NCBI GenBank assembly: GCA_026414165.1
Contig: JAOAJN010000004.1
Coordinates: 62,001 to 126,000 of the forward strand
Origin: Candidatus Methanomethylicaceae archaeon
Lineage (GTDB): Archaea; Thermoproteota; Methanomethylicia; Methanomethylicales; Methanomethylicaceae
Direction: 5' to 3'
Length of the DNA stretch: 64,000 bases
Shown: positions 1 through 64,000 of the stretch, piece after piece
Layout of the letters: every line of letters starts with the position of its first letter
Numbering within the stretch: the first letter of the stretch is position 1
The notes under the pieces: generated by a model
The model's database searches: none
Told to the model about the DNA's origin: nothing
Seen by the model: only the letters and a program-made list of their open reading frames with translations
Program-made: the position numbers and the translations under genes

Positions 1-1080
1 AAGACAATAAAGCCGGACAAGACCCCTGTATATGACCTAAAAAACAGGTTTGGCGTGATGGGCTTTGAGAATAAGCAGATGATAATCTTCGAAAACATCG
101 AGGAGGTCTCAAAGAGACCGGTGGGCACGTGGGTGAACGAGATCAAGGAGATCAAGAAAAAATTCCCAGAAAAAGCACTCATAGGTAGTATAATGGCTGA
201 ATGTAAAGAGGAGGACTGGGAAGAACTGGCTAGGGTCGTGAGCGAGGCCGGCGTTGACATGCTAGAGCTAAACTTCGGCTGTCCGCACGGAATGCCTGAG
301 CGAGGCATGGGCGCATTCATAGGACAAAGGACAGAACTAATCCAAAAGCTAACAAAGGCGGCGAAGCGCGGCTCCTCTGTTCCCGTTATGGTGAAGCTCA
401 CTCCGAACGTCACCGATATCGCTTACACCGCCAAGGCTGCGGAGGAGGCTGGTGCTGATGCCATATCTGCAATAAACACCGTGCTCGGACTCATAGGTAT
501 CAACATTGACACCTTTGAGCCGATGCCCACAGTCGATGGGATGAGCACATTTGGAGGTCTTTCAGGACCCGGTGTCAAGCCCATAGGCCTCAGGTGTGTC
601 GCCCAGATCGCGCAGGCAACAAACATCCCCGTCTCCGGAATAGGTGGAATAACGACTTGGAAAGATGCTGTGGAGTATCTCCTGGTGGGGGCTGGCAGCG
701 TCCAAGTCTGCACCGCTGTGATGTGGAGGGGTTACAGGATAATCTCTGACTTCGTTGACGGACTCACCAATTATCTAGCGGACAAAGGATTCTCTTCCGT
801 TAGAGACATCATAGGAAAGAGCCTTCCTAAACTGACTGCTTGGTCAAAGCTTAACAAGGACTACACAGTCGTGGCAAACATCAACAAGGACCTATGCATA
901 AAGTGCGGTCTTTGTTATGTCGCATGCCTTGATGCTGGCTATCAAGCCATCAAATTCGAACAAGGAAAGTCTGCTGAAGTCGACGAAGAGAAGTGCGACG
1001 CCTGCTCCCTTTGTACACATCTCTGCCCTGTACCTGGATGCATAACATGGAAGAAGGTCGCAAAACAGGTAAGCGTTTAA
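1..1080 (+). CDS. preA: Dihydropyrimidine dehydrogenase, PreA-type (C-terminal part, cut by window edge)
   Basis: The frame is open to base 1, so the GTG/ATG near 55 are internal and the true start lies off the window. The visible 359 codons hold the FMN-binding TIM barrel of the dihydroorotate/dihydropyrimidine dehydrogenase family (ELNFGCPHGMPERGMG, VMVKLTPNV, GIGGITTW) followed by two ferredoxin-type 4Fe-4S motifs (CIKCGLCYVAC and CDACSLCTHLC). This is the architecture of PreA, which reduces uracil/thymine to the dihydro forms using electrons from a partner flavoprotein (PreT) not seen here. The dihydropyrimidinase gene follows 38 bases later on the same strand, so the pair carries out consecutive steps. 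A role in pyrimidine reduction is inferred from this pairing; other DHOD-like substrates remain possible. Confidence 0.85.
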   Translation, partial: KTIKPDKTPVYDLKNRFGVMGFENKQMIIFENIEEVSKRPVGTWVNEIKEIKKKFPEKALIGSIMAECKEEDWEELARVVSEAGVDMLELNFGCPHGMPERGMGAFIGQRTELIQKLTKAAKRGSSVPVMVKLTPNVTDIAYTAKAAEEAGADAISAINTVLGLIGINIDTFEPMPTVDGMSTFGGLSGPGVKPIGLRCVAQIAQATNIPVSGIGGITTWKDAVEYLLVGAGSVQVCTAVMWRGYRIISDFVDGLTNYLADKGFSSVRDIIGKSLPKLTAWSKLNKDYTVVANINKDLCIKCGLCYVACLDAGYQAIKFEQGKSAEVDEEKCDACSLCTHLCPVPGCITWKKVAKQVSV

Positions 1081-1118
1081 ACACTCCTTTTTCTATATTG
1101 AATATTGGAGGATTTATA

Positions 1119-2498
1119 ATGGACTTATTAATAAAGAACGGAACCATAGTCACGCCTAAGGACACATTCAAAGCAGACATAGGCGTTAAGAACGGCAAGA
1201 TCGCCGCTATCGCATCAAACATTACAGAAAAAGCAGAAGAGGTTGTGGACGCCTCGGGCAAATACGTCATGCCAGGTGGGATAGACGCCCACACCCATAT
1301 GGAGATGCCATTCATGGGCACCACCACAGTAGACGACTTTGAGTACGGAACTATAGCTGCTGCATTCGGCGGCGTTACTACAATCTTGGACTTCGCAATA
1401 CAGCCGAAGGACAAGACATTCTTGGAGACCATCTCTCTCTGGAGGGGCAAGGCAGATCCCAAAGTGGTCATAGACTACGGTATCCATGTGGCCGTGACAA
1501 ACCTAACTGAAGAACTTCTCAATGAGATCCCTAAGGTCCTAGAGGCTGGTGTCTCAAGCTTCAAGCTCTTCATGACATATCGAAAAGAGGGTCTGATGAG
1601 CGATGACGGCAGGATATACAAGATGCTTGAGGAGAGCCGAAAACTTGGTTTCTTGGTCCAACTCCATGCCGAGAACAACTCCATCCTTGAACTCCTAATA
1701 GATCGACACGTCTCATCGGGAAAACTATCCGCGGAGTATCACGCCAAGAGCAGACCCAACTTCGTGGAGAGTGAAGCTATCTACAGGGGTCTGGCACTAG
1801 CCGCAGCCGCTGGAGGGAACCTATACATAGTACACATGTCAACAAAAGAGGGCGTAGCTGAGCTCTCAAGGATGAAGAAGCTCTACCCGAACCTGTACGG
1901 GGAGACATGCCCCCACTATCTAATACTTACCGACGAGAAGTACCTCTCTCCAAAGGGAAGAAGGTACATAATGTCGCCACCTCTTAGGAGCAAGGCAGAC
2001 AACGAAGGTCTCTGGGAGGGTCTCGCAAACGGCACCCTAAGCACTGTTGCCACTGACCATTGCACATTCACCGATGCCCAGAAGGACTTGGGAAAAGACA
2101 ACTTCACTAAGGTTCCCAACGGTGTCCCTGGCACAGAGACCATGATTCCCATTCTCTACAGCGAGGGAGTTGCAAAAAACAGGATCTCTCTGAATAAACT
2201 TGTGGAGGTAGTTTCATACAACCCCGCAAAGCTCTTTGGTCTCTATCCTAAGAAGGGGACCTTGAATGTTGGCAGTGATGCAGACATAGTCATACTCGAT
2301 CCCAATTTCGAGATGGAGCTTAGCCAGAGGAACCTCCACTCAAGGATCGACTACTCAATATACGAGGGACTCACTGTCAAGGGCATGCCCGTACACGTCT
2401 TCGTTAGGGGGAAACCCGTCGTCTACAACAGGGAGTTTGTGGGCAAGAAGGGCATGGGCAAGTTTATTCCTAGAGGAAAGCATCAACCCCTAAACTAA
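1119..2498 (+). CDS. hydA: Dihydropyrimidinase / hydantoinase
   Basis: 459 aa, cyclic amidohydrolase family. It opens the ring of dihydrouracil or hydantoins to N-carbamoyl amino acids. Visible motifs: metal-binding GGIDAHTHMEMP near residue 55, the lysine expected to be carboxylated in SSFKLFMTYR, HAEN, VHMSTKEG, ETCPHYL and the metal Asp in VATDHC. The track ORF starts at 993 inside preA; I chose ATG 1119 because GGAGG lies 8 bases upstream and the first residues (MDLLIKNGTIVTP) are where the family begins. It probably shares an operon with preA. The exact ring substrate cannot be read from sequence. Confidence 0.92.
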   Translation: MDLLIKNGTIVTPKDTFKADIGVKNGKIAAIASNITEKAEEVVDASGKYVMPGGIDAHTHMEMPFMGTTTVDDFEYGTIAAAFGGVTTILDFAIQPKDKTFLETISLWRGKADPKVVIDYGIHVAVTNLTEELLNEIPKVLEAGVSSFKLFMTYRKEGLMSDDGRIYKMLEESRKLGFLVQLHAENNSILELLIDRHVSSGKLSAEYHAKSRPNFVESEAIYRGLALAAAAGGNLYIVHMSTKEGVAELSRMKKLYPNLYGETCPHYLILTDEKYLSPKGRRYIMSPPLRSKADNEGLWEGLANGTLSTVATDHCTFTDAQKDLGKDNFTKVPNGVPGTETMIPILYSEGVAKNRISLNKLVEVVSYNPAKLFGLYPKKGTLNVGSDADIVILDPNFEMELSQRNLHSRIDYSIYEGLTVKGMPVHVFVRGKPVVYNREFVGKKGMGKFIPRGKHQPLN

Positions 2499-2516
2499 CC
2501 CCTTTTTCTTTTTGTG
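2499..2516 (+). terminator. Pyrimidine-rich run after hydA
   Basis: An ACCCCTTTTTCTTTTT stretch directly after the stop codon resembles archaeal oligo-T termination signals. Some read-through into the next gene is likely because only about 100 bases separate them. No strong hairpin is seen. Confidence 0.35.
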
Positions 2517-2597
2517 ATAGTTTTCTGAAATCCTCGCGAAAGCATTATTAAACCAAAACTCAATACCCAATTCCAGCAAAAACTCGGAGGGAGATAT

Positions 2598-3635
2598 TTG
2601 GTAAAAACAGAACTCCATGGAAAGCACTGGATAGCTCCTGAAATAGAATGGAGTGACGAAGAGCTTTGGACAGTATTGGACGTCTCCTTCGACCTGAAGA
2701 GGCAGTACGCTATGGGGCAGAGACACGACCACATATGCAAGGGTAAGTCTCTGTTCACATTGTTCTTCAACCCTTCCACAAGAACCAGATCCTCCTTCAT
2801 TACAGGGATAACCCAGCTGGGTGGCGTGGCATACGACTTGGATCCCGGAAAGCTCCAGATAACACATGGTGAAACCATCTATGAGACCGCCGCCATCATG
2901 AGCAGGATGTGCGACGGTATAGCCATAAGGAGATACGTGAAGGGTCAGTACTATGGAGAGGGCAACCTGACAATGAGGGAGTATGCCAAGGCCTCGACAG
3001 TCCCCGTGATTAATATGGAGTGTGATATGTGGCATCCCTGCCAAGGCGTTGCAGATGTTATGACCGTGATCGAAAAATACAACGCCAGGAGCCTGCGAGG
3101 AAAGAAGTTTGTGATGTGCTATGCCAATAGCCCTGGTGCTTGGAAGCCAGTGGCAGTCCCTCAGACAAACATAATCTTCTTCACAAGACTCCTCCAGATG
3201 GACGTCACTCTCGCCTATCCGGAAAAGTTCAACTTGGATCCAGCAGTTGAAGAATACACCAGAAAACTTGCCGATCAGTATGGCACAAAGTTCGAGATCG
3301 TCCACAGCATGGAAGAAGCCTTTGAGGATGCGCTTGTTGTGTACCCCAAGGGATGGTGTAGCTGGGAGCTACTGAAGGCGGGAGGCTATGACGAGAAGTT
3401 GCACGAGGAATACAAGAAGACCCACAACTTGGCTGCTTGGAAGACCACACCAGAGTTAATGGACAGGACCCGCAAGAACAGCATCTGGATGCACTGCCTA
3501 CCTGCCGATGTTGGTCTTGAGGTCGAACCAGAAGTTATCTTCTCCAACAGATGGTCTGTCTCTGTGGACGAGGCTGAGAACAGACTGCACGGACAGAAGG
3601 GCATTATGGCCCTCACAATGGGAGGAAGGAGATAG
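2598..3635 (+). CDS. Carbamoyltransferase of the YgeW/knotted type
   Basis: 345 aa, aspartate/ornithine carbamoyltransferase superfamily. Carbamoyl-phosphate motif FFNPSTRTRSSF near residue 57, HPCQGVAD near 142 and HCLPADVG near 298 are all present. The stretch KPVAVPQTNIIFFTRLLQMDVTLAYP matches the YgeW branch of the knotted carbamoyltransferases better than anabolic OTC. The start is TTG, set by GGAGGGA 5 bases upstream. In E. coli ygeW sits with hyuA and the carbamate kinase yqeA; the same partners occur here. I infer a catabolic role: phosphorolysis of an N-carbamoyl compound (perhaps N-carbamoyl-beta-alanine from the upstream enzyme) to carbamoyl phosphate. The true substrate is unknown for this family. 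Confidence 0.82.
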   Translation: MVKTELHGKHWIAPEIEWSDEELWTVLDVSFDLKRQYAMGQRHDHICKGKSLFTLFFNPSTRTRSSFITGITQLGGVAYDLDPGKLQITHGETIYETAAIMSRMCDGIAIRRYVKGQYYGEGNLTMREYAKASTVPVINMECDMWHPCQGVADVMTVIEKYNARSLRGKKFVMCYANSPGAWKPVAVPQTNIIFFTRLLQMDVTLAYPEKFNLDPAVEEYTRKLADQYGTKFEIVHSMEEAFEDALVVYPKGWCSWELLKAGGYDEKLHEEYKKTHNLAAWKTTPELMDRTRKNSIWMHCLPADVGLEVEPEVIFSNRWSVSVDEAENRLHGQKGIMALTMGGRR

Positions 3636-3647
3636 GGGGTATATTCG

Positions 3648-3959
3648 ATGCCATGCTGCATATTGTGTCCGGAATATAAGAACATCCTGAATCAGGAGCC
3701 TAGGGTCAGCCCGAAGTGCCCTGGGTACGTCTCAAAGGAGAAACCGTGGCCACAGAAGAGCTATCCGTCCGACGAGGCGCCACCAATCTGGTACCTATTG
3801 AAGCTGGAGGCAAAGTGCTGCCCGATCTGCCCCTACTATAGGGCGGATAAGGCGCAGAAGTTCTGGTGGTGCGAGAGACCCTTAGCCTTCGAGATTAAGC
3901 CAGACAACGCCGCAGAAGCGATAAGGTTCTCGGGCAGGTCTGTGGTACCTACCCCATAA
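3648..3959 (+). CDS. Cys-rich 103-aa protein of unknown function
   Basis: Unrecognised. It begins 12 bases after the carbamoyltransferase, with GGGGG 8 bases before its ATG, so it is almost certainly co-translated with it. It has eight cysteines, arranged as CCILC (residues 3-7), one at 24, CCPIC (57-61) and one at 75, suggesting one or two zinc or iron-sulfur sites. Tryptophan, proline and lysine are abundant and no membrane segment or signal peptide is seen. The genomic link suggests a partner or regulator of the carbamoyltransferase or of the Fe-S dehydrogenase PreA. This is inference only. Confidence 0.7.
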   Translation: MPCCILCPEYKNILNQEPRVSPKCPGYVSKEKPWPQKSYPSDEAPPIWYLLKLEAKCCPICPYYRADKAQKFWWCERPLAFEIKPDNAAEAIRFSGRSVVPTP

Positions 3960-3976
3960 CCCTTTTTTTATTTCAT
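3960..3976 (+). terminator. Oligo-T terminator after the carbamoyltransferase unit
   Basis: CCCTTTTTTTATTTC lies directly after the TAA. The following 135 bases are very A/T-rich, with runs of A and T on both strands, and separate two convergent genes, so a bidirectional termination zone is likely. Confidence 0.5.
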
Positions 3977-4111
3977 GAGCAAACTCTTAGGTTCTGAAAT
4001 AAGTCTCGTATCCAAGGATCGAAAATTAAAGACTAAAAATCAAAAAATCGTAATTTTTTATCTAATTTTATTGATTTTTTTGGTCTAAAAATAAGTTAAA
4101 TTGACCTACGC

Positions 4112-5179
4112 CTACCTTTCCCTTTTACCTTCAATAAAATCCTCAAAGCACCTCTTTGCAACCTCGTAAGGCATCTGCTCTGGTGGGTGCTTAAATGCGA
4201 ACGCTGAGGCACTGATTAGCGGTCCTGAGACCCCTCTGTCTAGGGCAATCTTGCAAGCCCTTATCACATCTATCACCACTCCGCCACTGTTAGGTGCGTC
4301 CCAGACATCTAGCTTTACATCAATCTGAACTGGCGTCCCGCCGAAGTATTCGCCCTTGATGTATATGTAACAGATCTTCTTATTATCTAAGAATTGCACA
4401 TAGTCAGAGGGACCGATCCTTAATGGTATATCGTATGGGATCATCGCTTGTACAGCCGAGGTCTTGCTTATCCTCTTAGATACCAGCCGCGCCTCTTCAA
4501 GCATGTTCAAGAAGTCCGTGTCCCCTCCTATATTGAGCTGGTAACTCTCGGTTATCCTTACCCCTCTGTCGACCATCAATTTTGCAAGGGTTTTATGCAA
4601 AACCGTTGCACCAAGCTGGCTCATAACGTCGTCGCCAGCCACAGGCAGATTTTTGTCCGCAAACTTCTGTTGCCATGCCTTGTCGGAGGCTATGAAGACT
4701 GGCATACAATTAACGAATGCACATCCAGCTTTAATCGTCTGCTCCGCGTACCACCTCACAGCCTGCTCAGAGCCCACTGGCAGATAGTTAACGACGATCT
4801 CTGCGCCCGAAGTCTTCAACTCTTCCGCAACGTCAACCTCCTTCTCGTCGCTCACGGTCAAGAATTCCTTCAGATACTTTCCCAAACCGTCCATTACAGG
4901 TCCCTTCTTGACCGTCACCCCCAACTTCGGCACATCGCAGAACTTCCTGGTGTTATTAGGTCTGGCAAATATTGCCTCTGATAGATCTTTACCCACCTTG
5001 TTGGCGTCGACATCAAAAGCTGCTACAAACTCAATATCTCTAACATGATAACCTCCCATATTGACATGTAACAGTCCTGGGATGTCTTTATCTTCAGGGG
5101 CATCCCTGTAGAAATATGTCCCCTGGACCAATGCTGATGCGCAGTTACCAACACCAACTATGGCTACCTTAATTGTCAT
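4112..5179 (-). CDS. ino1: myo-Inositol-1-phosphate synthase
   Basis: 355 aa, NAD-dependent cyclisation of glucose 6-phosphate to L-myo-inositol-1-phosphate, the first step toward archaeal inositol phospholipids and compatible solutes. The Rossmann start VAIVGVGNCASALVQG is at residues 5-20, and QLGATVLHKTLA, NIGGDTDF and the C-terminal APNSGGVVIDV block fit the archaeal/bacterial short form. The track ORF starts 25 codons earlier, but ATG 5179 has GGTGAT 4 bases upstream and the strong TATA box lies inside the longer version, so the short start is preferred. It sits between the carbamoyltransferase module and carbamate kinase with no obvious functional link. Confidence 0.92.
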   Translation of the reverse strand: MTIKVAIVGVGNCASALVQGTYFYRDAPEDKDIPGLLHVNMGGYHVRDIEFVAAFDVDANKVGKDLSEAIFARPNNTRKFCDVPKLGVTVKKGPVMDGLGKYLKEFLTVSDEKEVDVAEELKTSGAEIVVNYLPVGSEQAVRWYAEQTIKAGCAFVNCMPVFIASDKAWQQKFADKNLPVAGDDVMSQLGATVLHKTLAKLMVDRGVRITESYQLNIGGDTDFLNMLEEARLVSKRISKTSAVQAMIPYDIPLRIGPSDYVQFLDNKKICYIYIKGEYFGGTPVQIDVKLDVWDAPNSGGVVIDVIRACKIALDRGVSGPLISASAFAFKHPPEQMPYEVAKRCFEDFIEGKRER

Positions 5180-5489
5180 CGATATCACCAGTATTTTATA
5201 TGTATAAAATATTTCCGTTTTAACCTTATCGGCAGGAAGCCTATTAGCCTTCATTTACCCCGCTTGTTTCTCTTACTGACTTACGTATTCAAACAATAGA
5301 AAAATTATGTGGGGCGAGATGACACCATTTGGACGGATTGTCCATCCAACTATCTCTCTTAGTATTAATAAACCTTGTGCATTATCCGTCAAGTTTATTA
5401 AAAAAATAGGTGTTATGATAATTGGGCTATGATGAGTGCTGGTATTACGGAATAAAAGATGAAGTATGACATCAGACCAGAGCCCAAAG
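5180..5489. other. 310-base intergenic stretch with a hairpin
   Basis: No convincing gene. Besides the ino1 promoter it contains a near-perfect 9-bp inverted repeat with a 3-base loop at 5329-5349 (TTGGACGGA / TCCATCCAA, one mismatch) and A/T-rich sequence just downstream of the carbamate kinase stop. A terminator or small RNA is possible; nothing more can be supported. Confidence 0.4.
5192..5211 (-). promoter_or_regulatory. TATA region for ino1
   Basis: ATTTTATACATATAAAATA on the minus strand is a strong archaeal TATA-like element, also roughly palindromic. Its distance to ATG 5179 implies a very short leader carrying the GGTGAT ribosome site. Confidence 0.5.
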
Positions 5490-6464
5490 CTAATTCTTTA
5501 CTATATGTGTGCCCGTCTTTCCTTCTATAGCGTCTACTGCCTTGTCCAGCGATGTTATTATCGCCTCTTTTCCTCCCCACTCCAGGAACCTTATGCACGC
5601 CTTCACCTTAGGTCCCATGCTACCTGGAAGGAAGTGTCCTTCATCTAAATACCTCTTCGCCTCCGTCACCGTCATCCTGTCGATCTCTTTCTCATTTGGC
5701 TTCCCAAAGTTCAGCTTTACCTTCTCCACGTCGGTCAGAATCAAGAATAAGTCCGCCCCTACTACTTCAGCAAGCCTCTCGCCCGCCAAGTCCTTGTCAA
5801 TTACAGCCTCAACGCCTACAAGCTTACCATCCTCCTTTATGACGGGGATTCCTCCGCCACCCGATGCTATAACGACGACGCCTGAGTCTACAAGTGTCTT
5901 TATGACATCGGCCTCCACATTTGCGATCGGATCCGGAGAGGGAACCACCCTTCTCCATGGCTTTGGCGCATTTGGCTTCACTTTCTTTACAATCCAACCC
6001 TTCTCCGCTTTCATCTTCATAGCTTCTTCCTCTGTCAGGAAGTTTCCTACGGGCTTCGAGGCGTTTTCTCCGAAGAATTCAGGGTCGTTTTTATCAACTA
6101 GCACCTGATTTACTATAGCGACTACGGGGACTTTCATACCCTTCTCCATCATTATGTTTTCCAGACACTGCTGAAGCATATAGCCTATCTGACCCTGTGT
6201 CATGGCACCCACGACATCCAGCGGCTGTGGCGGCACGACATCCTTGGCAATGTCTTGCTGTAGTGCCAGATTTCCAGCCTGGGGACCGTTTCCGTGCGTG
6301 ATTATGAGTCTATCATCTTTTCCTAGGCGTTGTATTATATTCACCAAATGCTTGGCTGTAGTGTATACATTCTTAAATTGTTCTTCAGCGGTACCTTTTT
6401 CATGTGCCTGCTTTATTGCGTTACCACCAAGGGCAACCAAAATCCTCTTTCCATTCTTAGCCAA
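5490..6464 (-). CDS. arcC: Carbamate kinase
   Basis: 324 aa, amino acid kinase family. It converts carbamoyl phosphate plus ADP to ATP, CO2 and ammonia, or the reverse. Motifs: ILVALGGNAIKQA at the N-terminus, THGNGPQ near residue 51, IASGGGGIPV near 206, DKDLAGERLA, ILTDVEK and the PGSMGPKVKACIRFLEWGG block. Length is typical. The track start ATG 6482 lies inside the ribosome site; TTG 6464 is preferred because GGAGGG sits 6 bases upstream. With the YgeW-type carbamoyltransferase 3 kb away it would complete an ATP-yielding carbamoyl pathway. It is transcribed separately from that gene, on the opposite strand. Confidence 0.93.
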   Translation of the reverse strand: MAKNGKRILVALGGNAIKQAHEKGTAEEQFKNVYTTAKHLVNIIQRLGKDDRLIITHGNGPQAGNLALQQDIAKDVVPPQPLDVVGAMTQGQIGYMLQQCLENIMMEKGMKVPVVAIVNQVLVDKNDPEFFGENASKPVGNFLTEEEAMKMKAEKGWIVKKVKPNAPKPWRRVVPSPDPIANVEADVIKTLVDSGVVVIASGGGGIPVIKEDGKLVGVEAVIDKDLAGERLAEVVGADLFLILTDVEKVKLNFGKPNEKEIDRMTVTEAKRYLDEGHFLPGSMGPKVKACIRFLEWGGKEAIITSLDKAVDAIEGKTGTHIVKN

Positions 6465-6649
6465 CGAAAACCCTCCAAACAATATCGGTAGAGTTCAAAG
6501 TGGCGACTATTATATTTTTCTTTTAAATTGTCATTTTTACAAAATCATTAATTTTAATCATTAGTTGAATTATTATTCCTATACAGCAGGACCAAAAAAA
6601 GGTCTTATTTTTAAGCTAGAATGTACAAAAATTAAAGCGTCGAAGTAAT

Positions 6650-7417
6650 ATGTCATACATCACTTTAGGAATTCCTATGATAGATTCTCTGTTACCAGAT
6701 GGTATGCCGAGGAATAGCTTCATTCTCTTATTTGGGGAGGGAGGCACTGGCAAATCTGTTGCACTCGCCCAAGCCGCAGGTAACAGGATCAGGCTAGGAG
6801 AACCCTGTATGTTCGTTACGTTTGATGACAGCCCGTCATCTATAATAAACAACTTCCTTCGCCTCGGCTATGAGGTTCGTGGGGCTCTTGCTAACAACAT
6901 CCTTCGGATTGTTGACTGCTTCTCGTTCAGGGCTAGGATACTTCCCAAGCCGACAGATGGAATCCGCGTAGTCCAGAACCCGAAGGACCACCACGAACTC
7001 ACAGGAACGCTACTATCCACAGCCGATGGTATGGAGGGAAAGGGTGCCATATTCATCGATTCTCTCACAGAGTTCTTTACAATCAGTGAACCCACATCCA
7101 CTCTAGAGACTGTTAAGAATTGGAGGGTGGAGTTCTGCAAAATGATGAGCATACCCATCTTTGCAACATACCATATTGGTCTGAAGACCTTAGACGAGTT
7201 TGCTGCTATGATTGATTACCTCGTCGACGGGATCATCGATTTCCGGTTCGACCCCTTGCTAGCCCAACAAGGTCTCTTGGCCAGACAGCTGCGCGTGAGA
7301 AAGATGAAGGGCGCCGTACACGATACCGTTTGGCACTACTTCACCATAGAGCGGGGTGGACTAGTGCCAATGAGGACTCAGGGCGCCTCCGAGCCAGCCC
7401 ACAAAAAATCAAAATAG
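6650..7417 (+). CDS. KaiC/RadA-like ATPase
   Basis: 255 aa, a single RecA-fold domain of the archaeal KaiC-like family. Walker A GEGGTGKS is at residues 29-36, the Walker B-like strand GAIFIDSLTEF near 138, and the substrate-loop region follows. No second KaiC domain and no N-terminal zinc finger, so it is neither RadA nor full KaiC. Such proteins are often signalling or regulatory ATPases (compare FlaH, KaiC-like). Its 3' end overlaps the convergent TrmB-type gene by 40 bases. Function unknown beyond ATP binding. Confidence 0.8.
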   Translation: MSYITLGIPMIDSLLPDGMPRNSFILLFGEGGTGKSVALAQAAGNRIRLGEPCMFVTFDDSPSSIINNFLRLGYEVRGALANNILRIVDCFSFRARILPKPTDGIRVVQNPKDHHELTGTLLSTADGMEGKGAIFIDSLTEFFTISEPTSTLETVKNWRVEFCKMMSIPIFATYHIGLKTLDEFAAMIDYLVDGIIDFRFDPLLAQQGLLARQLRVRKMKGAVHDTVWHYFTIERGGLVPMRTQGASEPAHKKSK

Positions 7418-8118
7418 GCGCTGGCGAGCTGCACCAAGCCTGGGTGACTTGCCCATATAGCCGTTCCCATAGCACCCTCGCTACCTCCTATGAAAAGCAT
7501 AACCTCGACATCGTCCACGATCAGTCCTCCTCCGAACATCTTATCCCTTCTCCTCACCGTAGAAATTCCCGATAATTTATTAATCATACCTTCATCAACT
7601 TCCTTCGTGATAAGCACGTTTACCTCAACTTCCCGAGCCCTCAGCTTCATAAGGACTGGCAAAATTTTCTCACTAAGCCATTCTGGTAGGACTGGCAATG
7701 CCAACTTTACCCCTTTTCTCGTCTCTCTCAGCATGTGGTAGGCTTTACTCAAAATCTCCTCGCCACTCTTTATTATCCAAATGTCTGACTTCTCGGGCTC
7801 GCCCTGCATTTCCATCAAAGCATGCTCCGCCCTCCTAAAAGCCTCCTCAATATCCTTTTGCACTTTGATCTTATACTCTCCGAGCCCCTCACCGATACTC
7901 CTCGCAGAGTATACTACTGGTCTTTCGCTCGAGGCTACAATAAGCGCCTTCTCCAACAGACCTGACAAAACAGTGTGGATCTTGCTGTAAGGGACCTTGC
8001 TCCTGACACTAATTTCCTTTGCATCGCCCTTCCCCCTTATCAATGCCAAGTAAACTTTTGCCTCTGTCTCTGTCAGCCCACAGCCCCTCAGAACCCTCAA
8101 GACCTCCCCTTCTGACAT
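7378..8118 (-). CDS. TrmB-family transcriptional regulator
   Basis: 246 aa. The N-terminal winged helix (GLTETEAKVYLALIRGKGDAKEISVRSKVPYSKIH) is the classic TrmB HTH, followed by a coiled segment (residues 75-100) and a C-terminal domain like the effector/PLD-like domain of TrmB proteins. The second ATG (8118) is chosen because GGATGAT lies 4 bases before it; the track begins three codons earlier. Its neighbours are the KaiC-like ATPase (convergent, overlapping) and the divergently transcribed Tes gene, whose promoter region it shares. Ligand and targets are unknown. Confidence 0.82.
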   Translation of the reverse strand: MSEGEVLRVLRGCGLTETEAKVYLALIRGKGDAKEISVRSKVPYSKIHTVLSGLLEKALIVASSERPVVYSARSIGEGLGEYKIKVQKDIEEAFRRAEHALMEMQGEPEKSDIWIIKSGEEILSKAYHMLRETRKGVKLALPVLPEWLSEKILPVLMKLRAREVEVNVLITKEVDEGMINKLSGISTVRRRDKMFGGGLIVDDVEVMLFIGGSEGAMGTAIWASHPGLVQLASAYFDFLWAGSEAP

Positions 8119-8190
8119 ACATATCATCCTATGAAAAATATGAAAATATTCAAATATAAATTAATGGTGAAGTTAGCGGCGTGATCTGTG

Positions 8191-9651
8191 ATGCAGATCA
8201 TAAAAAGAACAAAGAGCCTTTGTCCTGAATGCATGCAGGTCTTGGATGCTGATATATATGAAGAGGGCGGTGCTGTCTATATAAGTAAGACCTGCCCATC
8301 CCATGGAAGATTTGAGGATATTTACTGGAGCGATTACGAGTTATTCAAGAAGGTTGAAAAATACGAGTGTATTGGCGAAGGCATAAAAAACCCGAGGACA
8401 CAGACCATAAAGGGTTGCCCTTACGACTGTGGAATATGCCCTGCACACAGATCCCATACAGTCCTATCCATCATCGATGTTACCAACAGATGCAACCTTA
8501 AGTGCCCTATATGTTTCGCCAACGCCGCCACAGCCGGCTACTTGTACGAGCCAACCCAAGATGAGATCCGTTCTATGCTCAAGAATCTCAGGGAGAACCA
8601 GCCCGTCGCCCCCAACTCCATTCAATTCTCTGGCGGTGAGCCCACGGTGCGGGAGGACTTGCCAGAGTTAGTAGCTATGGCAAAAGAGCTTGGCTTTCAC
8701 CACATCGAGGTCAACACAAACGGCATAAGGGTTGCGAAGGACAAGGATTACCTAAAGAGGCTTATTGATGCGGGCCTCAGCACATTATATCTACAATTTG
8801 ACGGCATGAAACCTGGACCATACATCGCCGCCAGGGGTCTAGATCTCTTTGAGACAAAGCTAAAGGTGATAGAGAACTGCAGATCTGTTGGCTTGGACAG
8901 CCTCGTCCTCGTTCCAACAGTTGTGAAGGGGATAAACGACGATCAGATAGGCGCGATAATAAGGTTTGCCTCAAGAAATAGTGATGTAGTTAGGGGCGTG
9001 AACTTCCAACCAGTCTCTATGGCGGGCAGAATAGACAAGAAAAAACTTAGAGAGATGCGAATAACCATACCCGACGTCCTCAAACTTGCAGAGGAACAGA
9101 CAAACGGTGAGATCAAGGTCAGTGACTTTTATCCCATCCCCGTTGTTCTGCCTATCTCAAGGTCTGTCGGGGCGCTCAAGGGTAGGAGGTACCAGGAGTT
9201 CACAAATCACCAGCACTGCGGAATGGCTACCATGATCATTCCTGAAGGAGAAAAAATTGTCCCAATAACGCGCTACGCCAACGTCGAGAAGTTCATGTCT
9301 TCACTGAACAAGGTATACGAAGACGCCTCAAGGGGATCAATGCTTAGGGCTAAGATGAGGCTCTTAGGCGCCACCAGACACGTGAAACTCTCCCTCTTGG
9401 GGAACTTGGTCTCGTCCGTACTGTTGCAGGGCGATTACGATACCTTGGGACAGTTCATGCGTAAGGTCATACTCATAGGATGTATGCACTTCATGGATCC
9501 CTACAACTTTGATTTGGATCGCGTGAACAGGTGTACGATCCACTATGCATTCCCAGAAGGAAAAATTATACCGTTCTGCACAATGAACTCAATTCACAGA
9601 CCGATCTTGGAGCGCGTCTACAGTACTCCGATCCAAACTCCTTCCCAATAA
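8191..9651 (+). CDS. Radical SAM protein of the tetraether synthase (Tes) family
   Basis: 486 aa. The central radical SAM motif CNLKCPICF (near residue 103) is followed by SGGEP. An N-terminal Cys-rich region (CPECM, CPSHG, CPYDCGICPAHR) and a C-terminal Cys cluster (CMHFMDPYNFD, CTIHYAFPEGKIIPFC) are the layout known for the MJ0619/Tes family, which joins two archaeol chains into GDGT membrane lipids. The track starts one codon earlier at GTG. The gene stands alone between the regulator and eS25. Related radical SAM methylases exist, so the Tes assignment is strong at family level and probable at function level. Confidence 0.82.
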   Translation: MQIIKRTKSLCPECMQVLDADIYEEGGAVYISKTCPSHGRFEDIYWSDYELFKKVEKYECIGEGIKNPRTQTIKGCPYDCGICPAHRSHTVLSIIDVTNRCNLKCPICFANAATAGYLYEPTQDEIRSMLKNLRENQPVAPNSIQFSGGEPTVREDLPELVAMAKELGFHHIEVNTNGIRVAKDKDYLKRLIDAGLSTLYLQFDGMKPGPYIAARGLDLFETKLKVIENCRSVGLDSLVLVPTVVKGINDDQIGAIIRFASRNSDVVRGVNFQPVSMAGRIDKKKLREMRITIPDVLKLAEEQTNGEIKVSDFYPIPVVLPISRSVGALKGRRYQEFTNHQHCGMATMIIPEGEKIVPITRYANVEKFMSSLNKVYEDASRGSMLRAKMRLLGATRHVKLSLLGNLVSSVLLQGDYDTLGQFMRKVILIGCMHFMDPYNFDLDRVNRCTIHYAFPEGKIIPFCTMNSIHRPILERVYSTPIQTPSQ

Positions 9652-9773
9652 CCGCCACTCGCCATTATATTGTGGTTCTTTTTATCACCACTTCAATTAC
9701 TATCGCCCCTGAATAAGATCTTATGATGGACACAATTTTCCTGCATAAGTCATCCTCAAGGGGCTAATTGAAA

Positions 9774-9791
9774 ACCAAAACCTTTTTATTT
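9774..9791 (+). promoter_or_regulatory. BRE/TATA box for eS25
   Basis: AAAACCAAAACCTTTTTATTTC, 30-45 bases before the ATG, matches an A-rich BRE followed by a TATA-like element, giving a short leader. Confidence 0.45.
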
Positions 9792-9823
9792 CAATACCCT
9801 TCTCTTGGCTTTTGGTGTATCAT

Positions 9824-10120
9824 ATGGGCGGCGGAAAAAAGACACCAAAGCCTGCCAAAGAACTTGAGTCTGGCAAGAAAGAAGCCCCAAAGAAGGAAGT
9901 TACAAAAGCTTCCACAACGATCTTGATAGATCCAAAGGTAGTGGATCAGATCAAGAAGGATGTAAGTAAGATGAAGTTTGTAACGCCCTACCAGATCTAC
10001 TCCAAATACAACCTGAAGTACAGCATCTCGAAGGACATACTGGAGAACCTCGCGAGGCAAGGTGTACTCAAGCCCGTCAAGACAGGTCGCCGACTAGATA
10101 TTTATGTGCCTGCCGCATAG
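9824..10120 (+). CDS. rps25e: 30S ribosomal protein eS25
   Basis: 98 aa. A lysine-rich N-terminal tail (GGGKKTPKPAKE) precedes a winged-helix domain with TPYQIYSKYNLKYSISKDILENL and VLKPVKTGRRLDIYV, the usual S25e pattern. The track begins at GTG 9812, but ATG 9824 (MGGGKK) is the conserved start. eS25 is found in eukaryotes and many TACK/Asgard archaea and is absent from most Euryarchaeota, so it is useful for placing the organism. The cyclophilin-like gene follows 12 bases later. Confidence 0.93.
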   Translation: MGGGKKTPKPAKELESGKKEAPKKEVTKASTTILIDPKVVDQIKKDVSKMKFVTPYQIYSKYNLKYSISKDILENLARQGVLKPVKTGRRLDIYVPAA

Positions 10121-10132
10121 TGGGGCTGACTG

Positions 10133-10501
10133 ATGGATCTTATTGACAAGATCCCCGTGAAGATCTCATTTCAGAGCACTGAGTGCAAAGTTGAACTGGT
10201 CCGAATCTTAGCGCCGAGGACCGTGGAGGCGCTCGTTGGGGCCTTACCTTTCAACTCAAAAGCATTCCTTTGGAAAGAAGAAATCTACTTCGAGACTCCC
10301 GTCACGATGGGTCCTGAGAAGTCCCGCTCTACTGTCCAAACTGGCGACGTCGCCTACTGGCCTCCTGGTAAGGCTTTCTGCATCTTCTACGGAAAGTCTC
10401 AGCCATATAGTCCTGTTAATGTAATCGGAAGGGTCGTTACCGATCTTGATGCCCTAAAAAAGGTAAGGCAGGGTGAATGGGTTAAAGTTTCCCTATTATG
10501 A
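10133..10501 (+). CDS. Cyclophilin-like fold protein (TM1367/DUF369 type)
   Basis: 122 aa. The segment TVQTGDVAYWPPGKAFCIFYGKSQPYSPVNVIGRV is characteristic of the small bacterial/archaeal cyclophilin-like beta-barrel family. The peptidyl-prolyl isomerase active-site residues of true cyclophilins are not evident, so isomerase activity should not be assumed. It lies 12 bases after eS25 and is probably co-transcribed. Function in archaea is unknown. Confidence 0.72.
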   Translation: MDLIDKIPVKISFQSTECKVELVRILAPRTVEALVGALPFNSKAFLWKEEIYFETPVTMGPEKSRSTVQTGDVAYWPPGKAFCIFYGKSQPYSPVNVIGRVVTDLDALKKVRQGEWVKVSLL

Positions 10502-10530
10502 CCTGTAGCGCCGCCCCATAAAATTGAGAC

Positions 10531-10866
10531 TTAGATCTCCACGAACTCCGGCTTCTCCTTCAGGTTTATTATGGGAACTGCTATCCACCCTGGTTTAACG
10601 CCCTCGGAGAATGAGATCTCCTCCCTTTCGTCCATCTTTACTAAAATATACCTGCCGTTATATGGCTTATCAGTCACATGGCAGTAAAACAAAGGCAGAC
10701 CGTATTTATCATAGTAGTTGTTATAGACTCCCAGAACTCCATAGTAATGCCTCTCGTTATGTTTAAAATGCACGAGGTATATGGGTTGTCCCATTGATAC
10801 TGTGGATGCAACAAGTCTTGCCAAATCTTTAATATCCTCGACCTCCAATTTCTTTGAAGTTTCCAC
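10531..10866 (-). CDS. Conserved-looking hypothetical protein, 111 aa
   Basis: Unrecognised. It looks soluble and beta-rich: after a short helical start come YLVHFKHNERHYYGVLGVYNNYYDKYGLPLFYCHV and RYILVKMDEREEISFSEGV. The track start TTG 10872 abuts the purine-rich GAGGGGG run; GTG 10866 gives a normal 6-base spacing and is preferred. It lies 3' of larC in the same direction with 77 bases between, filled by a simple repeat. A cofactor or RNA-linked role cannot be argued from sequence. Confidence 0.6.
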   Translation of the reverse strand: METSKKLEVEDIKDLARLVASTVSMGQPIYLVHFKHNERHYYGVLGVYNNYYDKYGLPLFYCHVTDKPYNGRYILVKMDEREEISFSEGVKPGWIAVPIINLKEKPEFVEI

Positions 10867-10872
10867 AGGCAA

Positions 10873-10927
10873 CCCCCTCTACCCCCTATCTCTCTCTACC
10901 TATTTACCTATCTACCTATCTGCCTAA
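10873..10927. repeat. Low-complexity GATAGGTA-type repeat
   Basis: On the minus strand this reads as imperfect tandem units GATAGGTA / AATAGGTA followed by GAGAGAGATAGGGGG. It separates larC from the 111-aa gene and its purine-rich end supplies that gene's ribosome site. Slipped-strand origin is likely. Confidence 0.7.
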
Positions 10928-10943
10928 TTCTCTTTTTACGCCT

Positions 10944-12134
10944 CTACTTTTTCCTCGACCCCTCTTGGTATTTCTCTTCCACCTGTCTAATTACCTCTTC
11001 CATAACCTCCCTCAGACTCCTGCCCTCGCTGAGCGCTATTTTCTTCAAATCATCAAACTCTGGCTTTAACCTCGACGGTGTCTTACTCCTTTTCACTCTC
11101 ACCTTATATTCTGTGCCGTCTATCTTCACAGTCTCCTCAAAGATCTCCCTGCTTGCCTTAACTCTTTCACACTCAAAAACCTTGACACCAAGCGTCCCTG
11201 TCTCTTCCATTACCACCTTGACAACCTCATCCTTCAGCTCCGGTCTTGCAGCTACCCTTACAGTAAATCCTGGTCTGGACTTCTTCATGAATATGGGCAC
11301 GAAGGAAACATCTTCCGCCACCCCCTTTAACCTATCCCACAACCATCCAAGGATCTCCCCACTGACATCATCTACATTGGTTTCCACCACCCATACTTTT
11401 TCTAACAAACCATCACCCTCTCCTATTATAATCCGAGTAATGTTTGGAACATTCAACTTGAGCGTTCCTACCCCGAGACCGATCCTATTAACGCGGAAGG
11501 CTGGCGGTGCAACCTTCCCAAATGTCAGGGCCGCCACTATAGCTGCCCCTGTGGGGGTGGTGTACTCATAATTCTCGGGCGAAAGTAAAATCGGCATGCC
11601 ACCTCTTTGGATTATATGAAGCGTGGCTGGTGCAGGGATCGGCAGGATTCCATGCCCGCTCCTTATGTGCCCCACTCCTCCTCTTAGCGGTGTAGTGAAG
11701 AACTCCGCACCTTCTAGTCTGAGCTCTTCAAGTGCCTTTATAGTGCCCACTATGTCGACTATCGTATCAATCTCCCCCAGCTCATGTAGAGCGCTTCCGC
11801 CATGAACCTCCCTTTCCGCTTCAATGATCAGTTCCGCTGCCTTCGTTGCTATATCCAAGCCCCAGACGCTCAGACCTACCTTTAATGAGGCTAATTTAAC
11901 CGCCTCAACAAGATCGCCATTATACTTCCTACCATGAATATCATGGACCGCCCTAAGCCCCCTCAGTCCATTTGCCTCCGCCTCTTCAAAAGAAAAGACT
12001 CCATCACCTATAATTGATTTTATTGCTCCTTCCATCTTTATTCTAAGATCCCTCCCGCCCGCATGAACAGCCGCTGCTAGTATCTTATCTCCAGAAACGC
12101 CCGCGGTAGCACAATCAATTATCACTACCTTCAA
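10944..12134 (-). CDS. larC: Nickel-pincer cofactor biosynthesis protein LarC
   Basis: 396 aa. LarC inserts nickel into the pyridinium-3,5-bisthiocarboxylate mononucleotide (nickel-pincer, NPN) cofactor of lactate racemase and relatives. The N-terminus DCATAGVSGDKILAA, the SALHELGEIDTIVDIVG stretch, TPLRGGVGHIRSGHGILPIPAPAT and the C-terminal RVKRSKTPSRLKPEFDD are family blocks. It is one intact frame, unlike the Lactobacillus larC1/larC2 pair, which needs a programmed frameshift. The start is TTG with GTGGTG 7 bases upstream. larB is divergent 62 bases away. LarE and LarA are not in the window. Confidence 0.92.
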   Translation of the reverse strand: MKVVIIDCATAGVSGDKILAAAVHAGGRDLRIKMEGAIKSIIGDGVFSFEEAEANGLRGLRAVHDIHGRKYNGDLVEAVKLASLKVGLSVWGLDIATKAAELIIEAEREVHGGSALHELGEIDTIVDIVGTIKALEELRLEGAEFFTTPLRGGVGHIRSGHGILPIPAPATLHIIQRGGMPILLSPENYEYTTPTGAAIVAALTFGKVAPPAFRVNRIGLGVGTLKLNVPNITRIIIGEGDGLLEKVWVVETNVDDVSGEILGWLWDRLKGVAEDVSFVPIFMKKSRPGFTVRVAARPELKDEVVKVVMEETGTLGVKVFECERVKASREIFEETVKIDGTEYKVRVKRSKTPSRLKPEFDDLKKIALSEGRSLREVMEEVIRQVEEKYQEGSRKK

Positions 12135-12196
12135 ATATTAGCACCACACTTCATTTTTTTGATTACTGATATAACATTTATTGATTGGTGTAGGCT

Positions 12197-12967
12197 TTGG
12201 AGATTCAGGACATACTCAGTCAACTGAAGAATGGCAAGATCGACGTAGAAGAGGCTACTAGGAGGATTCGTCTACTTGCGCTGAAGGAGATGGAGGGTGC
12301 CTGCATCGACATCTCCAGAAACTTAAGGAAAGGCGTTCCCGAAATAGTCTTCGGCGAGGGCAAATCCAACGAGGCGCTCCTAAATGCGGTCAACGCACTT
12401 CTAGAGGAGGAAGATCTGGCCATTGTTACGAGAGTGACCCCCGCTCAAGCCGAACTTCTAATTAAAAACTTCTCGGGGAAGGCTAAAACTTTCTATAACG
12501 AGAAGGGGCGCGTCGTCACCATAAGGAAAGGTGAAGCGCAGTCGCTGAAGGATCCTCCTGTTGCTATAATTACTGCTGGGAGTGCAGACATACCCGTTGC
12601 CGAAGAAGCTCTTACAATAGTCAATGAGATGGGCTTTAGAACTCTAACTTTTTACGATGTTGGCATCGCAGGTCTCCACAGAATCTTTCCCGTGGCCAAA
12701 AAATGCATTGAGGAGGGTGTAAAGGTTGCGATTGTTGTCGCAGGTATGGAGGGCGCTTTGCCATCGGTTTTCTGCAGTCTATTCTCAGGGATTGTGATTG
12801 GCGTCCCGTCTTCAGTCGGATATGGTTATGGTGGACATGGAAAGGGCGCACTGACAACAATGCTCCAATCGTGCAGCCCTGGCCTTGTCGTTGTGAACAT
12901 TGATAATGGCGTAGGGGCCGGGATCGCTGCAGTTCTTATCGCGCGCTTGTCTTCTAGGGGCGACTGA
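12197..12967 (+). CDS. larB: Nickel-pincer cofactor biosynthesis protein LarB
   Basis: 256 aa. LarB carboxylates and hydrolyses nicotinic acid adenine dinucleotide to start NPN synthesis. The C-terminal half has the AIR-carboxylase (PurE-like) fold: VAIITAGSADIPVAEEA, FYDVGIAGLHR, VAIVVAGMEGALPSVFCSLFSGIVIGVPSSVGYGYG. The N-terminal helical part (DILSQLKNGKIDVEEA) is typical of LarB. The start is TTG at 12197; the ribosome site is weak (GGTGTAGG). It is divergent from larC, so both probably share a control region at 12135-12196. Confidence 0.92.
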   Translation: MEIQDILSQLKNGKIDVEEATRRIRLLALKEMEGACIDISRNLRKGVPEIVFGEGKSNEALLNAVNALLEEEDLAIVTRVTPAQAELLIKNFSGKAKTFYNEKGRVVTIRKGEAQSLKDPPVAIITAGSADIPVAEEALTIVNEMGFRTLTFYDVGIAGLHRIFPVAKKCIEEGVKVAIVVAGMEGALPSVFCSLFSGIVIGVPSSVGYGYGGHGKGALTTMLQSCSPGLVVVNIDNGVGAGIAAVLIARLSSRGD

Positions 12968-13028
12968 TCGATCCTTTTTTGTCGCCTTCGCGTCTCCCAA
13001 ATACAACCCAGATTGCTCCGCTCTTGGT

Positions 13029-13274
13029 TCAAGTTCTAATTTTCCATTTTAAGTAAACACAATAAGCTATCAACAATATCAGCGGTAAGTAAAAGATCAT
13101 CACCTCAAATTGGAGCTGAAATACGGGCTCTCCAAGAATTCTTCTTGACAACAAGTAGGCATCTATAATACCTAATATAAAAGTCGCAAGTCCCGCATTT
13201 CTCAAATCCTCTTTTACCATAAGGGACTCTTGAACCTCAATCCCATATAAAAATATGCCCACAGAGAAAACCAT
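13029..13274 (-). CDS. Small membrane protein, 81 aa
   Basis: Unrecognised. Two hydrophobic helices are evident ([17 protein letters not shown] and [20 protein letters not shown]), plus a short hydrophobic N-terminus, with a basic tail (KWKIRT). No ribosome site precedes the ATG, which lies inside the TATA region of the divergent thermosome gene, so it may be leaderless. It is supported only by composition and uninterrupted length. Confidence 0.45.
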
Positions 13275-13280
13275 ATATAG
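13271..13280 (+). promoter_or_regulatory. TATA box for the thermosome operon
   Basis: CCATATATAG lies 57-66 bases before the chosen ATG, predicting a leader of about 35-40 bases that contains the GGAGG ribosome site at 13323. Heat-shock type control is typical for thermosomes but no regulator site is recognised. Confidence 0.45.
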
Positions 13281-13336
13281 AAGTGCTTTCTGTCTTTTTC
13301 AAGAAATTAATTTTAGTGAATTTGGAGGATGCTGTT

Positions 13337-14986
13337 ATGGCGCAGAGTTTACCAGTATTGGTATTAAAAGAGGGCACCTCAAGAACGACGGGAAGAGATG
13401 CCCAAAGGGCAAACATAATGGCTGCTGTGACACTCGCCGAGGCTATCAGGTCCTCCTTGGGTCCAAAAGGGATGGACAAAATGCTTGTGAGCAGCTTCGG
13501 TGACGTTACCATCAGCAACGACGGTGCAACCATCGTAAAAGAAATGGATGTGCAACATCCCGCAGCGAAGATGATGGTTGAGGTCGCAAAGGCACAAGAC
13601 ACCGAAGTGGGGGACGGAACCACCACTGCCATGGTTCTAGCCGGAGCGCTCCTCAGAAAGGCAGAGGACCTGCTTGATCAAGAAATCCACCCGACTGTAA
13701 TCATCGAAGGCTATAAGAAGGCAATGGAGAAGGCGTTATCCATTATCGATGATATGGCTATAAAGGTCGATCCAACGGATAAGAAAAAGCTCAAGGACGT
13801 TGCTATAACCACCTTGAGCGGAAAGAGTGTTGTTGCGGGTCATTTCGAGAGGCTAGCTGAACTTATAGTGGAAGGAGCACTATCCGTGGCGGAGAAAGTA
13901 GGTGACAAGTACAAGGTTGACCTTGACAACATCAAGCTCGAGAAGAAGAAAGGCGAATCTCTCGACGAGACTCAACTAATCCACGGGATAGTCTTGGACA
14001 AGGAGATCGTCCATCCAGGAATGCCGAAGAGGATTGAGGATGCGAAGGTCGCCATACTCGATTGTCCACTCGAAATCGAGAAGACCGAGATCACCGCAAA
14101 GATAAACATAACGTCCCCTGAACAGATGAAGAGCTTCCTTGACGAAGAAGCTGCGATGCTGAAGAGCATGGTGGACAAAATCGCGGCAACTGGGGCAAAC
14201 TTCGTTGTGGTTCAGAAAGGCATAGACGACATAGCCCAGCACTACCTAGCGAAGAAGGGCATTGCCGCTGTCAGACGAGCCAAGAGATCCGATATTGAGA
14301 ACCTTGCCAAGGCATGCGGCGCAAGGATAGTCACGACCATAGACGATCTCACACCAAAGGACCTTGGCTACGCAAAACTAGTTGAGGAGAGGCGCGTCGG
14401 AAAGGACAAAATGGTCTTCGTTGAAGGTTGCAAGAACCCCAAAGCCGTGACAATACTCGTCAGGGGTGGAACAGATAGATTCGTTGACGAAGCAGAACGC
14501 TCACTTCACGACGCAAAGTGCGTTGTGAGGAATGTCATACAGGACCCGTGGCTGGTTCCAGGCGGAGGCGCACCCGAGGAAGAGATCGCCACAAAACTCA
14601 GGGACTACGCCAAGTCCTTCAGCGGCAGGGAACAGTTGGCGATCCTCAAATTCGCTGAGGCCATGGAGGAGATACCGACAACACTCGCCGAGAACTCTGG
14701 TCTTGACCCAGTAGATATACTCGTCGAGCTCAGGTCCACCCATGCAAGAGGCGAAAAATATGCTGGCGTCAACGTCTTTACGGGCAAGGTCGTTGACATG
14801 GCTAAGGAGAACATCTTCGAGCCGGCAAGTGTAAAGAAGCAAGCCATAAAGTCGGCGACCGAAGCAGCTATAACCCTCCTGAAGATAGATGATATCATCG
14901 CCGCTGCTGCGCCCAAGAAGGAGAAAGAGGAGAAGAAGGGCGAGGGCGGCGAAGAAGGATATCCAGGAATGGGCGGAATGAGTTGA
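13337..14986 (+). CDS. thsA: Thermosome subunit (group II chaperonin)
   Basis: 549 aa, an ATP-driven folding chamber subunit of the cytosol. Family blocks: [52 protein letters not shown], the nucleotide motif [21 protein letters not shown]-like [13 protein letters not shown], and the glycine/methionine-rich tail YPGMGGMS. The track ORF starts 18 codons earlier; ATG 13337 is chosen because GGAGG lies 10 bases before it and the protein then begins with the usual [13 protein letters not shown]. Its stop overlaps the rpoK start. Only one subunit gene is in the window. Confidence 0.97.
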
Positions 14987-15240
14987 GTCCAGAGAGTGAG
15001 GGTCGACAGATACTAGGTCCAGAAGTTATGACTAGGTTCGAGAGGGCCCGGGTACTTGGAGCTCGGGCTCTTCAGATCTCTATGGGTGCCCCGCCTCTCA
15101 TAGAGACTACAGGAAATACTCCTTTGGAGATCGCGGAACAGGAACTCAGGATGGGCGTCCTTCCAATAACCATAAGGCGGAAACTTCCCGATGGAAGATA
15201 CCAAGACATACCGCTGAAATGGCTCCTTAAAAACCAATAA
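14983..15240 (+). CDS. rpoK: DNA-directed RNA polymerase subunit K (Rpb6/omega)
   Basis: 85 aa, assembly subunit of archaeal RNA polymerase. The core motif [24 protein letters not shown] and [22 protein letters not shown] are diagnostic. The start is TTG and overlaps the thermosome stop by four bases (TTGA), so the two are translationally coupled. The N-terminal acidic tail is short. A chaperonin-RNA polymerase pairing in one operon is not the standard rpoK context known from many Euryarchaeota. Confidence 0.95.
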
Positions 15241-15256
15241 TTTTTTCTTTTTCAGT
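15240..15256 (+). terminator. Oligo-T terminator after rpoK
   Basis: AATTTTTTCTTTTTC follows the stop codon directly, in the gap between two convergent genes. Confidence 0.5.
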
Positions 15257-15307
15257 AAAGTTTTCCACGTTAGTTTTTATCTTTACACTTTATGATATTG
15301 TCATTAG

Positions 15308-15808
15308 CTATACCATTAACGAAAGTCCCGCTTCTGATAGGTCTTTAACCATTAGATATGCGTCCTCCCCGTCCCTATAGTATGCCTCAATAATCCTGCT
15401 CGCCTTAAAACCGAGCTTTCTGTACAACTCGATGGCAGGCTTGTTGCTCACCCTCACCTCTAAGTATATTTCAGTTGCCCCGCACTCACGAACCCTCTTT
15501 ATACCCTCGGTCATGAGGCCGTACCCAATGCCTCTATTCCTGTACTCCTTCATTACAGCAATTGAGATTACATGCCCCTTCTTGGCAAATGTCGTCCTAA
15601 GATTTGAGATCCCGAACTCGATCCTGCACATGTTATAACCAATTACCTTTCCCTCTACCTCTGCCACCAAGAAGATCTTTGGGTTCTCGTAATGGTGTTC
15701 CAGAAAGAAGGCAGGAGAGTAATTTTCTGGAAGACAGACCTTGTTTATAGTCATAACGGCATCAATGTCTTCAGGTCTGAACTCTCTGATGAGATAGTTG
15801 CTATACAC
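15308..15808 (-). CDS. rimI: RimI/Ard1-type protein N-terminal acetyltransferase
   Basis: 166 aa, GNAT fold. Visible are the acetyl-CoA loop YRNRGIGYGLMTEGIKRV, SIAVMKEYRNRG, the strand IYLEVRVSNKPAIELYRKLGFKASRIIEAYYRDGEDAYLM and the substrate-binding ENYSPAFFLEH. This is the pattern of archaeal Ard1/RimI enzymes acetylating protein N-termini. The start is GTG at 15808 with GGTTAGG upstream. The C-terminal ten residues run beyond the usual family end. Confidence 0.88.
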   Translation of the reverse strand: MYSNYLIREFRPEDIDAVMTINKVCLPENYSPAFFLEHHYENPKIFLVAEVEGKVIGYNMCRIEFGISNLRTTFAKKGHVISIAVMKEYRNRGIGYGLMTEGIKRVRECGATEIYLEVRVSNKPAIELYRKLGFKASRIIEAYYRDGEDAYLMVKDLSEAGLSLMV

Positions 15809-15853
15809 TTTCCTAACCTTCTTTTTTATCTTTCTTGTCCCTTTCTCTAAACA

Positions 15854-15985
15854 TCACCCTTTAAAATTTTTTAGTTTACTGATTATGTAAGCTGAACCTA
15901 GAGGTTCTGGAAATCCATCAGCAAACTGAACGTAACTTGCAGCTCCCTCTCGTAAGAAATCCTCAAGAAAGTGGAAGAGGTACAA
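15854..15985 (-). CDS. Possible small ORF of 43 aa (below the track cutoff)
   Basis: A TTG-started frame reads LYLFHFLEDFLREGAASY and continues to a stop just before rimI. Its amino-acid composition is protein-like and codon choice resembles neighbouring genes, but there is no ribosome site and no recognisable family. It could be a small gene, or a remnant of a larger one. Confidence 0.3.
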   Translation of the reverse strand: MYLFHFLEDFLREGAASYVQFADGFPEPLGSAYIISKLKNFKG

Positions 15986-16004
15986 ATACCGTGATTTTCA
16001 AAAA

Positions 16005-16592
16005 TCATTCAGAGACCGCCCTTCCACCTTCCCAGTAATGCAGCCAGTACTCCACAAATCTCTGCAATTCCTCTTGACTGCTGGTCGCCAGAATCGCCTC
16101 CTCTCTCTTCAATATCCTATTTCCAGAGAGTGCTATCCCAAAAAACTTCTCCCCTGCCCTCCAAACACCCGCCCAAGTGTCCTTGCCAGAAAGGATCTTC
16201 AGCCCAAAGGCTCCAGACCTTATTGCCTCCAAAATGCGCTGCAGGTTTTTCTCTGCGAAACCGCGTCTTGACTCGAGCCTCTTAATCCCTGCCTCCAGTT
16301 TCTGCCTCTTGAAGGTGTCAACCTCCTCGTTCAAAATCTCCCTAAGTTTTTCAACAGCCTCCATGACCGAAAAATCTGACTCCAAGGCTATGAACACTAA
16401 TGGTCCATAAGTTGCTGGTTGGTTTATGGGCAGGGTTCTGAGGACTGTAAAATTTAGGCAGTTGGCATGTTCAGAGGTCCATCCCCCCCTGCCCCTCTCG
16501 TAAATCACCTCAACCTCCTTACTGCATAGGGGGCAGATGAAAACGATTTTTGGCTCAAACCCTACCTGAACCAACTCTGTTAACCTCTTCAT
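16005..16592 (-). CDS. Hypothetical protein with N-terminal zinc-like motif, 195 aa
   Basis: Unrecognised. The N-terminus carries CPLC at about 20-23 and HANC near 42-45, which could bind zinc. The middle (residues 70-130) is strongly helical and charged and the C-terminus contains a tryptophan-rich FVEYWLHYWEGG. No membrane segment. It begins 35 bases after the Toprim gene on the same strand, so the two are probably co-expressed and may act together on nucleic acid. Confidence 0.6.
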   Translation of the reverse strand: MKRLTELVQVGFEPKIVFICPLCSKEVEVIYERGRGGWTSEHANCLNFTVLRTLPINQPATYGPLVFIALESDFSVMEAVEKLREILNEEVDTFKRQKLEAGIKRLESRRGFAEKNLQRILEAIRSGAFGLKILSGKDTWAGVWRAGEKFFGIALSGNRILKREEAILATSSQEELQRFVEYWLHYWEGGRAVSE

Positions 16593-16626
16593 TCTTTTTA
16601 AAGCTGCAGATATAAATGGACTTTTC

Positions 16627-17031
16627 CTAAAAGAGAGCCTTTTGCCTTATTGCCTTTATCTCCTCCACGTGCCTCACACCCTCTCTTAAGAGGATCTCTT
16701 TAAACGCCCTTCTGAAATAGTGTTGAACCTTTACGCCTCTCTCCTCAAGTTCTCTACTTATGCGGTCCGCCATCTTTATACCCTCTTCATCAAAGTCCAA
16801 AATTACAGCCACACTTCTCCCCCTATAATCTTGGGAGACCTCATCAATAAAAAGCGTCTCCGAATGCCCAAACCCTCTAAATCTCATGACTGGCGTTTTT
16901 AGACCAAACTCCCTCAACGCGTTCTCGTCATTCTGTCCCTCGACTATTACTAGGGAGGTCCCGAAGTTTATGGCGTCAACTAACGACTTTATTTCTTCTG
17001 AAAGTTCAAGATAGTGCTTATGGGACTTCAA
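16627..17031 (-). CDS. Small Toprim-domain protein
   Basis: 134 aa consisting almost entirely of a Toprim fold. LVIVEGQNDENALREFG gives the conserved Glu, and VAVILDFDEEGIKMADRISRELEERG gives the DxD-type motif with DFDEEG. Stand-alone Toprim proteins of this size are seen in archaea and in the RNase M5/OLD groups, where Toprim binds Mg2+ for phosphotransfer or nuclease chemistry. The start is TTG with a weak ribosome site. It lies about 100 bases downstream of the structured RNA on the same strand. Cleavage, maturation or primase-like roles are all possible. Confidence 0.75.
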   Translation of the reverse strand: MKSHKHYLELSEEIKSLVDAINFGTSLVIVEGQNDENALREFGLKTPVMRFRGFGHSETLFIDEVSQDYRGRSVAVILDFDEEGIKMADRISRELEERGVKVQHYFRRAFKEILLREGVRHVEEIKAIRQKALF

Positions 17032-17134
17032 GTGCCTATCGCTTTTTAGATCCTAATTTCATACATTTTAAACTTTAACGGAATTAAAAACACACAAAAG
17101 TCAATGCTGAAAAATTGGCATTCCAAAATAGAGA

Positions 17135-17389
17135 CCGCAGTTGAGGCCGACCTTGAGGAGAAAGCCAGAATTCCAGGCCCCCCATGGCAGAGCCTTTCCT
17201 TCCGACCTTCCCATGCAAGGCTTCCCGCGGTCGTGGCGTCTGATTTTATCCTGACGCCCTGGATCGTCCTCGCCCTGCATCCTGTCCGTTGCACCTACGC
17301 AACCTCATCCGATCCGTTTCCCCGAAGGGTCACGGACCGAACTGCTTTGCTTCGGTGCCGTTACAGGCTCGCTTCGACCTCAACTGCGG
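17135..17389 (-). ncRNA. Strongly structured RNA of unknown family
   Basis: A 255-base stretch with no ORF of its own is closed by a 15-bp terminal helix on the minus strand: CCGCAGTTGAGGTCG at the 5' end pairs with CGGCCTCAACTGCGG at the 3' end, with one G-U pair that would be C-A in the other orientation. Internal helices include ACCGAA/TTCGGT, a C(TTCG)G tetraloop in CCCTTCGGGG, GTTGC/GCAAC and GGCGTC/GACGCC. It is far more G+C-rich than its flanks. Size and closing helix recall SRP 7S RNA or RNase P RNA, but the conserved SRP helix-8 loop and the RNase P CR-I/CR-V sequences are not found, so the family is open. Confidence 0.65.
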
Positions 17390-17569
17390 CAAAATATAAT
17401 GCGCTCAACCTTCTTTTAATTTATCTTGTACCTTTCCAAATCAAAGTATTGAACGCGGTTTTCAAGATTGTTCTAACGGGCAAAGAAAACGCGGGTTCTT
17501 TTCTCATATCATTTGCGGCTGATCGGCTAATTTTGTTTTTAAATGCATAAATCAATTTTTCATGACGGA
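17390..17569. other. A/T-rich stretch upstream of the structured RNA
   Basis: No gene seen; the 148-aa track ORF here runs through the RNA and is rejected. On the minus strand TATA-like elements (GATAAATTAAAAG near 17412-17424 and ATTATATTTT at 17391-17400) could drive the structured RNA. Confidence 0.4.
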
Positions 17570-18268
17570 TCATTTTATCAAATTCAGCGTCTCCAGCGCC
17601 GCTTTTATACTTCTCTCGACACCCCTTATCGTCTTCACATCGTCAATCACCCTGTCTCCCTTCCCGAAGATCTTTCCCGTGACTGTTAAGACGGCAGCTG
17701 CCCTGTAACCTCTTAACGAGCCTATGGCAAATATCACTGAGCATTCCATTTCAAAACTCAGGACTCCCCTCGATGCCCAATAACTCGCATCCTCTTCCTC
17801 TTCCAGATAAAAAGTATCGCTAGTACAGACTGGTCCGACATGATACCTGCTCCCCTCAAGATTCTTGACCAGCATTCTGACGATCTCTTCATCTGCAACG
17901 GTCTTACCTCCCTTCTTCATATATGCCCTAGATGCCCCGTCCAAAGGCACGGCACTTGTTGGCACTATTATGTCGCCGAGCTCTACATCTTTTCCGATCC
18001 CGCCCGTCGTGCCGACCCTTATTACATACTTTGCCCCTAGCGCCGCCAACTCTTCCATGACGATGGCTGCCGAAGGTGTGCCCATCCCAGTCGTCGAGAC
18101 CGTCACCTTGACATCCTTATACTTGCCCGTGAAGGTCAGGAGCCCCCTATTTTCATTTACGAGTTTTGGCTCACCCAAAAACTCAGCCACCATCTTAGTC
18201 CTTCCCGGATCCCCGCACACAATTACTCTCTCAGCCACTTCTCCCATCTTACACCTTATATGATACAA
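17570..18268 (-). CDS. udp: Nucleoside phosphorylase (uridine/purine, PNP-UDP family)
   Basis: 232 aa, trimeric/hexameric NP-I fold. GEVAERVIVCGDPGRTKMVAEFL, VTVSTTGMGTPSAAIVMEEL, VIRVGTTGGIGKDVELGDIIVPTSAV, and SFEMECSVIFAIG mark phosphate and ribose sites. The family splits nucleosides to base plus ribose 1-phosphate; uridine versus purine preference cannot be decided, though the pyrimidine genes elsewhere favour uridine. The start may be TTG 18268 or GTG one codon earlier. It follows purP by about 12 bases, forming a purP-purP-phosphorylase operon. Confidence 0.87.
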   Translation of the reverse strand: MYHIRCKMGEVAERVIVCGDPGRTKMVAEFLGEPKLVNENRGLLTFTGKYKDVKVTVSTTGMGTPSAAIVMEELAALGAKYVIRVGTTGGIGKDVELGDIIVPTSAVPLDGASRAYMKKGGKTVADEEIVRMLVKNLEGSRYHVGPVCTSDTFYLEEEEDASYWASRGVLSFEMECSVIFAIGSLRGYRAAAVLTVTGKIFGKGDRVIDDVKTIRGVERSIKAALETLNLIK

Positions 18269-18280
18269 CACGATCGCCCG

Positions 18281-19315
18281 CTAGGTGGTCACTTTTCCTA
18301 TTTTTCCTTCGGCGAGTGCTGACTTTATCTCCCTGGCGATCCTCCTTCCCATACTCATTGGCTCGTCGAAGAGAAGACTGCTGTAAGGGGATCCGTCAAT
18401 GAAGAGGTTTGTGCCCGCCACGATTCTTCCCGAGAACTCGAAGGTGTATAATTTTCCATCTTCATCGCATATCATCTCGAGGCAGAACGGTCCTATTATT
18501 CCAGGCGGAACAAGCCTTTCTGTGGCGGCTATGAACTTCTCACCCGCATCGAAGATCTCTGAGAGGAGAGACTCTCTGAGCACAATGGGCAGGTTCCCAA
18601 TTACTCTGAATGTGGGTATCAGATCAAGCTCCAGTTGATCTTTGGCACATATCCTACCTATACCATCGACATTGCTCTCGTACCTCCTGTCGCACCCTAG
18701 GAGCTCAAGCCTCCCGAGTATGGGAGAGTAGAAGTAATGTGGGTAGAGGGTCACACCAAGGATGTACTCCTGAATGAATACCTTATCTACTTCGTTTTCC
18801 TTCAAAAGCCCCCTTCTCACAACCTCTTTCATCTTCCTTTTGAGGTCGTCCCCACTCCTTGCAATAAAGTACCCTCTTCCACCCTCGGCTCCCGGAAGTT
18901 TCACGATAACAGGTCTGTCCACATCTTCTGCGGACTCGAACTTCTTCGGTATCCTTATGCCTGCCTCCCTCAGTATGCGATCCTTTAGCGTTCGGTCAAA
19001 CTCCCACCTAAATATCCACCTGTTTCCAAAGATCGGCGGTCTGAACTTCCTCTCAAACTCTTCCAGACGCCCACCAGAGATGAGAGTTCCATGGGGAACG
19101 AAGATCGCCCCCCTCTTGAGGAGCTCCTCTTGCACCTCATCCTGCAATAAATCCTCTGGACCGTTAATCGTGAGCATTTCATCGGCAAGACCATATCTTC
19201 CATACAAGACCTCCCTCCCTTTGGGACAGAGGAGGAAGGTCTTTAGCCCTTCCATCCTTGCTCCCTTAAGAATCTGTAGCGCTGAATGGGATCCTATGGT
19301 GGCTATGCAGCCCAT
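18281..19315 (-). CDS. purP: FAICAR synthetase PurP (canonical copy)
   Basis: 344 aa, ATP-grasp enzyme making FAICAR from AICAR, formate and ATP in archaeal purine synthesis. Substrate loop ATIGSHSALQILKGARMEG, the glycine-rich ATP-binding stretch VIVKLPGAEGGRGYFIA, RYESNVDGIGRI and LVPPGIIGPFCLEM all match characterised PurP. The ATG at 19315 overlaps the upstream paralog's TGA (TGATG), so translation is coupled; the track adds a TTG codon before it. This copy keeps every motif and is the likely catalyst. Confidence 0.93.
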   Translation of the reverse strand: MGCIATIGSHSALQILKGARMEGLKTFLLCPKGREVLYGRYGLADEMLTINGPEDLLQDEVQEELLKRGAIFVPHGTLISGGRLEEFERKFRPPIFGNRWIFRWEFDRTLKDRILREAGIRIPKKFESAEDVDRPVIVKLPGAEGGRGYFIARSGDDLKRKMKEVVRRGLLKENEVDKVFIQEYILGVTLYPHYFYSPILGRLELLGCDRRYESNVDGIGRICAKDQLELDLIPTFRVIGNLPIVLRESLLSEIFDAGEKFIAATERLVPPGIIGPFCLEMICDEDGKLYTFEFSGRIVAGTNLFIDGSPYSSLLFDEPMSMGRRIAREIKSALAEGKIGKVTT

Positions 19316-20424
19316 CAAGTCACCAGCTCCTTCAACCTTCTGGTCTCAGCCCCCTCCCTTACTTCCTTGGCTATTCTCCTGCCGACACTCATCTGAATTC
19401 CATATGCGTACTTGGTGTACGGGCTTGTGGTCCCAATTACAGGGCTTCCTGGAACCCTTGGGGAGACGTCAAAGATCACGATCTCTTGGTCTTTGGTAAC
19501 AGCGCCCTGTAGCGCAAACGGTCCTATTATTCCTGGGGGGTATTCCTTCTTTGTGACTTCAACGAACCTCTCCCCTATCTCAAACACCTTTTCGAGCATG
19601 GACTCCCTTATAGTCGCCCCCATATGTCCTATCTCGATGTTCTGGAGGACAACATCAACCTCCAGTTGCTGTCTCGCCGGCAGCGAGACAAAATCGTACA
19701 GATTGGTCTGCAACCTCCTATCGATCCCCATAAACTCAACCTCCTCCCTCAGGGGCGAATAAAAATAATTGAAGTTGAAATATGTTCCCAAGACGAACTC
19801 CTCTATGACCGCCCTCCTCACATCCTCCTCCCCAATCACTCCCTTCGCTATCCTCTCATTTGCCTTCTTCCAGAAGTCCTTCTCATCTGTCGCAGTGAAG
19901 AAAGCTCTCTCTATCTTCCTCTTTGCCTCTTGAACCTTAACTATGGCGAGCGTATCTATCTCCGACGGCGACCTGAACTTCTTTGGCTGCCTTATTCCCG
20001 CCTTCTCGAGCAGATAGTACTGGTTTCTCTCGCAGCCCCTCTCCTCCGCTCTTAGGATATACCTATTTCCGAAGATTGGGACGGCGAACTTACCCTCGAT
20101 ATCATCATAAGGGACATAAGTGGAGAATGCCCTGTGTGGGACGAATATTGTATTGAGCCTCCTCAGTCTATTCTGCACACCCTCTTGTACTATCATTGAG
20201 AATTTCTCTAACACGATGCACTCATCAACAATTCTCCTGTATTTGAGATAGGGCCCCTCCCTTCCCCTCTGGCAGACCACTACCGTTCTGAGACCTTCGT
20301 CCTTTGCCCCGTCTGAAATATCGAGTGCAGAGTGGCTGCCTAGGGATCCCACGGTGATATGCTTTGGGTCGTACCCTTCTAAGATGTTCCAGATATCTTC
20401 TCGTTTTATCGTATCGACCACCAA
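19315..20424 (-). CDS. PurP paralog with an altered ATP-binding loop
   Basis: About 369 aa, homologous to the adjacent PurP over its whole length (VGSLGSHSALDISDGAKDEG, FGNRYILRAEERG, EYPPGIIGPFALQGA). The glycine-rich loop present in the canonical copy is replaced by AIVKVQEAKRKIERAFFTA, with no glycines, so normal ATP-grasp chemistry is doubtful. It could be a regulatory or structural partner in a PurP hetero-oligomer, or act on a different substrate. The long track start (20541) crosses the divergent dehydrogenase gene; TTG 20424 or GTG 20421, just after a TTTAAAA promoter element, is more likely. Start uncertain. Confidence 0.8.
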   Translation of the reverse strand: MVVDTIKREDIWNILEGYDPKHITVGSLGSHSALDISDGAKDEGLRTVVVCQRGREGPYLKYRRIVDECIVLEKFSMIVQEGVQNRLRRLNTIFVPHRAFSTYVPYDDIEGKFAVPIFGNRYILRAEERGCERNQYYLLEKAGIRQPKKFRSPSEIDTLAIVKVQEAKRKIERAFFTATDEKDFWKKANERIAKGVIGEEDVRRAVIEEFVLGTYFNFNYFYSPLREEVEFMGIDRRLQTNLYDFVSLPARQQLEVDVVLQNIEIGHMGATIRESMLEKVFEIGERFVEVTKKEYPPGIIGPFALQGAVTKDQEIVIFDVSPRVPGSPVIGTTSPYTKYAYGIQMSVGRRIAKEVREGAETRRLKELVT

Positions 20425-20483
20425 GGTCTCATAACTCTTAAGTGTTTTAAAAGCGTTATTTATTTGAGTGGTGTTGTCTCGAT

Positions 20484-21671
20484 ATGAGTTCCAAATTTTA
20501 TCACCCCCTCTTCCGGGTCTATTCGTTTCAATCCCCGACAAAGATCGTCTTTGGCATCAACGCCTTAGATAGACTGGTTGAGGAGCTGAAAAAGTTCGAG
20601 CCCAAATCTGCCCTCATTGTAAGCGGGAAGAACGTCTGCAAGACTGAGGGCTATTCTAAGGTCTGCAAAGCGATCTCATCAGTATGTACTACCGTTGAGT
20701 TCAACGAGATCTCGCCTGAGCCAGACAGCTCAATCCTTTCAAATCTCGCAAAAAAAGCAAAGGAAACGAACCCATCACTCGTGGTGGCTATGGGTGGAGG
20801 CAGCTCATTGGATATGGCAAAATTGGCCTCCATCTCTGTGACAAACGATAAGGATCTGATCTCCTACTTCAAAGGCGAGCAACTCGCCAAAAAAGGTCCT
20901 CCTGTTATCACAATACCCACAATCTCCGGCACAGGCTCTGAGGTGACGCCCATATCTGTAGTTGTTGATAAAGGAAAGAAGCTTGCCCTATCCCATCCTT
21001 TTCTATACCCGTCGCTAGCAATTGTGGACCCGCTTCTCTCGTTGACCGCCCCGCCTCATTCAACCGCCTCAGCAGGAATAGATGCTCTCTGCCATGCAAT
21101 GGAATCATTCATGAGCCTAGACTCAACCCCCATAACCGAGTCATTGGCATTCGAGGCAATGAGCCTGTCCGATGAGTACCTGGAGCGGGCATACTCAAAC
21201 GGCGAGGACATCGAGGCTAGGAGCGGACTTTCGTTGGCATCGCTGCTAGCAGGCATGGCTTTCATGAATACAGGATTGTGTCTTGCTCATGGAATTGCAT
21301 ACACATTTGCTGTTAAGTGCAACCTTCCTCATGGCGTCTCTGTGGCTGTGGCAGAGCCCTACGTCTTAGAGTTCAACGCACCAGCCATACCTGACAAGTT
21401 GGACGTTATGGCTGCGGCTTTCGGCATAGACACAGAAGGGGCCTCTCCCGCGGAGACTGGGAATGCAATAGCTATGCGCCTGACAGAGATAATGGACACG
21501 CTAAACCTTCCACTCGGGTTAGAAGAACTCGGTCTGGACGAAAAAGATCTAGAGCCAATGGTAGACGACCTCCTCAATAACTATTCAAGGTTCATACTAA
21601 AGAACCCAAGAAAGCCCTCGAGGGATGATCTGATTAAATTATACCAGCGTATGTTTGAGGGATACTGGTAG
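20484..21671 (+). CDS. Iron-containing alcohol dehydrogenase
   Basis: 395 aa, group III metal-dependent ADH. NAD(P) motif VVAMGGGSSLDMAK near residue 103, TIPTISGTGSEVTP near 147, and metal ligands in SAGIDALCHAMESFMS, LCLAHGIAY and LPHGVSVAV. Physiological substrates vary widely in the family (butanol, lactaldehyde, glycerol 1-phosphate relatives), so none is assigned. It is divergent from the purP pair and precedes the PRPP synthetase by 56 bases in the same direction. Confidence 0.9.
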   Translation: MSSKFYHPLFRVYSFQSPTKIVFGINALDRLVEELKKFEPKSALIVSGKNVCKTEGYSKVCKAISSVCTTVEFNEISPEPDSSILSNLAKKAKETNPSLVVAMGGGSSLDMAKLASISVTNDKDLISYFKGEQLAKKGPPVITIPTISGTGSEVTPISVVVDKGKKLALSHPFLYPSLAIVDPLLSLTAPPHSTASAGIDALCHAMESFMSLDSTPITESLAFEAMSLSDEYLERAYSNGEDIEARSGLSLASLLAGMAFMNTGLCLAHGIAYTFAVKCNLPHGVSVAVAEPYVLEFNAPAIPDKLDVMAAAFGIDTEGASPAETGNAIAMRLTEIMDTLNLPLGLEELGLDEKDLEPMVDDLLNNYSRFILKNPRKPSRDDLIKLYQRMFEGYW

Positions 21672-21727
21672 GCGCCTGGTCGCTCCCTCCTTATCCCAAT
21701 CTTTGTTAGATTGGTGGGGAAAAAGAG

Positions 21728-22612
21728 GTGTTGATCACCTACGGCTCCTCGTCAGAAGCATTGGCTAGATCGGTAGCCAAAGGTACTAATATCCCAATAG
21801 TCGAAAGCACAAGGCGCTTGTTTCCAGACGGCGAGCAGTACGTTCAGGTCTCCGGAGACCTCTCAGGCGAAGATGTCGTTCTTATTCACTCATTCGCACT
21901 CAGACCAGACGCTTTACTGGTGGAGTATTTTCTTCTGGTAGACGCCATAAAGAGCGCTGGGTGCAGATCTCTGACGGTTGTGATACCATACTTTGCATAC
22001 CTGCGCCAAGACTCTCGTTTCAAGATGGGCGAGCCCCTAAGTGCAAAGGTAATCGCATCATTGATCGAATCACCGAAGATCGATAGGATCATCACTATTG
22101 ACGCACACCTTCATCGCTTCCGAAGCCTGTCAGATCTTTTCCGAACCCCGTCCTTGAACCTCTCAGCTATGCCCCTCCTGGCGGACTATTACCTGAAAAA
22201 CTTTGGGAACCTTAACACTGTGGTCGTTGGACCCGATGAGGAGTCTGAGCAGTGGGTAAGAGTGGTCGCCGAGCGCCTATCATCGCCATACACCATCATG
22301 GAGAAGGTGCGGCTAGGGGACAGGGAAGTCTCTGTCAGGGGCAGCACTTCGGTGAGAGGCAAGACCGTCGTTCTTGTGGACGATATAATAAGCACTGGAA
22401 TGACACTCGTCAAAGTGATTAGAATGCTCTTGGATGAAGGCGCTAAAAAGGTAGACGCGCTTGTGACCCATGCCTTAATGGTCGAAGACTCGTATCAAAA
22501 GCTTAAGGAGGCTGGTCTTGACAACCTGATATCTACCGACACGGTGCCCAGCCCGCACTCTAAGGTCTCAGTTGCTCCCTTAATCTCAAGGATCATAAAA
22601 AGCCTCTCCTGA
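21728..22612 (+). CDS. prs: Ribose-phosphate pyrophosphokinase
   Basis: 294 aa. It makes PRPP from ribose 5-phosphate and ATP. FPDGEQYVQV, the flexible-loop region YFAYLRQDSRFKMGEPLSAKV, IDAHLHRF and the PRPP-binding loop VVLVDDIISTGMTL are present. Length matches short archaeal PRPP synthetases. The start is GTG 21728 or TTG 21731 near a GAGGTG site. It directly precedes the AMP-pathway genes, linking PRPP/ribose-phosphate pools with the RuBisCO route; PRPP also feeds the purine and UPRT reactions encoded nearby. Confidence 0.93.
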   Translation: MLITYGSSSEALARSVAKGTNIPIVESTRRLFPDGEQYVQVSGDLSGEDVVLIHSFALRPDALLVEYFLLVDAIKSAGCRSLTVVIPYFAYLRQDSRFKMGEPLSAKVIASLIESPKIDRIITIDAHLHRFRSLSDLFRTPSLNLSAMPLLADYYLKNFGNLNTVVVGPDEESEQWVRVVAERLSSPYTIMEKVRLGDREVSVRGSTSVRGKTVVLVDDIISTGMTLVKVIRMLLDEGAKKVDALVTHALMVEDSYQKLKEAGLDNLISTDTVPSPHSKVSVAPLISRIIKSLS

Positions 22613-22625
22613 TCTTTTTTTGTTT
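22612..22625 (+). terminator. Oligo-T run after prs
   Basis: GATCTTTTTTTGTTTC overlaps the end of prs and suggests partial termination before the isomerase gene. Confidence 0.4.
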
Positions 22626-22691
22626 CGAGCCCTCATTAGTCTGCAAAAAGGCTTTTTGGGTCGTTCTGATATTGTTACTGATGAGGTCTGA

Positions 22692-23675
<984 letters not shown>

Positions 23676-23677
23676 GT

Positions 23678-24997
23678 ATGAATATGGGCATGAAGGGAGA
23701 ATCCGCCACAACATTATATTTGGACGAGATCTTTACCGCCAGACCTGAGGAAATCGATCCAGATAAGTATATCTCTGCCAAATATTATGTTGAGAGCCCG
23801 CTTGGCTTGAAGTCCGCTGGCATTGCCATCGCCACAGAGGAGTCCATTGGGACGTGGACCGAGGTCACGACTATTAACGAGTGGGTCAGGACGAAACTTC
23901 CCGCAAAAATGTACAAAATGGAGGGGGAAGGCGGGTCAGGCTTTGTATATATAGCATTTCCGCTGGACCTCTTTGATTTGGAGACCAGCGGCATTGCAAA
24001 TATCTTGAGCATGGTTGCTGGAAACCTGTTCGGGCTATCCGCTCTTAATAACGTCCGTCTAGTGGATATAGAATTTCCGAAGTCACTCGTCCAAAACTAC
24101 CGCGGTCCCGAGTTCGGAATAGAGGGAGTGAGGCAGCTAGTAGGAACGAATTCGGCACCTCGACCACACCTCGGAACCATCGTTAAACCAAAGGTTGGAC
24201 TGAACCCTGAACAGACAGCAAAGGTTGCATACGAAGCTGCTGTAGGGGGCGTTGACTTCATAAAAGATGACGAGACCCTTGTAAATCAAGCCTTCTGCCC
24301 GCTAGAGGAGCGCGTCTCAAAGGTAATGGATGCCTTAGATAGGGCAAAATCCGAGACTGGTAAGAATGTCCTATTTGCGGTGAATGTTACGGCTGCTCCA
24401 GACAGAATGGTAAAGCTGGCTGAGGCTGCTATTGACAACGGGGCAAATACTCTCATGCTTGACATAATAATACTCGGTCTGCCTACCGTGGAGTGGTTCC
24501 TCTCTAGCTACGCGTTTGGGGTTCCAATACATATGCACAGGGCCATGCACGCGAGCTTCACCAGAAATCCCAAGCATGGGATATCTATGCTTGTCGTAGC
24601 CAAAATCGCAAGAATGCTGGGCGGCGACCAGCTTCATACGGGCACAGGTGCGGGAAAGATGGGAACGACGGAAGAGCGGAGGTATGAGCTCAAAAAGATC
24701 ATCGACTCACTTCGGGAGGATTGGTTTGGGCTGAAGAGCGTCTTCCCTGTGGCTTCTGGGGGCATACATCCTGGTCTTGTACCCGCAAATTTTGAGGCTT
24801 TGGGCAAAGATTGCGTCATAAATGCAGGTGGCGGCATACACGGTCACCCATTGGGTACAAGAGCTGGAGCGTCAGCCATGCGCCAGGCCATAGATGCCTG
24901 CGTCGCCGGCATCCCATTGGAGGAATACGCAAAAACCCACAAGGAGCTAGAGATCGCACTCAAACACTGGGGCGGAAAGGCTCTGGGCGAAGACTGA
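23678..24997 (+). CDS. rbcL: Ribulose-1,5-bisphosphate carboxylase, form III
   Basis: 439 aa. Catalytic residues are in place: GTIVKPKVGL (Lys175/177 equivalents), VDFIKDDE with the carbamylated Lys and metal Asp/Glu, MHRAMHASFTRNPKHG with His294, loop-6 Lys in GAGKMGT, and ASGGIHPG / GGGIHGHP phosphate sites. This is the archaeal form III type that uses RuBP from AMP. The track adds 19 codons that overlap the isomerase; ATG 23678 follows a GAGGAGGAAG site. No small subunit and no phosphoribulokinase are seen, consistent with nucleotide salvage rather than a Calvin cycle. Confidence 0.95.
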   Translation: MNMGMKGESATTLYLDEIFTARPEEIDPDKYISAKYYVESPLGLKSAGIAIATEESIGTWTEVTTINEWVRTKLPAKMYKMEGEGGSGFVYIAFPLDLFDLETSGIANILSMVAGNLFGLSALNNVRLVDIEFPKSLVQNYRGPEFGIEGVRQLVGTNSAPRPHLGTIVKPKVGLNPEQTAKVAYEAAVGGVDFIKDDETLVNQAFCPLEERVSKVMDALDRAKSETGKNVLFAVNVTAAPDRMVKLAEAAIDNGANTLMLDIIILGLPTVEWFLSSYAFGVPIHMHRAMHASFTRNPKHGISMLVVAKIARMLGGDQLHTGTGAGKMGTTEERRYELKKIIDSLREDWFGLKSVFPVASGGIHPGLVPANFEALGKDCVINAGGGIHGHPLGTRAGASAMRQAIDACVAGIPLEEYAKTHKELEIALKHWGGKALGED

Positions 24998-25033
24998 AAG
25001 TCCGCAGGGTTTTTAATTGCGCGTTAGAACTTA

Positions 25034-26593
25034 ATGAGTAGTGATCCCGAAATGCAAACACTTAAGGCAAAAATCATAGACATCACCACAGGAGAGAAGA
25101 GTGTGGTGTTGAACGAACAGGACGCAAAGATCCTGATGCTTCGAATTCACGACCGAGTCCGCCTCAGCAAGGGAGCGGCAAATGTCCTTGCAAGGGTTGA
25201 CATATCTGACAGTATAGTTTGTCACATAGAAGTATCCAGCGGGCTCGTCTGTCCAGGGGAGGTCGGAATATATAGGGACCTACTTCAGGATTTCCCTGTC
25301 TCAGAAGGAGAAGAGGTGGAAATATCTCCTGCCCCCACCCCACCATCGGTGGAATACATTCGTAAAAAGATGAAGGGTCAAACACTCACCAAGGGAGAGA
25401 TAGCCCAAATAGTGAAGGACGCAGTAACACACTCCTTGAGCCAGCTCGAGATTGCTGCTTTCCTCATGGCTGAGGAGTACGTTGGAATGAATATGGACGA
25501 GATAGAGAGCCTAACTCGTGCAATGGTGGAAACTGGAAATACCATAGATTTTGGAGAGCCCGTTGTCGACAAGCATTCGATAGGCGGAGTGCCTGGAAAT
25601 AAGGTGACACTCCTCATTGTACCTATCGTCGCAGCCGCTGGACTTAAGATACCAAAGACGAGCAGCAGGGCTATAACAAGCCCGTCAGGGACCGCTGACA
25701 CCATGGAAGTCCTTGCTCCTGTAGATTTTTCGGTGAGCGAGCTTAGGCGACTTCTCCAGAAAACTGGGGGCTACATAGCATGGGGAGGCAGCCTGAACCT
25801 TGCACCTGCCGACGATCTCTTCATAAGGGTAGAACATCCACTCTCAATAGATCCTCGCCCCCAGATGTTGGCGTCCATTATGTCGAAGAAGCTAGCTGTG
25901 GGCGTCTCAACATTAGTCTTGGACATCCCAACCGGAAAGGGTGCCAAGGTCGAAAGCTTTGAGGCGGCAAGGAAGCTTGCCAATGATTTCATAGAGTTGG
26001 GGAGCCGCCTCGGCATCAGGGTGCGCTGCGGTCTAACATATGGAGGTCAGCCAGTCGGTCACACTGTGGGGCCTGCACTAGAGGCAAAGGAGGCGCTTGA
26101 GACACTTATGGGCAGAGGTCCGAACAGCCTTATCGAAAAATCGACAGCACTCGCTGGAACCCTCTTCGAGATGACTGGTTTGGCTCCTAGGGGCAGAGGT
26201 CAAGATATGGCTAAGGAGATCCTGAGGAGCGGGAGAGCCTATCAGAAGTTCCGTGAGATAATCGAAAATCAAGGCGGAAACCCCAACATTAAGCCTGACG
26301 AGATTCCATTAGGTGAGAAAAGGTATGTACTTACAGCCCCCACCGACGGCTACGTGAGCAGCGTTTACAACTCTGCAATTAACGCCATCGCCAAGGCTGC
26401 AGGCGCACCCTTCGACAAAGGAGCAGGTGTAAAACTTTACGCGAAGATGGGCTACGCTGTCAAGAAAGGCGATCCAGTAGTAGAAATCTATGCTGAGAGA
26501 GAATCAAAACTCAAAGAGGCATTGGGCGTCGCGTCCAGAAACCCCCCATTCATGATCGAGGGCATGCTTCTGGAGGAAGTCCCTGGCTTTTGA
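25034..26593 (+). CDS. deoA: AMP phosphorylase (thymidine-phosphorylase family)
   Basis: 519 aa, longer than bacterial thymidine phosphorylase because of an N-terminal domain of about 90 residues typical for the archaeal AMP phosphorylases. It splits AMP with phosphate into adenine and ribose 1,5-bisphosphate, starting the AMP pathway. Conserved GEIAQIVKDAVTHSLSQLEIAAFLMA, KHSIGGVPGNKVTLLIVPIVAAAG, KTSSRAITSPSGTADTMEVL and TVGPALEAKEAL are visible. It is the last gene of the isomerase-RuBisCO-phosphorylase run. Some members also accept CMP and UMP. Confidence 0.94.
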   Translation: MSSDPEMQTLKAKIIDITTGEKSVVLNEQDAKILMLRIHDRVRLSKGAANVLARVDISDSIVCHIEVSSGLVCPGEVGIYRDLLQDFPVSEGEEVEISPAPTPPSVEYIRKKMKGQTLTKGEIAQIVKDAVTHSLSQLEIAAFLMAEEYVGMNMDEIESLTRAMVETGNTIDFGEPVVDKHSIGGVPGNKVTLLIVPIVAAAGLKIPKTSSRAITSPSGTADTMEVLAPVDFSVSELRRLLQKTGGYIAWGGSLNLAPADDLFIRVEHPLSIDPRPQMLASIMSKKLAVGVSTLVLDIPTGKGAKVESFEAARKLANDFIELGSRLGIRVRCGLTYGGQPVGHTVGPALEAKEALETLMGRGPNSLIEKSTALAGTLFEMTGLAPRGRGQDMAKEILRSGRAYQKFREIIENQGGNPNIKPDEIPLGEKRYVLTAPTDGYVSSVYNSAINAIAKAAGAPFDKGAGVKLYAKMGYAVKKGDPVVEIYAERESKLKEALGVASRNPPFMIEGMLLEEVPGF

Positions 26594-26692
26594 TCTCAAA
26601 AACTTTTTCCCTCTCTTGTGGTCGGACAATAGCGCCTAATCGGGCGTAATAATCTCTTATATGTTGCGCCCTCATGTTGCCGAGAAGGGATA

Positions 26693-26706
26693 AATACTTT
26701 TTATAC
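26693..26706 (+). promoter_or_regulatory. TATA region for the topoisomerase VI operon
   Basis: TACTTTTTATACATA lies about 55-65 bases before the topoVI-B ATG and follows an A-rich BRE-like stretch. Confidence 0.45.
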
Positions 26707-26759
26707 ATACTGGATGACGGGCACACCTAACTGCTCTCGTACTATGTGGGGTCTATCTG

Positions 26760-28655
26760 ATGGTGAAAGGAGAGGACGGTGCAGATAAGATAAGGGCGGA
26801 CAAAATAGGATCAGAGAAAATAATACGAAAGCCCGTTTTGCGAAGAAATATACGCCCAAGGAAGGAGCGGAACAAGGAAAGGTCCGCCTTAGAACCCCCC
26901 ACAGTCGCCGAAGCAGAAGCGAAGAAGATGAGGGCCGTAAACCCTGCACAATACTACCGACAGAATTTGGGACAGCTCGGTTTCGGCGACCCGGAACATG
27001 CCTTGGTTCAGACTATCAAGGAGCTTGTTGATAATTCCCTTGACGCAGCCGAGGCCATGGGCGTCCTCCCTGAAATCACAGTCGTTCTAGCCGCCACAGA
27101 GAAGGAATACGAAGTAATCACAAATAGGATCAAAGATGGTGGAATAAGGAGGTTCCCGATCTTCAAGATCAGCGTTGAGGACAACGGCTGTGGCGTTGTG
27201 CGGAGCAAGGTGGCTAAGGCCTTTGGAAAGGTCCTTTACGGCTCCAAGTTCTTTTCCTTTAAGCAATCTAGGGGTCAGCAGGGGCTAGGCGTCCATGCGG
27301 CGATAATATACGCCCAGCTGACCTCGTTGGAGCCTGCAACTATAACAACTAAAACCGAGACGGACGAGAAGGCATACAGAGTGGTTCTTAAGATAGATAC
27401 CGAGCAAAATAAGCCCATCGTCATCTCTGCAGAGGAGGTCCCCTTCGATAGAATTCATGGGACCAAAGTGGAGCTGATGGTCGCGGGGGAATTCACAAAG
27501 AAGGTGGAGTCCTTCATAAAGGAACTCTCTCTCGCAAACCCTCATGCGGAGCTGAAGTTCATACTCAAGCCTACTGTAAATGGTGAGGAGAAGGTCATTC
27601 ACTACCCTAGGGCGACAAAAACCCTCCCGCCCCAACCCAAGGAGATAAAACCCCACATCCTCTCCATGGAGCCAGGAGCTCTTCTTGAGATGATCTCTAA
27701 TGACAAATGTTGTAGGGATGCAAAGCAGTTTCTGGTTAGACACTTCGTTAGGATCTCCGATCTAAAGGCCCTTCAGCTACTTTCAGCCGCAAAGATCCCT
27801 CCTAACGTACCGCCTAGGGAGATAAATGTTGAGACCCTCTTCAAGGCAGCCAAGGAGGTTGACATCATGCGCCCTCCACTTGACGTTTTGAGCCCAATAG
27901 GCGAGGAGGCTCTAAGACAGTCCCTCAGAAGGCTTTACCCTGATGCTGAGTTCATCGAAGCGACCTCAAGAGAGCCTTGGTCATACAGGGGCATCCCATT
28001 TCAAGTGGAGGTCGCTGTAGCCTACGGCGGCGCTTCCGTGGCGAGCGACTGTGAGATTGTAAGACCTGGCGTCTTCAAGGCCAAGGTTATAAGGCTCGGT
28101 AACAAGTGTCCCCTAATCTATGACTCTAAGGACTGCCTACTATACAAGACGGTAAAGGAGATAAACTGGAGGAATTACAAGCTCCCGCAGGAGGAGGGAA
28201 CGCTCCCCCTTGCGCCGATGGTCTTGGTGGTCTCACTCATATCAACCAAAGTCCCGTACACTGTACCCGGAAAATTCGCCGTCGCCTACCACGATGAGAT
28301 TCACGAGCAATTGCGGCTCGCACTTCAGGCACTGGGCAGGATGATACACTCCTATGTAACCCACAGACAGAGGCAGGAGCATGAACGTCACAGGCAGAGC
28401 ATCTTCCAAATCTACGCACGCGAGATCGCGAGAGACTTGTCACTACTGACGGGCACCAGTCAAGAAGAGATCTTTAACAAACTTATGGAGACCGTGAAGA
28501 CAAAATTGAAGCATCCAGAAAAGAGGGGGCCCCTGAAAGAGGAAGCCCCCAAGTTGAAAGCGCCCCCTGCCCCGAGCATTGTTTCCAAGTTGCCACCTCA
28601 AGAAAAGAAGGCGAGGGAGAAGCCTCAACATACTCTAGACGCATTCATCAGGTGA
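26760..28655 (+). CDS. top6B: DNA topoisomerase VI subunit B
   Basis: 631 aa, GHKL ATPase subunit. ATP site ELVDNSLDAAEAMG, SVEDNGCGV, the lid QSRGQQGLGVHAA, and the switch-lysine region APMVLVVSLISTKVPYTVPGKFAVA are clear. Compared with well-known homologues it has an extra highly basic N-terminal segment of about 60 residues (KPVLRRNIRPRKERNKERS) before the usual NPAQYYRQNLGQLGF start, and a proline/lysine-rich tail. The A subunit starts 4 bases after its stop. The tail and head may contact DNA; that is inference. Confidence 0.95.
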   Translation: MVKGEDGADKIRADKIGSEKIIRKPVLRRNIRPRKERNKERSALEPPTVAEAEAKKMRAVNPAQYYRQNLGQLGFGDPEHALVQTIKELVDNSLDAAEAMGVLPEITVVLAATEKEYEVITNRIKDGGIRRFPIFKISVEDNGCGVVRSKVAKAFGKVLYGSKFFSFKQSRGQQGLGVHAAIIYAQLTSLEPATITTKTETDEKAYRVVLKIDTEQNKPIVISAEEVPFDRIHGTKVELMVAGEFTKKVESFIKELSLANPHAELKFILKPTVNGEEKVIHYPRATKTLPPQPKEIKPHILSMEPGALLEMISNDKCCRDAKQFLVRHFVRISDLKALQLLSAAKIPPNVPPREINVETLFKAAKEVDIMRPPLDVLSPIGEEALRQSLRRLYPDAEFIEATSREPWSYRGIPFQVEVAVAYGGASVASDCEIVRPGVFKAKVIRLGNKCPLIYDSKDCLLYKTVKEINWRNYKLPQEEGTLPLAPMVLVVSLISTKVPYTVPGKFAVAYHDEIHEQLRLALQALGRMIHSYVTHRQRQEHERHRQSIFQIYAREIARDLSLLTGTSQEEIFNKLMETVKTKLKHPEKRGPLKEEAPKLKAPPAPSIVSKLPPQEKKAREKPQHTLDAFIR

Positions 28656-28659
28656 TTTT

Positions 28660-29808
28660 ATGGTAAAAAATCGCAATATTAAGGAAAGACCTCTCGAGTC
28701 TTTTGACGATGCTGAAAGGAAGCTACGGCAGATCTTTGTTAAACTTGTTGAGGACCTAAGCGTCTCAAAACCTCCTGTACTGCGCATACCCTTGAGGACC
28801 GCATCTAACACTGTGTTTGATAAGAAGCGGGGCATAATAACGCTGGGAGAACGGGTCGGAGAGCGAAAATTCAACGACATAAGCGGAGTCAGATCCTTCA
28901 TGCAGACTTGTTTGCTCGCCAGAGCTATCTACGAAGCCCTTAAGAACAACGATCACCCAACTATCAGGGACCTATACTACTACACACTACACACCATCGA
29001 GGGCACAGAGATCGAGACGTTCAACGACCAAGACGAATCTAACTCGATCTTCCAGGACATCGAGGTTATGACAGGCCTCCTTAGGGAGCAGATGGGCATA
29101 GTCGCTGAGTCAAGGGGTGCCATGGTTGGAAACATCATTTTGGAGTCCAAAGGGAACAGAATTGACTGCACCAAATTTGGAATAGGTGCATTCAACATAC
29201 CCTCCCTTTGTGACCAAATCCGAATTTTGGAAGTAGACGCAGAGTATGTTCTAGTGGTGGAGAAGGATGCAATATTCCAAAGGCTCAACGACTACGAGTT
29301 CTGGCGGAAAAACAATTGCATTCTCATCACGGGTAAGGGTCAGGCCGATAGAGCCACCAGGCGCATGGTGAAGCGTCTTAACGAAGAGTGGGATCTTCCA
29401 GTTTACGTCCTAACAGATGCGGATCCGTTTGGGTGGTACATATACTCGACCTACCGTGCTGGCAGTATCTCTCTGTCCTACGAGTCATTCAGACTAGCAT
29501 GCCCTGAGGCTAAGTTTCTGGGCATGACCATGACCGATATAGAAAAGTACGAGATTCCGCGGGACCATCTTATAAAGGCAAATGAGATCGACATAAAGAG
29601 AGCCAAGGAGCTTCTCGTAAAGGATCCTGTGACAAAGCTGCCCCGCTATCCTTGGTTTTACGAGTCCAAAAAGTGGCGACAGGAAATAAACATGTTCTTG
29701 GAGAAGAAGGTAAAGGCGGAGATAGAAGCAAAGTCCTCAAAAGGCTTTAGGTTCCTTTCTGATGTTTACCTTCCTGAGAAGATAAATAGTAAGGACTGGA
29801 TTACCTGA
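28660..29808 (+). CDS. top6A: DNA topoisomerase VI subunit A (Spo11-like)
   Basis: 382 aa, the DNA-cleaving subunit. The active-site tyrosine lies in TIRDLYYYTLH in the 5Y-CAP domain, and the Toprim residues occur in LVVEKDAIFQRL and YVLTDADPFGWYIYST. Start ATG has GGTGAT 4 bases upstream and follows the B subunit by 4 bases, giving the standard B-A operon for decatenation and supercoil relaxation in archaea. Confidence 0.96.
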   Translation: MVKNRNIKERPLESFDDAERKLRQIFVKLVEDLSVSKPPVLRIPLRTASNTVFDKKRGIITLGERVGERKFNDISGVRSFMQTCLLARAIYEALKNNDHPTIRDLYYYTLHTIEGTEIETFNDQDESNSIFQDIEVMTGLLREQMGIVAESRGAMVGNIILESKGNRIDCTKFGIGAFNIPSLCDQIRILEVDAEYVLVVEKDAIFQRLNDYEFWRKNNCILITGKGQADRATRRMVKRLNEEWDLPVYVLTDADPFGWYIYSTYRAGSISLSYESFRLACPEAKFLGMTMTDIEKYEIPRDHLIKANEIDIKRAKELLVKDPVTKLPRYPWFYESKKWRQEINMFLEKKVKAEIEAKSSKGFRFLSDVYLPEKINSKDWIT

Positions 29809-29818
29809 GGCGCTTATC

Positions 29819-30178
29819 ATGTTACACCTAATTGAATTTGGAGAGGGAAGACACAGGGTCTATCTGGATCTCATAAAGGTTGGGCGCGACCTTGTGATAT
29901 ACATCGGCGGGGGCGAAGAGCCACACATCGGTGCGGTCTCCATCTGCAGCCAATCTGGCGAACCTCTGACTTTTTCGTTACCGAACCATAAGGATTATAT
30001 AGTTTCTCACAATGCTGCTAAAAAAATCTTTAATGAGACTGGACGAAAAACAGTCGTCATTGCCGGCATTCATGTGAATAACGCCTCTAAAGAGGACATA
30101 CTTCAACTATTGAAAAATGCAGAAGAATGCGTTCTAAAGTTCAAGGATGAACTGGTTAAAGCGTCGATCACTAAATAA
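29819..30178 (+). CDS. LpdD-like prenylated-flavin chaperone family protein
   Basis: 119 aa. Family-like segments are GGGEEPHIGAVSICSQSGEPLTFSLPNHKDYIVSHNAAKKIFNETGRKTVVIAGIHVNNASKEDI, which I recognise as the small LpdD/VdcD-like domain linked to UbiD/UbiX systems. The convergent neighbour is UbiX, which makes the prenylated FMN these proteins are thought to handle, and this supports the call. It starts 10 bases after top6A with GAGG in front, so it is co-transcribed with topoisomerase VI. No UbiD decarboxylase is in the window. Confidence 0.65.
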   Translation: MLHLIEFGEGRHRVYLDLIKVGRDLVIYIGGGEEPHIGAVSICSQSGEPLTFSLPNHKDYIVSHNAAKKIFNETGRKTVVIAGIHVNNASKEDILQLLKNAEECVLKFKDELVKASITK

Positions 30179-30214
30179 TCTTCGGAATAACCGAAGCTTA
30201 AAAATTCAATATTG

Positions 30215-30778
30215 TTAGGTCTTGGAAAAATCCTCCCAACGCCTATAAAGACTATGTTTGATCCCAAGCTGGTCCAAGATCTTTCCGACCAAATGGTCCA
30301 CAAGCCCCTCTATAGTATTAGGTTTGTGATAAAAGCCTGGACATGCTGGCATAACCACAGCACCTGCCTCCGCTACTTTTAACATATTCTTTATGTGGAC
30401 TATATTTAGCGGCGTCTCTCTAATCACAAGTATTAGCTTTCTGCCCTCTTTGAGGGCTACGTCAGCAGCCCTCGTTACTAAAGACGAGGAGATCCCATTA
30501 GCAATACAACCCAAGGTCTTCATACTGCAAGGGACTACCACCATGGCGTCAAATATGTAGCTACCACTGGCCATGGGTGCCCTAAGATCGTAGTCCCTGT
30601 AAACCCTCCCAAATTTGGATAGGTCCTTATCACTGAACCCTGTTTCCTCTTCGAGTATTTGCAGCCCAGTCTTAGAGACTATCACTTTCACGTCGATCTT
30701 AGCTTCATGTAACTTTTCTAACAGCCTGAACCCATAAATGGCACCACTGGCCCCCGTGATGGCCAAGACAACTCTCAA
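30215..30778 (-). CDS. ubiX: Flavin prenyltransferase UbiX
   Basis: 187 aa. It prenylates FMN with dimethylallyl phosphate to make prFMN, the cofactor of UbiD-type decarboxylases. Nucleotide-binding ITGASGAIYGFRLLEKL at the N-terminus, VVPCSMKTLGCIANGISSSLVTRAADVALKEGRKLILVIRETPLN, and AGAVVMPACPGFYHKP are strongly conserved. The start is TTG. It is convergent with the LpdD-like gene, 36 bases apart. Confidence 0.95.
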   Translation of the reverse strand: MRVVLAITGASGAIYGFRLLEKLHEAKIDVKVIVSKTGLQILEEETGFSDKDLSKFGRVYRDYDLRAPMASGSYIFDAMVVVPCSMKTLGCIANGISSSLVTRAADVALKEGRKLILVIRETPLNIVHIKNMLKVAEAGAVVMPACPGFYHKPNTIEGLVDHLVGKILDQLGIKHSLYRRWEDFSKT

Positions 30779-30855
30779 ATTGAATCCCTTACCATATCAA
30801 AAATTGATCATTAAGTTTTTAACCCTTTCCAACATTTTATGATCAGGTGCCGAGC

Positions 30856-31089
30856 ATGAATGGTGTAGTCGCCTACATGTTACTCGTTACTGACACTGGT
30901 AAGGAATATGAGGTAATAAAGGAAGTTAAAAAGATAAGCGGTATTTCGGAATGCAGGACGGTATATGGTGAGTTTGATGTATTCATAAGGGTCGAGGTTG
31001 CGGACTTCGTCTCCCTCGACGAAATTGTGACTCAGATCAGGCGCATTCCAGGAATCTTGCAGACAACGACTTTGGTGGCCTCACCATAG
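30856..31089 (+). CDS. Stand-alone Lrp/AsnC ligand-binding (RAM) domain protein
   Basis: 77 aa, only the alpha/beta effector domain of Lrp/AsnC regulators (VVAYMLLVTDTGKEYEVIKEV, GEFDVFIRVEVADFVSLDEIVTQIRRIPGI) with no DNA-binding part. Such stand-alone RAM proteins are widespread in archaea and probably sense amino acids or modulate full Lrp proteins by mixed oligomers. ATG 30856 is preferred to the GTG three codons upstream. Confidence 0.88.
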   Translation: MNGVVAYMLLVTDTGKEYEVIKEVKKISGISECRTVYGEFDVFIRVEVADFVSLDEIVTQIRRIPGILQTTTLVASP

Positions 31090-31092
31090 GTC

Positions 31093-31719
31093 TTAAACTG
31101 CAAAGAATGACCAGACGAGCCAGATAACTGTACCGACCAAGATCGATAGCCTAACCTTGATCCACCACTTACCACTTAGACCTAGACCTTTAATCTTCCC
31201 TGAGAGCTTGGGCATCAAGCCGAATAATACAAACGGAAGCCCCAACCCAAGTGCATACATCAAAAGGACAATCCCCCTTGAGAACCCCTCACTTAATGTG
31301 AGGGCAAACATGGCTGTTGTAGTAAACAAAGGAACCGCGCATGGCGCAGCCACCAACATTAAAAGTAACCCAAATATAAAACCAGTAAAAACCCCTTTCT
31401 TTTGCGCTAACCAAGTCAGACTTAACGATCTTAAAATCCCAATTCCCAGACTGTCTATTATCAATAATACAATAAGGATCGTGGCTACAAGATAGAATAT
31501 TTTGAGACTTTGGACCGTTCCCACTAATGATAGTGCTAGACCCGCCCCACCTACCCCCACTATTATTCCGCTGTAAATTGCAAGCGTGCCTACCATGATC
31601 CCCACTTTGCTACTACCAAATAGAAATGCTATGTAGCTTGGAATTATTGGTAGTACACATGGACTTACTATGGACATCAGCCCCATTATGAAAGCAAAAA
31701 CCAAAAGGAAAGGATCCAT
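31093..31719 (-). CDS. ccdA: CcdA/DsbD-type membrane electron carrier
   Basis: 208 aa with about six transmembrane helices. SIVSPCVLPIIPSY in the first helix and AAPCAVPLFTTTAMFA in the middle carry the two cysteines that pass reducing power across the membrane. ATG overlaps the stop of the upstream thioredoxin gene (TGATG), so the pair forms a coupled extracytoplasmic redox module. Targets may be c-type cytochromes or disulfide proteins. Confidence 0.9.
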   Translation of the reverse strand: MDPFLLVFAFIMGLMSIVSPCVLPIIPSYIAFLFGSSKVGIMVGTLAIYSGIIVGVGGAGLALSLVGTVQSLKIFYLVATILIVLLIIDSLGIGILRSLSLTWLAQKKGVFTGFIFGLLLMLVAAPCAVPLFTTTAMFALTLSEGFSRGIVLLMYALGLGLPFVLFGLMPKLSGKIKGLGLSGKWWIKVRLSILVGTVIWLVWSFFAV

Positions 31720-32198
31720 CACTTGATTCTCTCCAATTCCGCCCTTAGCGAACCCTCATCCAAATATCGCCCATCAAACCTTGAAACCACATTCCCCTCC
31801 CTGTCAGCAAATATCAAAGTCGGGACCTTGATTACCGACCAATCCTCAAAGATCTTCTCCGTGGAATTGCTGAGCAGAATGTAAACGAACTCCACATCTG
31901 TCCCATATTTCGGATAAACTGTGCTCAACACTCTGTCCTGCATCAAACAGGTTGGGCAACCCAATGATGAAAAATAGATCATTAGCGGTCTTTTCTCCTC
32001 CAAGGCTTTTATGATCTCTGGATGATCGGCTATGACTTTAGTACCTGGAAACCCGCTCTTGGGTAGGATATAATAAACTGTGCCTATCGTCAAGACAAAG
32101 ACCACTATTGCTATTAAAATTACTGCACGCCCTAATCCAACCTTTCCACGAATAAAGTTACAACAGCTTTCAGAAATGTTCATCAGCTCTATCGCCAA
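31719..32198 (-). CDS. Membrane-anchored thioredoxin-like protein
   Basis: 159 aa. One transmembrane helix (VILIAIVVFVLTIGTVYYIL) near residues 25-45 anchors an outward thioredoxin fold with the active site SSLGCPTCLMQ and cis-proline IKVPTLIFADREG. It is the likely partner of CcdA, with which it overlaps by one base. The TTG start is uncertain; ATG at 32183 is possible. Confidence 0.88.
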   Translation of the reverse strand: MAIELMNISESCCNFIRGKVGLGRAVILIAIVVFVLTIGTVYYILPKSGFPGTKVIADHPEIIKALEEKRPLMIYFSSLGCPTCLMQDRVLSTVYPKYGTDVEFVYILLSNSTEKIFEDWSVIKVPTLIFADREGNVVSRFDGRYLDEGSLRAELERIK

Positions 32199-32208
32199 CT
32201 CTGGTATA

Positions 32209-33330
32209 TCAATCCTTTAAAAGGAATTCATCCAAAATCGATTTTGCTCTCTCCCTTCTTCTTTGATGTTCAATAAGGAATGCTGCGACCTTCTCAGCCA
32301 ATTGTCCCTTACACTCCCCACAGATCCTGTCCCCGCGCCTGCAAGCCTCATACGTCTCAGCAACTCTCTTGTCATCCTCGTCAAAAAGGTAATAGAGATA
32401 CCAGTAAACCACACAGACGTTTGGGTCTCCGCCTTTTTCTCTCTGTTCCTTCACGGTTGGCTGACCGCCTGTGAAGGCATTCCTTATCTTTTTCTTTGCC
32501 TCTTCGGGAGAGTCCGACAAGAATATACAGGTCTCCGGCATACTCGCGCTCATCTTTCCTCCTGCCCCAAGTCCTGGTATGAACTTGCTATAGATCCCTG
32601 CTGGTTTTCTGTATCCCAGTTTCGGCGCGACATCTCTGGTTATTCTCCAGTAGGGCTCCTGATCTATGGCACAGGGGATCAGAACATGTGCATCCGTTCC
32701 TTTGAGGATCTGTGGCAAAAAGCATGGCGCCGCTTGCATTGCGGGGAAGAATATAATTCCGATGTTAGAGCTCTCGGTGAAGCCAAAAGTCGCCCTCGCA
32801 GTAGAGAACGTAACATGTTTTGCCACTCTGACTGCAATGTTGTAGAGCTCCTTGGTGTAACTTAAATTGGTGAAGATTTTTGTCCTTTTGGGATCAAATC
32901 CGACAGCTATTATGTCCAGCAAGTTATCCTCAGTATACCTTTTTACCTCCTCAATGCTCATTCCTGGGTTAATCAAAAACTTCTCATCATCCGTCACTTG
33001 AAAATATAGATCTGCCTTGAACACGTCTTGAAGATACTTTGTGAAGATCCATGGAACCAGGTGGCCTAGATGAGTATATCCTGATGGGCCCCTCCCCGTA
33101 TACAGCACGGCCTCTAAACCCTTTTCATATGAGTCCACCCATTCGCCGAACTCCCTATGGGCAAAAAAGACATTTCTACGGAGCAACACATGCAGGTATC
33201 CTGCATGCCTCTCGATTCTCTTTATGAGCGCCTCATTGAGCGGCTCAACCCCAAACTCTCTAATCAACTCCTCATAGTCTACCTCGCCCCTGACCTCCCA
33301 GGGCGTAACTTTCGGTCCGCTATTTTGCAT
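32209..33330 (-). CDS. trpS: Tryptophanyl-tRNA synthetase
   Basis: 373 aa, class I synthetase of the archaeal/eukaryotic type. HIGH-like motif GPSGYTHLGHLV near residue 80 and KMSKS-like GGKMSASMPET near 262, with YRKPAGIYSKFIPGL between. I prefer ATG 33330, where GGTGAG lies 4 bases upstream, over the track ATG four codons earlier; both give a complete protein. It begins the trpS-thioredoxin-ccdA run on the minus strand. Confidence 0.94.
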   Translation of the reverse strand: MQNSGPKVTPWEVRGEVDYEELIREFGVEPLNEALIKRIERHAGYLHVLLRRNVFFAHREFGEWVDSYEKGLEAVLYTGRGPSGYTHLGHLVPWIFTKYLQDVFKADLYFQVTDDEKFLINPGMSIEEVKRYTEDNLLDIIAVGFDPKRTKIFTNLSYTKELYNIAVRVAKHVTFSTARATFGFTESSNIGIIFFPAMQAAPCFLPQILKGTDAHVLIPCAIDQEPYWRITRDVAPKLGYRKPAGIYSKFIPGLGAGGKMSASMPETCIFLSDSPEEAKKKIRNAFTGGQPTVKEQREKGGDPNVCVVYWYLYYLFDEDDKRVAETYEACRRGDRICGECKGQLAEKVAAFLIEHQRRRERAKSILDEFLLKD

Positions 33331-33445
33331 GAGGCTCACCATGGCGCGGTGTGTCCACGCCCTTGATGGATAAAGACAAAACCTTATAATGATTGCGGTT
33401 GAACGCTATAAAACGACAACCCCCTTTGCAAAATGCCTTGAATAT

Positions 33446-33460
33446 TAAATGATATATAAC
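33446..33460 (+). promoter_or_regulatory. TATA box for the PHP-domain gene
   Basis: AATGATATATAACAG is centred about 30 bases before ATG 33483, and no ribosome site is present (TCACCTC precedes the ATG), so the mRNA is probably leaderless. Confidence 0.5.
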
Positions 33461-33482
33461 AGTGTATTGATTAAATCACCTC

Positions 33483-34157
33483 ATGAAGAAAATCTGTGAT
33501 TTTCACATGCACTCGCTATTTAGCGACGGAGAACTGATTCCGTCTGAGATAGCCAGGCGGACATATATCTTGAACAACCGAGCTATAGCCATCACGGATC
33601 ACGCCGACCTCTCCAACATTGAATCAATAATAAAAAAACTAGTTCTGGCCTCGGAATTCGTATCCAAATATTACTCACCTTCTGACTTCATACTCATCCC
33701 TGGCATAGAATTAACACATGTTCCGCCAAAGAGTATTCCTGTGCTAGCCAGAGAGGCAAAAAACCGCGGAGCAAAGATAGTGGTCGTTCATGGGGAAACG
33801 CCGGTTGAGCCAGTACAGCCTGGAACTAATATGGCTGCCTGCATGTGCCCAGATGTGGATATATTGGCGCACCCTGGTATGATCTCAGAGGATGCCATCT
33901 CCAGTGCTAAGGACAACGGGATCTTTCTAGAACTCTCCTACAGATGTGGGCACTGCCTTGGAAACGGTCGAGTTGCAAAACTTGCCTCAGCAATTGGTGC
34001 AAAACTCTTAGTGAACTCAGATGCACACAACATAGGCGATCACCTCTCGCCTGAAACCGCGCTCACTGTGGCTAGAGGGGCAGGTCTCAACGAATCTGAG
34101 GCTGAAACTGTACTCTTCAAAAATCCTGAGATATTATTGAAGAAGATCGATCTTTGA
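33483..34157 (+). CDS. PHP-family phosphoesterase
   Basis: 224 aa. Metal ligands of the PHP fold are visible: DFHMHSLFSDGE at the N-terminus, AITDHADL near residue 38, GIELTH, VVVHGE, DILAHPG and LVNSDAHNIGDHLSP. This fits the histidinol-phosphatase / DNA polymerase X PHP superfamily. In archaea such short proteins are phosphatases of unsettled substrate. It is convergent with SepCysS (9-base gap). Confidence 0.85.
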   Translation: MKKICDFHMHSLFSDGELIPSEIARRTYILNNRAIAITDHADLSNIESIIKKLVLASEFVSKYYSPSDFILIPGIELTHVPPKSIPVLAREAKNRGAKIVVVHGETPVEPVQPGTNMAACMCPDVDILAHPGMISEDAISSAKDNGIFLELSYRCGHCLGNGRVAKLASAIGAKLLVNSDAHNIGDHLSPETALTVARGAGLNESEAETVLFKNPEILLKKIDL

Positions 34158-34166
34158 AACTTCGTC

Positions 34167-35372
34167 TCAATTAAAGCTCAGTCCGTATTTTTTTGCTATC
34201 TCAAAGAAGGCATCCCTAACATACCTTATCTGATCCCAAGTCAACCCATAGGTATTGAACTTGAAGTGCTTCGTCAATCCTGGCTGTATCCCGACGATCT
34301 TCCAATCTCTCAACTCATCATACAAGAAATACCCCTTCCTTTTGTGTGTTAGGGAGACTTTGTAGAAACCCTCCGTCTCCATATGTGTTAATGTATGCAT
34401 CTTCGGTCTGATCCCTAGTTGCCTCATCCCCTCGATCCTCTCCAGCTCCGATACAAGGTATCTGACCTTTTCGATCTCTTCGCCCCACCTCTCTACTCTG
34501 CTCACAACTTCAGGAAAAGATGCCATCAATGTAATGAGGGGTGCTCCCATCACCGTGCAGCCAAGCATGGCAAGTTCCTTTGCTGCAAACTTCCTCTTTG
34601 TTAGATCTCCTTCTATCTTTGAGCGAGCTGTGAGTTTCTCTTCCAAGGACTTGTTGAACGCAAGTATTCCTGTAGGGGCACTAGCCGCCCAGCTCTTGTG
34701 TCCGCTGCTAGTTATTATGTCCGCGCCCAACTCCTTACCGTTCACTGGCATTACGCCTGCGGTGTAGGCACAATTCAATATGAAAGGTATGCCGTATTCT
34801 TTTGCTATCTTACTGACAATTTTTGCATCATTCAGGTTGCCGTATAGGTAGTCAACATGGGTCAAAAGTACGACTGCTGGTAGTTTACCACACTCTTTTT
34901 TCACTTCCTCGATCTTTGTAACATATTCGTTTAAATCAACCCTGAATTCAGGAGGACCGCTATTTGGCACTTCTTTGACCTTCATATCGGCCAGTTCTGC
35001 CGCAATATAGCTTGAATAATGGGCTGTGCTATCCAGCACTACATAGTCTCCTGGTCTTCCAAGCATCCTGAACGCTATGAACTTCGCCTCCCTACAGCGA
35101 GTTACAACCCTGGCAACATCCATGCCCAAGAATTCAGCAAGATCCTTGTAAAAATCTTGGATGGGCGGATTTGTTATCATGTCAAGCCTTGCGGTCTTCG
35201 GAGGGCACCAGTCACATGTTGAGTAACCGTCCCCAAACTCTAAGATGGCTCTCATCGCCTCTTCGGTGAGAACCCCACCACGCTGTATGGGCTGGAGGTT
35301 TATGTAATCTTCCTCCGCAAAGTCCCTCTTTAAACCTTTGTATTTTTCCAGCCTTTCCTTAGGTATTTTCAT
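34167..35372 (-). CDS. pscS: O-phospho-L-seryl-tRNA:Cys-tRNA synthase
   Basis: 401 aa, PLP fold-type I enzyme. It converts phosphoseryl-tRNA-Cys to cysteinyl-tRNA-Cys, the second step of the indirect route after SepRS. The PLP lysine is in SSGHKSWAASAPTG and the conserved catalytic pair STCDWC is near residue 50; the third cysteine is probably in AMLGCTVMGAP. Its ATG overlaps the stop of a 58-aa ORF (ATGA), which is preceded at once by tRNA-Cys. The gene order ties the enzyme to its own tRNA. SepRS is not in the window. Confidence 0.95.
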   Translation of the reverse strand: MKIPKERLEKYKGLKRDFAEEDYINLQPIQRGGVLTEEAMRAILEFGDGYSTCDWCPPKTARLDMITNPPIQDFYKDLAEFLGMDVARVVTRCREAKFIAFRMLGRPGDYVVLDSTAHYSSYIAAELADMKVKEVPNSGPPEFRVDLNEYVTKIEEVKKECGKLPAVVLLTHVDYLYGNLNDAKIVSKIAKEYGIPFILNCAYTAGVMPVNGKELGADIITSSGHKSWAASAPTGILAFNKSLEEKLTARSKIEGDLTKRKFAAKELAMLGCTVMGAPLITLMASFPEVVSRVERWGEEIEKVRYLVSELERIEGMRQLGIRPKMHTLTHMETEGFYKVSLTHKRKGYFLYDELRDWKIVGIQPGLTKHFKFNTYGLTWDQIRYVRDAFFEIAKKYGLSFN

Positions 35373-35545
35373 TTTTCTATCCCTTCTCTGAGTTTATCGA
35401 GGCGACTCCTTGCACTATCCAACGACCTAATGATCTCTTCTTTTTGACTCTCGCTCATTCGATGGTCCGGAGAGGTTTTTCTTAACAAAGTTAAAATTTT
35501 TATTAAATCTCCAATAATCTCCTTAAGATCAGAGCTTATTCCCAT
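35369..35545 (-). CDS. 58-aa helical protein between tRNA-Cys and SepCysS
   Basis: The track ORF of 85 aa starts inside the tRNA; the real start is ATG 35545, where GGTGAT sits 4 bases upstream and only 11 bases after the tRNA CCA. The product is two amphipathic helices (ISSDLKEIIGDLIKILTLLRK and QKEEIIRSLDSARSRLDKLREGI), highly charged, no cysteine. It overlaps SepCysS by four bases. SepCysE and SepCysS N-terminal extensions are known helical scaffolds for the SepRS-SepCysS-tRNA complex in other archaea; a similar role is proposed here from position only. Confidence 0.7.
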   Translation of the reverse strand: MGISSDLKEIIGDLIKILTLLRKTSPDHRMSESQKEEIIRSLDSARSRLDKLREGIEK

Positions 35546-35556
35546 ATAATCACCGA

Positions 35557-35632
35557 TGGAGCCAGGGTGAGGATTCGAACCCCAGTGTAGCGGGTCTGCA
35601 GCCCGCCGCCTAAACCGCTCGGCCACCCTGGC
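35557..35632 (-). tRNA. tRNA-Cys (GCA)
   Basis: Acceptor GCCAGGG/CCCTGGC, anticodon stem GCGGG/CCCGC with loop CTGCAGA giving anticodon GCA, T arm TGGGG-TTCGAAT-CCTCA, discriminator U73 as expected for cysteine, and an encoded CCA end (35557-35559). No intron. A TATA element (AAATAAATATTTA) lies about 25 bases upstream. Confidence 0.97.
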
Positions 35633-35653
35633 TTATCCTCAAATTCTGGGAGC

Positions 35654-35668
35654 GTAAATATTTATTTC
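35654..35668 (-). promoter_or_regulatory. TATA box for tRNA-Cys / SepCysS unit
   Basis: GAAATAAATATTTACG on the minus strand, about 25 bases from the tRNA 5' end, is the only promoter-like element before the tRNA, the 58-aa ORF and SepCysS. Confidence 0.5.
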
Positions 35669-35699
35669 TTTACCTATCTCAGAAGATATGGCGAGATAA

Positions 35700-36446
35700 A
35701 TGGAATCAGGGGATCGCGAACTAATCAGATATAGCCGCCAGATGATGATTCGTGGTTTTGGGTTGGATGGTCAGAAAAAGTTATTCTCCGCCAAGGTTGC
35801 GGTCGCTGGTGTAGGGGGGCTTGGGAGCCCTGCATCATTTTATCTTGTAGCTGCAGGTATAGGTTATCTCCGCCTAATAGATTGCGATGTTGTCGAACTC
35901 TCTAATCTTAACAGGCAGATCATTCATTGGAGCAACGACATAGATCGACCAAAGGTCGAATCTGCCGCAATGAAACTTTCGCTCCTTAACCCTAACGTGC
36001 GTATCGACGCCATAAATGAAAAGATTACTGGAGAAAACATTGACGACCTGATGAAGGGAGTCGACATAATAGTAGATGGCCAGGACAACCTCCAGACCCG
36101 CATGATTATCAACGAATTTGCCGTAAAAAACAATGTGCCGTACATCTATGCCGCAGTTTACGGAATGGAAGGTTATCTTATGACAATAATTCCTCATAAA
36201 GGACCCTGTTTAAAATGTTTGTATCCTGGCGAACCTCCTAAGCCAGAACGGTTCCCCGTCTTGGGCACGACTCCGGGCGTGATTGGGTGTCTTGAAGCGA
36301 CTGAGGCGATAAAGCTGATTACAGGAATAGGAAACCCTGCCATGGGACGACTTTTAGTCTACGATGGGGCAGAAATGCGTTTCCAAGAAATCTCCATAAA
36401 AAGAAATCCAAACTGTCCAATCTGCGGCCAAAATCCGCAAAAATGA
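35700..36446 (+). CDS. ThiF/MoeB/HesA-family E1-like protein
   Basis: 248 aa. It adenylates the C-terminus of ubiquitin-like or sulfur-carrier proteins (MoaD/ThiS/SAMP-like). Rossmann ATP site VAGVGGLGSPASFYL, the Arg finger region LSNLNRQIIHW, DGQDNLQTRMIINEFAV, two CxxC zinc pairs (CLKCLYPGEPP and CPICG) and the PGVIGCLEATEAIKLITG block are all present. It may serve molybdopterin, thiamine or tRNA thiolation. The JAMM protease encoded at 52.2 kb belongs to the same type of system, though the two are not adjacent. Confidence 0.9.
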   Translation: MESGDRELIRYSRQMMIRGFGLDGQKKLFSAKVAVAGVGGLGSPASFYLVAAGIGYLRLIDCDVVELSNLNRQIIHWSNDIDRPKVESAAMKLSLLNPNVRIDAINEKITGENIDDLMKGVDIIVDGQDNLQTRMIINEFAVKNNVPYIYAAVYGMEGYLMTIIPHKGPCLKCLYPGEPPKPERFPVLGTTPGVIGCLEATEAIKLITGIGNPAMGRLLVYDGAEMRFQEISIKRNPNCPICGQNPQK

Positions 36447-36480
36447 CTAAGACAATAGAGTAAAAAAGAAAAGAAGGGTT

Positions 36481-36846
36481 TTACTCTACGAAGAACTTCC
36501 CTGTCTTTTTGAGCAGTTTCATCTGTGCAGTCTTCAACGCTATCTCTTCGCGCCTTGCCTCTTCCTCTATGCTCCTGGGTTGTCTTTGCAACTCCCTCTC
36601 CTCAAGACCGCAAGAACCGTCGGGTAGTAGCGCCCTTCTCTCGCAGAATGCATAATTGCATTTTGCTGCTACGCAGTAATCGCCGACCCAGTTACAGTAT
36701 GGGGGAGCATCGGACTGCATTTTTCTATCCCAGGGATTTCCTCTCTGACCGCCGTATTGCTGGGGGTATCTGGATCTTATTTGCAAAGCCCTTTGCCCAC
36801 ACCTAAAGTGGGGACAAGTCGCCTCACAATTTCGCCTACCTTTCAA
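36481..36846 (-). CDS. Cys-rich 121-aa protein of unknown function
   Basis: Unrecognised. Eight cysteines fall in the first two thirds (CEATCPHFRC, CNWVGDYC, CNYAFC and one in PDGSC), followed by an acidic/basic helical tail (RSIEEEARREEIALKTAQMKLLKK). This looks like a metal-binding domain joined to a helix. The start is TTG with GAGGT upstream. It stands alone between the E1-like gene (convergent) and noncoding DNA. Confidence 0.6.
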   Translation of the reverse strand: MKGRRNCEATCPHFRCGQRALQIRSRYPQQYGGQRGNPWDRKMQSDAPPYCNWVGDYCVAAKCNYAFCERRALLPDGSCGLEERELQRQPRSIEEEARREEIALKTAQMKLLKKTGKFFVE

Positions 36847-37067
36847 GTCTAAAACCTCGATTTTTGGGTAGTTCTTGTTCGCATTTTCACCACAGTCAAA
36901 AGTTCAGATAATTATTCAGCATTCTCGTAAATAAACCTTATCTCCGCACTCTTGATTCAAAGCCCATTTTCATTCCCAATAATCGCCTCCTTTAAAACAC
37001 TGAAGAAATTATATGCTCTAAGTAAGCATAGCTACCCTTTAAAATTAGGAAAGACTAACTATTTTTC

Positions 37068-37268
37068 ATGCGACTCGCTATTATTATTCTTGGGGAAATA
37101 TTGCTTTTAAGTGCCTCAATACTAGTCTTCAGAAGCGTATGGGCCCTGCTTGATGAATACTTAGGAAAATCCAATTTAGAATTATTGTTGATAGTCGGCT
37201 TGATTTTAACTGCCATAGGCTTAGTTATTATTAACTACGAGGTTAAATGTGAATTAGAAAAGAAATAA
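37068..37268 (+). CDS. Small two-helix membrane protein, 66 aa
   Basis: Unrecognised. Two transmembrane helices (LAIIILGEILLLSASILVFRSVWALL and LELLLIVGLILTAIGLVIINYEV) and a charged cytosolic tail. No ribosome site, and ATG is near a TATA-like element, so it may be leaderless. About 220 bases upstream hold no gene. Confidence 0.5.
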   Translation: MRLAIIILGEILLLSASILVFRSVWALLDEYLGKSNLELLLIVGLILTAIGLVIINYEVKCELEKK

Positions 37269-37363
37269 GCCCTCTTACCAACTTGAAGATTAAGAAACAA
37301 AAAATTAAAATTATAAAAATCATTATTTAGTTTATATAAAAATTAAATTATCATTTTAGAAAT

Positions 37364-37846
37364 TTATCTCTTATATCCTATCTTCCTCAAGAATCTTATC
37401 CGCTCCTCCTTATCCGAATCGCTCTCGACACCCTTTGGCGAACTGCCGTCTATTATCCCGAGCACCCCCCTTCCCTGTTCAGTCTCAGCAATTATGAGTT
37501 CCACAGGGTTTGCCGTTGCGCAGAAGATGTTACAGACCTCCTGTACATTTTTCAGCGCGTTGAGAACATTGATTGGATAAGCCTCTCTCAGAAATACCAC
37601 AAATACATGCCCTGCTCCTATCTCCCTACAAGCCGTCACGGCCGCCTCTTTGAGCTCTTCGTCATTTCCATCATACCTAATCAAACAGGCGCCGGAGGCC
37701 TCGCAGAAAGCAACTCCGAACTTGGCCTTAGGCGCTGTTGTTGTAATCGCCTCATATATGTCCTCAACACTCTTAATGAAATGAGTCTGCCCCACTATAA
37801 CATTTGAATCTTTTGGCATTTTCAGTTTGACCACTTTAATTTCCAT
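37364..37846 (-). CDS. Adenosine-specific kinase
   Basis: 160 aa, the COG1839/PAE2307 family that phosphorylates adenosine in archaea. AKFGVAFCEASGACLIRYDGNDEELKEAAV, VFLREAYPINVLNALKNVQEVCNIFCATANPVELIIAET and GRGVLGIIDGSSPKGVE are the family blocks. The 208-aa track version begins 48 codons early; ATG 37846 follows GGAGGGGAGAAA. Its product AMP could enter the AMP pathway encoded at 22.7-26.6 kb. Confidence 0.88.
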   Translation of the reverse strand: MEIKVVKLKMPKDSNVIVGQTHFIKSVEDIYEAITTTAPKAKFGVAFCEASGACLIRYDGNDEELKEAAVTACREIGAGHVFVVFLREAYPINVLNALKNVQEVCNIFCATANPVELIIAETEQGRGVLGIIDGSSPKGVESDSDKEERIRFLRKIGYKR

Positions 37847-37917
37847 TTTCTCCCCTCCATGAAAATTATTGCGCAAGAAATATAAATTCTTGGACCTATT
37901 GGCTGTTGGTGGATTTT

Positions 37918-38409
37918 TTGAGATTTGCGCTTTACGACTTTGAGATGCAAGTCCCGAATGAGTGGAAGCTCTCCATTGACAGGAAATCACAATATGGTGC
38001 TGGAATAATCAGCTTCTCCACACCAAATGGATCAACGCTAGATATAATATGGGAAAATCTTGAGAAGCATAGGTCAAAGAGTCCCACAGTGGAAGACTTT
38101 CTAAATAACTACGTTGAAGAGATGAAGAAGAACAAGAATGTAAAATCAATAGACTTCACCAAAGAGGCTCCAATAAAAAATGAGGAACACGAATCAATAC
38201 CCCACGAATTCACTTACGTTTACAAGCAACCTTTTAGCAAGACTGTATCTATGAGAATCGTCAGCAAATGCCTTTATTGTCTCCGCTCAAATAGGTTTAT
38301 AATTGTTTACTCCCGCTTTGATCCAAAAAAGGAAAATCCGGACGAAGCAGTTATAAGGGATGCTATTAAGAGTTTCGATTGCTGCTGCACAAAAAACACT
38401 AAACCTTAA
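37918..38409 (+). CDS. Unknown protein, paralog of the 38908 gene
   Basis: 163 aa. No known family recognised. It aligns with the gene at 38908 along most of its length: start (RFALYDFEMQVPNEWKL / LFQIYGLQLDIPKEYKI), the middle PTVEDFLNNYVEEMKKNKNV / PTPEDFFKENIERIKEDPDI, and the end RSNRFIIVYSRF...IKSFDCCC / NSNRFILLQYRP...IKSFKCRC. The alignment and GGTGGA 5 bases upstream favour TTG 37918 over the track start. It looks soluble and beta-rich, with a CCC-type C-terminus. A Usp gene lies between the paralogs. Confidence 0.65.
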   Translation: MRFALYDFEMQVPNEWKLSIDRKSQYGAGIISFSTPNGSTLDIIWENLEKHRSKSPTVEDFLNNYVEEMKKNKNVKSIDFTKEAPIKNEEHESIPHEFTYVYKQPFSKTVSMRIVSKCLYCLRSNRFIIVYSRFDPKKENPDEAVIRDAIKSFDCCCTKNTKP

Positions 38410-38413
38410 AAAG

Positions 38414-38427
38414 TCGCTATATACAAA
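38414..38427 (+). promoter_or_regulatory. TATA box for the Usp gene
   Basis: GTCGCTATATACAAAT, about 25-33 bases before ATG 38448, predicts a very short leader and independent expression of the Usp gene. Confidence 0.45.
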
Positions 38428-38447
38428 TAAAGTCTAAGGGATGAATT

Positions 38448-38885
38448 ATGTACAAAACAATAATGGTTGGGGTAGACGGATCAAAACCCGCGGAGAAGGC
38501 TTTTGAAGTTGCAGTAGACTTAGCAAAAAGGTATGACGCGCGCCTCCTTATTGTGTCGATTTACTCCCCTCCGGCAATTGCTTTATTGGGCGATATTCCT
38601 CCTTACCCGCCAACAGTGCCAAAAGAGGTAGCTGAAAAGATTGAGCCACTTCTAAAGAAGTACGAGGAAAAAGCTAAGAAAGAGGGCATTAAGGTCGTAG
38701 AATCTAAGATCGTACCAACGTGGGACAACCCTGGTGCTGGCTTCGTTACCGAGGCAGAGAAGCAAGGCTGCGCATTAACTGTGATAGGCTCTCGAGGACT
38801 GACTGGCGTAAAGCGTGCACTTCTTGGCAGCGTCGCCGAATACATAGTCAAAAATGCCCACTGTAGCGTACACATCGTACGCTAA
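38448..38885 (+). CDS. Universal stress protein UspA-family, ATP-binding type
   Basis: 145 aa. MVGVDGSKPAEKAFEVAVDLAKRY begins the fold, and the C-terminal GSRGLTGVKRALLGSVAEYIVKNAHCSVHIVR gives the G-2x-G-9x-G(S/T) nucleotide motif of ATP-binding (MJ0577-like) Usp. It lies between two paralogous unknown genes on the same strand, with 22 bases to the second, suggesting a stress-related unit. Confidence 0.92.
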   Translation: MYKTIMVGVDGSKPAEKAFEVAVDLAKRYDARLLIVSIYSPPAIALLGDIPPYPPTVPKEVAEKIEPLLKKYEEKAKKEGIKVVESKIVPTWDNPGAGFVTEAEKQGCALTVIGSRGLTGVKRALLGSVAEYIVKNAHCSVHIVR

Positions 38886-38907
38886 CACTTTTTTTGGTAG
38901 GTTTTTT

Positions 38908-39387
38908 ATGCTATTTCAGATTTATGGACTACAGCTGGATATCCCAAAGGAATACAAAATTATCCTATGGAAGGACTCGGTTTTCTATGAAGGAACCGTG
39001 GAAATACATGCCAATGTTGGCAATATGATAAAGATGGACTGGAACGATCTCACTAAGATCCTGCAAAAATATCCCACACCGGAAGATTTCTTCAAGGAAA
39101 ACATCGAGCGGATAAAAGAGGACCCTGATATTATAGATCCAAAACTAGAAACTTATACTTGGAGCGGCGACTCAGAACATGCATATTATTTTCACAAGTT
39201 GTCATATAGAGCTGTAAGAAAATTTCCGAGAAAGGAGATCTCTGATTACATTATGGGGTTAGGCGTATTCTGCAAGAACTCGAATCGTTTCATACTATTA
39301 CAGTATCGGCCACCAGAAAAGAGCCCCGATATTGGCGAGAAGGCACTTGAAATAATAAAGTCCTTCAAGTGTCGATGCGAAGAATGA
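38908..39387 (+). CDS. Unknown protein, paralog of the 37918 gene
   Basis: 159 aa; start ATG 38908 is set by GGTAGG 6 bases upstream (the track adds 18 codons from Usp). Shared blocks with the paralog are described in that entry; the copies differ enough that duplication is not recent. The C-terminal CRCEE again carries cysteines. No signal peptide or membrane helix. Function unknown. Confidence 0.65.
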   Translation: MLFQIYGLQLDIPKEYKIILWKDSVFYEGTVEIHANVGNMIKMDWNDLTKILQKYPTPEDFFKENIERIKEDPDIIDPKLETYTWSGDSEHAYYFHKLSYRAVRKFPRKEISDYIMGLGVFCKNSNRFILLQYRPPEKSPDIGEKALEIIKSFKCRCEE

Positions 39388-39418
39388 TTAAAATATCAAA
39401 ATTAGGTTTATCTCTTGG

Positions 39419-40120
39419 CTACTTTCCCGGGCCTTGGTACTCAGCATATTCCCATTTCAAAGCTCCACTGCAACAATCCGGTGGGAAAGCTCCAAACTTG
39501 TCGAATAGGAAGACAAAACTATCAAGGTTATAAACTTCGAACTTGTCTGGCGGCGCAGCCAAGTATTGAAAATTTTGAATTTTTGGATCCCAGATATAAA
39601 TCATCCACTGTTCAAGACTCCCGGGATCCGCCTTTATTCCATTAATCGCAACTATGTATCTTAACCCGCCGACTTCTCCATATTCCACATCAAGTGGATA
39701 ATTACTCACGTTATAGTCTTCTATAACTATCCATTTGGAAGGATTTTCTACAGGGTAAATCCTCAATTCAACTTTTTCTGCTTTATAATAACTCTTCACA
39801 AGGTCTATGATTGTATCTCCCGGTTTTAGCTTAATATTAGTGTACCAATAAACTACCTTATGTGTTTCATTGTAATTTGTCTTCATATCCACACCTAAGT
39901 CCACAGAAATGTAACCTGCCCCGCTTGTTGAGTAAATATATTGAATCGAGCCCTCCCTACCCATTTCCATCTTGCTATACTGATATAGGTTCTCCATAAA
40001 GGCTTTACCAATCCCAGAAAAGGCAAGAGCCCCCCCGCCTCCAATCAGCGCAATCTGGATTAAAAATAGCACTATGATATACTTGGTTGGAGGTATGACA
40101 TTTTTATCTGATTCTGCCAT
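39419..40120 (-). CDS. Membrane-anchored extracytoplasmic protein, 233 aa
   Basis: Unrecognised. A single N-terminal helix (YIIVLFLIQIALIGGGGALAF, residues 14-34) is followed by a domain rich in aromatic and beta-prone residues with several N-x-S/T sites, typical for an outward-facing archaeal protein. It ends in a short region with CC (PPDCCSG). Convergent with the unknown paralog, 31 bases away. Binding or surface roles are plausible only by topology. Confidence 0.6.
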   Translation of the reverse strand: MAESDKNVIPPTKYIIVLFLIQIALIGGGGALAFSGIGKAFMENLYQYSKMEMGREGSIQYIYSTSGAGYISVDLGVDMKTNYNETHKVVYWYTNIKLKPGDTIIDLVKSYYKAEKVELRIYPVENPSKWIVIEDYNVSNYPLDVEYGEVGGLRYIVAINGIKADPGSLEQWMIYIWDPKIQNFQYLAAPPDKFEVYNLDSFVFLFDKFGAFPPDCCSGALKWEYAEYQGPGK

Positions 40121-40327
40121 TTTTAACCCATGTAGTACTACTGAACTGCGGTATATACATTTTTAGGTATAGATTATTTTTAATGGTTTAGGTTAAAGTT
40201 ATTTTAATAATCTCTAAATCAATTTTTAAAAATGTATTAAATATTTATAAATTAATTTATGTGTGATATGCGTAGTTTCTTAATGTGATTGTACTTGATT
40301 AATAAATTTTTTCGTGGCAAACCAGTA

Positions 40328-40340
40328 ACTTATATAAACA
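40328..40340 (+). promoter_or_regulatory. TATA box for the first symporter operon
   Basis: ACTTATATAAACA about 45-55 bases before the small-subunit start. The preceding 200 bases are strongly A/T-rich and hold no gene. Confidence 0.5.
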
Positions 40341-40382
40341 CCAAAGCTATTAAACCATATCAAAACAGAATGGTGAGAGAAC

Positions 40383-40616
40383 TTGTTGGACCTTCTATTC
40401 TTGGGTGAATATGCGATACTAATTCTTTTTGACTGGCTTCGTGGCATCTCTAGCTGGGGCTTACCTGGATACGGCTTACCGGGAACTCCATGGACTAACA
40501 CATTCCTTTTGATATACGTTATGGAATGGCTATGTTGGTTCGTCATACCCGTTGTTACAATGCTGTGGTGGCGCTCTTGGGCAAAAAAACACCCCGAGCT
40601 TGTACAGGAGTTATGA
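40383..40616 (+). CDS. Small membrane partner of the symporter, 77 aa
   Basis: Two hydrophobic helices (LLFLGEYAILILFDWLRG and FLLIYVMEWLCWFVIPVVTMLWW) joined by a glycine/proline-rich loop. Its stop overlaps the ribosome site of the sodium/solute symporter gene 10 bases downstream. Many SSS transporters are preceded by small membrane proteins (DUF3311, DUF485, YhdT-like); this is the same arrangement, but the exact family is not certain. Start TTG 40383 or 40386 after GGTGAGAG. Confidence 0.7.
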   Translation: MLDLLFLGEYAILILFDWLRGISSWGLPGYGLPGTPWTNTFLLIYVMEWLCWFVIPVVTMLWWRSWAKKHPELVQEL

Positions 40617-40626
40617 GGTGGTAAAT

Positions 40627-42198
40627 ATGCCAGAAACTGGAATTTTAATCGAAGCTGCGATTGTAGTAATATGGATTGTACTGATATTGGGCGTTGGCGT
40701 ATGGGCAAGAAAGCGCATCAAAAGCTCTGGGGACTTCATGGTAGGAGGCCGAGCCATACCTGTTTGGATGCTTGGAATGTGGAGCGCTGGTGCCGCTGTT
40801 TCAGCATGGGCTTTCTTCGGTCTACCGGGTGCCATTTACGCCGCTGGAGCTTTCCAGCACTGGGCTCTATGTCTACCTATGATGGCTGGCTTCCCAATAA
40901 CCGTCTTATTCTTGGGTCGTTGGATGCGAATAGCCGCCAAAAAATACAACTTGATGACTATGCCTGACTTCTTAGGAGAGGTCTATGGTGGAAAACTCAT
41001 CAGAATTTTCGCCGCCATCGGTATCGTTATAGCATGCGTCTTCTACGCAACCGCCCAATTCAAAGCCATAGGTATATTGCTTAGCACGATTTTGGGTGTG
41101 GATTATGTTACCGGAGCAGCGCTTGGCATTGCAATCTCGGTCGTATACATTATTCTTGGTGGCTTTATAGCTGGTGCTATAATTAATGCGTTAAACGTTT
41201 CAATGATGATCGTGGCGTCGCTAATCGCTGTTGGAATTGGCTACACTTGGACTGGCGGTTACTCAAATATGCTCGCAACCATCGCTCAATCTACTGGTGG
41301 TGCTGCTTGGCTGAATCAGGACTTAGCTATGGGAGGTGCCGCATGGTACTTATGGATCAGCTGGGCGCTCTTCCTATCGTCCTTTGGTCTCGCCGGTCAG
41401 CCCGCCATAGTCCAGAAGCTCTACGGCATAAAGAAACCAAGCACTCTTTGGCTCTGGGGCCTTATGGGAGGAATAGTCTTCGGAATTACATGCCCTGCTT
41501 ACTGCTACCTAGGAGAGGTCACAAAATACTTGACTGTTACAGGTCAAGCTCCGAACATTATCGCAGTTTATAAATCTGCAGACTATGTGATCGCTTGGCT
41601 AACCGTGTACAAACTTGGAGCCGAAGCACCAGTAATAGGTGGGCTTTTAATTGCAGGTGTGATCGCTGCAGCTTGGAGCACCATAGATGGATTCGTTATG
41701 ATGGGCGGAGCTGCAATTGCAAGAGATATCGTTAACAAGTGCTTTAGACCAAACTGGACTGACAAGCAACTCCTTAGGAACCTCAGAATAGCCATGTTGA
41801 TCGTAGGGATTCTGATGGTTATCGAAACGATGTTCCCTGCAGAACTCATTACTTGGCTCGCTGCCATCGGTTGGGCTCAGTTTGCTGCAACACTTGCTCC
41901 CGCACTTCTGTTGTCTACCACTTGGAAGGGTATAACTAAATGGGGCGGGACGGCTGGAGTATTCGTGGGACTAGTAGTCTCGGCTGGTTTGACATTCCTG
42001 TACAGAATTCCATTGGGCACGAGAGTTTTCTTACAGAGGTTCTACCTGGACGCCGGAGCATGGGGATTCGTTCTTGGTTTAATTACCATTATAGTGGTAT
42101 CACTAATAACTAAGAAGGAACGCGGTCCATTATACTACGACATCCACAAGGAAGTTGCTGCGCCGCAGGCGCCTGCTGCACAAACTACAACCCAATAA
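40627..42198 (+). CDS. Sodium:solute symporter (SSS family)
   Basis: 523 aa, about 13 transmembrane helices. GDFMVGGRAIPVWMLGMWSAGAAVSAWAFFGLPGAIY, the conserved AAWSTIDGFVMMGGAAIARDIV and the QPAIVQKLYGIK stretch mark the LeuT-fold SSS group. ATG 40627 follows GAGGTGG; the track adds 25 codons that read through the small gene. The C-terminal tail (APQAPAAQTTTQ) is cytosolic and low-complexity. Substrate could be a monocarboxylate, proline or pantothenate; not decidable. Confidence 0.9.
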   Translation: MPETGILIEAAIVVIWIVLILGVGVWARKRIKSSGDFMVGGRAIPVWMLGMWSAGAAVSAWAFFGLPGAIYAAGAFQHWALCLPMMAGFPITVLFLGRWMRIAAKKYNLMTMPDFLGEVYGGKLIRIFAAIGIVIACVFYATAQFKAIGILLSTILGVDYVTGAALGIAISVVYIILGGFIAGAIINALNVSMMIVASLIAVGIGYTWTGGYSNMLATIAQSTGGAAWLNQDLAMGGAAWYLWISWALFLSSFGLAGQPAIVQKLYGIKKPSTLWLWGLMGGIVFGITCPAYCYLGEVTKYLTVTGQAPNIIAVYKSADYVIAWLTVYKLGAEAPVIGGLLIAGVIAAAWSTIDGFVMMGGAAIARDIVNKCFRPNWTDKQLLRNLRIAMLIVGILMVIETMFPAELITWLAAIGWAQFAATLAPALLLSTTWKGITKWGGTAGVFVGLVVSAGLTFLYRIPLGTRVFLQRFYLDAGAWGFVLGLITIIVVSLITKKERGPLYYDIHKEVAAPQAPAAQTTTQ

Positions 42199-42221
42199 AC
42201 CCCTTTTTTATTTTTTACATT
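42199..42221 (+). terminator. Oligo-T terminator after the symporter
   Basis: ACCCCTTTTTTATTTTTTAC follows the stop at once, a typical archaeal T-run terminator. Confidence 0.5.
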
Positions 42222-42341
42222 CATTTCTACATGTGAGAACCTGAACCCTCTATTGGTAAAATTTTTTAAGCTGAATTATTGGGTGACCTAACTGAAATTA
42301 AAACAAAAATAAATATTTCTGATGTATGGTTAGTTTAGTGA

Positions 42342-42734
42342 ATGCTTATGAACATGCCTAGCAAAGACTCCAAATCAATAAAGTCTCCTGTACCTTCAGA
42401 GGTAAAGATAATTGCTGGGATAGAAGGCTTTTCCGGTTTAGTTTATTTGGTTAATTTTTTGGCTTTTTTAAATATCACTTTATCCCCAATGTTGATAATT
42501 TTAAGCTGTTTGAGTTTTACAATAGCTTATGGATTATGGCGCATCAAAAAATGGGCATGGTTCCTATCCATAACTCTATCCGTTTTTGGGGTTATTAGCG
42601 GAATTATCGTATTCGCTTTAACAGGCGTATCCGAATCTTCTCTCTTCGGAGGCGCACCGATGATTATTATCGACATCATAGTGATAATAATGCTTTTGAA
42701 CAAGGACGTAAGGAAAACCTTTAGAATCCATTAA
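42342..42734 (+). CDS. Four-helix membrane protein of unknown function
   Basis: 130 aa. About four transmembrane helices after a polar N-terminus: GFSGLVYLVNFLAFLNITL, MLIILSCLSFTIAYGLW, AWFLSITLSVFGVISGIIVFAL and IIIDIIVIIMLL. The pattern with WRIKKWAW between helices recalls small DUF2127-like proteins but is not decisive. The start may be any of ATG 42342, 42348 or 42354. Confidence 0.55.
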   Translation: MLMNMPSKDSKSIKSPVPSEVKIIAGIEGFSGLVYLVNFLAFLNITLSPMLIILSCLSFTIAYGLWRIKKWAWFLSITLSVFGVISGIIVFALTGVSESSLFGGAPMIIIDIIVIIMLLNKDVRKTFRIH

Positions 42735-42816
42735 TTTTTTATTTTTATTTTCATCTTAGCAAACCCTGCCCAAAAATTTAAATTCTCTTAAGAGATGGTC
42801 TGACTGGGCAATTAAA

Positions 42817-43443
42817 ATGATAAACATCATCGGAGACCCTTCAGCAATATTCACACAGATCGTATTTATAACTGGACAGATCTTCGCAATTTTAAATCCA
42901 ATAAGTGTAATACCGACTTTTTTGAGCCTAACCGACGACCTCGATATTATTGAGCGTCACCGAATAGTAAGAAATTCATCCTTTGCCGTTCTGGTAATAG
43001 CACTTGCTTTGGCATTCGGAGGGAGTTACCTACTTAGTTTCTTTCATGTTAGCATCTCCAGTCTTCAAGTAGGCGGAGGTATACTACTCATGGCTATTGC
43101 TATCGAAATGCTTGGGGGTCTACCAAGAACTAAATCTTTAGAATCTCACGCCGAAGTTGCTATAGTCCCTATTGCAACCCCTCTTTTGGTTGGTCCTGGT
43201 ACAATGACTACCATTATAGTTTTGTCAGGGGTAGTATCGTTGTTTTCATTAATTGTTAGCATATTTATTGTGACCTTTGCAACATATTTGCTGCTCAGAT
43301 ACTCAGAGATCTTAGTTAGGGTTCTTGGCAGAAACGGCATTAGGGCAATGGGTCGTTTTATGACCATAATTATAGCGGCATTCGCTGCACAACTAATATA
43401 CTCAGGCATAACGGAATGGTTACGATCTTGGGGCGTACTTTGA
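42817..43443 (+). CDS. MarC-family integral membrane protein
   Basis: 208 aa with six helices. GQIFAILNPISVIPTFLSLT at the N-terminus and VPIATPLLVGPGTMTTIIVLSG are the two signature loops of MarC/YhgN proteins. RNSSFAVLVIALALAFGGSYLL follows. The biochemical role of the family is not established; despite the name it is not a proven drug pump. It stands alone. Confidence 0.9.
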   Translation: MINIIGDPSAIFTQIVFITGQIFAILNPISVIPTFLSLTDDLDIIERHRIVRNSSFAVLVIALALAFGGSYLLSFFHVSISSLQVGGGILLMAIAIEMLGGLPRTKSLESHAEVAIVPIATPLLVGPGTMTTIIVLSGVVSLFSLIVSIFIVTFATYLLLRYSEILVRVLGRNGIRAMGRFMTIIIAAFAAQLIYSGITEWLRSWGVL

Positions 43444-43565
43444 ATAAGAACAAACTCACGCCGACTAAGTTCATAAAAAGCGACACCATAAGGCTCGTCA
43501 ATAAATTATTGTGCATATATTTGTGAATATTTAAGAACAATACTTGATAAGACCAATTCGTATTA

Positions 43566-43976
43566 TTATTTTAATGTTGGCTGTTTTATTAAGTGAAGAG
43601 TCACTGCAATGGCTATACCAATAAGTATTATCTGCACGAAAAAGACATCAATTAAAAAAATAGCTGAATAGCATATGAGTGACCAGAGTATTAGAACTGT
43701 AAATATTTTAGTTTTTAGAGGAATTCCTCTTCCTGCTAAATAATTGCTTATGTACTGTCCAAATAGTCTGTTATTTAATACCCATTGATACATTCTTTCA
43801 CTGCTCCTACAATAGCAAGCAACTGATAGGAGTAGAAAAGGCGTCGTTGGTATAATTGGCAGAAACATTCCTAAGATCCCGAATAATAAAGATATAGACC
43901 CCAATGTAAAAAGCAACAGTCTCTTTAACCTAGTTAATTTAAAAACGGCTTTGCAACCGTTTATATTTCGTCCCAT
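43566..43976 (-). CDS. DUF454 (YbaN-like) membrane protein
   Basis: 136 aa. The block LFTLGSISLLFGILGMFLPIIPTTPFLLLSVACYCRSSERMYQWVLNNRLFGQYISNYLAGRGIPLKTK is the DUF454 signature, with TP-FLLL and a conserved cytosolic basic loop, followed by two more helices. Function unknown. It is convergent with MarC and transcribed from the same region as tRNA-Gln. Confidence 0.88.
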   Translation of the reverse strand: MGRNINGCKAVFKLTRLKRLLLFTLGSISLLFGILGMFLPIIPTTPFLLLSVACYCRSSERMYQWVLNNRLFGQYISNYLAGRGIPLKTKIFTVLILWSLICYSAIFLIDVFFVQIILIGIAIAVTLHLIKQPTLK

Positions 43977-44191
43977 TTATCGAAACTCCAAATAGCCGTT
44001 TTGGTAAATGTCATTTTAGGCTTAAAACTTAAATTTTTCGCATCATAAAATTATAAAAAACAATTTTAAAAGTTAAATATTAAATGGAAATTTATCAAAA
44101 ATGATTACTAAATACATTCAAGCATCTTAATTGTAAGTTGTGCGCCAATCTTTCTACCACTTTAGATCGGGATTAATTACATTCTGGAGGA

Positions 44192-44267
44192 TGGTAGCCC
44201 GGGAGAGATTCGAACTCTCGTCAGCGGGGCCAGAGCCCGCTATGCTTGGCCGCTACACCACCGGGCT
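44192..44267 (-). tRNA. tRNA-Gln (CTG)
   Basis: Acceptor AGCCCGG/CCGGGCT, anticodon stem GCGGG/CCCGC with loop CTCTGGC giving anticodon CTG, T arm GAGAG-TTCGAAT-CTCTC, discriminator A and an encoded CCA (44192-44194). No intron. A/T-rich TATA-like sequence lies upstream near 44290-44300. Confidence 0.96.
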
Positions 44268-44403
44268 AATTAACAAAAAAGCCTTATGATTTATTAATTT
44301 TTCTTACTTTAGTTCCATGACTGAATATCGATTTTTATGGCACTTTAGATAAGGTTCCTTCGAAAGGTTTAATTAAGTCCTAACTTCGTAAATATAAACA
44401 AAT

Positions 44404-44420
44404 CGAAAAGTTTAAATATA
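44404..44420 (+). promoter_or_regulatory. BRE/TATA promoter for tfb
   Basis: CGAAAAGTTTAAATATA is a textbook archaeal BRE (purine-rich) followed by TATA. It predicts transcription start near 44443 and a leader of about 25 bases. Confidence 0.65.
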
Positions 44421-44468
44421 AATTATTACGCGTGTTTACTCCCATATAAAATTTTAGGTCGGGTTGAT

Positions 44469-45449
44469 ATGTACCAAGCAGAAGTTAAGACCTCTCCAAA
44501 AGGGGAAAAAAGGGAAAACAGGCCTCCTGCAAGTGATCAAGAGAGTGTGAAGTGCCCCAACTGCGGTGGCACAAGTTTCGCAAGGAGCTTTGAAAGGGGG
44601 GAGGTCACATGTACCAACTGTGGTTTGGTAATATCCGAGAAGATTATCGATAGAGGTCCTGAGTGGAGAGCCTTTACCTCAGAGGAAAGAGACAAGAGAA
44701 GCAGAGTTGGCTCCCCGCTATCACCAACAGTTCATGACAGGGGCCTCTCAACAGTCATCGACTGGAGAGACAAGGATGCGATGGGTAGGAGGCTAGAGCC
44801 AAGAAAAAGGATAGAGATTCTTCGCTGGAGGAAGTGGCAGATAAGAACCCGTGTTCATAGTTCGTTGGACAGAAATCTGGCACAAGCAATGAGCGAACTT
44901 GATCGAATAAGCTCACAGATAGGTTTGCCTAAGAGTGTCAAAGAGGAAGCCGCCGTAATATACCGCAAGGCTGTCGAAAAAGGTTTGGTTAGGGGAAGAT
45001 CCATAGAGTCTGTTATGGCGGCAGCAATCTACGCTGCCTGCAGAACGCAAAAGGTTCCAAGGACATTGGACGAGATCGCTAAGTACACAAAGGCTGGTAG
45101 AAAGGATGTTGCTCGTTGCTATCGGTTACTACTGAGAGAGGTGGACGTGAACATTCCCATCGCAGACCCGGTTGACTTCATCACTCGAATCGGGGGCGCT
45201 CTAGATCTAAGCGGGATAACTCAACACAAGGCAGCGGAGATAGTTCGCGAGGCCAAAAAGCGAGGCATAACTGCAGGTAAAGATCCTGCTGGGCTTGCTG
45301 CTGCTGCCATTTATGTAGCTTCTCTACTAGAAAACGAGCGGCGCACTCAAAAGGAAATCGCACAGGCAGCCCAAGTCACCGAGGTGACAGTCCGCAACAG
45401 GTACAAGGAACTAATGAAAGAACTCGGCATAGAAGTCCCGCTTCAATGA
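44469..45449 (+). CDS. tfb: Transcription initiation factor TFB
   Basis: 326 aa. An N-terminal zinc ribbon (CPNCGG...CTNCG, residues 25-47), the B-finger region with [22 protein letters not shown], and two cyclin repeats ([31 protein letters not shown] and ...[33 protein letters not shown]) ending in an HTH ([23 protein letters not shown]). Full length; it recruits RNA polymerase and contacts BRE. Convergent with the zinc-ribbon/aIF1 pair. Confidence 0.96.
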
Positions 45450-45466
45450 ACTTCAATGTCTGTTTT

Positions 45467-45700
45467 CTATTCCCTCTCCCTTAGTTTTTCCTTTTCCTCC
45501 CCTTCTTTCTTCACATCTTCTTTTTCAATTTCCAAGAAAATATTCCCTTGAAATCCACAGTTATTACAAAGGTATGTGGGTTGAGAAATATATCCAGTCA
45601 TTGTTAATACCGAAACGTCTAAGCTTCCACATCTTGGACAGGCTTTAGGTCTCGCTTTTCTCCTTTTTAAGGAGGTAAGCGTGTCTTTGAAGTTCTCCAA
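45467..45700 (-). CDS. Zinc-ribbon protein, 77 aa
   Basis: One ribbon of the form CPRCGS...CNNCGFQG between a basic N-terminus (LTSLKRRKARPKA) and an acidic/basic charged tail (EIEKEDVKKEGEEKEK). The start TTG lies 6 bases after the aIF1 stop. It resembles small archaeal transcription/translation-linked zinc ribbons; no firm function. Confidence 0.7.
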   Translation of the reverse strand: MENFKDTLTSLKRRKARPKACPRCGSLDVSVLTMTGYISQPTYLCNNCGFQGNIFLEIEKEDVKKEGEEKEKLRERE

Positions 45701-45706
45701 GCCTCG

Positions 45707-46015
45707 CTACTCCACATCAATGTTGTCTGCAGGGAATCCGCTCTCTATCAAGATCTCCGCTGCTTTTTCGCGATGATCGCCCTGGAGCTCTATCCTACCG
45801 TTCTTCTCCGTTCCTCCACACGCCAATCTACTCTTGAGTTTCCCTGAGAGTTCCTTGAGGTTAATGCTCTTCTCATCAATGCCCTCCACGATTGTAACGT
45901 CCCTTCCCCACTTCCTTTTTTCCAAAAATACTCTTATTCTCTGTTGCTCCTTAACTATTGCCTCACAAACACATAGATCTTTAGGGAGTCCGCATTTCGA
46001 ACAGATCTCACTCAA
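45707..46015 (-). CDS. Translation initiation factor aIF1 (SUI1 family)
   Basis: 102 aa. EICSKCGLPKDLCVCE at the N-terminus, then the SUI1 domain VFLEKRKWGRDVTIVEGIDEKSINLKELSGKLKSRLACGGTEKNGRIELQGDHREKAAEIL. It promotes accurate start-codon choice by the small subunit. I prefer TTG 46015 over the track TTG 46024 because GGTGAT then has a normal 8-base spacing and the protein begins like other aIF1s. It heads the two-gene unit with the zinc ribbon. Confidence 0.92.
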   Translation of the reverse strand: MSEICSKCGLPKDLCVCEAIVKEQQRIRVFLEKRKWGRDVTIVEGIDEKSINLKELSGKLKSRLACGGTEKNGRIELQGDHREKAAEILIESGFPADNIDVE

Positions 46016-46141
46016 GTTTGCCAATCACCTAATTTCGTGATGAATGTATATCAGGGATGGGCTATTTATGGTTTTTTGCCTATAATGCGTAGCTTTTATC
46101 AGCCGCTTATTTGAAGAATTAAATTCTGCGGAGGTCCGAGG

Positions 46142-46336
46142 TTGCGGTACAACATTTACCTTTGCAGAAAATGCGGAGCGGTCTGTGCTGGAAGGGAAGG
46201 GGCATCTTCATTCAAATGCCACTTCTGCGGAAAGAGGAATATCGCGGAAAGGGCAATCCCTATTGTAAAAGGCGTAGAGTCAAAGGACGTACAACAAACC
46301 ATCGCTAAAATAAAACTCTCTAAAATCAAGGGCTGA
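46142..46336 (+). CDS. DUF1922-like zinc-ribbon protein, 64 aa
   Basis: IYLCRKCGAVCAGREGASSFKCHFCGKRNI resembles the zinc beta-ribbon of DUF1922 (MTH1184), followed by a lysine-rich helix (VQQTIAKIKLSKIKG). Start TTG after GGAGG. Function unknown; nucleic-acid binding is plausible for such ribbons. Confidence 0.65.
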   Translation: MRYNIYLCRKCGAVCAGREGASSFKCHFCGKRNIAERAIPIVKGVESKDVQQTIAKIKLSKIKG

Positions 46337-46378
46337 GAAACAGTTATTAAATTGCCCAATATTTAGGGATTGAGGATT

Positions 46379-47395
46379 ATGAGGAAAGCATACGTTTTAG
46401 TCTTAATTACAGCAGTTGTTATCGCCGCCTTTACAGGTTTAATGCTCTACAAACCTCCACCAATAAAGATGAGGATCGGCTACATGCCTGCGGCCAGCTA
46501 TGGTCTTGTCTGGATAGCTTATGAGAAAGGATATTTCGCACAAGAAGGTCTTGAAGTAGTACTTAAAGAGTACCCTACAGTAGCGCAGCTTGTTGGCGCA
46601 CTTTATTCCAATGAAATAGACGGTGCTCCCATTACCTCCGTAGCCTTAGCAGCCTTCATAAAGAACCTCGACGTAAGGATCGTTGCAGGGAATTCTTTAG
46701 ACGGCACAGCCCTTGTCACAAACAGGACCTTATCAATCTCAAGTATAAATGGGCTCTTTGGCATGCGTCTCGGCACAGTTCAATATGTTCCCGGGGACTA
46801 TGTATTCAAGGATGCGATCTCAAAATCTAGTGTAAAGGTCACCATCAAGGAGTACTTCTCCCCACAAGATGCTCTTTCGGCACTGGAATCCGGGGCAGTA
46901 GATGCCTCGCTCTTGTGGGAGCCCTACGCTTCTTTGGCGAAGTACCGAAATCTGACCATCTCTCTTTGGGATGCAAGGATCTATAATAAGGAGTACCCTT
47001 GCTGCCTTCAAGCATTTTCTGGATCTTTTATCAAGTCTAACCCAGATGCCGTAACAAAGTTCATAAAGGCTCTCATAAAAGCTGAAGTTTTGGCATATTC
47101 GAACACTAACGAGTCCCTTCCAATGGTCAAGAAGTATCTGCCAAGCATTCCGATCGAAATAGTCTATGACAGCATTTTCTACATCGATCCTGAACTGAAA
47201 AGACCTAGAAATCCCCTCAGCGCATACATCAATTACGACGATCTTAGGGACTTTTACTCATTATTGGTCCCTTCCTTAATATCTCAGAACGACTACGCTC
47301 TTCTTATGTCTAAAATAGACCTAAGCTATTACCAGAGCGCCTTAAATTCACTGAAACGCGAGAACTTTCCTCTTCCAAGTAAGTACGCAGGGTGA
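46379..47395 (+). CDS. NMT1/SsuA-type solute-binding protein
   Basis: 338 aa. A signal-anchor helix (YVLVLITAVVIAAFTGLMLY) leads into a periplasmic-binding type II fold: RIGYMPAASYGLVWIAYEKGYFAQEGLEV and the domain-2 ALESGAVDASLLWEPYASLAKYR are typical for NMT1/THI5, taurine or nitrate binding proteins. No permease or ATPase gene is adjacent, so it is either an orphan or served by a transporter elsewhere. ATG 46379 is chosen over TTG 46370. Confidence 0.85.
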   Translation: MRKAYVLVLITAVVIAAFTGLMLYKPPPIKMRIGYMPAASYGLVWIAYEKGYFAQEGLEVVLKEYPTVAQLVGALYSNEIDGAPITSVALAAFIKNLDVRIVAGNSLDGTALVTNRTLSISSINGLFGMRLGTVQYVPGDYVFKDAISKSSVKVTIKEYFSPQDALSALESGAVDASLLWEPYASLAKYRNLTISLWDARIYNKEYPCCLQAFSGSFIKSNPDAVTKFIKALIKAEVLAYSNTNESLPMVKKYLPSIPIEIVYDSIFYIDPELKRPRNPLSAYINYDDLRDFYSLLVPSLISQNDYALLMSKIDLSYYQSALNSLKRENFPLPSKYAG

Positions 47396-47402
47396 GTTAT
47401 TA

Positions 47403-47732
47403 ATGACGGTTACTACTACATTCTATTACTTCCCGAACGATCTCTTTAAACAAAGAGGCGTTCGAATTACCATCAAAGATCTAGAACTGATCGCCAAAAA
47501 GTATGGGACGAAGATAACAGCCCAAGCAGACAAACTTGGCGCCATCGGACCCATATCCTATTTTCTCCTGAAGGGTCTTCAGATAGACATCCTCAAGATA
47601 ACTGTAGAAGGCAATGACGAGGCAAGTGTCAGGGCATCAATTCGGGAGATCTATTCAAAGTATGGTCCCTATGAGGTCTTTCGTGGAAAAGAGAGCGCTC
47701 TTGCGAAGGCCATATTATCGGAGCTAAAATGA
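47403..47732 (+). CDS. Hypothetical protein, 109 aa
   Basis: Unrecognised. A compact alpha/beta protein (FKQRGVRITIKDLELIAKKYGTKITAQADKLGAIGPISYFLLKG and VEGNDEASVRASIREIYSKYGPYEVF). It begins 7 bases after the binding-protein gene with GGGTGAG upstream, so it may be part of that unit. The second half looks like a ferredoxin-fold or ACT-like arrangement, which is a guess. Confidence 0.6.
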   Translation: MTVTTTFYYFPNDLFKQRGVRITIKDLELIAKKYGTKITAQADKLGAIGPISYFLLKGLQIDILKITVEGNDEASVRASIREIYSKYGPYEVFRGKESALAKAILSELK

Positions 47733-47771
47733 TTCAATAATACCATCAATTTTCGATCAACCGAAATTTTT

Positions 47772-47796
47772 ATATTTTTCGGCTCTCCGAAAATAT
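47772..47796. promoter_or_regulatory. Palindromic operator overlapping the feo promoter
   Basis: ATATTTTTCGG-CTCT-CCGAAAATAT is a near-perfect inverted repeat (10-11 bp arms, 4-base spacer). It overlaps the TATA region (TTTTTATATTTTT, 47767-47779) and the expected transcription start of the DtxR-family gene. A further CCGAAA half-site lies at 47761. Position suggests repression by the DtxR protein when metal is plentiful. Confidence 0.65.
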
Positions 47797-47807
47797 TGGG
47801 TGTAGTT

Positions 47808-48230
47808 TTGTCTAGGGAAGATCATAAGAATCCTGACGATTATCTCGAGCTCATTTATGTTATCTCAGAGGAGGGTTCGAAGAAGACAGTTCGCACAAAG
47901 GAGCTCTCGGAACGTCTCGGGGTGTATCCCTCAACAGTCACAGAAATGATTCAGAAGTTGGCGGATAGGGGGATGGTTGTATGGATAAGCTACGGGGGTG
48001 TAAGACTTACAGAGGAAGGGAAAAAATATGCGAGAGCAATCCTCAAGAGGCACCGAATCTTGGAGTGCTTCTTCTTTCAGTACTTAGGGCTAGATCCCTC
48101 CAAGGTTCAGAGCGAGGTCTGCGGAATAGAGCACCACTTGAGTGGCGAGATCCTCGAGCTGCTGTACGAAAAGCTAGGAAAACCAAAATCATGCCCCCAT
48201 GGGAAGCCGATCCCCGTATCGGAGGGATGA
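47808..48230 (+). CDS. DtxR/MntR-family metal-dependent repressor
   Basis: 140 aa: winged helix (DYLELIYVISEEGSKKTVRTKELSERLGVYPSTVTEMIQKLADRGMVVWISYGGVRLTEEG) and dimerisation domain with the metal-site pattern ECFFFQYLGLDPSKVQSEVCGIEHHLSGEILELL and CPHGKPIP. It lacks the SH3-like third domain. TTG 47808 is preferred over 47796 because the earlier codon lies inside the operator and before the likely transcription start. First gene of the iron-uptake operon. Confidence 0.88.
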   Translation: MSREDHKNPDDYLELIYVISEEGSKKTVRTKELSERLGVYPSTVTEMIQKLADRGMVVWISYGGVRLTEEGKKYARAILKRHRILECFFFQYLGLDPSKVQSEVCGIEHHLSGEILELLYEKLGKPKSCPHGKPIPVSEG

Positions 48231-48234
48231 TCAA

Positions 48235-48807
48235 TTGCTTGAGGAGCTACTAGAGGCTTTCTGCAAACTGAAATCAAAACTAGGCACTGTCACCAGAGAA
48301 GACATGAAGAAGTCTGGCTTTCAGGAAGGGGAACTGGACTCTGCCATCACGGGGGGCTATCTCCAAGAAGAGGGCGGTAAGTTAAAGATCACTGATAGGG
48401 GCGAGTCCCTCCTTTTGAACCATAGGGAGCGTTTTGTTCACAACTCCATTATACACCAAGGCGACGAGAGTGCACGCCTTGATTCTGTAGACCACTGGAT
48501 ATCATGCCACAAGATCGACAGGTCCTATATTGATGACTTTTACAATCGCTTGAAGGCAATACCCTGTCACATAGAGGAGCTAATACCTCTTCTCGAGTTA
48601 CCAGAGGGTAGGGAAGCAGAAGTCGTTTTCTTGGTAGGGGGTAGAGGTCTGATCTCTCGATTATGCAGCCTTGGCATAACTCCTGGTACTGTATTAAAAG
48701 TCTTAAGAAGGGCTCCCATAGGTGGTCCTTTGGAGCTAGCGGTTCGTTCCACGAAAGTTGCCATCGGAAGAGAGGTCGCATCAAAGATCTTGGTTAAGCC
48801 CCTATGA
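48235..48807 (+). CDS. Winged-helix plus FeoA-domain protein
   Basis: 190 aa. The N-terminal part (LLEAFCKLKSKLGTVTREDMKKSGFQEGELDSAITGGYLQEEGGKLKITDRGE) reads like a winged helix; the C-terminal part (LPEGREAEVVFLVGGRGLISRLCSLGITPGTVLKVLRRAPIGGPLELAVRSTKVAIGREVASKIL) is a FeoA/SH3-like domain. Start TTG follows GGAGGGATGA, which overlaps the DtxR stop; the track ATG 48199 would overlap DtxR by 30 bases. It could act as FeoA for FeoB or as a second regulator supplying the domain missing from the DtxR protein. Confidence 0.8.
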   Translation: MLEELLEAFCKLKSKLGTVTREDMKKSGFQEGELDSAITGGYLQEEGGKLKITDRGESLLLNHRERFVHNSIIHQGDESARLDSVDHWISCHKIDRSYIDDFYNRLKAIPCHIEELIPLLELPEGREAEVVFLVGGRGLISRLCSLGITPGTVLKVLRRAPIGGPLELAVRSTKVAIGREVASKILVKPL

Positions 48808-48818
48808 GGGGGGTAAAA

Positions 48819-50759
48819 ATGGAAAAACCTTCCAGGAAAGTAGACATAACAGTAGCGCTCGTGGGCAACCCGAACGTAGGAAAGAGTTCGCTGTTTAACA
48901 GTCTGACGGGTCTAAATCAGTCGGTCGGCAACTGGCCCGGCAAGACCGTGGAAGTGGCAGAGGGCACCTTAGCTTACAAGGAAATAAAGATCAAGGTGGT
49001 GGACCTGCCTGGTACCTATTCCCTAACATCGTTCTCTGAGGAGGAAGTCGTAACCAGGGACTACATTCTCTCTGGCGAGGCTGATGTGATAATCAATGTA
49101 ATTGATGCGACGGCACTCGAGAGAAATCTCTTTCTTACCCTCCAACTTATGGAGATGAATGCCCCCCTGATTATTGCCTTGAATATGGTCGACGAAGCTA
49201 CCAAAAAAGGCATTGAGATCCGAGTTGATAGACTTTCAGAGCTCTTGGGCGTACCTGTAATACCAATAGTCGCAACTTCTGGTTTTGGTCTAACTGAACT
49301 GATGGAAGCTGTCTTGGCAAGACCTACCAAGAGTCGCCGTCTCACCTATGGTAGGGAGGTGGAGGCATATATCTCCCAAACCTCCCGCCACCTTCAGAAT
49401 ATTGAGGCGCCCTACCCCTTGGACTGGATCTCAATAAAGGTTCTAGAAGGCGATCCAATAATAACATCTCTTTTCCTGAAAGACAAACAAATCTCGGAAA
49501 AGATCGCCTCAGTAATGAAGACTATGGAAGATCTTCATGGAGAGCCGCCTTCAGTTATCATATCCTCTGAAAGGTATGCCCTATCACACCGCATTGCCCA
49601 GCAAGTCACGATATCCCATGCGAAGCCTGCGATATCCTTTGACGAACGTATAGACGGGCTCCTATCCCACAAAGTGGTCGGCTACTTGATCCTTTTAATG
49701 ACACTTTCGGGAGTGTTTCTTATAATCTTCTCCGCGGGCAGCTATCTCTCCGCTTACATAGATGGACTTTTTGTTTGGATGATTGAAACCATTCGACCGC
49801 ACCTTCAGGTATTGGATCCCACATTATCCTCACTTTTATTGGATGGCATACTCTTCGGTCTGGGTGCTGCCACCTCAATTGCACTTCCATACGTGGCCCT
49901 GTTTTACCTATTATTGTCGATATTGGAAGATACAGGTTATCTGCCAAGGGCTGCATTTCTTCTCGACTCGCTTATGCACAAGATAGGACTCCACGGCAAA
50001 GCATTCATACCAATGCTATTGGGTTACGGATGCAGCGTGCCCGCTTGCATAGGATGCAGGATCATGGAAACCAAAAGAGAGCGCCTTCTCCTAGGCGCCT
50101 TGGTTGTACTGATACCTTGCTCAGCTAGGACTGTAGTTATTCTAGGTGTGGCTGGCTCATATTTGGGTCCTCTTGTGGCTCTCTCAATATACGCACTTGA
50201 CCTGCTAATAGTCTTCTCGCTTGGGAGACTACTTTTCAAAGTCCTGCCAGAAGAGCCTGTGGGTCTCATAATGGAAATGCCTCCGCTTAGAATGTTTCGC
50301 ATAGCTACAGTTCTCAAGAAGACGTGGGTCAAGACCAAGGACTTCGTTTACATAGCTCTGCCGCTGATAGTCCTCGGATCACTCGTAGTCTCATTGGCCT
50401 CTTCCCTGAAGTTGGTTGATCTGATCGTCAATGGAATTTCGCCAATCACCGTCGGGTTAATGGGCTTGCCCGTTGCCACAGGTATCGCTTTTATATTCGG
50501 CTTTCTCAGGAAGGAGCTAGCCCTGATAATGTTGGCCACATATGTCGGCACAACCGACTTCTCCGTCTTCATGACGCCTGCTCAGATGATCATCTTCGCA
50601 CTTGTGATGGTCCTATACATACCTTGTATAGCAACCCTCTCGGCACTGATTAAAGAGTACGGCTTGAAGAATGCGCTTGCTATCACTCTGATGGACATAG
50701 CAATAGCGCTTTTTATTGGCAGCTTTGGAATCAGGATCCTTATGGCTTTAGGGCTCTAA
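48819..50759 (+). CDS. feoB: Ferrous iron transporter FeoB
   Basis: 646 aa. N-terminal G domain with GNPNVGKSSLFNSLTG, switch I/TVEVAEGT, DLPGTYSL and NMVD; then membrane Gate domains with about 9 helices, including the conserved LLGYGCSVPACIGCRIMETKRERL and FGFLRKELALIML. ATG 48819 follows GAGGGGGG; the track adds five codons. It transports Fe2+ into the cytosol. It ends with a 20-base overlap with the convergent HIT gene. Confidence 0.95.
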   Translation: MEKPSRKVDITVALVGNPNVGKSSLFNSLTGLNQSVGNWPGKTVEVAEGTLAYKEIKIKVVDLPGTYSLTSFSEEEVVTRDYILSGEADVIINVIDATALERNLFLTLQLMEMNAPLIIALNMVDEATKKGIEIRVDRLSELLGVPVIPIVATSGFGLTELMEAVLARPTKSRRLTYGREVEAYISQTSRHLQNIEAPYPLDWISIKVLEGDPIITSLFLKDKQISEKIASVMKTMEDLHGEPPSVIISSERYALSHRIAQQVTISHAKPAISFDERIDGLLSHKVVGYLILLMTLSGVFLIIFSAGSYLSAYIDGLFVWMIETIRPHLQVLDPTLSSLLLDGILFGLGAATSIALPYVALFYLLLSILEDTGYLPRAAFLLDSLMHKIGLHGKAFIPMLLGYGCSVPACIGCRIMETKRERLLLGALVVLIPCSARTVVILGVAGSYLGPLVALSIYALDLLIVFSLGRLLFKVLPEEPVGLIMEMPPLRMFRIATVLKKTWVKTKDFVYIALPLIVLGSLVVSLASSLKLVDLIVNGISPITVGLMGLPVATGIAFIFGFLRKELALIMLATYVGTTDFSVFMTPAQMIIFALVMVLYIPCIATLSALIKEYGLKNALAITLMDIAIALFIGSFGIRILMALGL

Positions 50760-51225
50760 TACCATCTCGCATCTTCCTGTATGTTTCTTCCAAGTGCTCT
50801 GGCATTACCTTGGTATCAGATAAGACCGGCATGAAGTTTGTATCTCCATTCCACCTTGGCACTACGTGTAGGTGTATATGATCGTATCCCGCACCTGCCG
50901 CCCTGCCCACATTGAATCCTATATTGAACCCTTCAGGAGACATCGCCCTCTTCAGAACAGTTAAGCTATCCCTCAGAAGTTCAAAGATCTCCTCCCACTC
51001 CACTTCAGCCAAGTCCTCAATATTTTTGACATGTCTATAGGGCGCTATCATCAAGTGACCTGTATTGTAAGGGTATTTGTTCAGCATTCCAAAGACTCTG
51101 CCTCTTCTCTCAAAAATCAGATTCTTGGCATCTTCATTCTCCTTGGGCTTCTCACAAAAGATGCAGGTGTCCTTCTTATCCTCCACAATAAAAGTCAGCC
51201 TCCAAGGAGCCCAGAGATTCTTCAA
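50740..51225 (-). CDS. HIT-family nucleotide hydrolase/transferase
   Basis: 161 aa. The HIT motif HIHLHVVPRW and the preceding GFNIGFNVGRAAGAGYDH, plus CIFC near the N-terminus, match the HIT subfamily related to AP4A phosphorylase/adenylylsulfate enzymes (NLWAPWR start). The start is TTG with GGAGGATC 5 bases upstream. It ends the minus-strand operon that includes a symporter, a JAMM protease and a LAGLIDADG-like protein. Confidence 0.92.
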   Translation of the reverse strand: MKNLWAPWRLTFIVEDKKDTCIFCEKPKENEDAKNLIFERRGRVFGMLNKYPYNTGHLMIAPYRHVKNIEDLAEVEWEEIFELLRDSLTVLKRAMSPEGFNIGFNVGRAAGAGYDHIHLHVVPRWNGDTNFMPVLSDTKVMPEHLEETYRKMRDGIRALKP

Positions 51226-51238
51226 CCGTAGATCCTCC

Positions 51239-52231
51239 TTAACCGAGCATCAGTCTGTTCAAGTAAACCTTTAACTCATCATCGTAGCTGAGCTCTCTTA
51301 TCTTCTTTATGGCCTCGACTTTTGTGGAAAACCTAAAACTCGTGGCATTTATCAGAGACGCAAGTAAGAGGTTCTTTTCAATGCCTGCAAACTCTCCCCT
51401 CTTAACTTTGGTCCCTTCCAAAAATCCGCCCAGATCTGTGAATCCCCTCATAGTATTCAAATCTGAAGTTGCCAAGTATCCCTTACCATCGTATCTCTTA
51501 TCTTGGTAAATGCTAAATTCTAGACCTACATCGCACATAAGTTTCGAATAATCAGAGAGCATATTGCTTGGGAGTACTGCACCAATACCGAGTTTTGGAT
51601 AAGCCCTCAGACCGCAAGTAGTATTAACGAACGAACAGGAGATCCACCCGCTCGTGGACATTAAAATCCTTGAAGCCTCGACCTTTACGTCCGCTCCCCC
51701 CTCTAGAATGAAAGAGAGTGATGGCTCCCCCCCAAGGCGAGTCTCAAATTCAGGAGAGAACTCTCTGAGCTCTCTGACTGCTTCTTTACTATAAAGCTGG
51801 GTAACATAGCTCCCTCGCGCACCTGTCGTCCCAGGTCTTGTGTTATAGATCACATATGCAAGATCTGCAAAGATCGTGTGAAGCACAAGATCTTTGCCGT
51901 AAAATCTTATGCAATACTTGCCTCCTTCTGAATAGACTGACCCTCCGGATGCAACCATGCCCAGGAAGAGCCTCTTGAGGTCCGACTTGGAAAACCCTCT
52001 CTTCATCAACCCCTTAACGTAGGGGCTAGCAAGCCCTGCTATCCCTGTCAATATTAAGAGGAAGTTCAAAGGCATAATCGCCAATAAAGGCGACTGAAAG
52101 ATCAATACTCCCTCTGGTCCACAAATCCCCTGCGACTCACCATAACTAGAAATTAGAGTGTATACAATATTTGCAGAAGCACCCAGTACAAAAGCAACAC
52201 TTATGGCGTTAAAATACTCATTCGGGCGCAA
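51239..52231 (-). CDS. Membrane-anchored protein with degenerate LAGLIDADG fold
   Basis: 330 aa. Two N-terminal helices (SVAFVLGASANIVYTLISSYG and SPLLAIMPLNFLLILTGIAGL) precede a region laid out like a two-motif LAGLIDADG homing endonuclease: DLKRLFLGMVASGGSVYSE (first motif), SYVTQLYSKEAVRELREFSPEF, ASRILMSTSGWISCSF (second motif) and YLATSDLNTMRGFTDLGGFLEGTKVKRGE. The acidic residue expected near the end of each motif is Gly or Ser, so DNA cleavage is unlikely. It may be a domesticated, membrane-tethered DNA-binding or sensory protein. The start is TTG with GGAG upstream; no intron or intein surrounds it. Confidence 0.62.
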   Translation of the reverse strand: MRPNEYFNAISVAFVLGASANIVYTLISSYGESQGICGPEGVLIFQSPLLAIMPLNFLLILTGIAGLASPYVKGLMKRGFSKSDLKRLFLGMVASGGSVYSEGGKYCIRFYGKDLVLHTIFADLAYVIYNTRPGTTGARGSYVTQLYSKEAVRELREFSPEFETRLGGEPSLSFILEGGADVKVEASRILMSTSGWISCSFVNTTCGLRAYPKLGIGAVLPSNMLSDYSKLMCDVGLEFSIYQDKRYDGKGYLATSDLNTMRGFTDLGGFLEGTKVKRGEFAGIEKNLLLASLINATSFRFSTKVEAIKKIRELSYDDELKVYLNRLMLG

Positions 52232-52243
52232 ATGCTATCTCCT

Positions 52244-52621
52244 CTACTTGATCTCATGAGGTACCTTTTGTGCTTTGCTATTGTAGACGGCTAAATTCGA
52301 TTCGTCGTAAGGGTAGGCGACAATCATCATGATCCTTCCATAAAAATTGTTGAGGTCTTCCGTGGATGGAGCATTATTTCCGCTCGGATGGGAATGGGCT
52401 ATCCCAATGATGGTCAAATCAAACGGGATCATATGTATGGGAAAACCCGAGAACCCCTCACCATAGGTTGAAAATGGCGGTATGAGAAACTCCGTCACCT
52501 CGGCATAATTTCCCTTTACCTTGCCCCTGATTAACATAATATTCTCTCTCGGGTGCACGTCTTTGCAGATCTCCAAGAATAGAGAGACTGCCTCTCTGTC
52601 TAAGTATACCTTCTCTATCAA
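52244..52621 (-). CDS. JAMM/MPN metalloprotease-like protein
   Basis: 125 aa. The zinc motif IIGIAHSHPSGNNAPSTEDLNNF is a complete JAMM signature (HxHP...S..D), with the upstream Glu in the first strand region. Archaeal JAMM proteins cleave ubiquitin-like or sulfur-carrier tags. Its TTG overlaps the symporter stop (TTGA) and the LAGLIDADG-like gene follows after 12 bases, so all three are coupled. Confidence 0.9.
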   Translation of the reverse strand: MIEKVYLDREAVSLFLEICKDVHPRENIMLIRGKVKGNYAEVTEFLIPPFSTYGEGFSGFPIHMIPFDLTIIGIAHSHPSGNNAPSTEDLNNFYGRIMMIVAYPYDESNLAVYNSKAQKVPHEIK

Positions 52622-54069
52622 ACCTCTTCGCCCCCCACACCTAAAAACACCTCTATTCCTTCTGGTCCTCTTTCAAAGGAAGCCGTTAGAGTGTAAACAA
52701 CTGTTGATACGATTATAGTCCATGCATTCATTGGGAGTCCGAGGGGAGTCATTTTGGTGAAGTACAGCGCAATTGCCACTGAAAACCCTGAGATCAAAGT
52801 CAATATGGCAGACGCCCTCCCTCCCCTCTTCCATACAAACATGCCTAGCACTATGGGTGCCTGGGGGAGGAGAAGAGAAGAGGATAGCACAGCCAGATCG
52901 ACGATGAATCCAGGTCTAGCCAGCGCAAAGGCAGTACATGCCAGTGCCAAAACGCCTAATGTAGCCCTACCAACCAAAAGCTTCAGGCGGGTTGATCCAG
53001 GTCTGTAGCTTTCGTATATGTCTCTTGCCGCCATGGAACTCAATGTCAGCAGAATGCCGTCTATAGTTGAAACCGAAGCTGCCAGCACCGCTACGATCCC
53101 AAATACTCCAATCCACAATGGCGCCATTCCTAGTAAGGTCGGAGTGACCGAGTCCCTATAAGAAACTAGGGGAAACAAGCCGTTAACCGTGAGCCCCCTG
53201 AGCATAAGTCCCAATAGAGTTACCAATACTGTGAAGAGTAGCCCATAAGCCCCAAACCAAATGATCATAGACTTTAGAGTCTTAGAGTCCTTTGGTGAGA
53301 AGAGCCTTTGCACGACCTGCGGGTTTGTGACGGCAAAAAAGAACCAAGGGATAGTCATGTTGAGGAACGTAGAAAATGACCAGTATGGGTTTGGCACGTA
53401 GGATAAGGACCCTAATGATGTAAAATCAAAACCTCTTCCTTCGTATCCCCATGAATAAACCCACAAGACCATCAAAAACCCGGTGAATAACATTATCAGT
53501 CCCTGAAAGACATCTGTCCATCCAACGCTCCACATCCCTGCTATTAAGGACCAGATTAGCGCCACAATAATTGCAATTATCACGGCTGGAACATAAGGTA
53601 TGGCTCCCCCACTTGCACCCTCCGCTGCCATAGCTACTCCTATGACTTGGGAAGATGCGTAGGGTATGAGTGATATAAGCGCCAAGACTGTTACCGCTGC
53701 ACCCACTTCCCTGCCCCCGTAGCGGGCACTTAAAATCTCTGCAGGCGAGACATATCCGTACCTTTTATGGAGATTCCAGTATCTCGGAGCAATGAAATAA
53801 AGTAGTAGCAGAGTTCCTACAAAATAGACTAGCTCGAATCCCAGCGCCCCTACGCCTGTTGTGTACGCGAGCCCGACGAGCCCTATAAACATGAACGCAC
53901 TGTAGGTCGTGGCAGCATACGAGAGTGTTGCCAATAGAGTACCGAACCTTCCGCTTGCGGTGTAGAAATCCTTGAAGTCCTTCTTTAGATATTTTTTAGA
54001 GAAGAATGCTATCGCGCTACCGACTCCAAGGTATATCAGTATAGAGACGTAAACTGATATCTGATCCAT
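52618..54069 (-). CDS. Sodium:solute symporter (SSS family), second copy
   Basis: 483 aa, about 13 helices. DFYTASGRFGTLLATLSYAATTYSAFMFIGLVGLAY, VGWTDVFQGLIMLF and AASVSTIDGILLTLSSMAARDIYESYRPG mark the family. ATG 54069 lies 4 bases after the stop of a small membrane gene whose end supplies GGAGGT. It differs clearly from the 40.6-kb symporter. Substrate unknown. Confidence 0.92.
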   Translation of the reverse strand: MDQISVYVSILIYLGVGSAIAFFSKKYLKKDFKDFYTASGRFGTLLATLSYAATTYSAFMFIGLVGLAYTTGVGALGFELVYFVGTLLLLYFIAPRYWNLHKRYGYVSPAEILSARYGGREVGAAVTVLALISLIPYASSQVIGVAMAAEGASGGAIPYVPAVIIAIIVALIWSLIAGMWSVGWTDVFQGLIMLFTGFLMVLWVYSWGYEGRGFDFTSLGSLSYVPNPYWSFSTFLNMTIPWFFFAVTNPQVVQRLFSPKDSKTLKSMIIWFGAYGLLFTVLVTLLGLMLRGLTVNGLFPLVSYRDSVTPTLLGMAPLWIGVFGIVAVLAASVSTIDGILLTLSSMAARDIYESYRPGSTRLKLLVGRATLGVLALACTAFALARPGFIVDLAVLSSSLLLPQAPIVLGMFVWKRGGRASAILTLISGFSVAIALYFTKMTPLGLPMNAWTIIVSTVVYTLTASFERGPEGIEVFLGVGGEEV

Positions 54070-54073
54070 CTCT

Positions 54074-54241
54074 TTACCTCCGCATCGAAATTGCAACAAA
54101 TATCAGATAAGCGACCGATATTCCCGTCCAGAAAATGAATGTCAGAGGTCCCTCAATTCCGTTGAGCAACCCATAGGGAATGAAGTACATGAGAAGAACC
54201 ACTATCACGGAAAGTAAAAGAAAGAGCTTTTTTTCAATCAT
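54074..54241 (-). CDS. Small membrane partner of the second symporter, 55 aa
   Basis: Not in the ORF track because of its length. It reads MIEKKLFLLLSVIVVLLMYF, continues through IPYGLLNGIEGPLTFIFW to a second helix TGISVAYLIFVAISM and ends in RR. The layout (helix, short polar loop with a GxxG/P turn, helix, basic end) parallels the 77-aa protein before the first symporter. DUF3311-like small subunits of SSS transporters are the closest known analogues. Its stop is 4 bases before the symporter ATG. Confidence 0.75.
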   Translation of the reverse strand: MIEKKLFLLLSVIVVLLMYFIPYGLLNGIEGPLTFIFWTGISVAYLIFVAISMRR

Positions 54242-54322
54242 GGGTAGGATAAACAGTCTACCTTAATAATAAACCTTGTCAAAAATTCCTTATAAAAATG
54301 GATTGGGGCTTTCGCTTTACTT

Positions 54323-55000
54323 TCACCCAAAGGCCCTGTCTCCCGCGTCTCCAAGCCCTGGCAGAATGTAGCCATGGTCGTTTAACCCTTCGTCCACAGC
54401 AATGGTGAAGATCTCAATGTTCGGGTATTTGTCTCTGATGCGCTGAATCCCCAATGGCGCACATATCACAGTGGCGATTACAGATCTTTTCGGGTGATTG
54501 TCTCTGATGACCTCGTCCAAAACCGCAAGAAGTGTGCAGCCTGAAGCCAACATGGGATCCGCCACTATCAGGGTATCGTTGGGGTATATTTTTGATATTT
54601 TGCTGTAATTCCGCTCTATCCTAAAATTGTAGTTTGGTGCAGCTATACCCTCCTCTATCCTCTTCGCGCTGATTATGCTCTGCCTCGCGGCAGGGAAGAT
54701 CTTCAACATCCCCTCTACAAATGGAACTGCTGCCCTTAGGACATTCACGATCATTATGTGGTCCGCATCTGTGAGCTTTATTCCCTTAGCCTTCATTCCC
54801 GTCGGCGTCTCGACCTCGACCTCTTGGTAGTCCATTGTCCTCGCTATTTCAAGTGCGATAAGACGTCCAAGTTTCACCAACCCTTTTCTGAATGCTATCT
54901 GTCCAGTGTTCTTGTCCCTCAAAGTTGTAAGAATCTCTTGGGCCAGAGGATGGTCAACAACTTTGACGTTAGGAAAGTTTTTCAAATGAACCCTTCTCAA
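54323..55000 (-). CDS. upp: Uracil phosphoribosyltransferase
   Basis: 225 aa. It makes UMP from uracil and PRPP. The PRPP loop DTLIVADPMLASGCTLLAVLDEV, VLRAAVPFVEGMLKIFPAARQ and the uracil site EGLNDHGYILPGLGDAGDRAFG are conserved. Uses PRPP from the prs product and competes with the pyrimidine-degrading enzymes for uracil. It lies upstream of the second symporter unit with an 81-base gap. Confidence 0.95.
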   Translation of the reverse strand: MRRVHLKNFPNVKVVDHPLAQEILTTLRDKNTGQIAFRKGLVKLGRLIALEIARTMDYQEVEVETPTGMKAKGIKLTDADHIMIVNVLRAAVPFVEGMLKIFPAARQSIISAKRIEEGIAAPNYNFRIERNYSKISKIYPNDTLIVADPMLASGCTLLAVLDEVIRDNHPKRSVIATVICAPLGIQRIRDKYPNIEIFTIAVDEGLNDHGYILPGLGDAGDRAFG

Positions 55001-55067
55001 ACTAAATTTTGAGGTAGTATATTTATTTTTAGGTCCTTATGGTCCGCGTCAAATTTATACATGTTCA

Positions 55068-55146
55068 TAGAATGCCTATAAGTGCTTGAAAAGATAGGGA
55101 AAATACTGCTAAATTAAGCGAGATAATGAGTTCTTAGAATGCCTAT
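55068..55146. repeat. Two direct 12-bp repeats
   Basis: TAGAATGCCTAT occurs at 55068-55079 and again at 55135-55146. They border noncoding DNA just before the orphan reading frame and may be a footprint of a small insertion or deletion. Confidence 0.45.
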
Positions 55147-55323
55147 GATCTTGGCGGTAAAATTTATGGCGAGTACGAAACGCCCGCTTTGATTATACTG
55201 GATGAAGTTTTTGAAGAAGAAGGTTGGTTGCGGATGAAGAAAGCAAATGAAGAATTATATGGAACACGAGGAGAAGAAAATATCGCTTATCATAAGGATA
55301 ATTTGAAAAAACTTAATATCTAA
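55138..55323 (+). pseudogene. Orphan 61-codon reading frame, probably a gene remnant
   Basis: An uninterrupted frame without an ATG near its start reads NAYDLGGKIYGEYETPALIILDE and continues with FEEEGWLRMKKANEELYG to a normal stop. The acidic, protein-like composition contrasts with the A/T-rich noncoding sequence before it. A TTG at 55189 would give 44 aa but has no ribosome site. The rest of the 342-base gap (55001-55342) holds nothing else I can support. Confidence 0.35.
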
Positions 55324-55342
55324 TATTGAAATCAGTGGTATC

Positions 55343-56359
55343 TCATTGCATTTTGGTCAGTTTTTCTGCTACAGCCTTTGCAAAGTCCATCGTCCCCGCG
55401 CTACCTCCCAGATCTCTCGTCACACTTTTGCCCTCTGCCAAAACTGCATCTATGGCTTCCTCGAACCTATTGCCAGCATCCACCTCTCCTAGGTACCTCA
55501 ACATCATCGCAGCCGAGAGCATTATGGCTGCAGGGTTGGCATCCCACTTGCCTGCATGCTTCGGGGCAGTGCCATGTATCGCCTCGAAGAAGGCATATTT
55601 ATCCCCAATATTTGCGCTCGGCGCGATGCCCAGCCCTCCGACCACACCTGCCGCCTCATCAGATAGTATGTCACCAAAGAGGTTGGTGGTCACGATCACA
55701 TCCAGATCCTGTGGCTTCATTGCAATCCTCATCGCAGCCGCGTCTACGTGCATCTCCTCAAAAACAATTTCTGGGTACTCTTTCGCAACCTCTGCACAGA
55801 CATTCCTAAACAACCCGCAAGTCTCTTTCAAAACATTCGCCTTGTGGACCGCCGTGACTTTCCTCCTCTTCTCTCTCCTGGCAAGATTGAAAGCAAATCT
55901 TGCAATTCTCTCCGAGCCTTTCCTCGTTATCGTCCTTATGCCTATGGCGGAGTCTCCAAGATTATACTCCAGCCCTCGGTACATGCCCTCGGTGTTCTCC
56001 CTGACAATTATTAGATCTACTCCCTTATGGACCGATGGTACGCCAGGGTGGTTTCTAAAGGGTCTCACATTCGCGTAGAGATCGAGCATCTGCCTAAGCG
56101 TCACAGTGGCGCTCTTGAAAGTTCCAGGTCCCGGAGGGGTTTGCGTCGGACCTTTTAAGCAGGCATCTGAGGATTTTATTATATTAACGGTCTCCTCTGG
56201 TAGCTGGTTCCCGTACTTCTGCCAAGCACCCAGACCTGCCTCAACCTTAATAAACTCGAAGTCTAAACCGACGTAGTTCAGCGCATAGATCGCTGCCTCT
56301 GTTATCTCAGGTCCTATTCCGTCTCCAGTTATGACTGCTATCCTGTACTTCTTGCCCAA
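55343..56359 (-). CDS. Isopropylmalate/homoisocitrate/isocitrate dehydrogenase family
   Basis: 338 aa. Decarboxylating beta-hydroxyacid dehydrogenase: VITGDGIGPEI, TLRQMLDLYANVRPFRNHPGV, IVRENTEGMYRGLE, VHKANVLKETCGLFR and FGDILSDEAAGVVGGLGIAPSANIG. Because leuC and leuD are 3 kb away in the same direction, 3-isopropylmalate dehydrogenase is most likely, but the substrate-loop sequence also resembles archaeal homoisocitrate and NAD-isocitrate dehydrogenases. Start TTG after GGGGGTT. Confidence 0.85.
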   Translation of the reverse strand: MGKKYRIAVITGDGIGPEITEAAIYALNYVGLDFEFIKVEAGLGAWQKYGNQLPEETVNIIKSSDACLKGPTQTPPGPGTFKSATVTLRQMLDLYANVRPFRNHPGVPSVHKGVDLIIVRENTEGMYRGLEYNLGDSAIGIRTITRKGSERIARFAFNLARREKRRKVTAVHKANVLKETCGLFRNVCAEVAKEYPEIVFEEMHVDAAAMRIAMKPQDLDVIVTTNLFGDILSDEAAGVVGGLGIAPSANIGDKYAFFEAIHGTAPKHAGKWDANPAAIMLSAAMMLRYLGEVDAGNRFEEAIDAVLAEGKSVTRDLGGSAGTMDFAKAVAEKLTKMQ

Positions 56360-56438
56360 ATTTTAACCCCCAATCTTTAAAATTCCAAGGAGTATATGAT
56401 TTTTGCGCATCTTTCATGCATATTTGCTATATTTTAAA

Positions 56439-58001
56439 CTAATGGGTCTCGGGCGTCTGGTATATGCTAGCTCTTGAGCGTAAAGCTCCATCTAAGACCT
56501 CCTCGACCTTCTTGTTGAGGTAACCCCTGACGAACTTTATAGCGCTCCGAATCGTGAACTTCACTGCTGGGTTGTTCTTTTTAGAATAGTCATTTGCTAG
56601 CTCTTCTATCCACCGCAGGTTATGTCTCCATACGACGCGATAGAGCTCCAAGTGATATTGATTGGCATCTTCAAGGAAGCGCATTGGTTTGTTCTCATCC
56701 CCCGTAGCTGGGACGTAGAGGAGCGGCACGATAAAGCTTCGATAGTTCTTCAAAGTCTCCACAAGCTCTATGGTCTGCAAAATATCATTCTCCTTTTCGC
56801 CTGGCAAGTTTACTATTAATGTTGCCGCAGGTACCCAGTTATATTCGTCGCATATGGAAAATGCACTCTCCACGACACTTCTCCATTCTACGGGTTTAAA
56901 GGGGGCTGGCTTCCTACACATGTATCTCTCAATTATTGATATGCTACCCGTCTCTATGCCCGTCTGAAAACCTAACCAGGCATGCCTCTCAAGACCCAGT
57001 ATCTCTGAAACTGCTTTGACGGTAGAAGGACTAGATGCAATTGAGGCAAGTTCGGCATGGCTTATTCCGACGCTTTTTACGCCTGGAACCGAAGTTACAC
57101 TCTTAAAGAGCTCTAAGACTCTTTCATGATTTGGAACAAGGGCTGTTGTCCCATATCTAAGTACGTCTTCCGCATGTAGACAAATGTTTGTCTGCCCATT
57201 TTCAACGTTTGTCTTCACATCTTGGATGATCGCATCGAGTGGTCTATGGCGCAGCTTCCTCAGCGTAGGGGTGCAGAATCCACACCCCCTGCCACACCCT
57301 CTAGATACTTCAACGAGTCCGCCAACGGTCGCCCCTAGTAGGGGTGGAATGTCCTCCGCTTTCGGAGCGTCCTGAATATCCGCCGTTATTCTTACGGGTA
57401 CCTTAAGTTTTCCATCAAGTATTGACTCGATTACCCTTGGAAATATCGACTCCCCCTCGCCCTCTACAACAACATCAATCCCCATCCTTTCCATCTCTTT
57501 ATAACCAAGTTGCCACGCTCCGGGACCCCCAACCATGACTACAACTCCCTGACTTCTCGCCTTTTGGACTGCTTCTGAGCTTACAAGTTTTCTGAAGTAG
57601 TACGCATTGAAAGGCTCTTCATGAACAATCCCAAAAGGACCGCTGATTGTGGTTGAGGCCGGACCTTTACCGAGAGGATCAAAGGTAGAAATCCCTATAA
57701 CCTTGGTATCTTCGGAGAGAAACTTTTGAATTTTCTCAGGGATTATGACGGCGACCTCTTCCCTTTTAAGGAGGCCCGACCTGATGATTGCTGACTCTAT
57801 CCTCCTTAGTCCTTGTGGGGCCAAGATCGCCCTTCCATTTTCGTCGACTGGAACTTTATTGAAGACTGCCTTAAAGACGAATTCCGAGAGAAATGATGCC
57901 CTGGGCGCGGTTGATATGAATCCGTAAAAGAGCGAATTACCATAATTGCTCATAAGGGTTCGATCGCTCGTGAGTATTACCTTGCATTTGGCGAGACCCA
58001 T
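56439..58001 (-). CDS. Radical SAM protein with a B12-binding-like N-terminal domain
   Basis: 520 aa. The N-terminal part has a Rossmann-like fold of the B12-binding type (VVVMVGGPGAWQLGYKEMERMGIDVVVEGEGE) but no DxHxxG cobalamin ligand is visible. The radical SAM cluster CGRGCGFCTP is at about residue 239, followed by TLRKLRHRPLDAIIQDV and a TIM-barrel half. Members modify lipids, cofactors or RNA; target unknown. It interrupts the dehydrogenase-leuCD group. ATG has GAGGTGAG upstream. Confidence 0.85.
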   Translation of the reverse strand: MGLAKCKVILTSDRTLMSNYGNSLFYGFISTAPRASFLSEFVFKAVFNKVPVDENGRAILAPQGLRRIESAIIRSGLLKREEVAVIIPEKIQKFLSEDTKVIGISTFDPLGKGPASTTISGPFGIVHEEPFNAYYFRKLVSSEAVQKARSQGVVVMVGGPGAWQLGYKEMERMGIDVVVEGEGESIFPRVIESILDGKLKVPVRITADIQDAPKAEDIPPLLGATVGGLVEVSRGCGRGCGFCTPTLRKLRHRPLDAIIQDVKTNVENGQTNICLHAEDVLRYGTTALVPNHERVLELFKSVTSVPGVKSVGISHAELASIASSPSTVKAVSEILGLERHAWLGFQTGIETGSISIIERYMCRKPAPFKPVEWRSVVESAFSICDEYNWVPAATLIVNLPGEKENDILQTIELVETLKNYRSFIVPLLYVPATGDENKPMRFLEDANQYHLELYRVVWRHNLRWIEELANDYSKKNNPAVKFTIRSAIKFVRGYLNKKVEEVLDGALRSRASIYQTPETH

Positions 58002-58072
58002 AGCGATCTCACCTCAAAGTAGGAAAATAATATGCGAAACTATAAATGTTTTGGAAATTAAAATATTGATAT

Positions 58073-58399
58073 ATGAAAAAGAAAGACGCCTTGCTTAGGG
58101 CTACTGCTAATGGACTATTGCGCCTAATGATAATGTGGATCTTGAATAAGAAGGAACACTCGGGCTACTATATAATGAAGGAAATTCGTAGAATAACTGG
58201 GATAAAGTATCACCCAGGGGTGATATACCCTCTACTCTACAGCCTAGAGGGTGACGGCTTGATCGCTGGCAAATGGAGAACTTCTGGGAGGAGGAACATT
58301 AAGGATTACTCGCTGACCCCTGAGGGGCTCTCCGCCTTCCAAACAATGAAAAAGTTCCTATCCTCTTCTATCAAAGAAATGCATGGCCTAATAGATTAG
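58073..58399 (+). CDS. PadR-family transcriptional regulator
   Basis: 108 aa. Winged helix MIMWILNKKEHSGYYIMKEIRRITGIKYHPGVIYPLLYSLEGDGLIAGKWRTSGRRNIKDYSLTPEG is the PadR pattern, with a short C-terminal helix. It is divergent from the B12-fold radical SAM gene (71-base gap), which it may control, and convergent with the methyltransferase gene. Confidence 0.9.
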   Translation: MKKKDALLRATANGLLRLMIMWILNKKEHSGYYIMKEIRRITGIKYHPGVIYPLLYSLEGDGLIAGKWRTSGRRNIKDYSLTPEGLSAFQTMKKFLSSSIKEMHGLID

Positions 58400-58415
58400 C
58401 AAAAAAGCAATCATT

Positions 58416-59156
58416 TCATACGTTCTCGGCGATCCAGACCATCTCCTGTTTATATGAAGTGAGGGGTCGATAATCAAACCCGCCGTATACCTCCCATTTC
58501 TTGAAACCAGCCAATCTTAAAAGGAGCTCAAATTCTCTCTTGTAGATTAAAGCGTATCTGTAGGTACCCTTCCAGAATACGTCTCCCTCTTTGTAAACGA
58601 CGGCAAGCGTCTCTATGATCTGATTTATCTCATCAATGAAATACGACTTCTCCCTTAGACCATACTCTCCCTTGTCGGTTACTATCAGATCCTCAGACTC
58701 CTTTCCGAAGCTCATCATCCTTTCTATGTCGGGATAAAAGAAGTTCAATATCAAACGACCGCCTTTCTGAAGGTGCCTCCTGAAATTCTTCAGGGTCTTC
58801 AACTGGTCCTCCGTGGTCAGATTATAAAGGAAACTGCGGAATGGAACTATGATCAAAGCAAATTTATCTTTTAGCTTGAAGTTGCGCATGTCTCCCAAAC
58901 TCACCTTTGGCTCTAGTCCCATGGCTTTCGCCTTCGCCCTGAGCTCATCCAGCATACACTGTGAGATATCAATCCCATAGGCGTCTATTCCATCTTTCAA
59001 AAGTTCCAAGTATATCCTGCCCGTTCCGCACCCAACCTCTAAAACCTTTCCAGCAGCCTTTTTTGCCTCCCTCTTGTAAAATTCTATATCTTCCTTGTAT
59101 CCGCCGTATATAATGTCGTAGACTTTTGCCCAAGCGTCATACTCACTATTAGTAAT
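58416..59156 (-). CDS. SAM-dependent methyltransferase lacking an NTG start
   Basis: About 246 aa if begun at ATT 59156. The SAM motif VLEVGCGTGRIYLELL, motif GIDISQCMLDELRAKA, and PFRSFLYNLTTEDQLKTLKNFRRHLQKGG are typical of class I enzymes. The track ORF starts at TTG 59009, which would cut off motif I, so the protein must begin upstream; the frame is open to 59156-59162 but contains no ATG, GTG or TTG. GGGGG lies 6 bases before ATT. Either a rare start codon, a mutated start or a sequence error is involved. Substrate unknown. Confidence 0.75.
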   Translation of the reverse strand: MTNSEYDAWAKVYDIIYGGYKEDIEFYKREAKKAAGKVLEVGCGTGRIYLELLKDGIDAYGIDISQCMLDELRAKAKAMGLEPKVSLGDMRNFKLKDKFALIIVPFRSFLYNLTTEDQLKTLKNFRRHLQKGGRLILNFFYPDIERMMSFGKESEDLIVTDKGEYGLREKSYFIDEINQIIETLAVVYKEGDVFWKGTYRYALIYKREFELLLRLAGFKKWEVYGGFDYRPLTSYKQEMVWIAENV

Positions 59157-59226
59157 ATTTATCCCCCAACTATATATCTAATTAAATATAATATAAAAGG
59201 TTGCACCGTTAAAAGTTTGAAATGTG

Positions 59227-59733
59227 CTACTGCGTCTCCCAGATAAACCTTCCCCTCTTCTTGTAATGCTCTACGAGCCCACCGTCCTCCAAGATCCTCA
59301 TTAGGAAGTCGGGTATGGGCTTGAAGTCAAAAGTTCTGTCTTTGGTGTATATCTTGCCCTCGGATAGTGCCACCTCAATGACATCTCCAGTATTAACGTA
59401 GTCGGGCAGATCTTTGGACTCCACCAAGGGTAGACCTATGTTGAATGCATTTCTGTAGAAGATCCTGGCAAACGACTTTGCCACGACAATGCTTATCCCG
59501 GAATGCTTTATTACGACTGGTGCCTGCTCCCTGCTAGATCCGCACCCGAAGTTCTTTCCAGCAACTATTATGTCGCCCTTTGAGATCTTGGACGCAAAAC
59601 TCGGGTCAGCACCTTCCATCACATGTCTTGCAAGTTCGTCAAAGTCTATCGTCTTAAACTTATACTTGCCCGGTATTATGAGGTCCGTGGAGATGTCGTC
59701 TCCAAACTTCCAAACTCTTCCTTTGATCCTCAT
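59227..59733 (-). CDS. leuD: 3-Isopropylmalate dehydratase, small subunit
   Basis: 168 aa, swivel domain. [37 protein letters not shown] and the C-terminal strand [21 protein letters not shown] are standard. It begins 1 base after the leuC stop with GGAGGTTG in front. Archaeal LeuD proteins can act in leucine synthesis or, with broader specificity, on homocitrate/citramalate-derived acids. Confidence 0.92.
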
Positions 59734-60981
59734 TTAAACAACCTCCTTTGGAACCGTGAATTTCCCATTAAGCGCAGAGTATGCCGCCGTCAGCGGAGAT
59801 GCCAAGTAGATCTCGGCTTCGGCACAGCCCATCCTCCCCTTAAAGTTCCTATTTGTAGTAGAGATTACTATTTCACCCGGAGATGGTATGCCATGGTGCC
59901 CGCCTACACATGGTCCGCAGCCCGGCACCCCAACTGCGCACCCTGCCCTAACGAGTTCTTCAATGATCCCCTCTCTAAGCGCACCTAGCATCACTTCCTT
60001 TGAGGCTGGCATAACTATTGTCCTGACCTTTACACTCTTCCCTCTGAGTACCTTGGCAACCATACTCAAATCTTCTAGCCTCCCATTAGTGCAGGACCCT
60101 ATGAAGACCTGATCGACTGGAGTGCCTTCAAGTTCGCTCACAGCCCTAACATTATCAACTTGATGCGGACATGAAAGCATGGGCTCCAATCTCCCCGCCT
60201 CAATCTCTAGATCGTCGACATAGTATGCATTCTCGTCCGCAGCAATCTCCTTAAAAGGCACTCGTATCCTTCCCTCTAAGAAAGCTCTTGTCTTTTCGTC
60301 TGATGCGATAAGACCTGTCTTACCTCCCATCTCTATTGCCATATTTGTCATTACCATCCTGCTGTCCATACTCATGCTCTTTACAGCATCACCCGTGAAC
60401 TCCACAGACTTGTAGGTGGCGCCGTCTGCCTTGATCTTGCCTATCACATAAAGTATCGCATCCTTCGAGGTCACGTTTCCTCTGAAACTCCCGCTTATAT
60501 TTATCCTGATGCTCTCTGGGACTTTAAACCATAATTTGCCCGACGCAAATACCGCTGCCATATCAGTCGAACCTATTCCGGTCGAAAATGCGGCGAAGGC
60601 CCCATGTGTACAAGTGTGCGAATCCGCTCCTACCACCACTCCTCCCGGAAATACGTAGCCCTTTTCTGGGAGGATCTGGTGGCAGATTCCCTCTCCAACA
60701 TCGTAAAGCTTTATCCCGTGCATCTTTGCAAATTCACGCATCATCTTATGAAGGGCAGAGGTTCCTTCGTTGGAGCTTGGCGAGATGTGGTCTATTACAA
60801 AAATCGCCTTCTCTTTATCCCATACGCTCTTGGCGCCCATCTCATTGAAGCTTTTTATCATGAGCGGGGCCGTTCCATCATGTGCCATTGCGGCGTCTAT
60901 GGGTAGAACGACAATATCTCCAGGAGACGGCTCGCGTCCTATCTTCATGGAGATTATCTTTTCAGCTAAGGTCATGCCCAT
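59734..60981 (-). CDS. leuC: 3-Isopropylmalate dehydratase, large subunit
   Basis: 415 aa, archaeal short type. The 4Fe-4S cluster ligands are in GADSHTCTHG (Cys), SCTNGRLEDL and GVPGCGPCVGGHHG; substrate-binding residues near STGIGSTDMAAVF. ATG has GGTGGGAG upstream. It forms a two-gene unit with leuD; the dehydrogenase that would follow in leucine synthesis is at 55.3 kb. Homoaconitase or aconitase activity is possible. Confidence 0.92.
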   Translation of the reverse strand: MGMTLAEKIISMKIGREPSPGDIVVLPIDAAMAHDGTAPLMIKSFNEMGAKSVWDKEKAIFVIDHISPSSNEGTSALHKMMREFAKMHGIKLYDVGEGICHQILPEKGYVFPGGVVVGADSHTCTHGAFAAFSTGIGSTDMAAVFASGKLWFKVPESIRINISGSFRGNVTSKDAILYVIGKIKADGATYKSVEFTGDAVKSMSMDSRMVMTNMAIEMGGKTGLIASDEKTRAFLEGRIRVPFKEIAADENAYYVDDLEIEAGRLEPMLSCPHQVDNVRAVSELEGTPVDQVFIGSCTNGRLEDLSMVAKVLRGKSVKVRTIVMPASKEVMLGALREGIIEELVRAGCAVGVPGCGPCVGGHHGIPSPGEIVISTTNRNFKGRMGCAEAEIYLASPLTAAYSALNGKFTVPKEVV

Positions 60982-61076
60982 ATTTCTCCCACCAGACCTC
61001 CTGTTTTATCCTAAATGACTATTTTAAACTTTATTGGTGAAAAATTCTTGCCAAAAGCTTTTTACAAAATCACTAT

Positions 61077-61102
61077 TTTGTGAGTATAATCAAACTCACA
61101 AA
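61077..61102. promoter_or_regulatory. Perfect inverted repeat upstream of nikR
   Basis: TTTGTGAGT-ATAATCAA-ACTCACAAA: two 9-base arms match perfectly, with an 8-base spacer. It lies between divergent leuC and nikR, about 20 bases upstream of the nikR TATA (ATTATAAA, 61124-61131). Probably a NikR operator; it could also influence leuC. Confidence 0.65.
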
Positions 61103-61160
61103 CAAAAACTAAATAGAAACTAATATTATAAACCTAGCTCTCTCCAATAATTGATACCTT

Positions 61161-61571
61161 ATGAAAACGGGTGTTAGGAGATTTAGTGTCTCAGTTCCGC
61201 CGGAACTGCTAGAAGATTTTGACACTCTTATCAAAAAATTGGGACAAGATCGCTCTAAAGCAATTCAACAATCAATGCGATTGTTTATCTCTGAACACAC
61301 TTGGAGGGAGGAGGCATCCGAATGTGCAGGCGCTGTAGTCCTTGTTTATGATCATGATGTGCACGAGGCCGAGGAGAGTCTCACCGATTTACAACATGAG
61401 TTTAGAGAAGTCATAAACTCTACACTTCATGTCCACATAGATGAGAAGGACTGTCTGGAGATTTTGGCTCTGAGGGGCAGAGTGGAAAAAGTAAAGGAGC
61501 TTATAAACAAGATTTCGGCATGTAGAGGCGTTAAACAGCTCAGACATACTATGGTGGAGCTCTCGAATTAA
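61161..61571 (+). CDS. nikR: Nickel-responsive regulator NikR
   Basis: 136 aa. Ribbon-helix-helix RRFSVSVPPELLEDFDTLIKKLGQDRSKAIQQSMRLFI, then the ACT-like nickel domain with the ligand set H...HVH...C in QHEFREVINSTLHVHIDEKDCLEILAL. Length is typical. It represses nickel uptake or controls nickel enzymes. LarB/LarC at 11-13 kb are the only nickel genes seen nearby; no nickel transporter is in the window. Confidence 0.94.
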   Translation: MKTGVRRFSVSVPPELLEDFDTLIKKLGQDRSKAIQQSMRLFISEHTWREEASECAGAVVLVYDHDVHEAEESLTDLQHEFREVINSTLHVHIDEKDCLEILALRGRVEKVKELINKISACRGVKQLRHTMVELSN

Positions 61572-61690
61572 AAATTGGGTGCTAAAATGGACCTAAGAAG
61601 ATTGTCGCTCGGCTAAATTGATGCACTATTTTCGAATTTCCTCACTACTCGAGAAATACGCAGGAGAAGAGGATAAAGGGATGGTTGAAT

Positions 61691-62302
61691 CTAAATCTGG
61701 ATGCCCTCTTTAGAGACATCCGCAGGTAATTCTGGCAACTTCTCCTTTATCCTCTGCTCAGCTACTGTAGCTGCGTCTGTCAAGATCTTCATAGCGTCCT
61801 CATTCGCTGTCTCGAATGAGACATTCAGCCCAGAAGTTGCGCCAGCTTCTGTCACCAGGTTGTAAAGCGAATCGCTCAAGCTTGCAAATCCTTTCTCGGC
61901 CTCTGGGACAACTTGGAGCACTCCTGGCTGAACGTTCCTTATTATCGAAAGTGCAGGCATGACTGTGTGGAGAAAGTCTCCGTAGTCTCTAACAGTAGTC
62001 AAGCGAAGGGCTATTGTCTCCAGTGCGAGCTTAATCTGTAAGACCCTCTTCTCTAGCTTCCTTATCTCTGCCAGCTCATTGGCGTACATTATCGCTCTTT
62101 GTCTGTCCCTTCTTGTATATGCTTCTACAACCTTTGAGAACAGTGATTTGTCCTTTTCTGCAAGCCTTGCGTTGGCAAAATCAAGTCTTTGGTTCTGTGC
62201 CTGTATCAACTTTATGGCATTTTCGATGTGGGGTTTGAGTGGACCTGAGGGGGGAGGAGTTTTCTTCTCGGGAGCTTCCCAACTCTTTGTAAACTTACTC
62301 AT
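61691..62302 (-). CDS. cdvB: ESCRT-III / CdvB-family protein
   Basis: 203 aa. A Snf7-like helical hairpin and further helices (ENAIKLIQAQNQRLDFANARLAEKDKSLFSKVVEAYTRRDRQRAIMYANELAEIRKLEKRVLQIKLALETIALRL) are followed by an acidic, helical C-terminus, EKLPELPADVSKEGIQI. No C-terminal winged helix is seen, so it is a short paralog (CdvB1/2-like). The start is ATG 62302 with GGTGGAAGG upstream. ESCRT-III drives cell division and membrane remodelling in TACK archaea. CdvA and CdvC are not in the window. Confidence 0.9.
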   Translation of the reverse strand: MSKFTKSWEAPEKKTPPPSGPLKPHIENAIKLIQAQNQRLDFANARLAEKDKSLFSKVVEAYTRRDRQRAIMYANELAEIRKLEKRVLQIKLALETIALRLTTVRDYGDFLHTVMPALSIIRNVQPGVLQVVPEAEKGFASLSDSLYNLVTEAGATSGLNVSFETANEDAMKILTDAATVAEQRIKEKLPELPADVSKEGIQI

Positions 62303-62314
62303 TAAACCTTCCAC

Positions 62315-62536
62315 CTTAGTTCAATTCAAGGGTGAAAGTGGTTAAAAAGATTTCGAGACAAAAATGAACCTTCTATATCCATTTTTTGTCTTTCCCAAGG
62401 AAATGTCTTTCCTTTATAAATTTCTTTTGAGGGAGTATTCTTTTTCACTAATAAATCTTAAACTTTTAAACCTTAAAATTTGAAAATTGAAAAAATTAAG
62501 ATTTAAATTTTACTAATTTGGGGGGATACTCCAAGG
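62315..62536. other. A/T-rich intergenic region
   Basis: Contains TATA-like elements for cdvB on the minus strand (near 62368-62380 and 62413-62423) and long A/T runs. No gene or RNA structure seen. Confidence 0.4.
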
Positions 62537-63016
62537 CTATCTCTCGATAAGCACTGACGATTTCCCTTCTTCTACAACCTTGCTGCTCACGCTGCCAAGG
62601 TGCTTCAACGTCCCCTCCTTTTCTTTGCTGCTGACAACAATAAGATCAATGCCGTTTTCTTTTGAAAATCTGATGATCTCCTCTGCAGGATCTCCCTCCA
62701 GCATTACGCTTTCAACCTCAATGCCCTCATCCTTGGCAGCTTTGCTTGCAGAACTTAGCACTTCCTTTGCATGCTCGTACTGTATCTCGTAGATCTCTGG
62801 GGGAGGTGCAACATGTGCCTTCTTCGCAAACGGCAACTTAGTAGGGATCACATGAATCACATAGAGTTTTGAGCAAAAAGCTTTGGCCAAAGAAATGGCC
62901 CTGCGAAGGGCTCTTGCCGACCGCATTGAATGATCTATGGCCACTGCTATCTTTAAATACTGTGGCATTTCGCACTTCTTCAAATATTCCTCAAAACGAA
63001 CCTCCGTCTGACTCAA
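62537..63016 (-). CDS. Universal stress protein family protein
   Basis: 159 aa. LKIAVAIDHSMRSARALRRAISLAKAF, HVIPTKLPFAKKAHVAPPPEIYEIQYEHAKEVL, and IDLIVVSSKEKEGTLKHLGSVSSKVVEEGKSSVLIER fit the Usp fold, but the C-terminal nucleotide motif lacks the usual G-2x-G, so ATP binding is uncertain. The TTG start gives a 16-residue extension before the normal Usp beginning; ATG 62968 is an alternative. Confidence 0.85.
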   Translation of the reverse strand: MSQTEVRFEEYLKKCEMPQYLKIAVAIDHSMRSARALRRAISLAKAFCSKLYVIHVIPTKLPFAKKAHVAPPPEIYEIQYEHAKEVLSSASKAAKDEGIEVESVMLEGDPAEEIIRFSKENGIDLIVVSSKEKEGTLKHLGSVSSKVVEEGKSSVLIER

Positions 63017-63088
63017 AACGAACCCTCGGAGTATTTTAGGGACTCACTATATTTTAGAGTTTGCTTCAAAGGATATATTGTGAGCTTT

Positions 63089-63724
63089 ATGGAAAAGGCG
63101 GTTTACCTCATTTCTGGCGGAATAGACTCGCCAGTAGCAGCATACCTTGGCATTAAGAAAGGGTGGCATCCAGTATTTGTACATTTCGACAATTATCCCT
63201 TCACAGACTCTGCATCAAAAGATAAGGCGCTTAAGATCATTGATCACCTCTTCAAAATTACAGGGATTGACGGCGAAGTCTTGGTGGTTCCACATGGAAA
63301 GGACTTGGAGATCATCGTCCAAAACTGCAAGAGAAACCTCTCCTGCCTTCTCTGCAAAAGAATGATGTATAGAAAGGCAGAGATAATTGCAAAAAAATAT
63401 GGATGCGAGGGAATCGTTACTGGCGAGATCATTGGTGAACAAGCAAGCCAGACGCTAAGAAACCTGATCTTAAACAGCAGGATCATAAAAATGCCGATTA
63501 TAAGGCCTTTACTCGGAATGAATAAACTTGAAGTTGAACAACTAGCGAAGAGGATAGGAACTTATGACTTGAGTGTTAGACCCTCAAAACCATGCAGCGC
63601 TGCTGCCATAAAGGCAAGGACCCATGCAAAAGAGACCGAGCTCTCAAATGAGGAGAATAAGATTCCAATAAATTCGCTACTAGAAGAGAGCATCAAAAAT
63701 GCAACATCTCTGGAGAGAGGGTGA
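63089..63724 (+). CDS. PP-loop ATPase, ThiI-like (THUMP-less)
   Basis: 211 aa. PP-loop LISGGIDSPVAAYLGIKKG near residue 7, CLLCKRMMYRKAEIIAKKYGCEGIVTGEIIGEQASQTLRNL and MPIIRPLLGMNKLEVEQLAKRIGTYDLS are the catalytic half of ThiI, the tRNA 4-thiouridine synthase. The CxxC in NLSCLLCKR corresponds to the cysteines used by methanogen ThiI. N-terminal THUMP domain is absent. Could thiolate tRNA or another substrate; LarE-like function is less likely because motif spacing is of ThiI type. The 3' end overlaps the next gene. Confidence 0.85.
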   Translation: MEKAVYLISGGIDSPVAAYLGIKKGWHPVFVHFDNYPFTDSASKDKALKIIDHLFKITGIDGEVLVVPHGKDLEIIVQNCKRNLSCLLCKRMMYRKAEIIAKKYGCEGIVTGEIIGEQASQTLRNLILNSRIIKMPIIRPLLGMNKLEVEQLAKRIGTYDLSVRPSKPCSAAAIKARTHAKETELSNEENKIPINSLLEESIKNATSLERG

Positions 63725-64000
63725 CTTTTCTATATTGGCATTGGGCGTTTATCTTGTCAACAATTTTTTCCGCCGAAGTGTAATCCATTCCAAAGACACT
63801 TTCATCAGGAGAGTACTCCCCAATTCCAATGTATCTTGACCACTCGTCCAAGGTCCTATCCTCTAGGGCCATTAATGGGAAGAAGATCTGCACATCAAGG
63901 CTTGAGAGTGGACTGATGGAGCCTATACTTCTGGGTCTTAGTCCGGATACTATTCCTGCGATGCCCTCATCTCTAGCAATTTTGATTGCAGTACACAACT
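63693..64000 (-). CDS. PP-loop/ThiI-like protein, C-terminal part (cut by window edge)
   Basis: The frame runs off the right edge; only about 102 C-terminal residues are seen, and the track ATG 63998 is probably internal. EGIAGIVSGLRPRSIGSISPLSSLDVQIFFPLMALEDRTLDEWSRYIGI matches the end of PP-loop sulfurtransferase/ThiI-like domains (compare GCEGIVTGEI...MPIIRPLLGM in the neighbour), so a second, diverged copy is likely. It overlaps the neighbour by 32 bases tail to tail. Confidence 0.6.
   Translation of the reverse strand, partial: LCTAIKIARDEGIAGIVSGLRPRSIGSISPLSSLDVQIFFPLMALEDRTLDEWSRYIGIGEYSPDESVFGMDYTSAEKIVDKINAQCQYRKVTLSPEMLHF

Follow-up and report, generated by a model that had tools for sequence, protein, structure and literature searches.

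The locus on the reverse strand at 51239..52231 of the window (the whole stretch of 64,000 nucleotides that was analysed) raises the question of what a membrane-anchored protein with a degenerate LAGLIDADG fold, here termed LAG, may do in an archaeal cell. Its open reading frame of 330 amino acids was confirmed as a real gene of a Methanomethylicota archaeon, based on 17 orthologues, an AlphaFold2 (AF2) model compared by Foldseek, and a dN/dS ratio of about 0.1. The start codon is TTG, with AGGAG about 7 nt upstream, and adjoins the stop codon of the JAB gene. Indeed, LAG is part of a tight cluster SSF–JAB–LAG–HIT, in which gaps of 12-13 bp separate it from JAB and HIT. Directly upstream, in all syntenic genomes, lies a gene for a JAB/JAMM-type metalloprotease (Prok-JAB; 52244..52621, reverse strand; Pfam E 5.4e-8), and directly downstream a HIT-family gene (50740..51225, reverse strand; Pfam E 4.7e-12, and synteny). 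The upstream part of the cluster is a sodium:solute symporter gene (SSF; 52618..54099, reverse strand; Pfam E 6e-33), which precedes JAB-LAG-HIT in the genera g1, g2 and g7; its place is taken by TFB in g5 and g6. Upstream of the cluster, a promoter-like block is conserved, in which nothing was assignable.

Some further features of the neighbourhood were recorded. JAB is probably an active JAMM-type protease, since its zinc-site motif HSHPSGNNAPSTED is kept; in the relative G115, a gene for an Mrp/NUBPL-type ATPase precedes JAB instead. A small hydrophobic open reading frame of 55 amino acids (54074-54241, reverse strand; MIEKKLFLLLSVIVVLLMYFIPYG...) lies directly upstream of the symporter gene, is kept in four genomes of the genus and possibly encodes a small symporter subunit.

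Membrane anchor and predicted fold

Sequence-only searches with the window protein gave no significant match in Pfam or NCBIfam and no meaningful one in PDB, the best PDB match being an SMR transporter (E 0.42) that was matched through a hydrophobic segment. The two transmembrane helices that the preliminary description had placed ahead of the fold were recovered within residues 3-70 (52022..52225, reverse strand) by hydropathy, with peaks at residues 9-27 and 42-67 (KD 1.9-2.2), by AF2, with helices at 3-29 and 48-66, and by alignment. The second membrane helix is weak in genus g2, where its hydropathy does not reach the threshold of 1.6. In the window protein, the helices are joined by an acidic loop that contains Cys37 and neither K nor R, and the segment following helix 2 is rich in K/R. 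By the positive-inside rule, this distribution indicates that the LAG domain would be cytoplasmic, with a probable N-in/C-in topology. Hydropathy, AF2 and the positive-inside pattern are concordant for the predicted membrane helices and a putative cytoplasmic domain.

An AF2 model built with 19 sequences (pLDDT 83.4, pTM 0.77) displayed, after the membrane helices, two LAGLIDADG repeats. Repeat 1 (residues 82-159; 51755..51988, reverse strand), with motif FLGMVASGGSVY, has the order H82-96, E97-102, E105-112, H115-129, E134-138, E141-147 and H149-158. Repeat 2 (residues 180-266; 51434..51694, reverse strand), with motif LMSTSGWIS, has the order H180-194, E195-204, E207-221, H222-234, E240-243, E250-255 and H258-266. 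The alpha-beta-beta-alpha-beta-beta-alpha core, whose absence from a predicted structure had been named as fatal to the proposed fold, is thus present twice in the expected order, and Foldseek was concordant: among the PDB matches listed, 50 of 50 are LAGLIDADG proteins. The best of these is I-Tsp061I, an enzyme from an archaeal intron (E 4.7e-8; TM 0.63, normalised to target length), followed by E-DreI, I-SmaMI, inteins, WhiA (rank 9), I-OnuI variants and I-DmoI. No signal was obtained when the two repeats were compared directly with each other. The repeats are followed by a C-terminal tail (51242..51433, reverse strand) that was modelled as three helices; alignment and profile comparison identified in it the motif GGFLEGTKVKRGEFAGIEKNLLL, common with relatives in 16S rRNA genes, and a conserved end RLMLG. 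This end, in the form R[LI][MI]LG (51242-51256, reverse strand), is shared by every full-length orthologue (37-82% identity) but absent from the paralogue L022.

Relatives and likely source

An orthologue search of 398 genomes of the phylum retrieved clear LAG orthologues only in the same family, namely in 17 of the 21 other genomes and five of the seven genera, with 37-82% identity. A scan of genome contigs gave same-genus copies only, scans of viral and phage sequences with the single LAG protein gave no relative, and a PDB search with the family profile A2 gave no match. The paralogue L022 (L062:6899-7807, genome G193; ~36%) is a divergent copy beside another symporter gene, outside the JAB-HIT cluster; it lacks strong membrane helices, and its catalytic positions carry Lys and Asn. 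Among three weak single-sequence matches, L019 (a reading frame on the strand opposite an ABC transporter) and L020 (an unrelated membrane protein) appeared spurious and were rejected; L021 is a real relative, located in an rRNA gene.

Searching with the family profile reached two further groups. The first consists of three proteins with intact motifs from another family of the phylum (L045:1183-2121, L046:1123-2046 and L048:1141-2055; ~305-313 amino acids), in which an N-terminal region of unknown type is fused to intact repeats (LMGMIASDGS and FFSGDGNVS in L045). The second comprises four open reading frames in 16S rRNA (SSU rRNA) genes (L047, L049, L050 and L052); a stretch GFLxGAKAVRGRHxGxEKNxLL in L047, L049 and L050 is shared with GFLEGTKVKRGEFAGIEKNLLL of the window protein, L052 having a looser version. 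In a Pfam scan of five of the seven relatives, L045, L046, L047 and L052 scored above the cut-off of LAGLIDADG_3 and L050 just below it. Among the LAG orthologues, this model alone gave just E 0.05 in L016, below the cut-off. Profile comparison by hhalign, the E-values of which refer to single comparisons and not to database searches, aligned residues 87-296, covering both repeats, with all seven relatives (prob 98.8, E 4.8e-17), and gave E 8.2e-9 with L045/L046/L048 alone and E 2.7e-7 with L047/L049/L050 alone, the latter match spanning the end of the second repeat and the tail. All 17 controls (15 neighbouring gene families and two reversed profiles) remained at prob <= 3.5. With its duplicated core and this profile relationship to known members, LAG belongs to the LAGLIDADG fold superfamily, and its likely source, as judged from these similarities, is among archaeal rRNA-intron-type or LAGLIDADG_3 enzymes.

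Some LAGLIDADG proteins are maturases, and the relatives of LAG include intron open reading frames in rRNA genes. This would fit a descent of LAG from a LAGLIDADG maturase, with a role at the membrane in RNA binding or RNA maturation. However, no RNA target or intron is linked to LAG, and a membrane location would be unusual for such a role, making this explanation improbable.

Loss of catalytic acids and maintenance of the gene

The preliminary description had recognised both motifs with Gly and Ser at the catalytic sites, which agrees with the alignment to intact relatives. Indeed, FLGMVASGGSVY aligns with LMGMIASDGSN, so that the catalytic D corresponds to G96, and LMSTSGWIS aligns with FFSGDGNVS, so that it corresponds to S194. 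Both acids are gone in the window protein and in most orthologues. As to whether they are always lost among homologues, this holds for repeat 1, where G, S or C is found in all 18 sequences covering the site (motif 1 of g6, LFGIIDTSC, can still be recognised as LAGLIDADG despite substitution of its final D and G), but not for repeat 2, where S, A, G or T is found except in the genera g5 and g6, with E, E, E and D in L007, L011, L012 and L016, respectively. The state of g5 and g6, with a dead repeat 1 and Glu/Asp in repeat 2, is a possible domestication intermediate.

Nearly all genomes retain JAB, LAG and HIT in this order, HIT having moved in L060, and the grouping in the LAG tree follows genus. 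Genera g3 and g4 do not contain LAG; their JAB and HIT genes are adjacent, with a gap of ~80-90 bp that leaves no room for it. The key node for distinguishing gene loss from original absence in these genera has a support of 0.516. Together with neighbours that are complete open reading frames, the adjacency in g3 and g4 is in line with the earlier statement that no intron or intein surrounds LAG. Within the window's genus, five of six pairs had a dN/dS of 0.09-0.11 in the LAG domain, the closest pair being at 0.19; elsewhere, the ratio was 0.09-0.23 for the whole gene. No internal stops were found in any clear orthologue. LAG thus looks like a vertically inherited host gene, neither decaying nor mobile.

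These data bear on two explanations. An active homing endonuclease has an acid ending each LAGLIDADG helix and is encoded by an intron or intein, or is otherwise mobile; LAG lacks the repeat 1 acid throughout and the repeat 2 acid outside g5 and g6, and is a free-standing gene in a tight cluster with fixed synteny. Continued cleaving or nicking, at least in g5 and g6, would draw on the E or D at the repeat 2 position in L007, L011, L012 and L016, but it is very improbable given the absence of the repeat 1 acid from every orthologue (G/S/C), the loss of both acids in the genus of the window, and the lack of any hint of mobility (synteny is fixed, and the tree follows genus) or of an intron or intein. 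Similarly, the loss of catalytic acids and the absence of LAG from g3 and g4 could be expected of a free-standing gene that once encoded a homing endonuclease and is now decaying. This explanation was rejected as hardly credible, since the dN/dS of ~0.1 contradicts it; in addition, the gene is kept without internal stops across five genera at 37-82% identity.

Putative role and comparison with known systems

Conservation in LAG is highest at the strand whose I-CreI equivalent contacts DNA. The face of strand beta-2 formed by K105, C107, R109 and Y111 is 98.6% conserved, versus 46.6% for residues 1-70; presumably, these four residues match DNA-contacting strand positions of I-CreI, in a by-eye alignment. 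In addition, the LAG domain is basic (pI ~9). A conserved beta-2 face, a basic domain and a predicted cytoplasmic placement together suggest nucleic-acid binding at the membrane without cutting. Hence, a homing endonuclease with two LAGLIDADG repeats, of the LAGLIDADG_3 or rRNA-intron type found in archaea, may have been captured between JAB and HIT in an ancestor within the Methanomethylicota, have gained two N-terminal membrane helices and have lost its active-site acids. It would now be a host gene, holding a basic, non-cleaving domain on the cytoplasmic face of the membrane, where LAG may bind nucleic acid via its conserved beta-sheet and either regulate transcription while tethered to the membrane or anchor DNA. 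The favoured reading, considered fairly probable, is that LAG was domesticated from an archaeal intron-type enzyme and, tethered to the membrane and no longer cleaving, binds nucleic acid as a regulator or anchor. Against this reading, the second membrane helix is weak in g2, and the neighbours JAB, HIT and the symporter do not point to one pathway.

The main rival, because of the precedent of WhiA, is that the LAG domain no longer binds DNA and instead docks another protein, which it would present at the membrane. In WhiA, the LAGLIDADG part is without catalytic residues and its DNA-binding surface is altered; alone, it gives no footprint on DNA, and it may mediate contacts between proteins (PMC3781837). 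DNA binding is thus not a given for a LAGLIDADG domain that has degenerated. Structures of WhiA in complexes with RNA polymerase rank high among the PDB fold matches; furthermore, the conserved RLMLG end and the Cys37 loop could be contact sites, and TFB is adjacent in g5 and g6. However, the strand that corresponds to the DNA-contacting one is the most conserved, its basic residues K105 and R109 included, and the pI of the domain is ~9, so that docking is considered rather unlikely.

To our knowledge, few domesticated LAGLIDADG proteins have been described (WhiA and HO), and no description was found in the open-access literature of membrane-anchored or domesticated transmembrane LAGLIDADG proteins, or of LAGLIDADG proteins in Methanomethylicota. 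If the favoured reading is true, LAG would represent a separate, non-cleaving archaeal domestication on the membrane, showing that an enzyme of selfish introns can turn into a host factor bound to the membrane, and would be a candidate for linking membrane and chromosome in an archaeal group that has received little study. A more specific proposal, that LAG is a hitherto undescribed family, domesticated from archaeal intron-type endonucleases independently of WhiA, which couples the archaeal membrane directly to specific chromosomal DNA sites, is plausible but tentative. The contrast at repeat 2 between Glu/Asp in g5 and g6 and Ser/Ala/Gly/Thr elsewhere offers possible intermediates in living lineages, opening the order of loss to study.

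Since 16S intron endonucleases (PMC4496867), WhiA and HO are already known, the new element of LAG is its predicted membrane tethering. The archaeal rRNA-intron homing endonucleases (I-Tsp061I, I-PogI and I-DmoI type; LAGLIDADG_3) have the same two-repeat fold and provide the top PDB match; their relatives in 16S rRNA genes, L047, L049 and L050, have the C-terminal GFLEG.K..RG...G.EKN..L in common with LAG. In contrast to these enzymes, LAG is not in an intron, has lost the acids, has added two membrane helices and occupies a fixed chromosomal position. Like LAG, WhiA (DUF199) is a host gene product with a domesticated LAGLIDADG fold that has lost its catalytic residues. LAG differs in being archaeal and membrane-anchored, without a detected HTH domain and without a sequence match to the WhiA model; in Pfam, neither HTH nor WhiA models matched any family member, even with E-values of up to 5 admitted, and the absence of an HTH domain suggests a domestication separate from that of WhiA. 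The yeast HO endonuclease is likewise well described as a domesticated LAGLIDADG protein (PMC7282813). Unlike LAG, HO still cuts DNA, is not membrane-anchored and is eukaryotic. Membrane-tethered one-component regulators of the CadC/ToxR type combine a membrane anchor with a cytoplasmic nucleic-acid-binding domain, a winged helix; the working principle proposed for LAG is alike, whereas the fold is unrelated.
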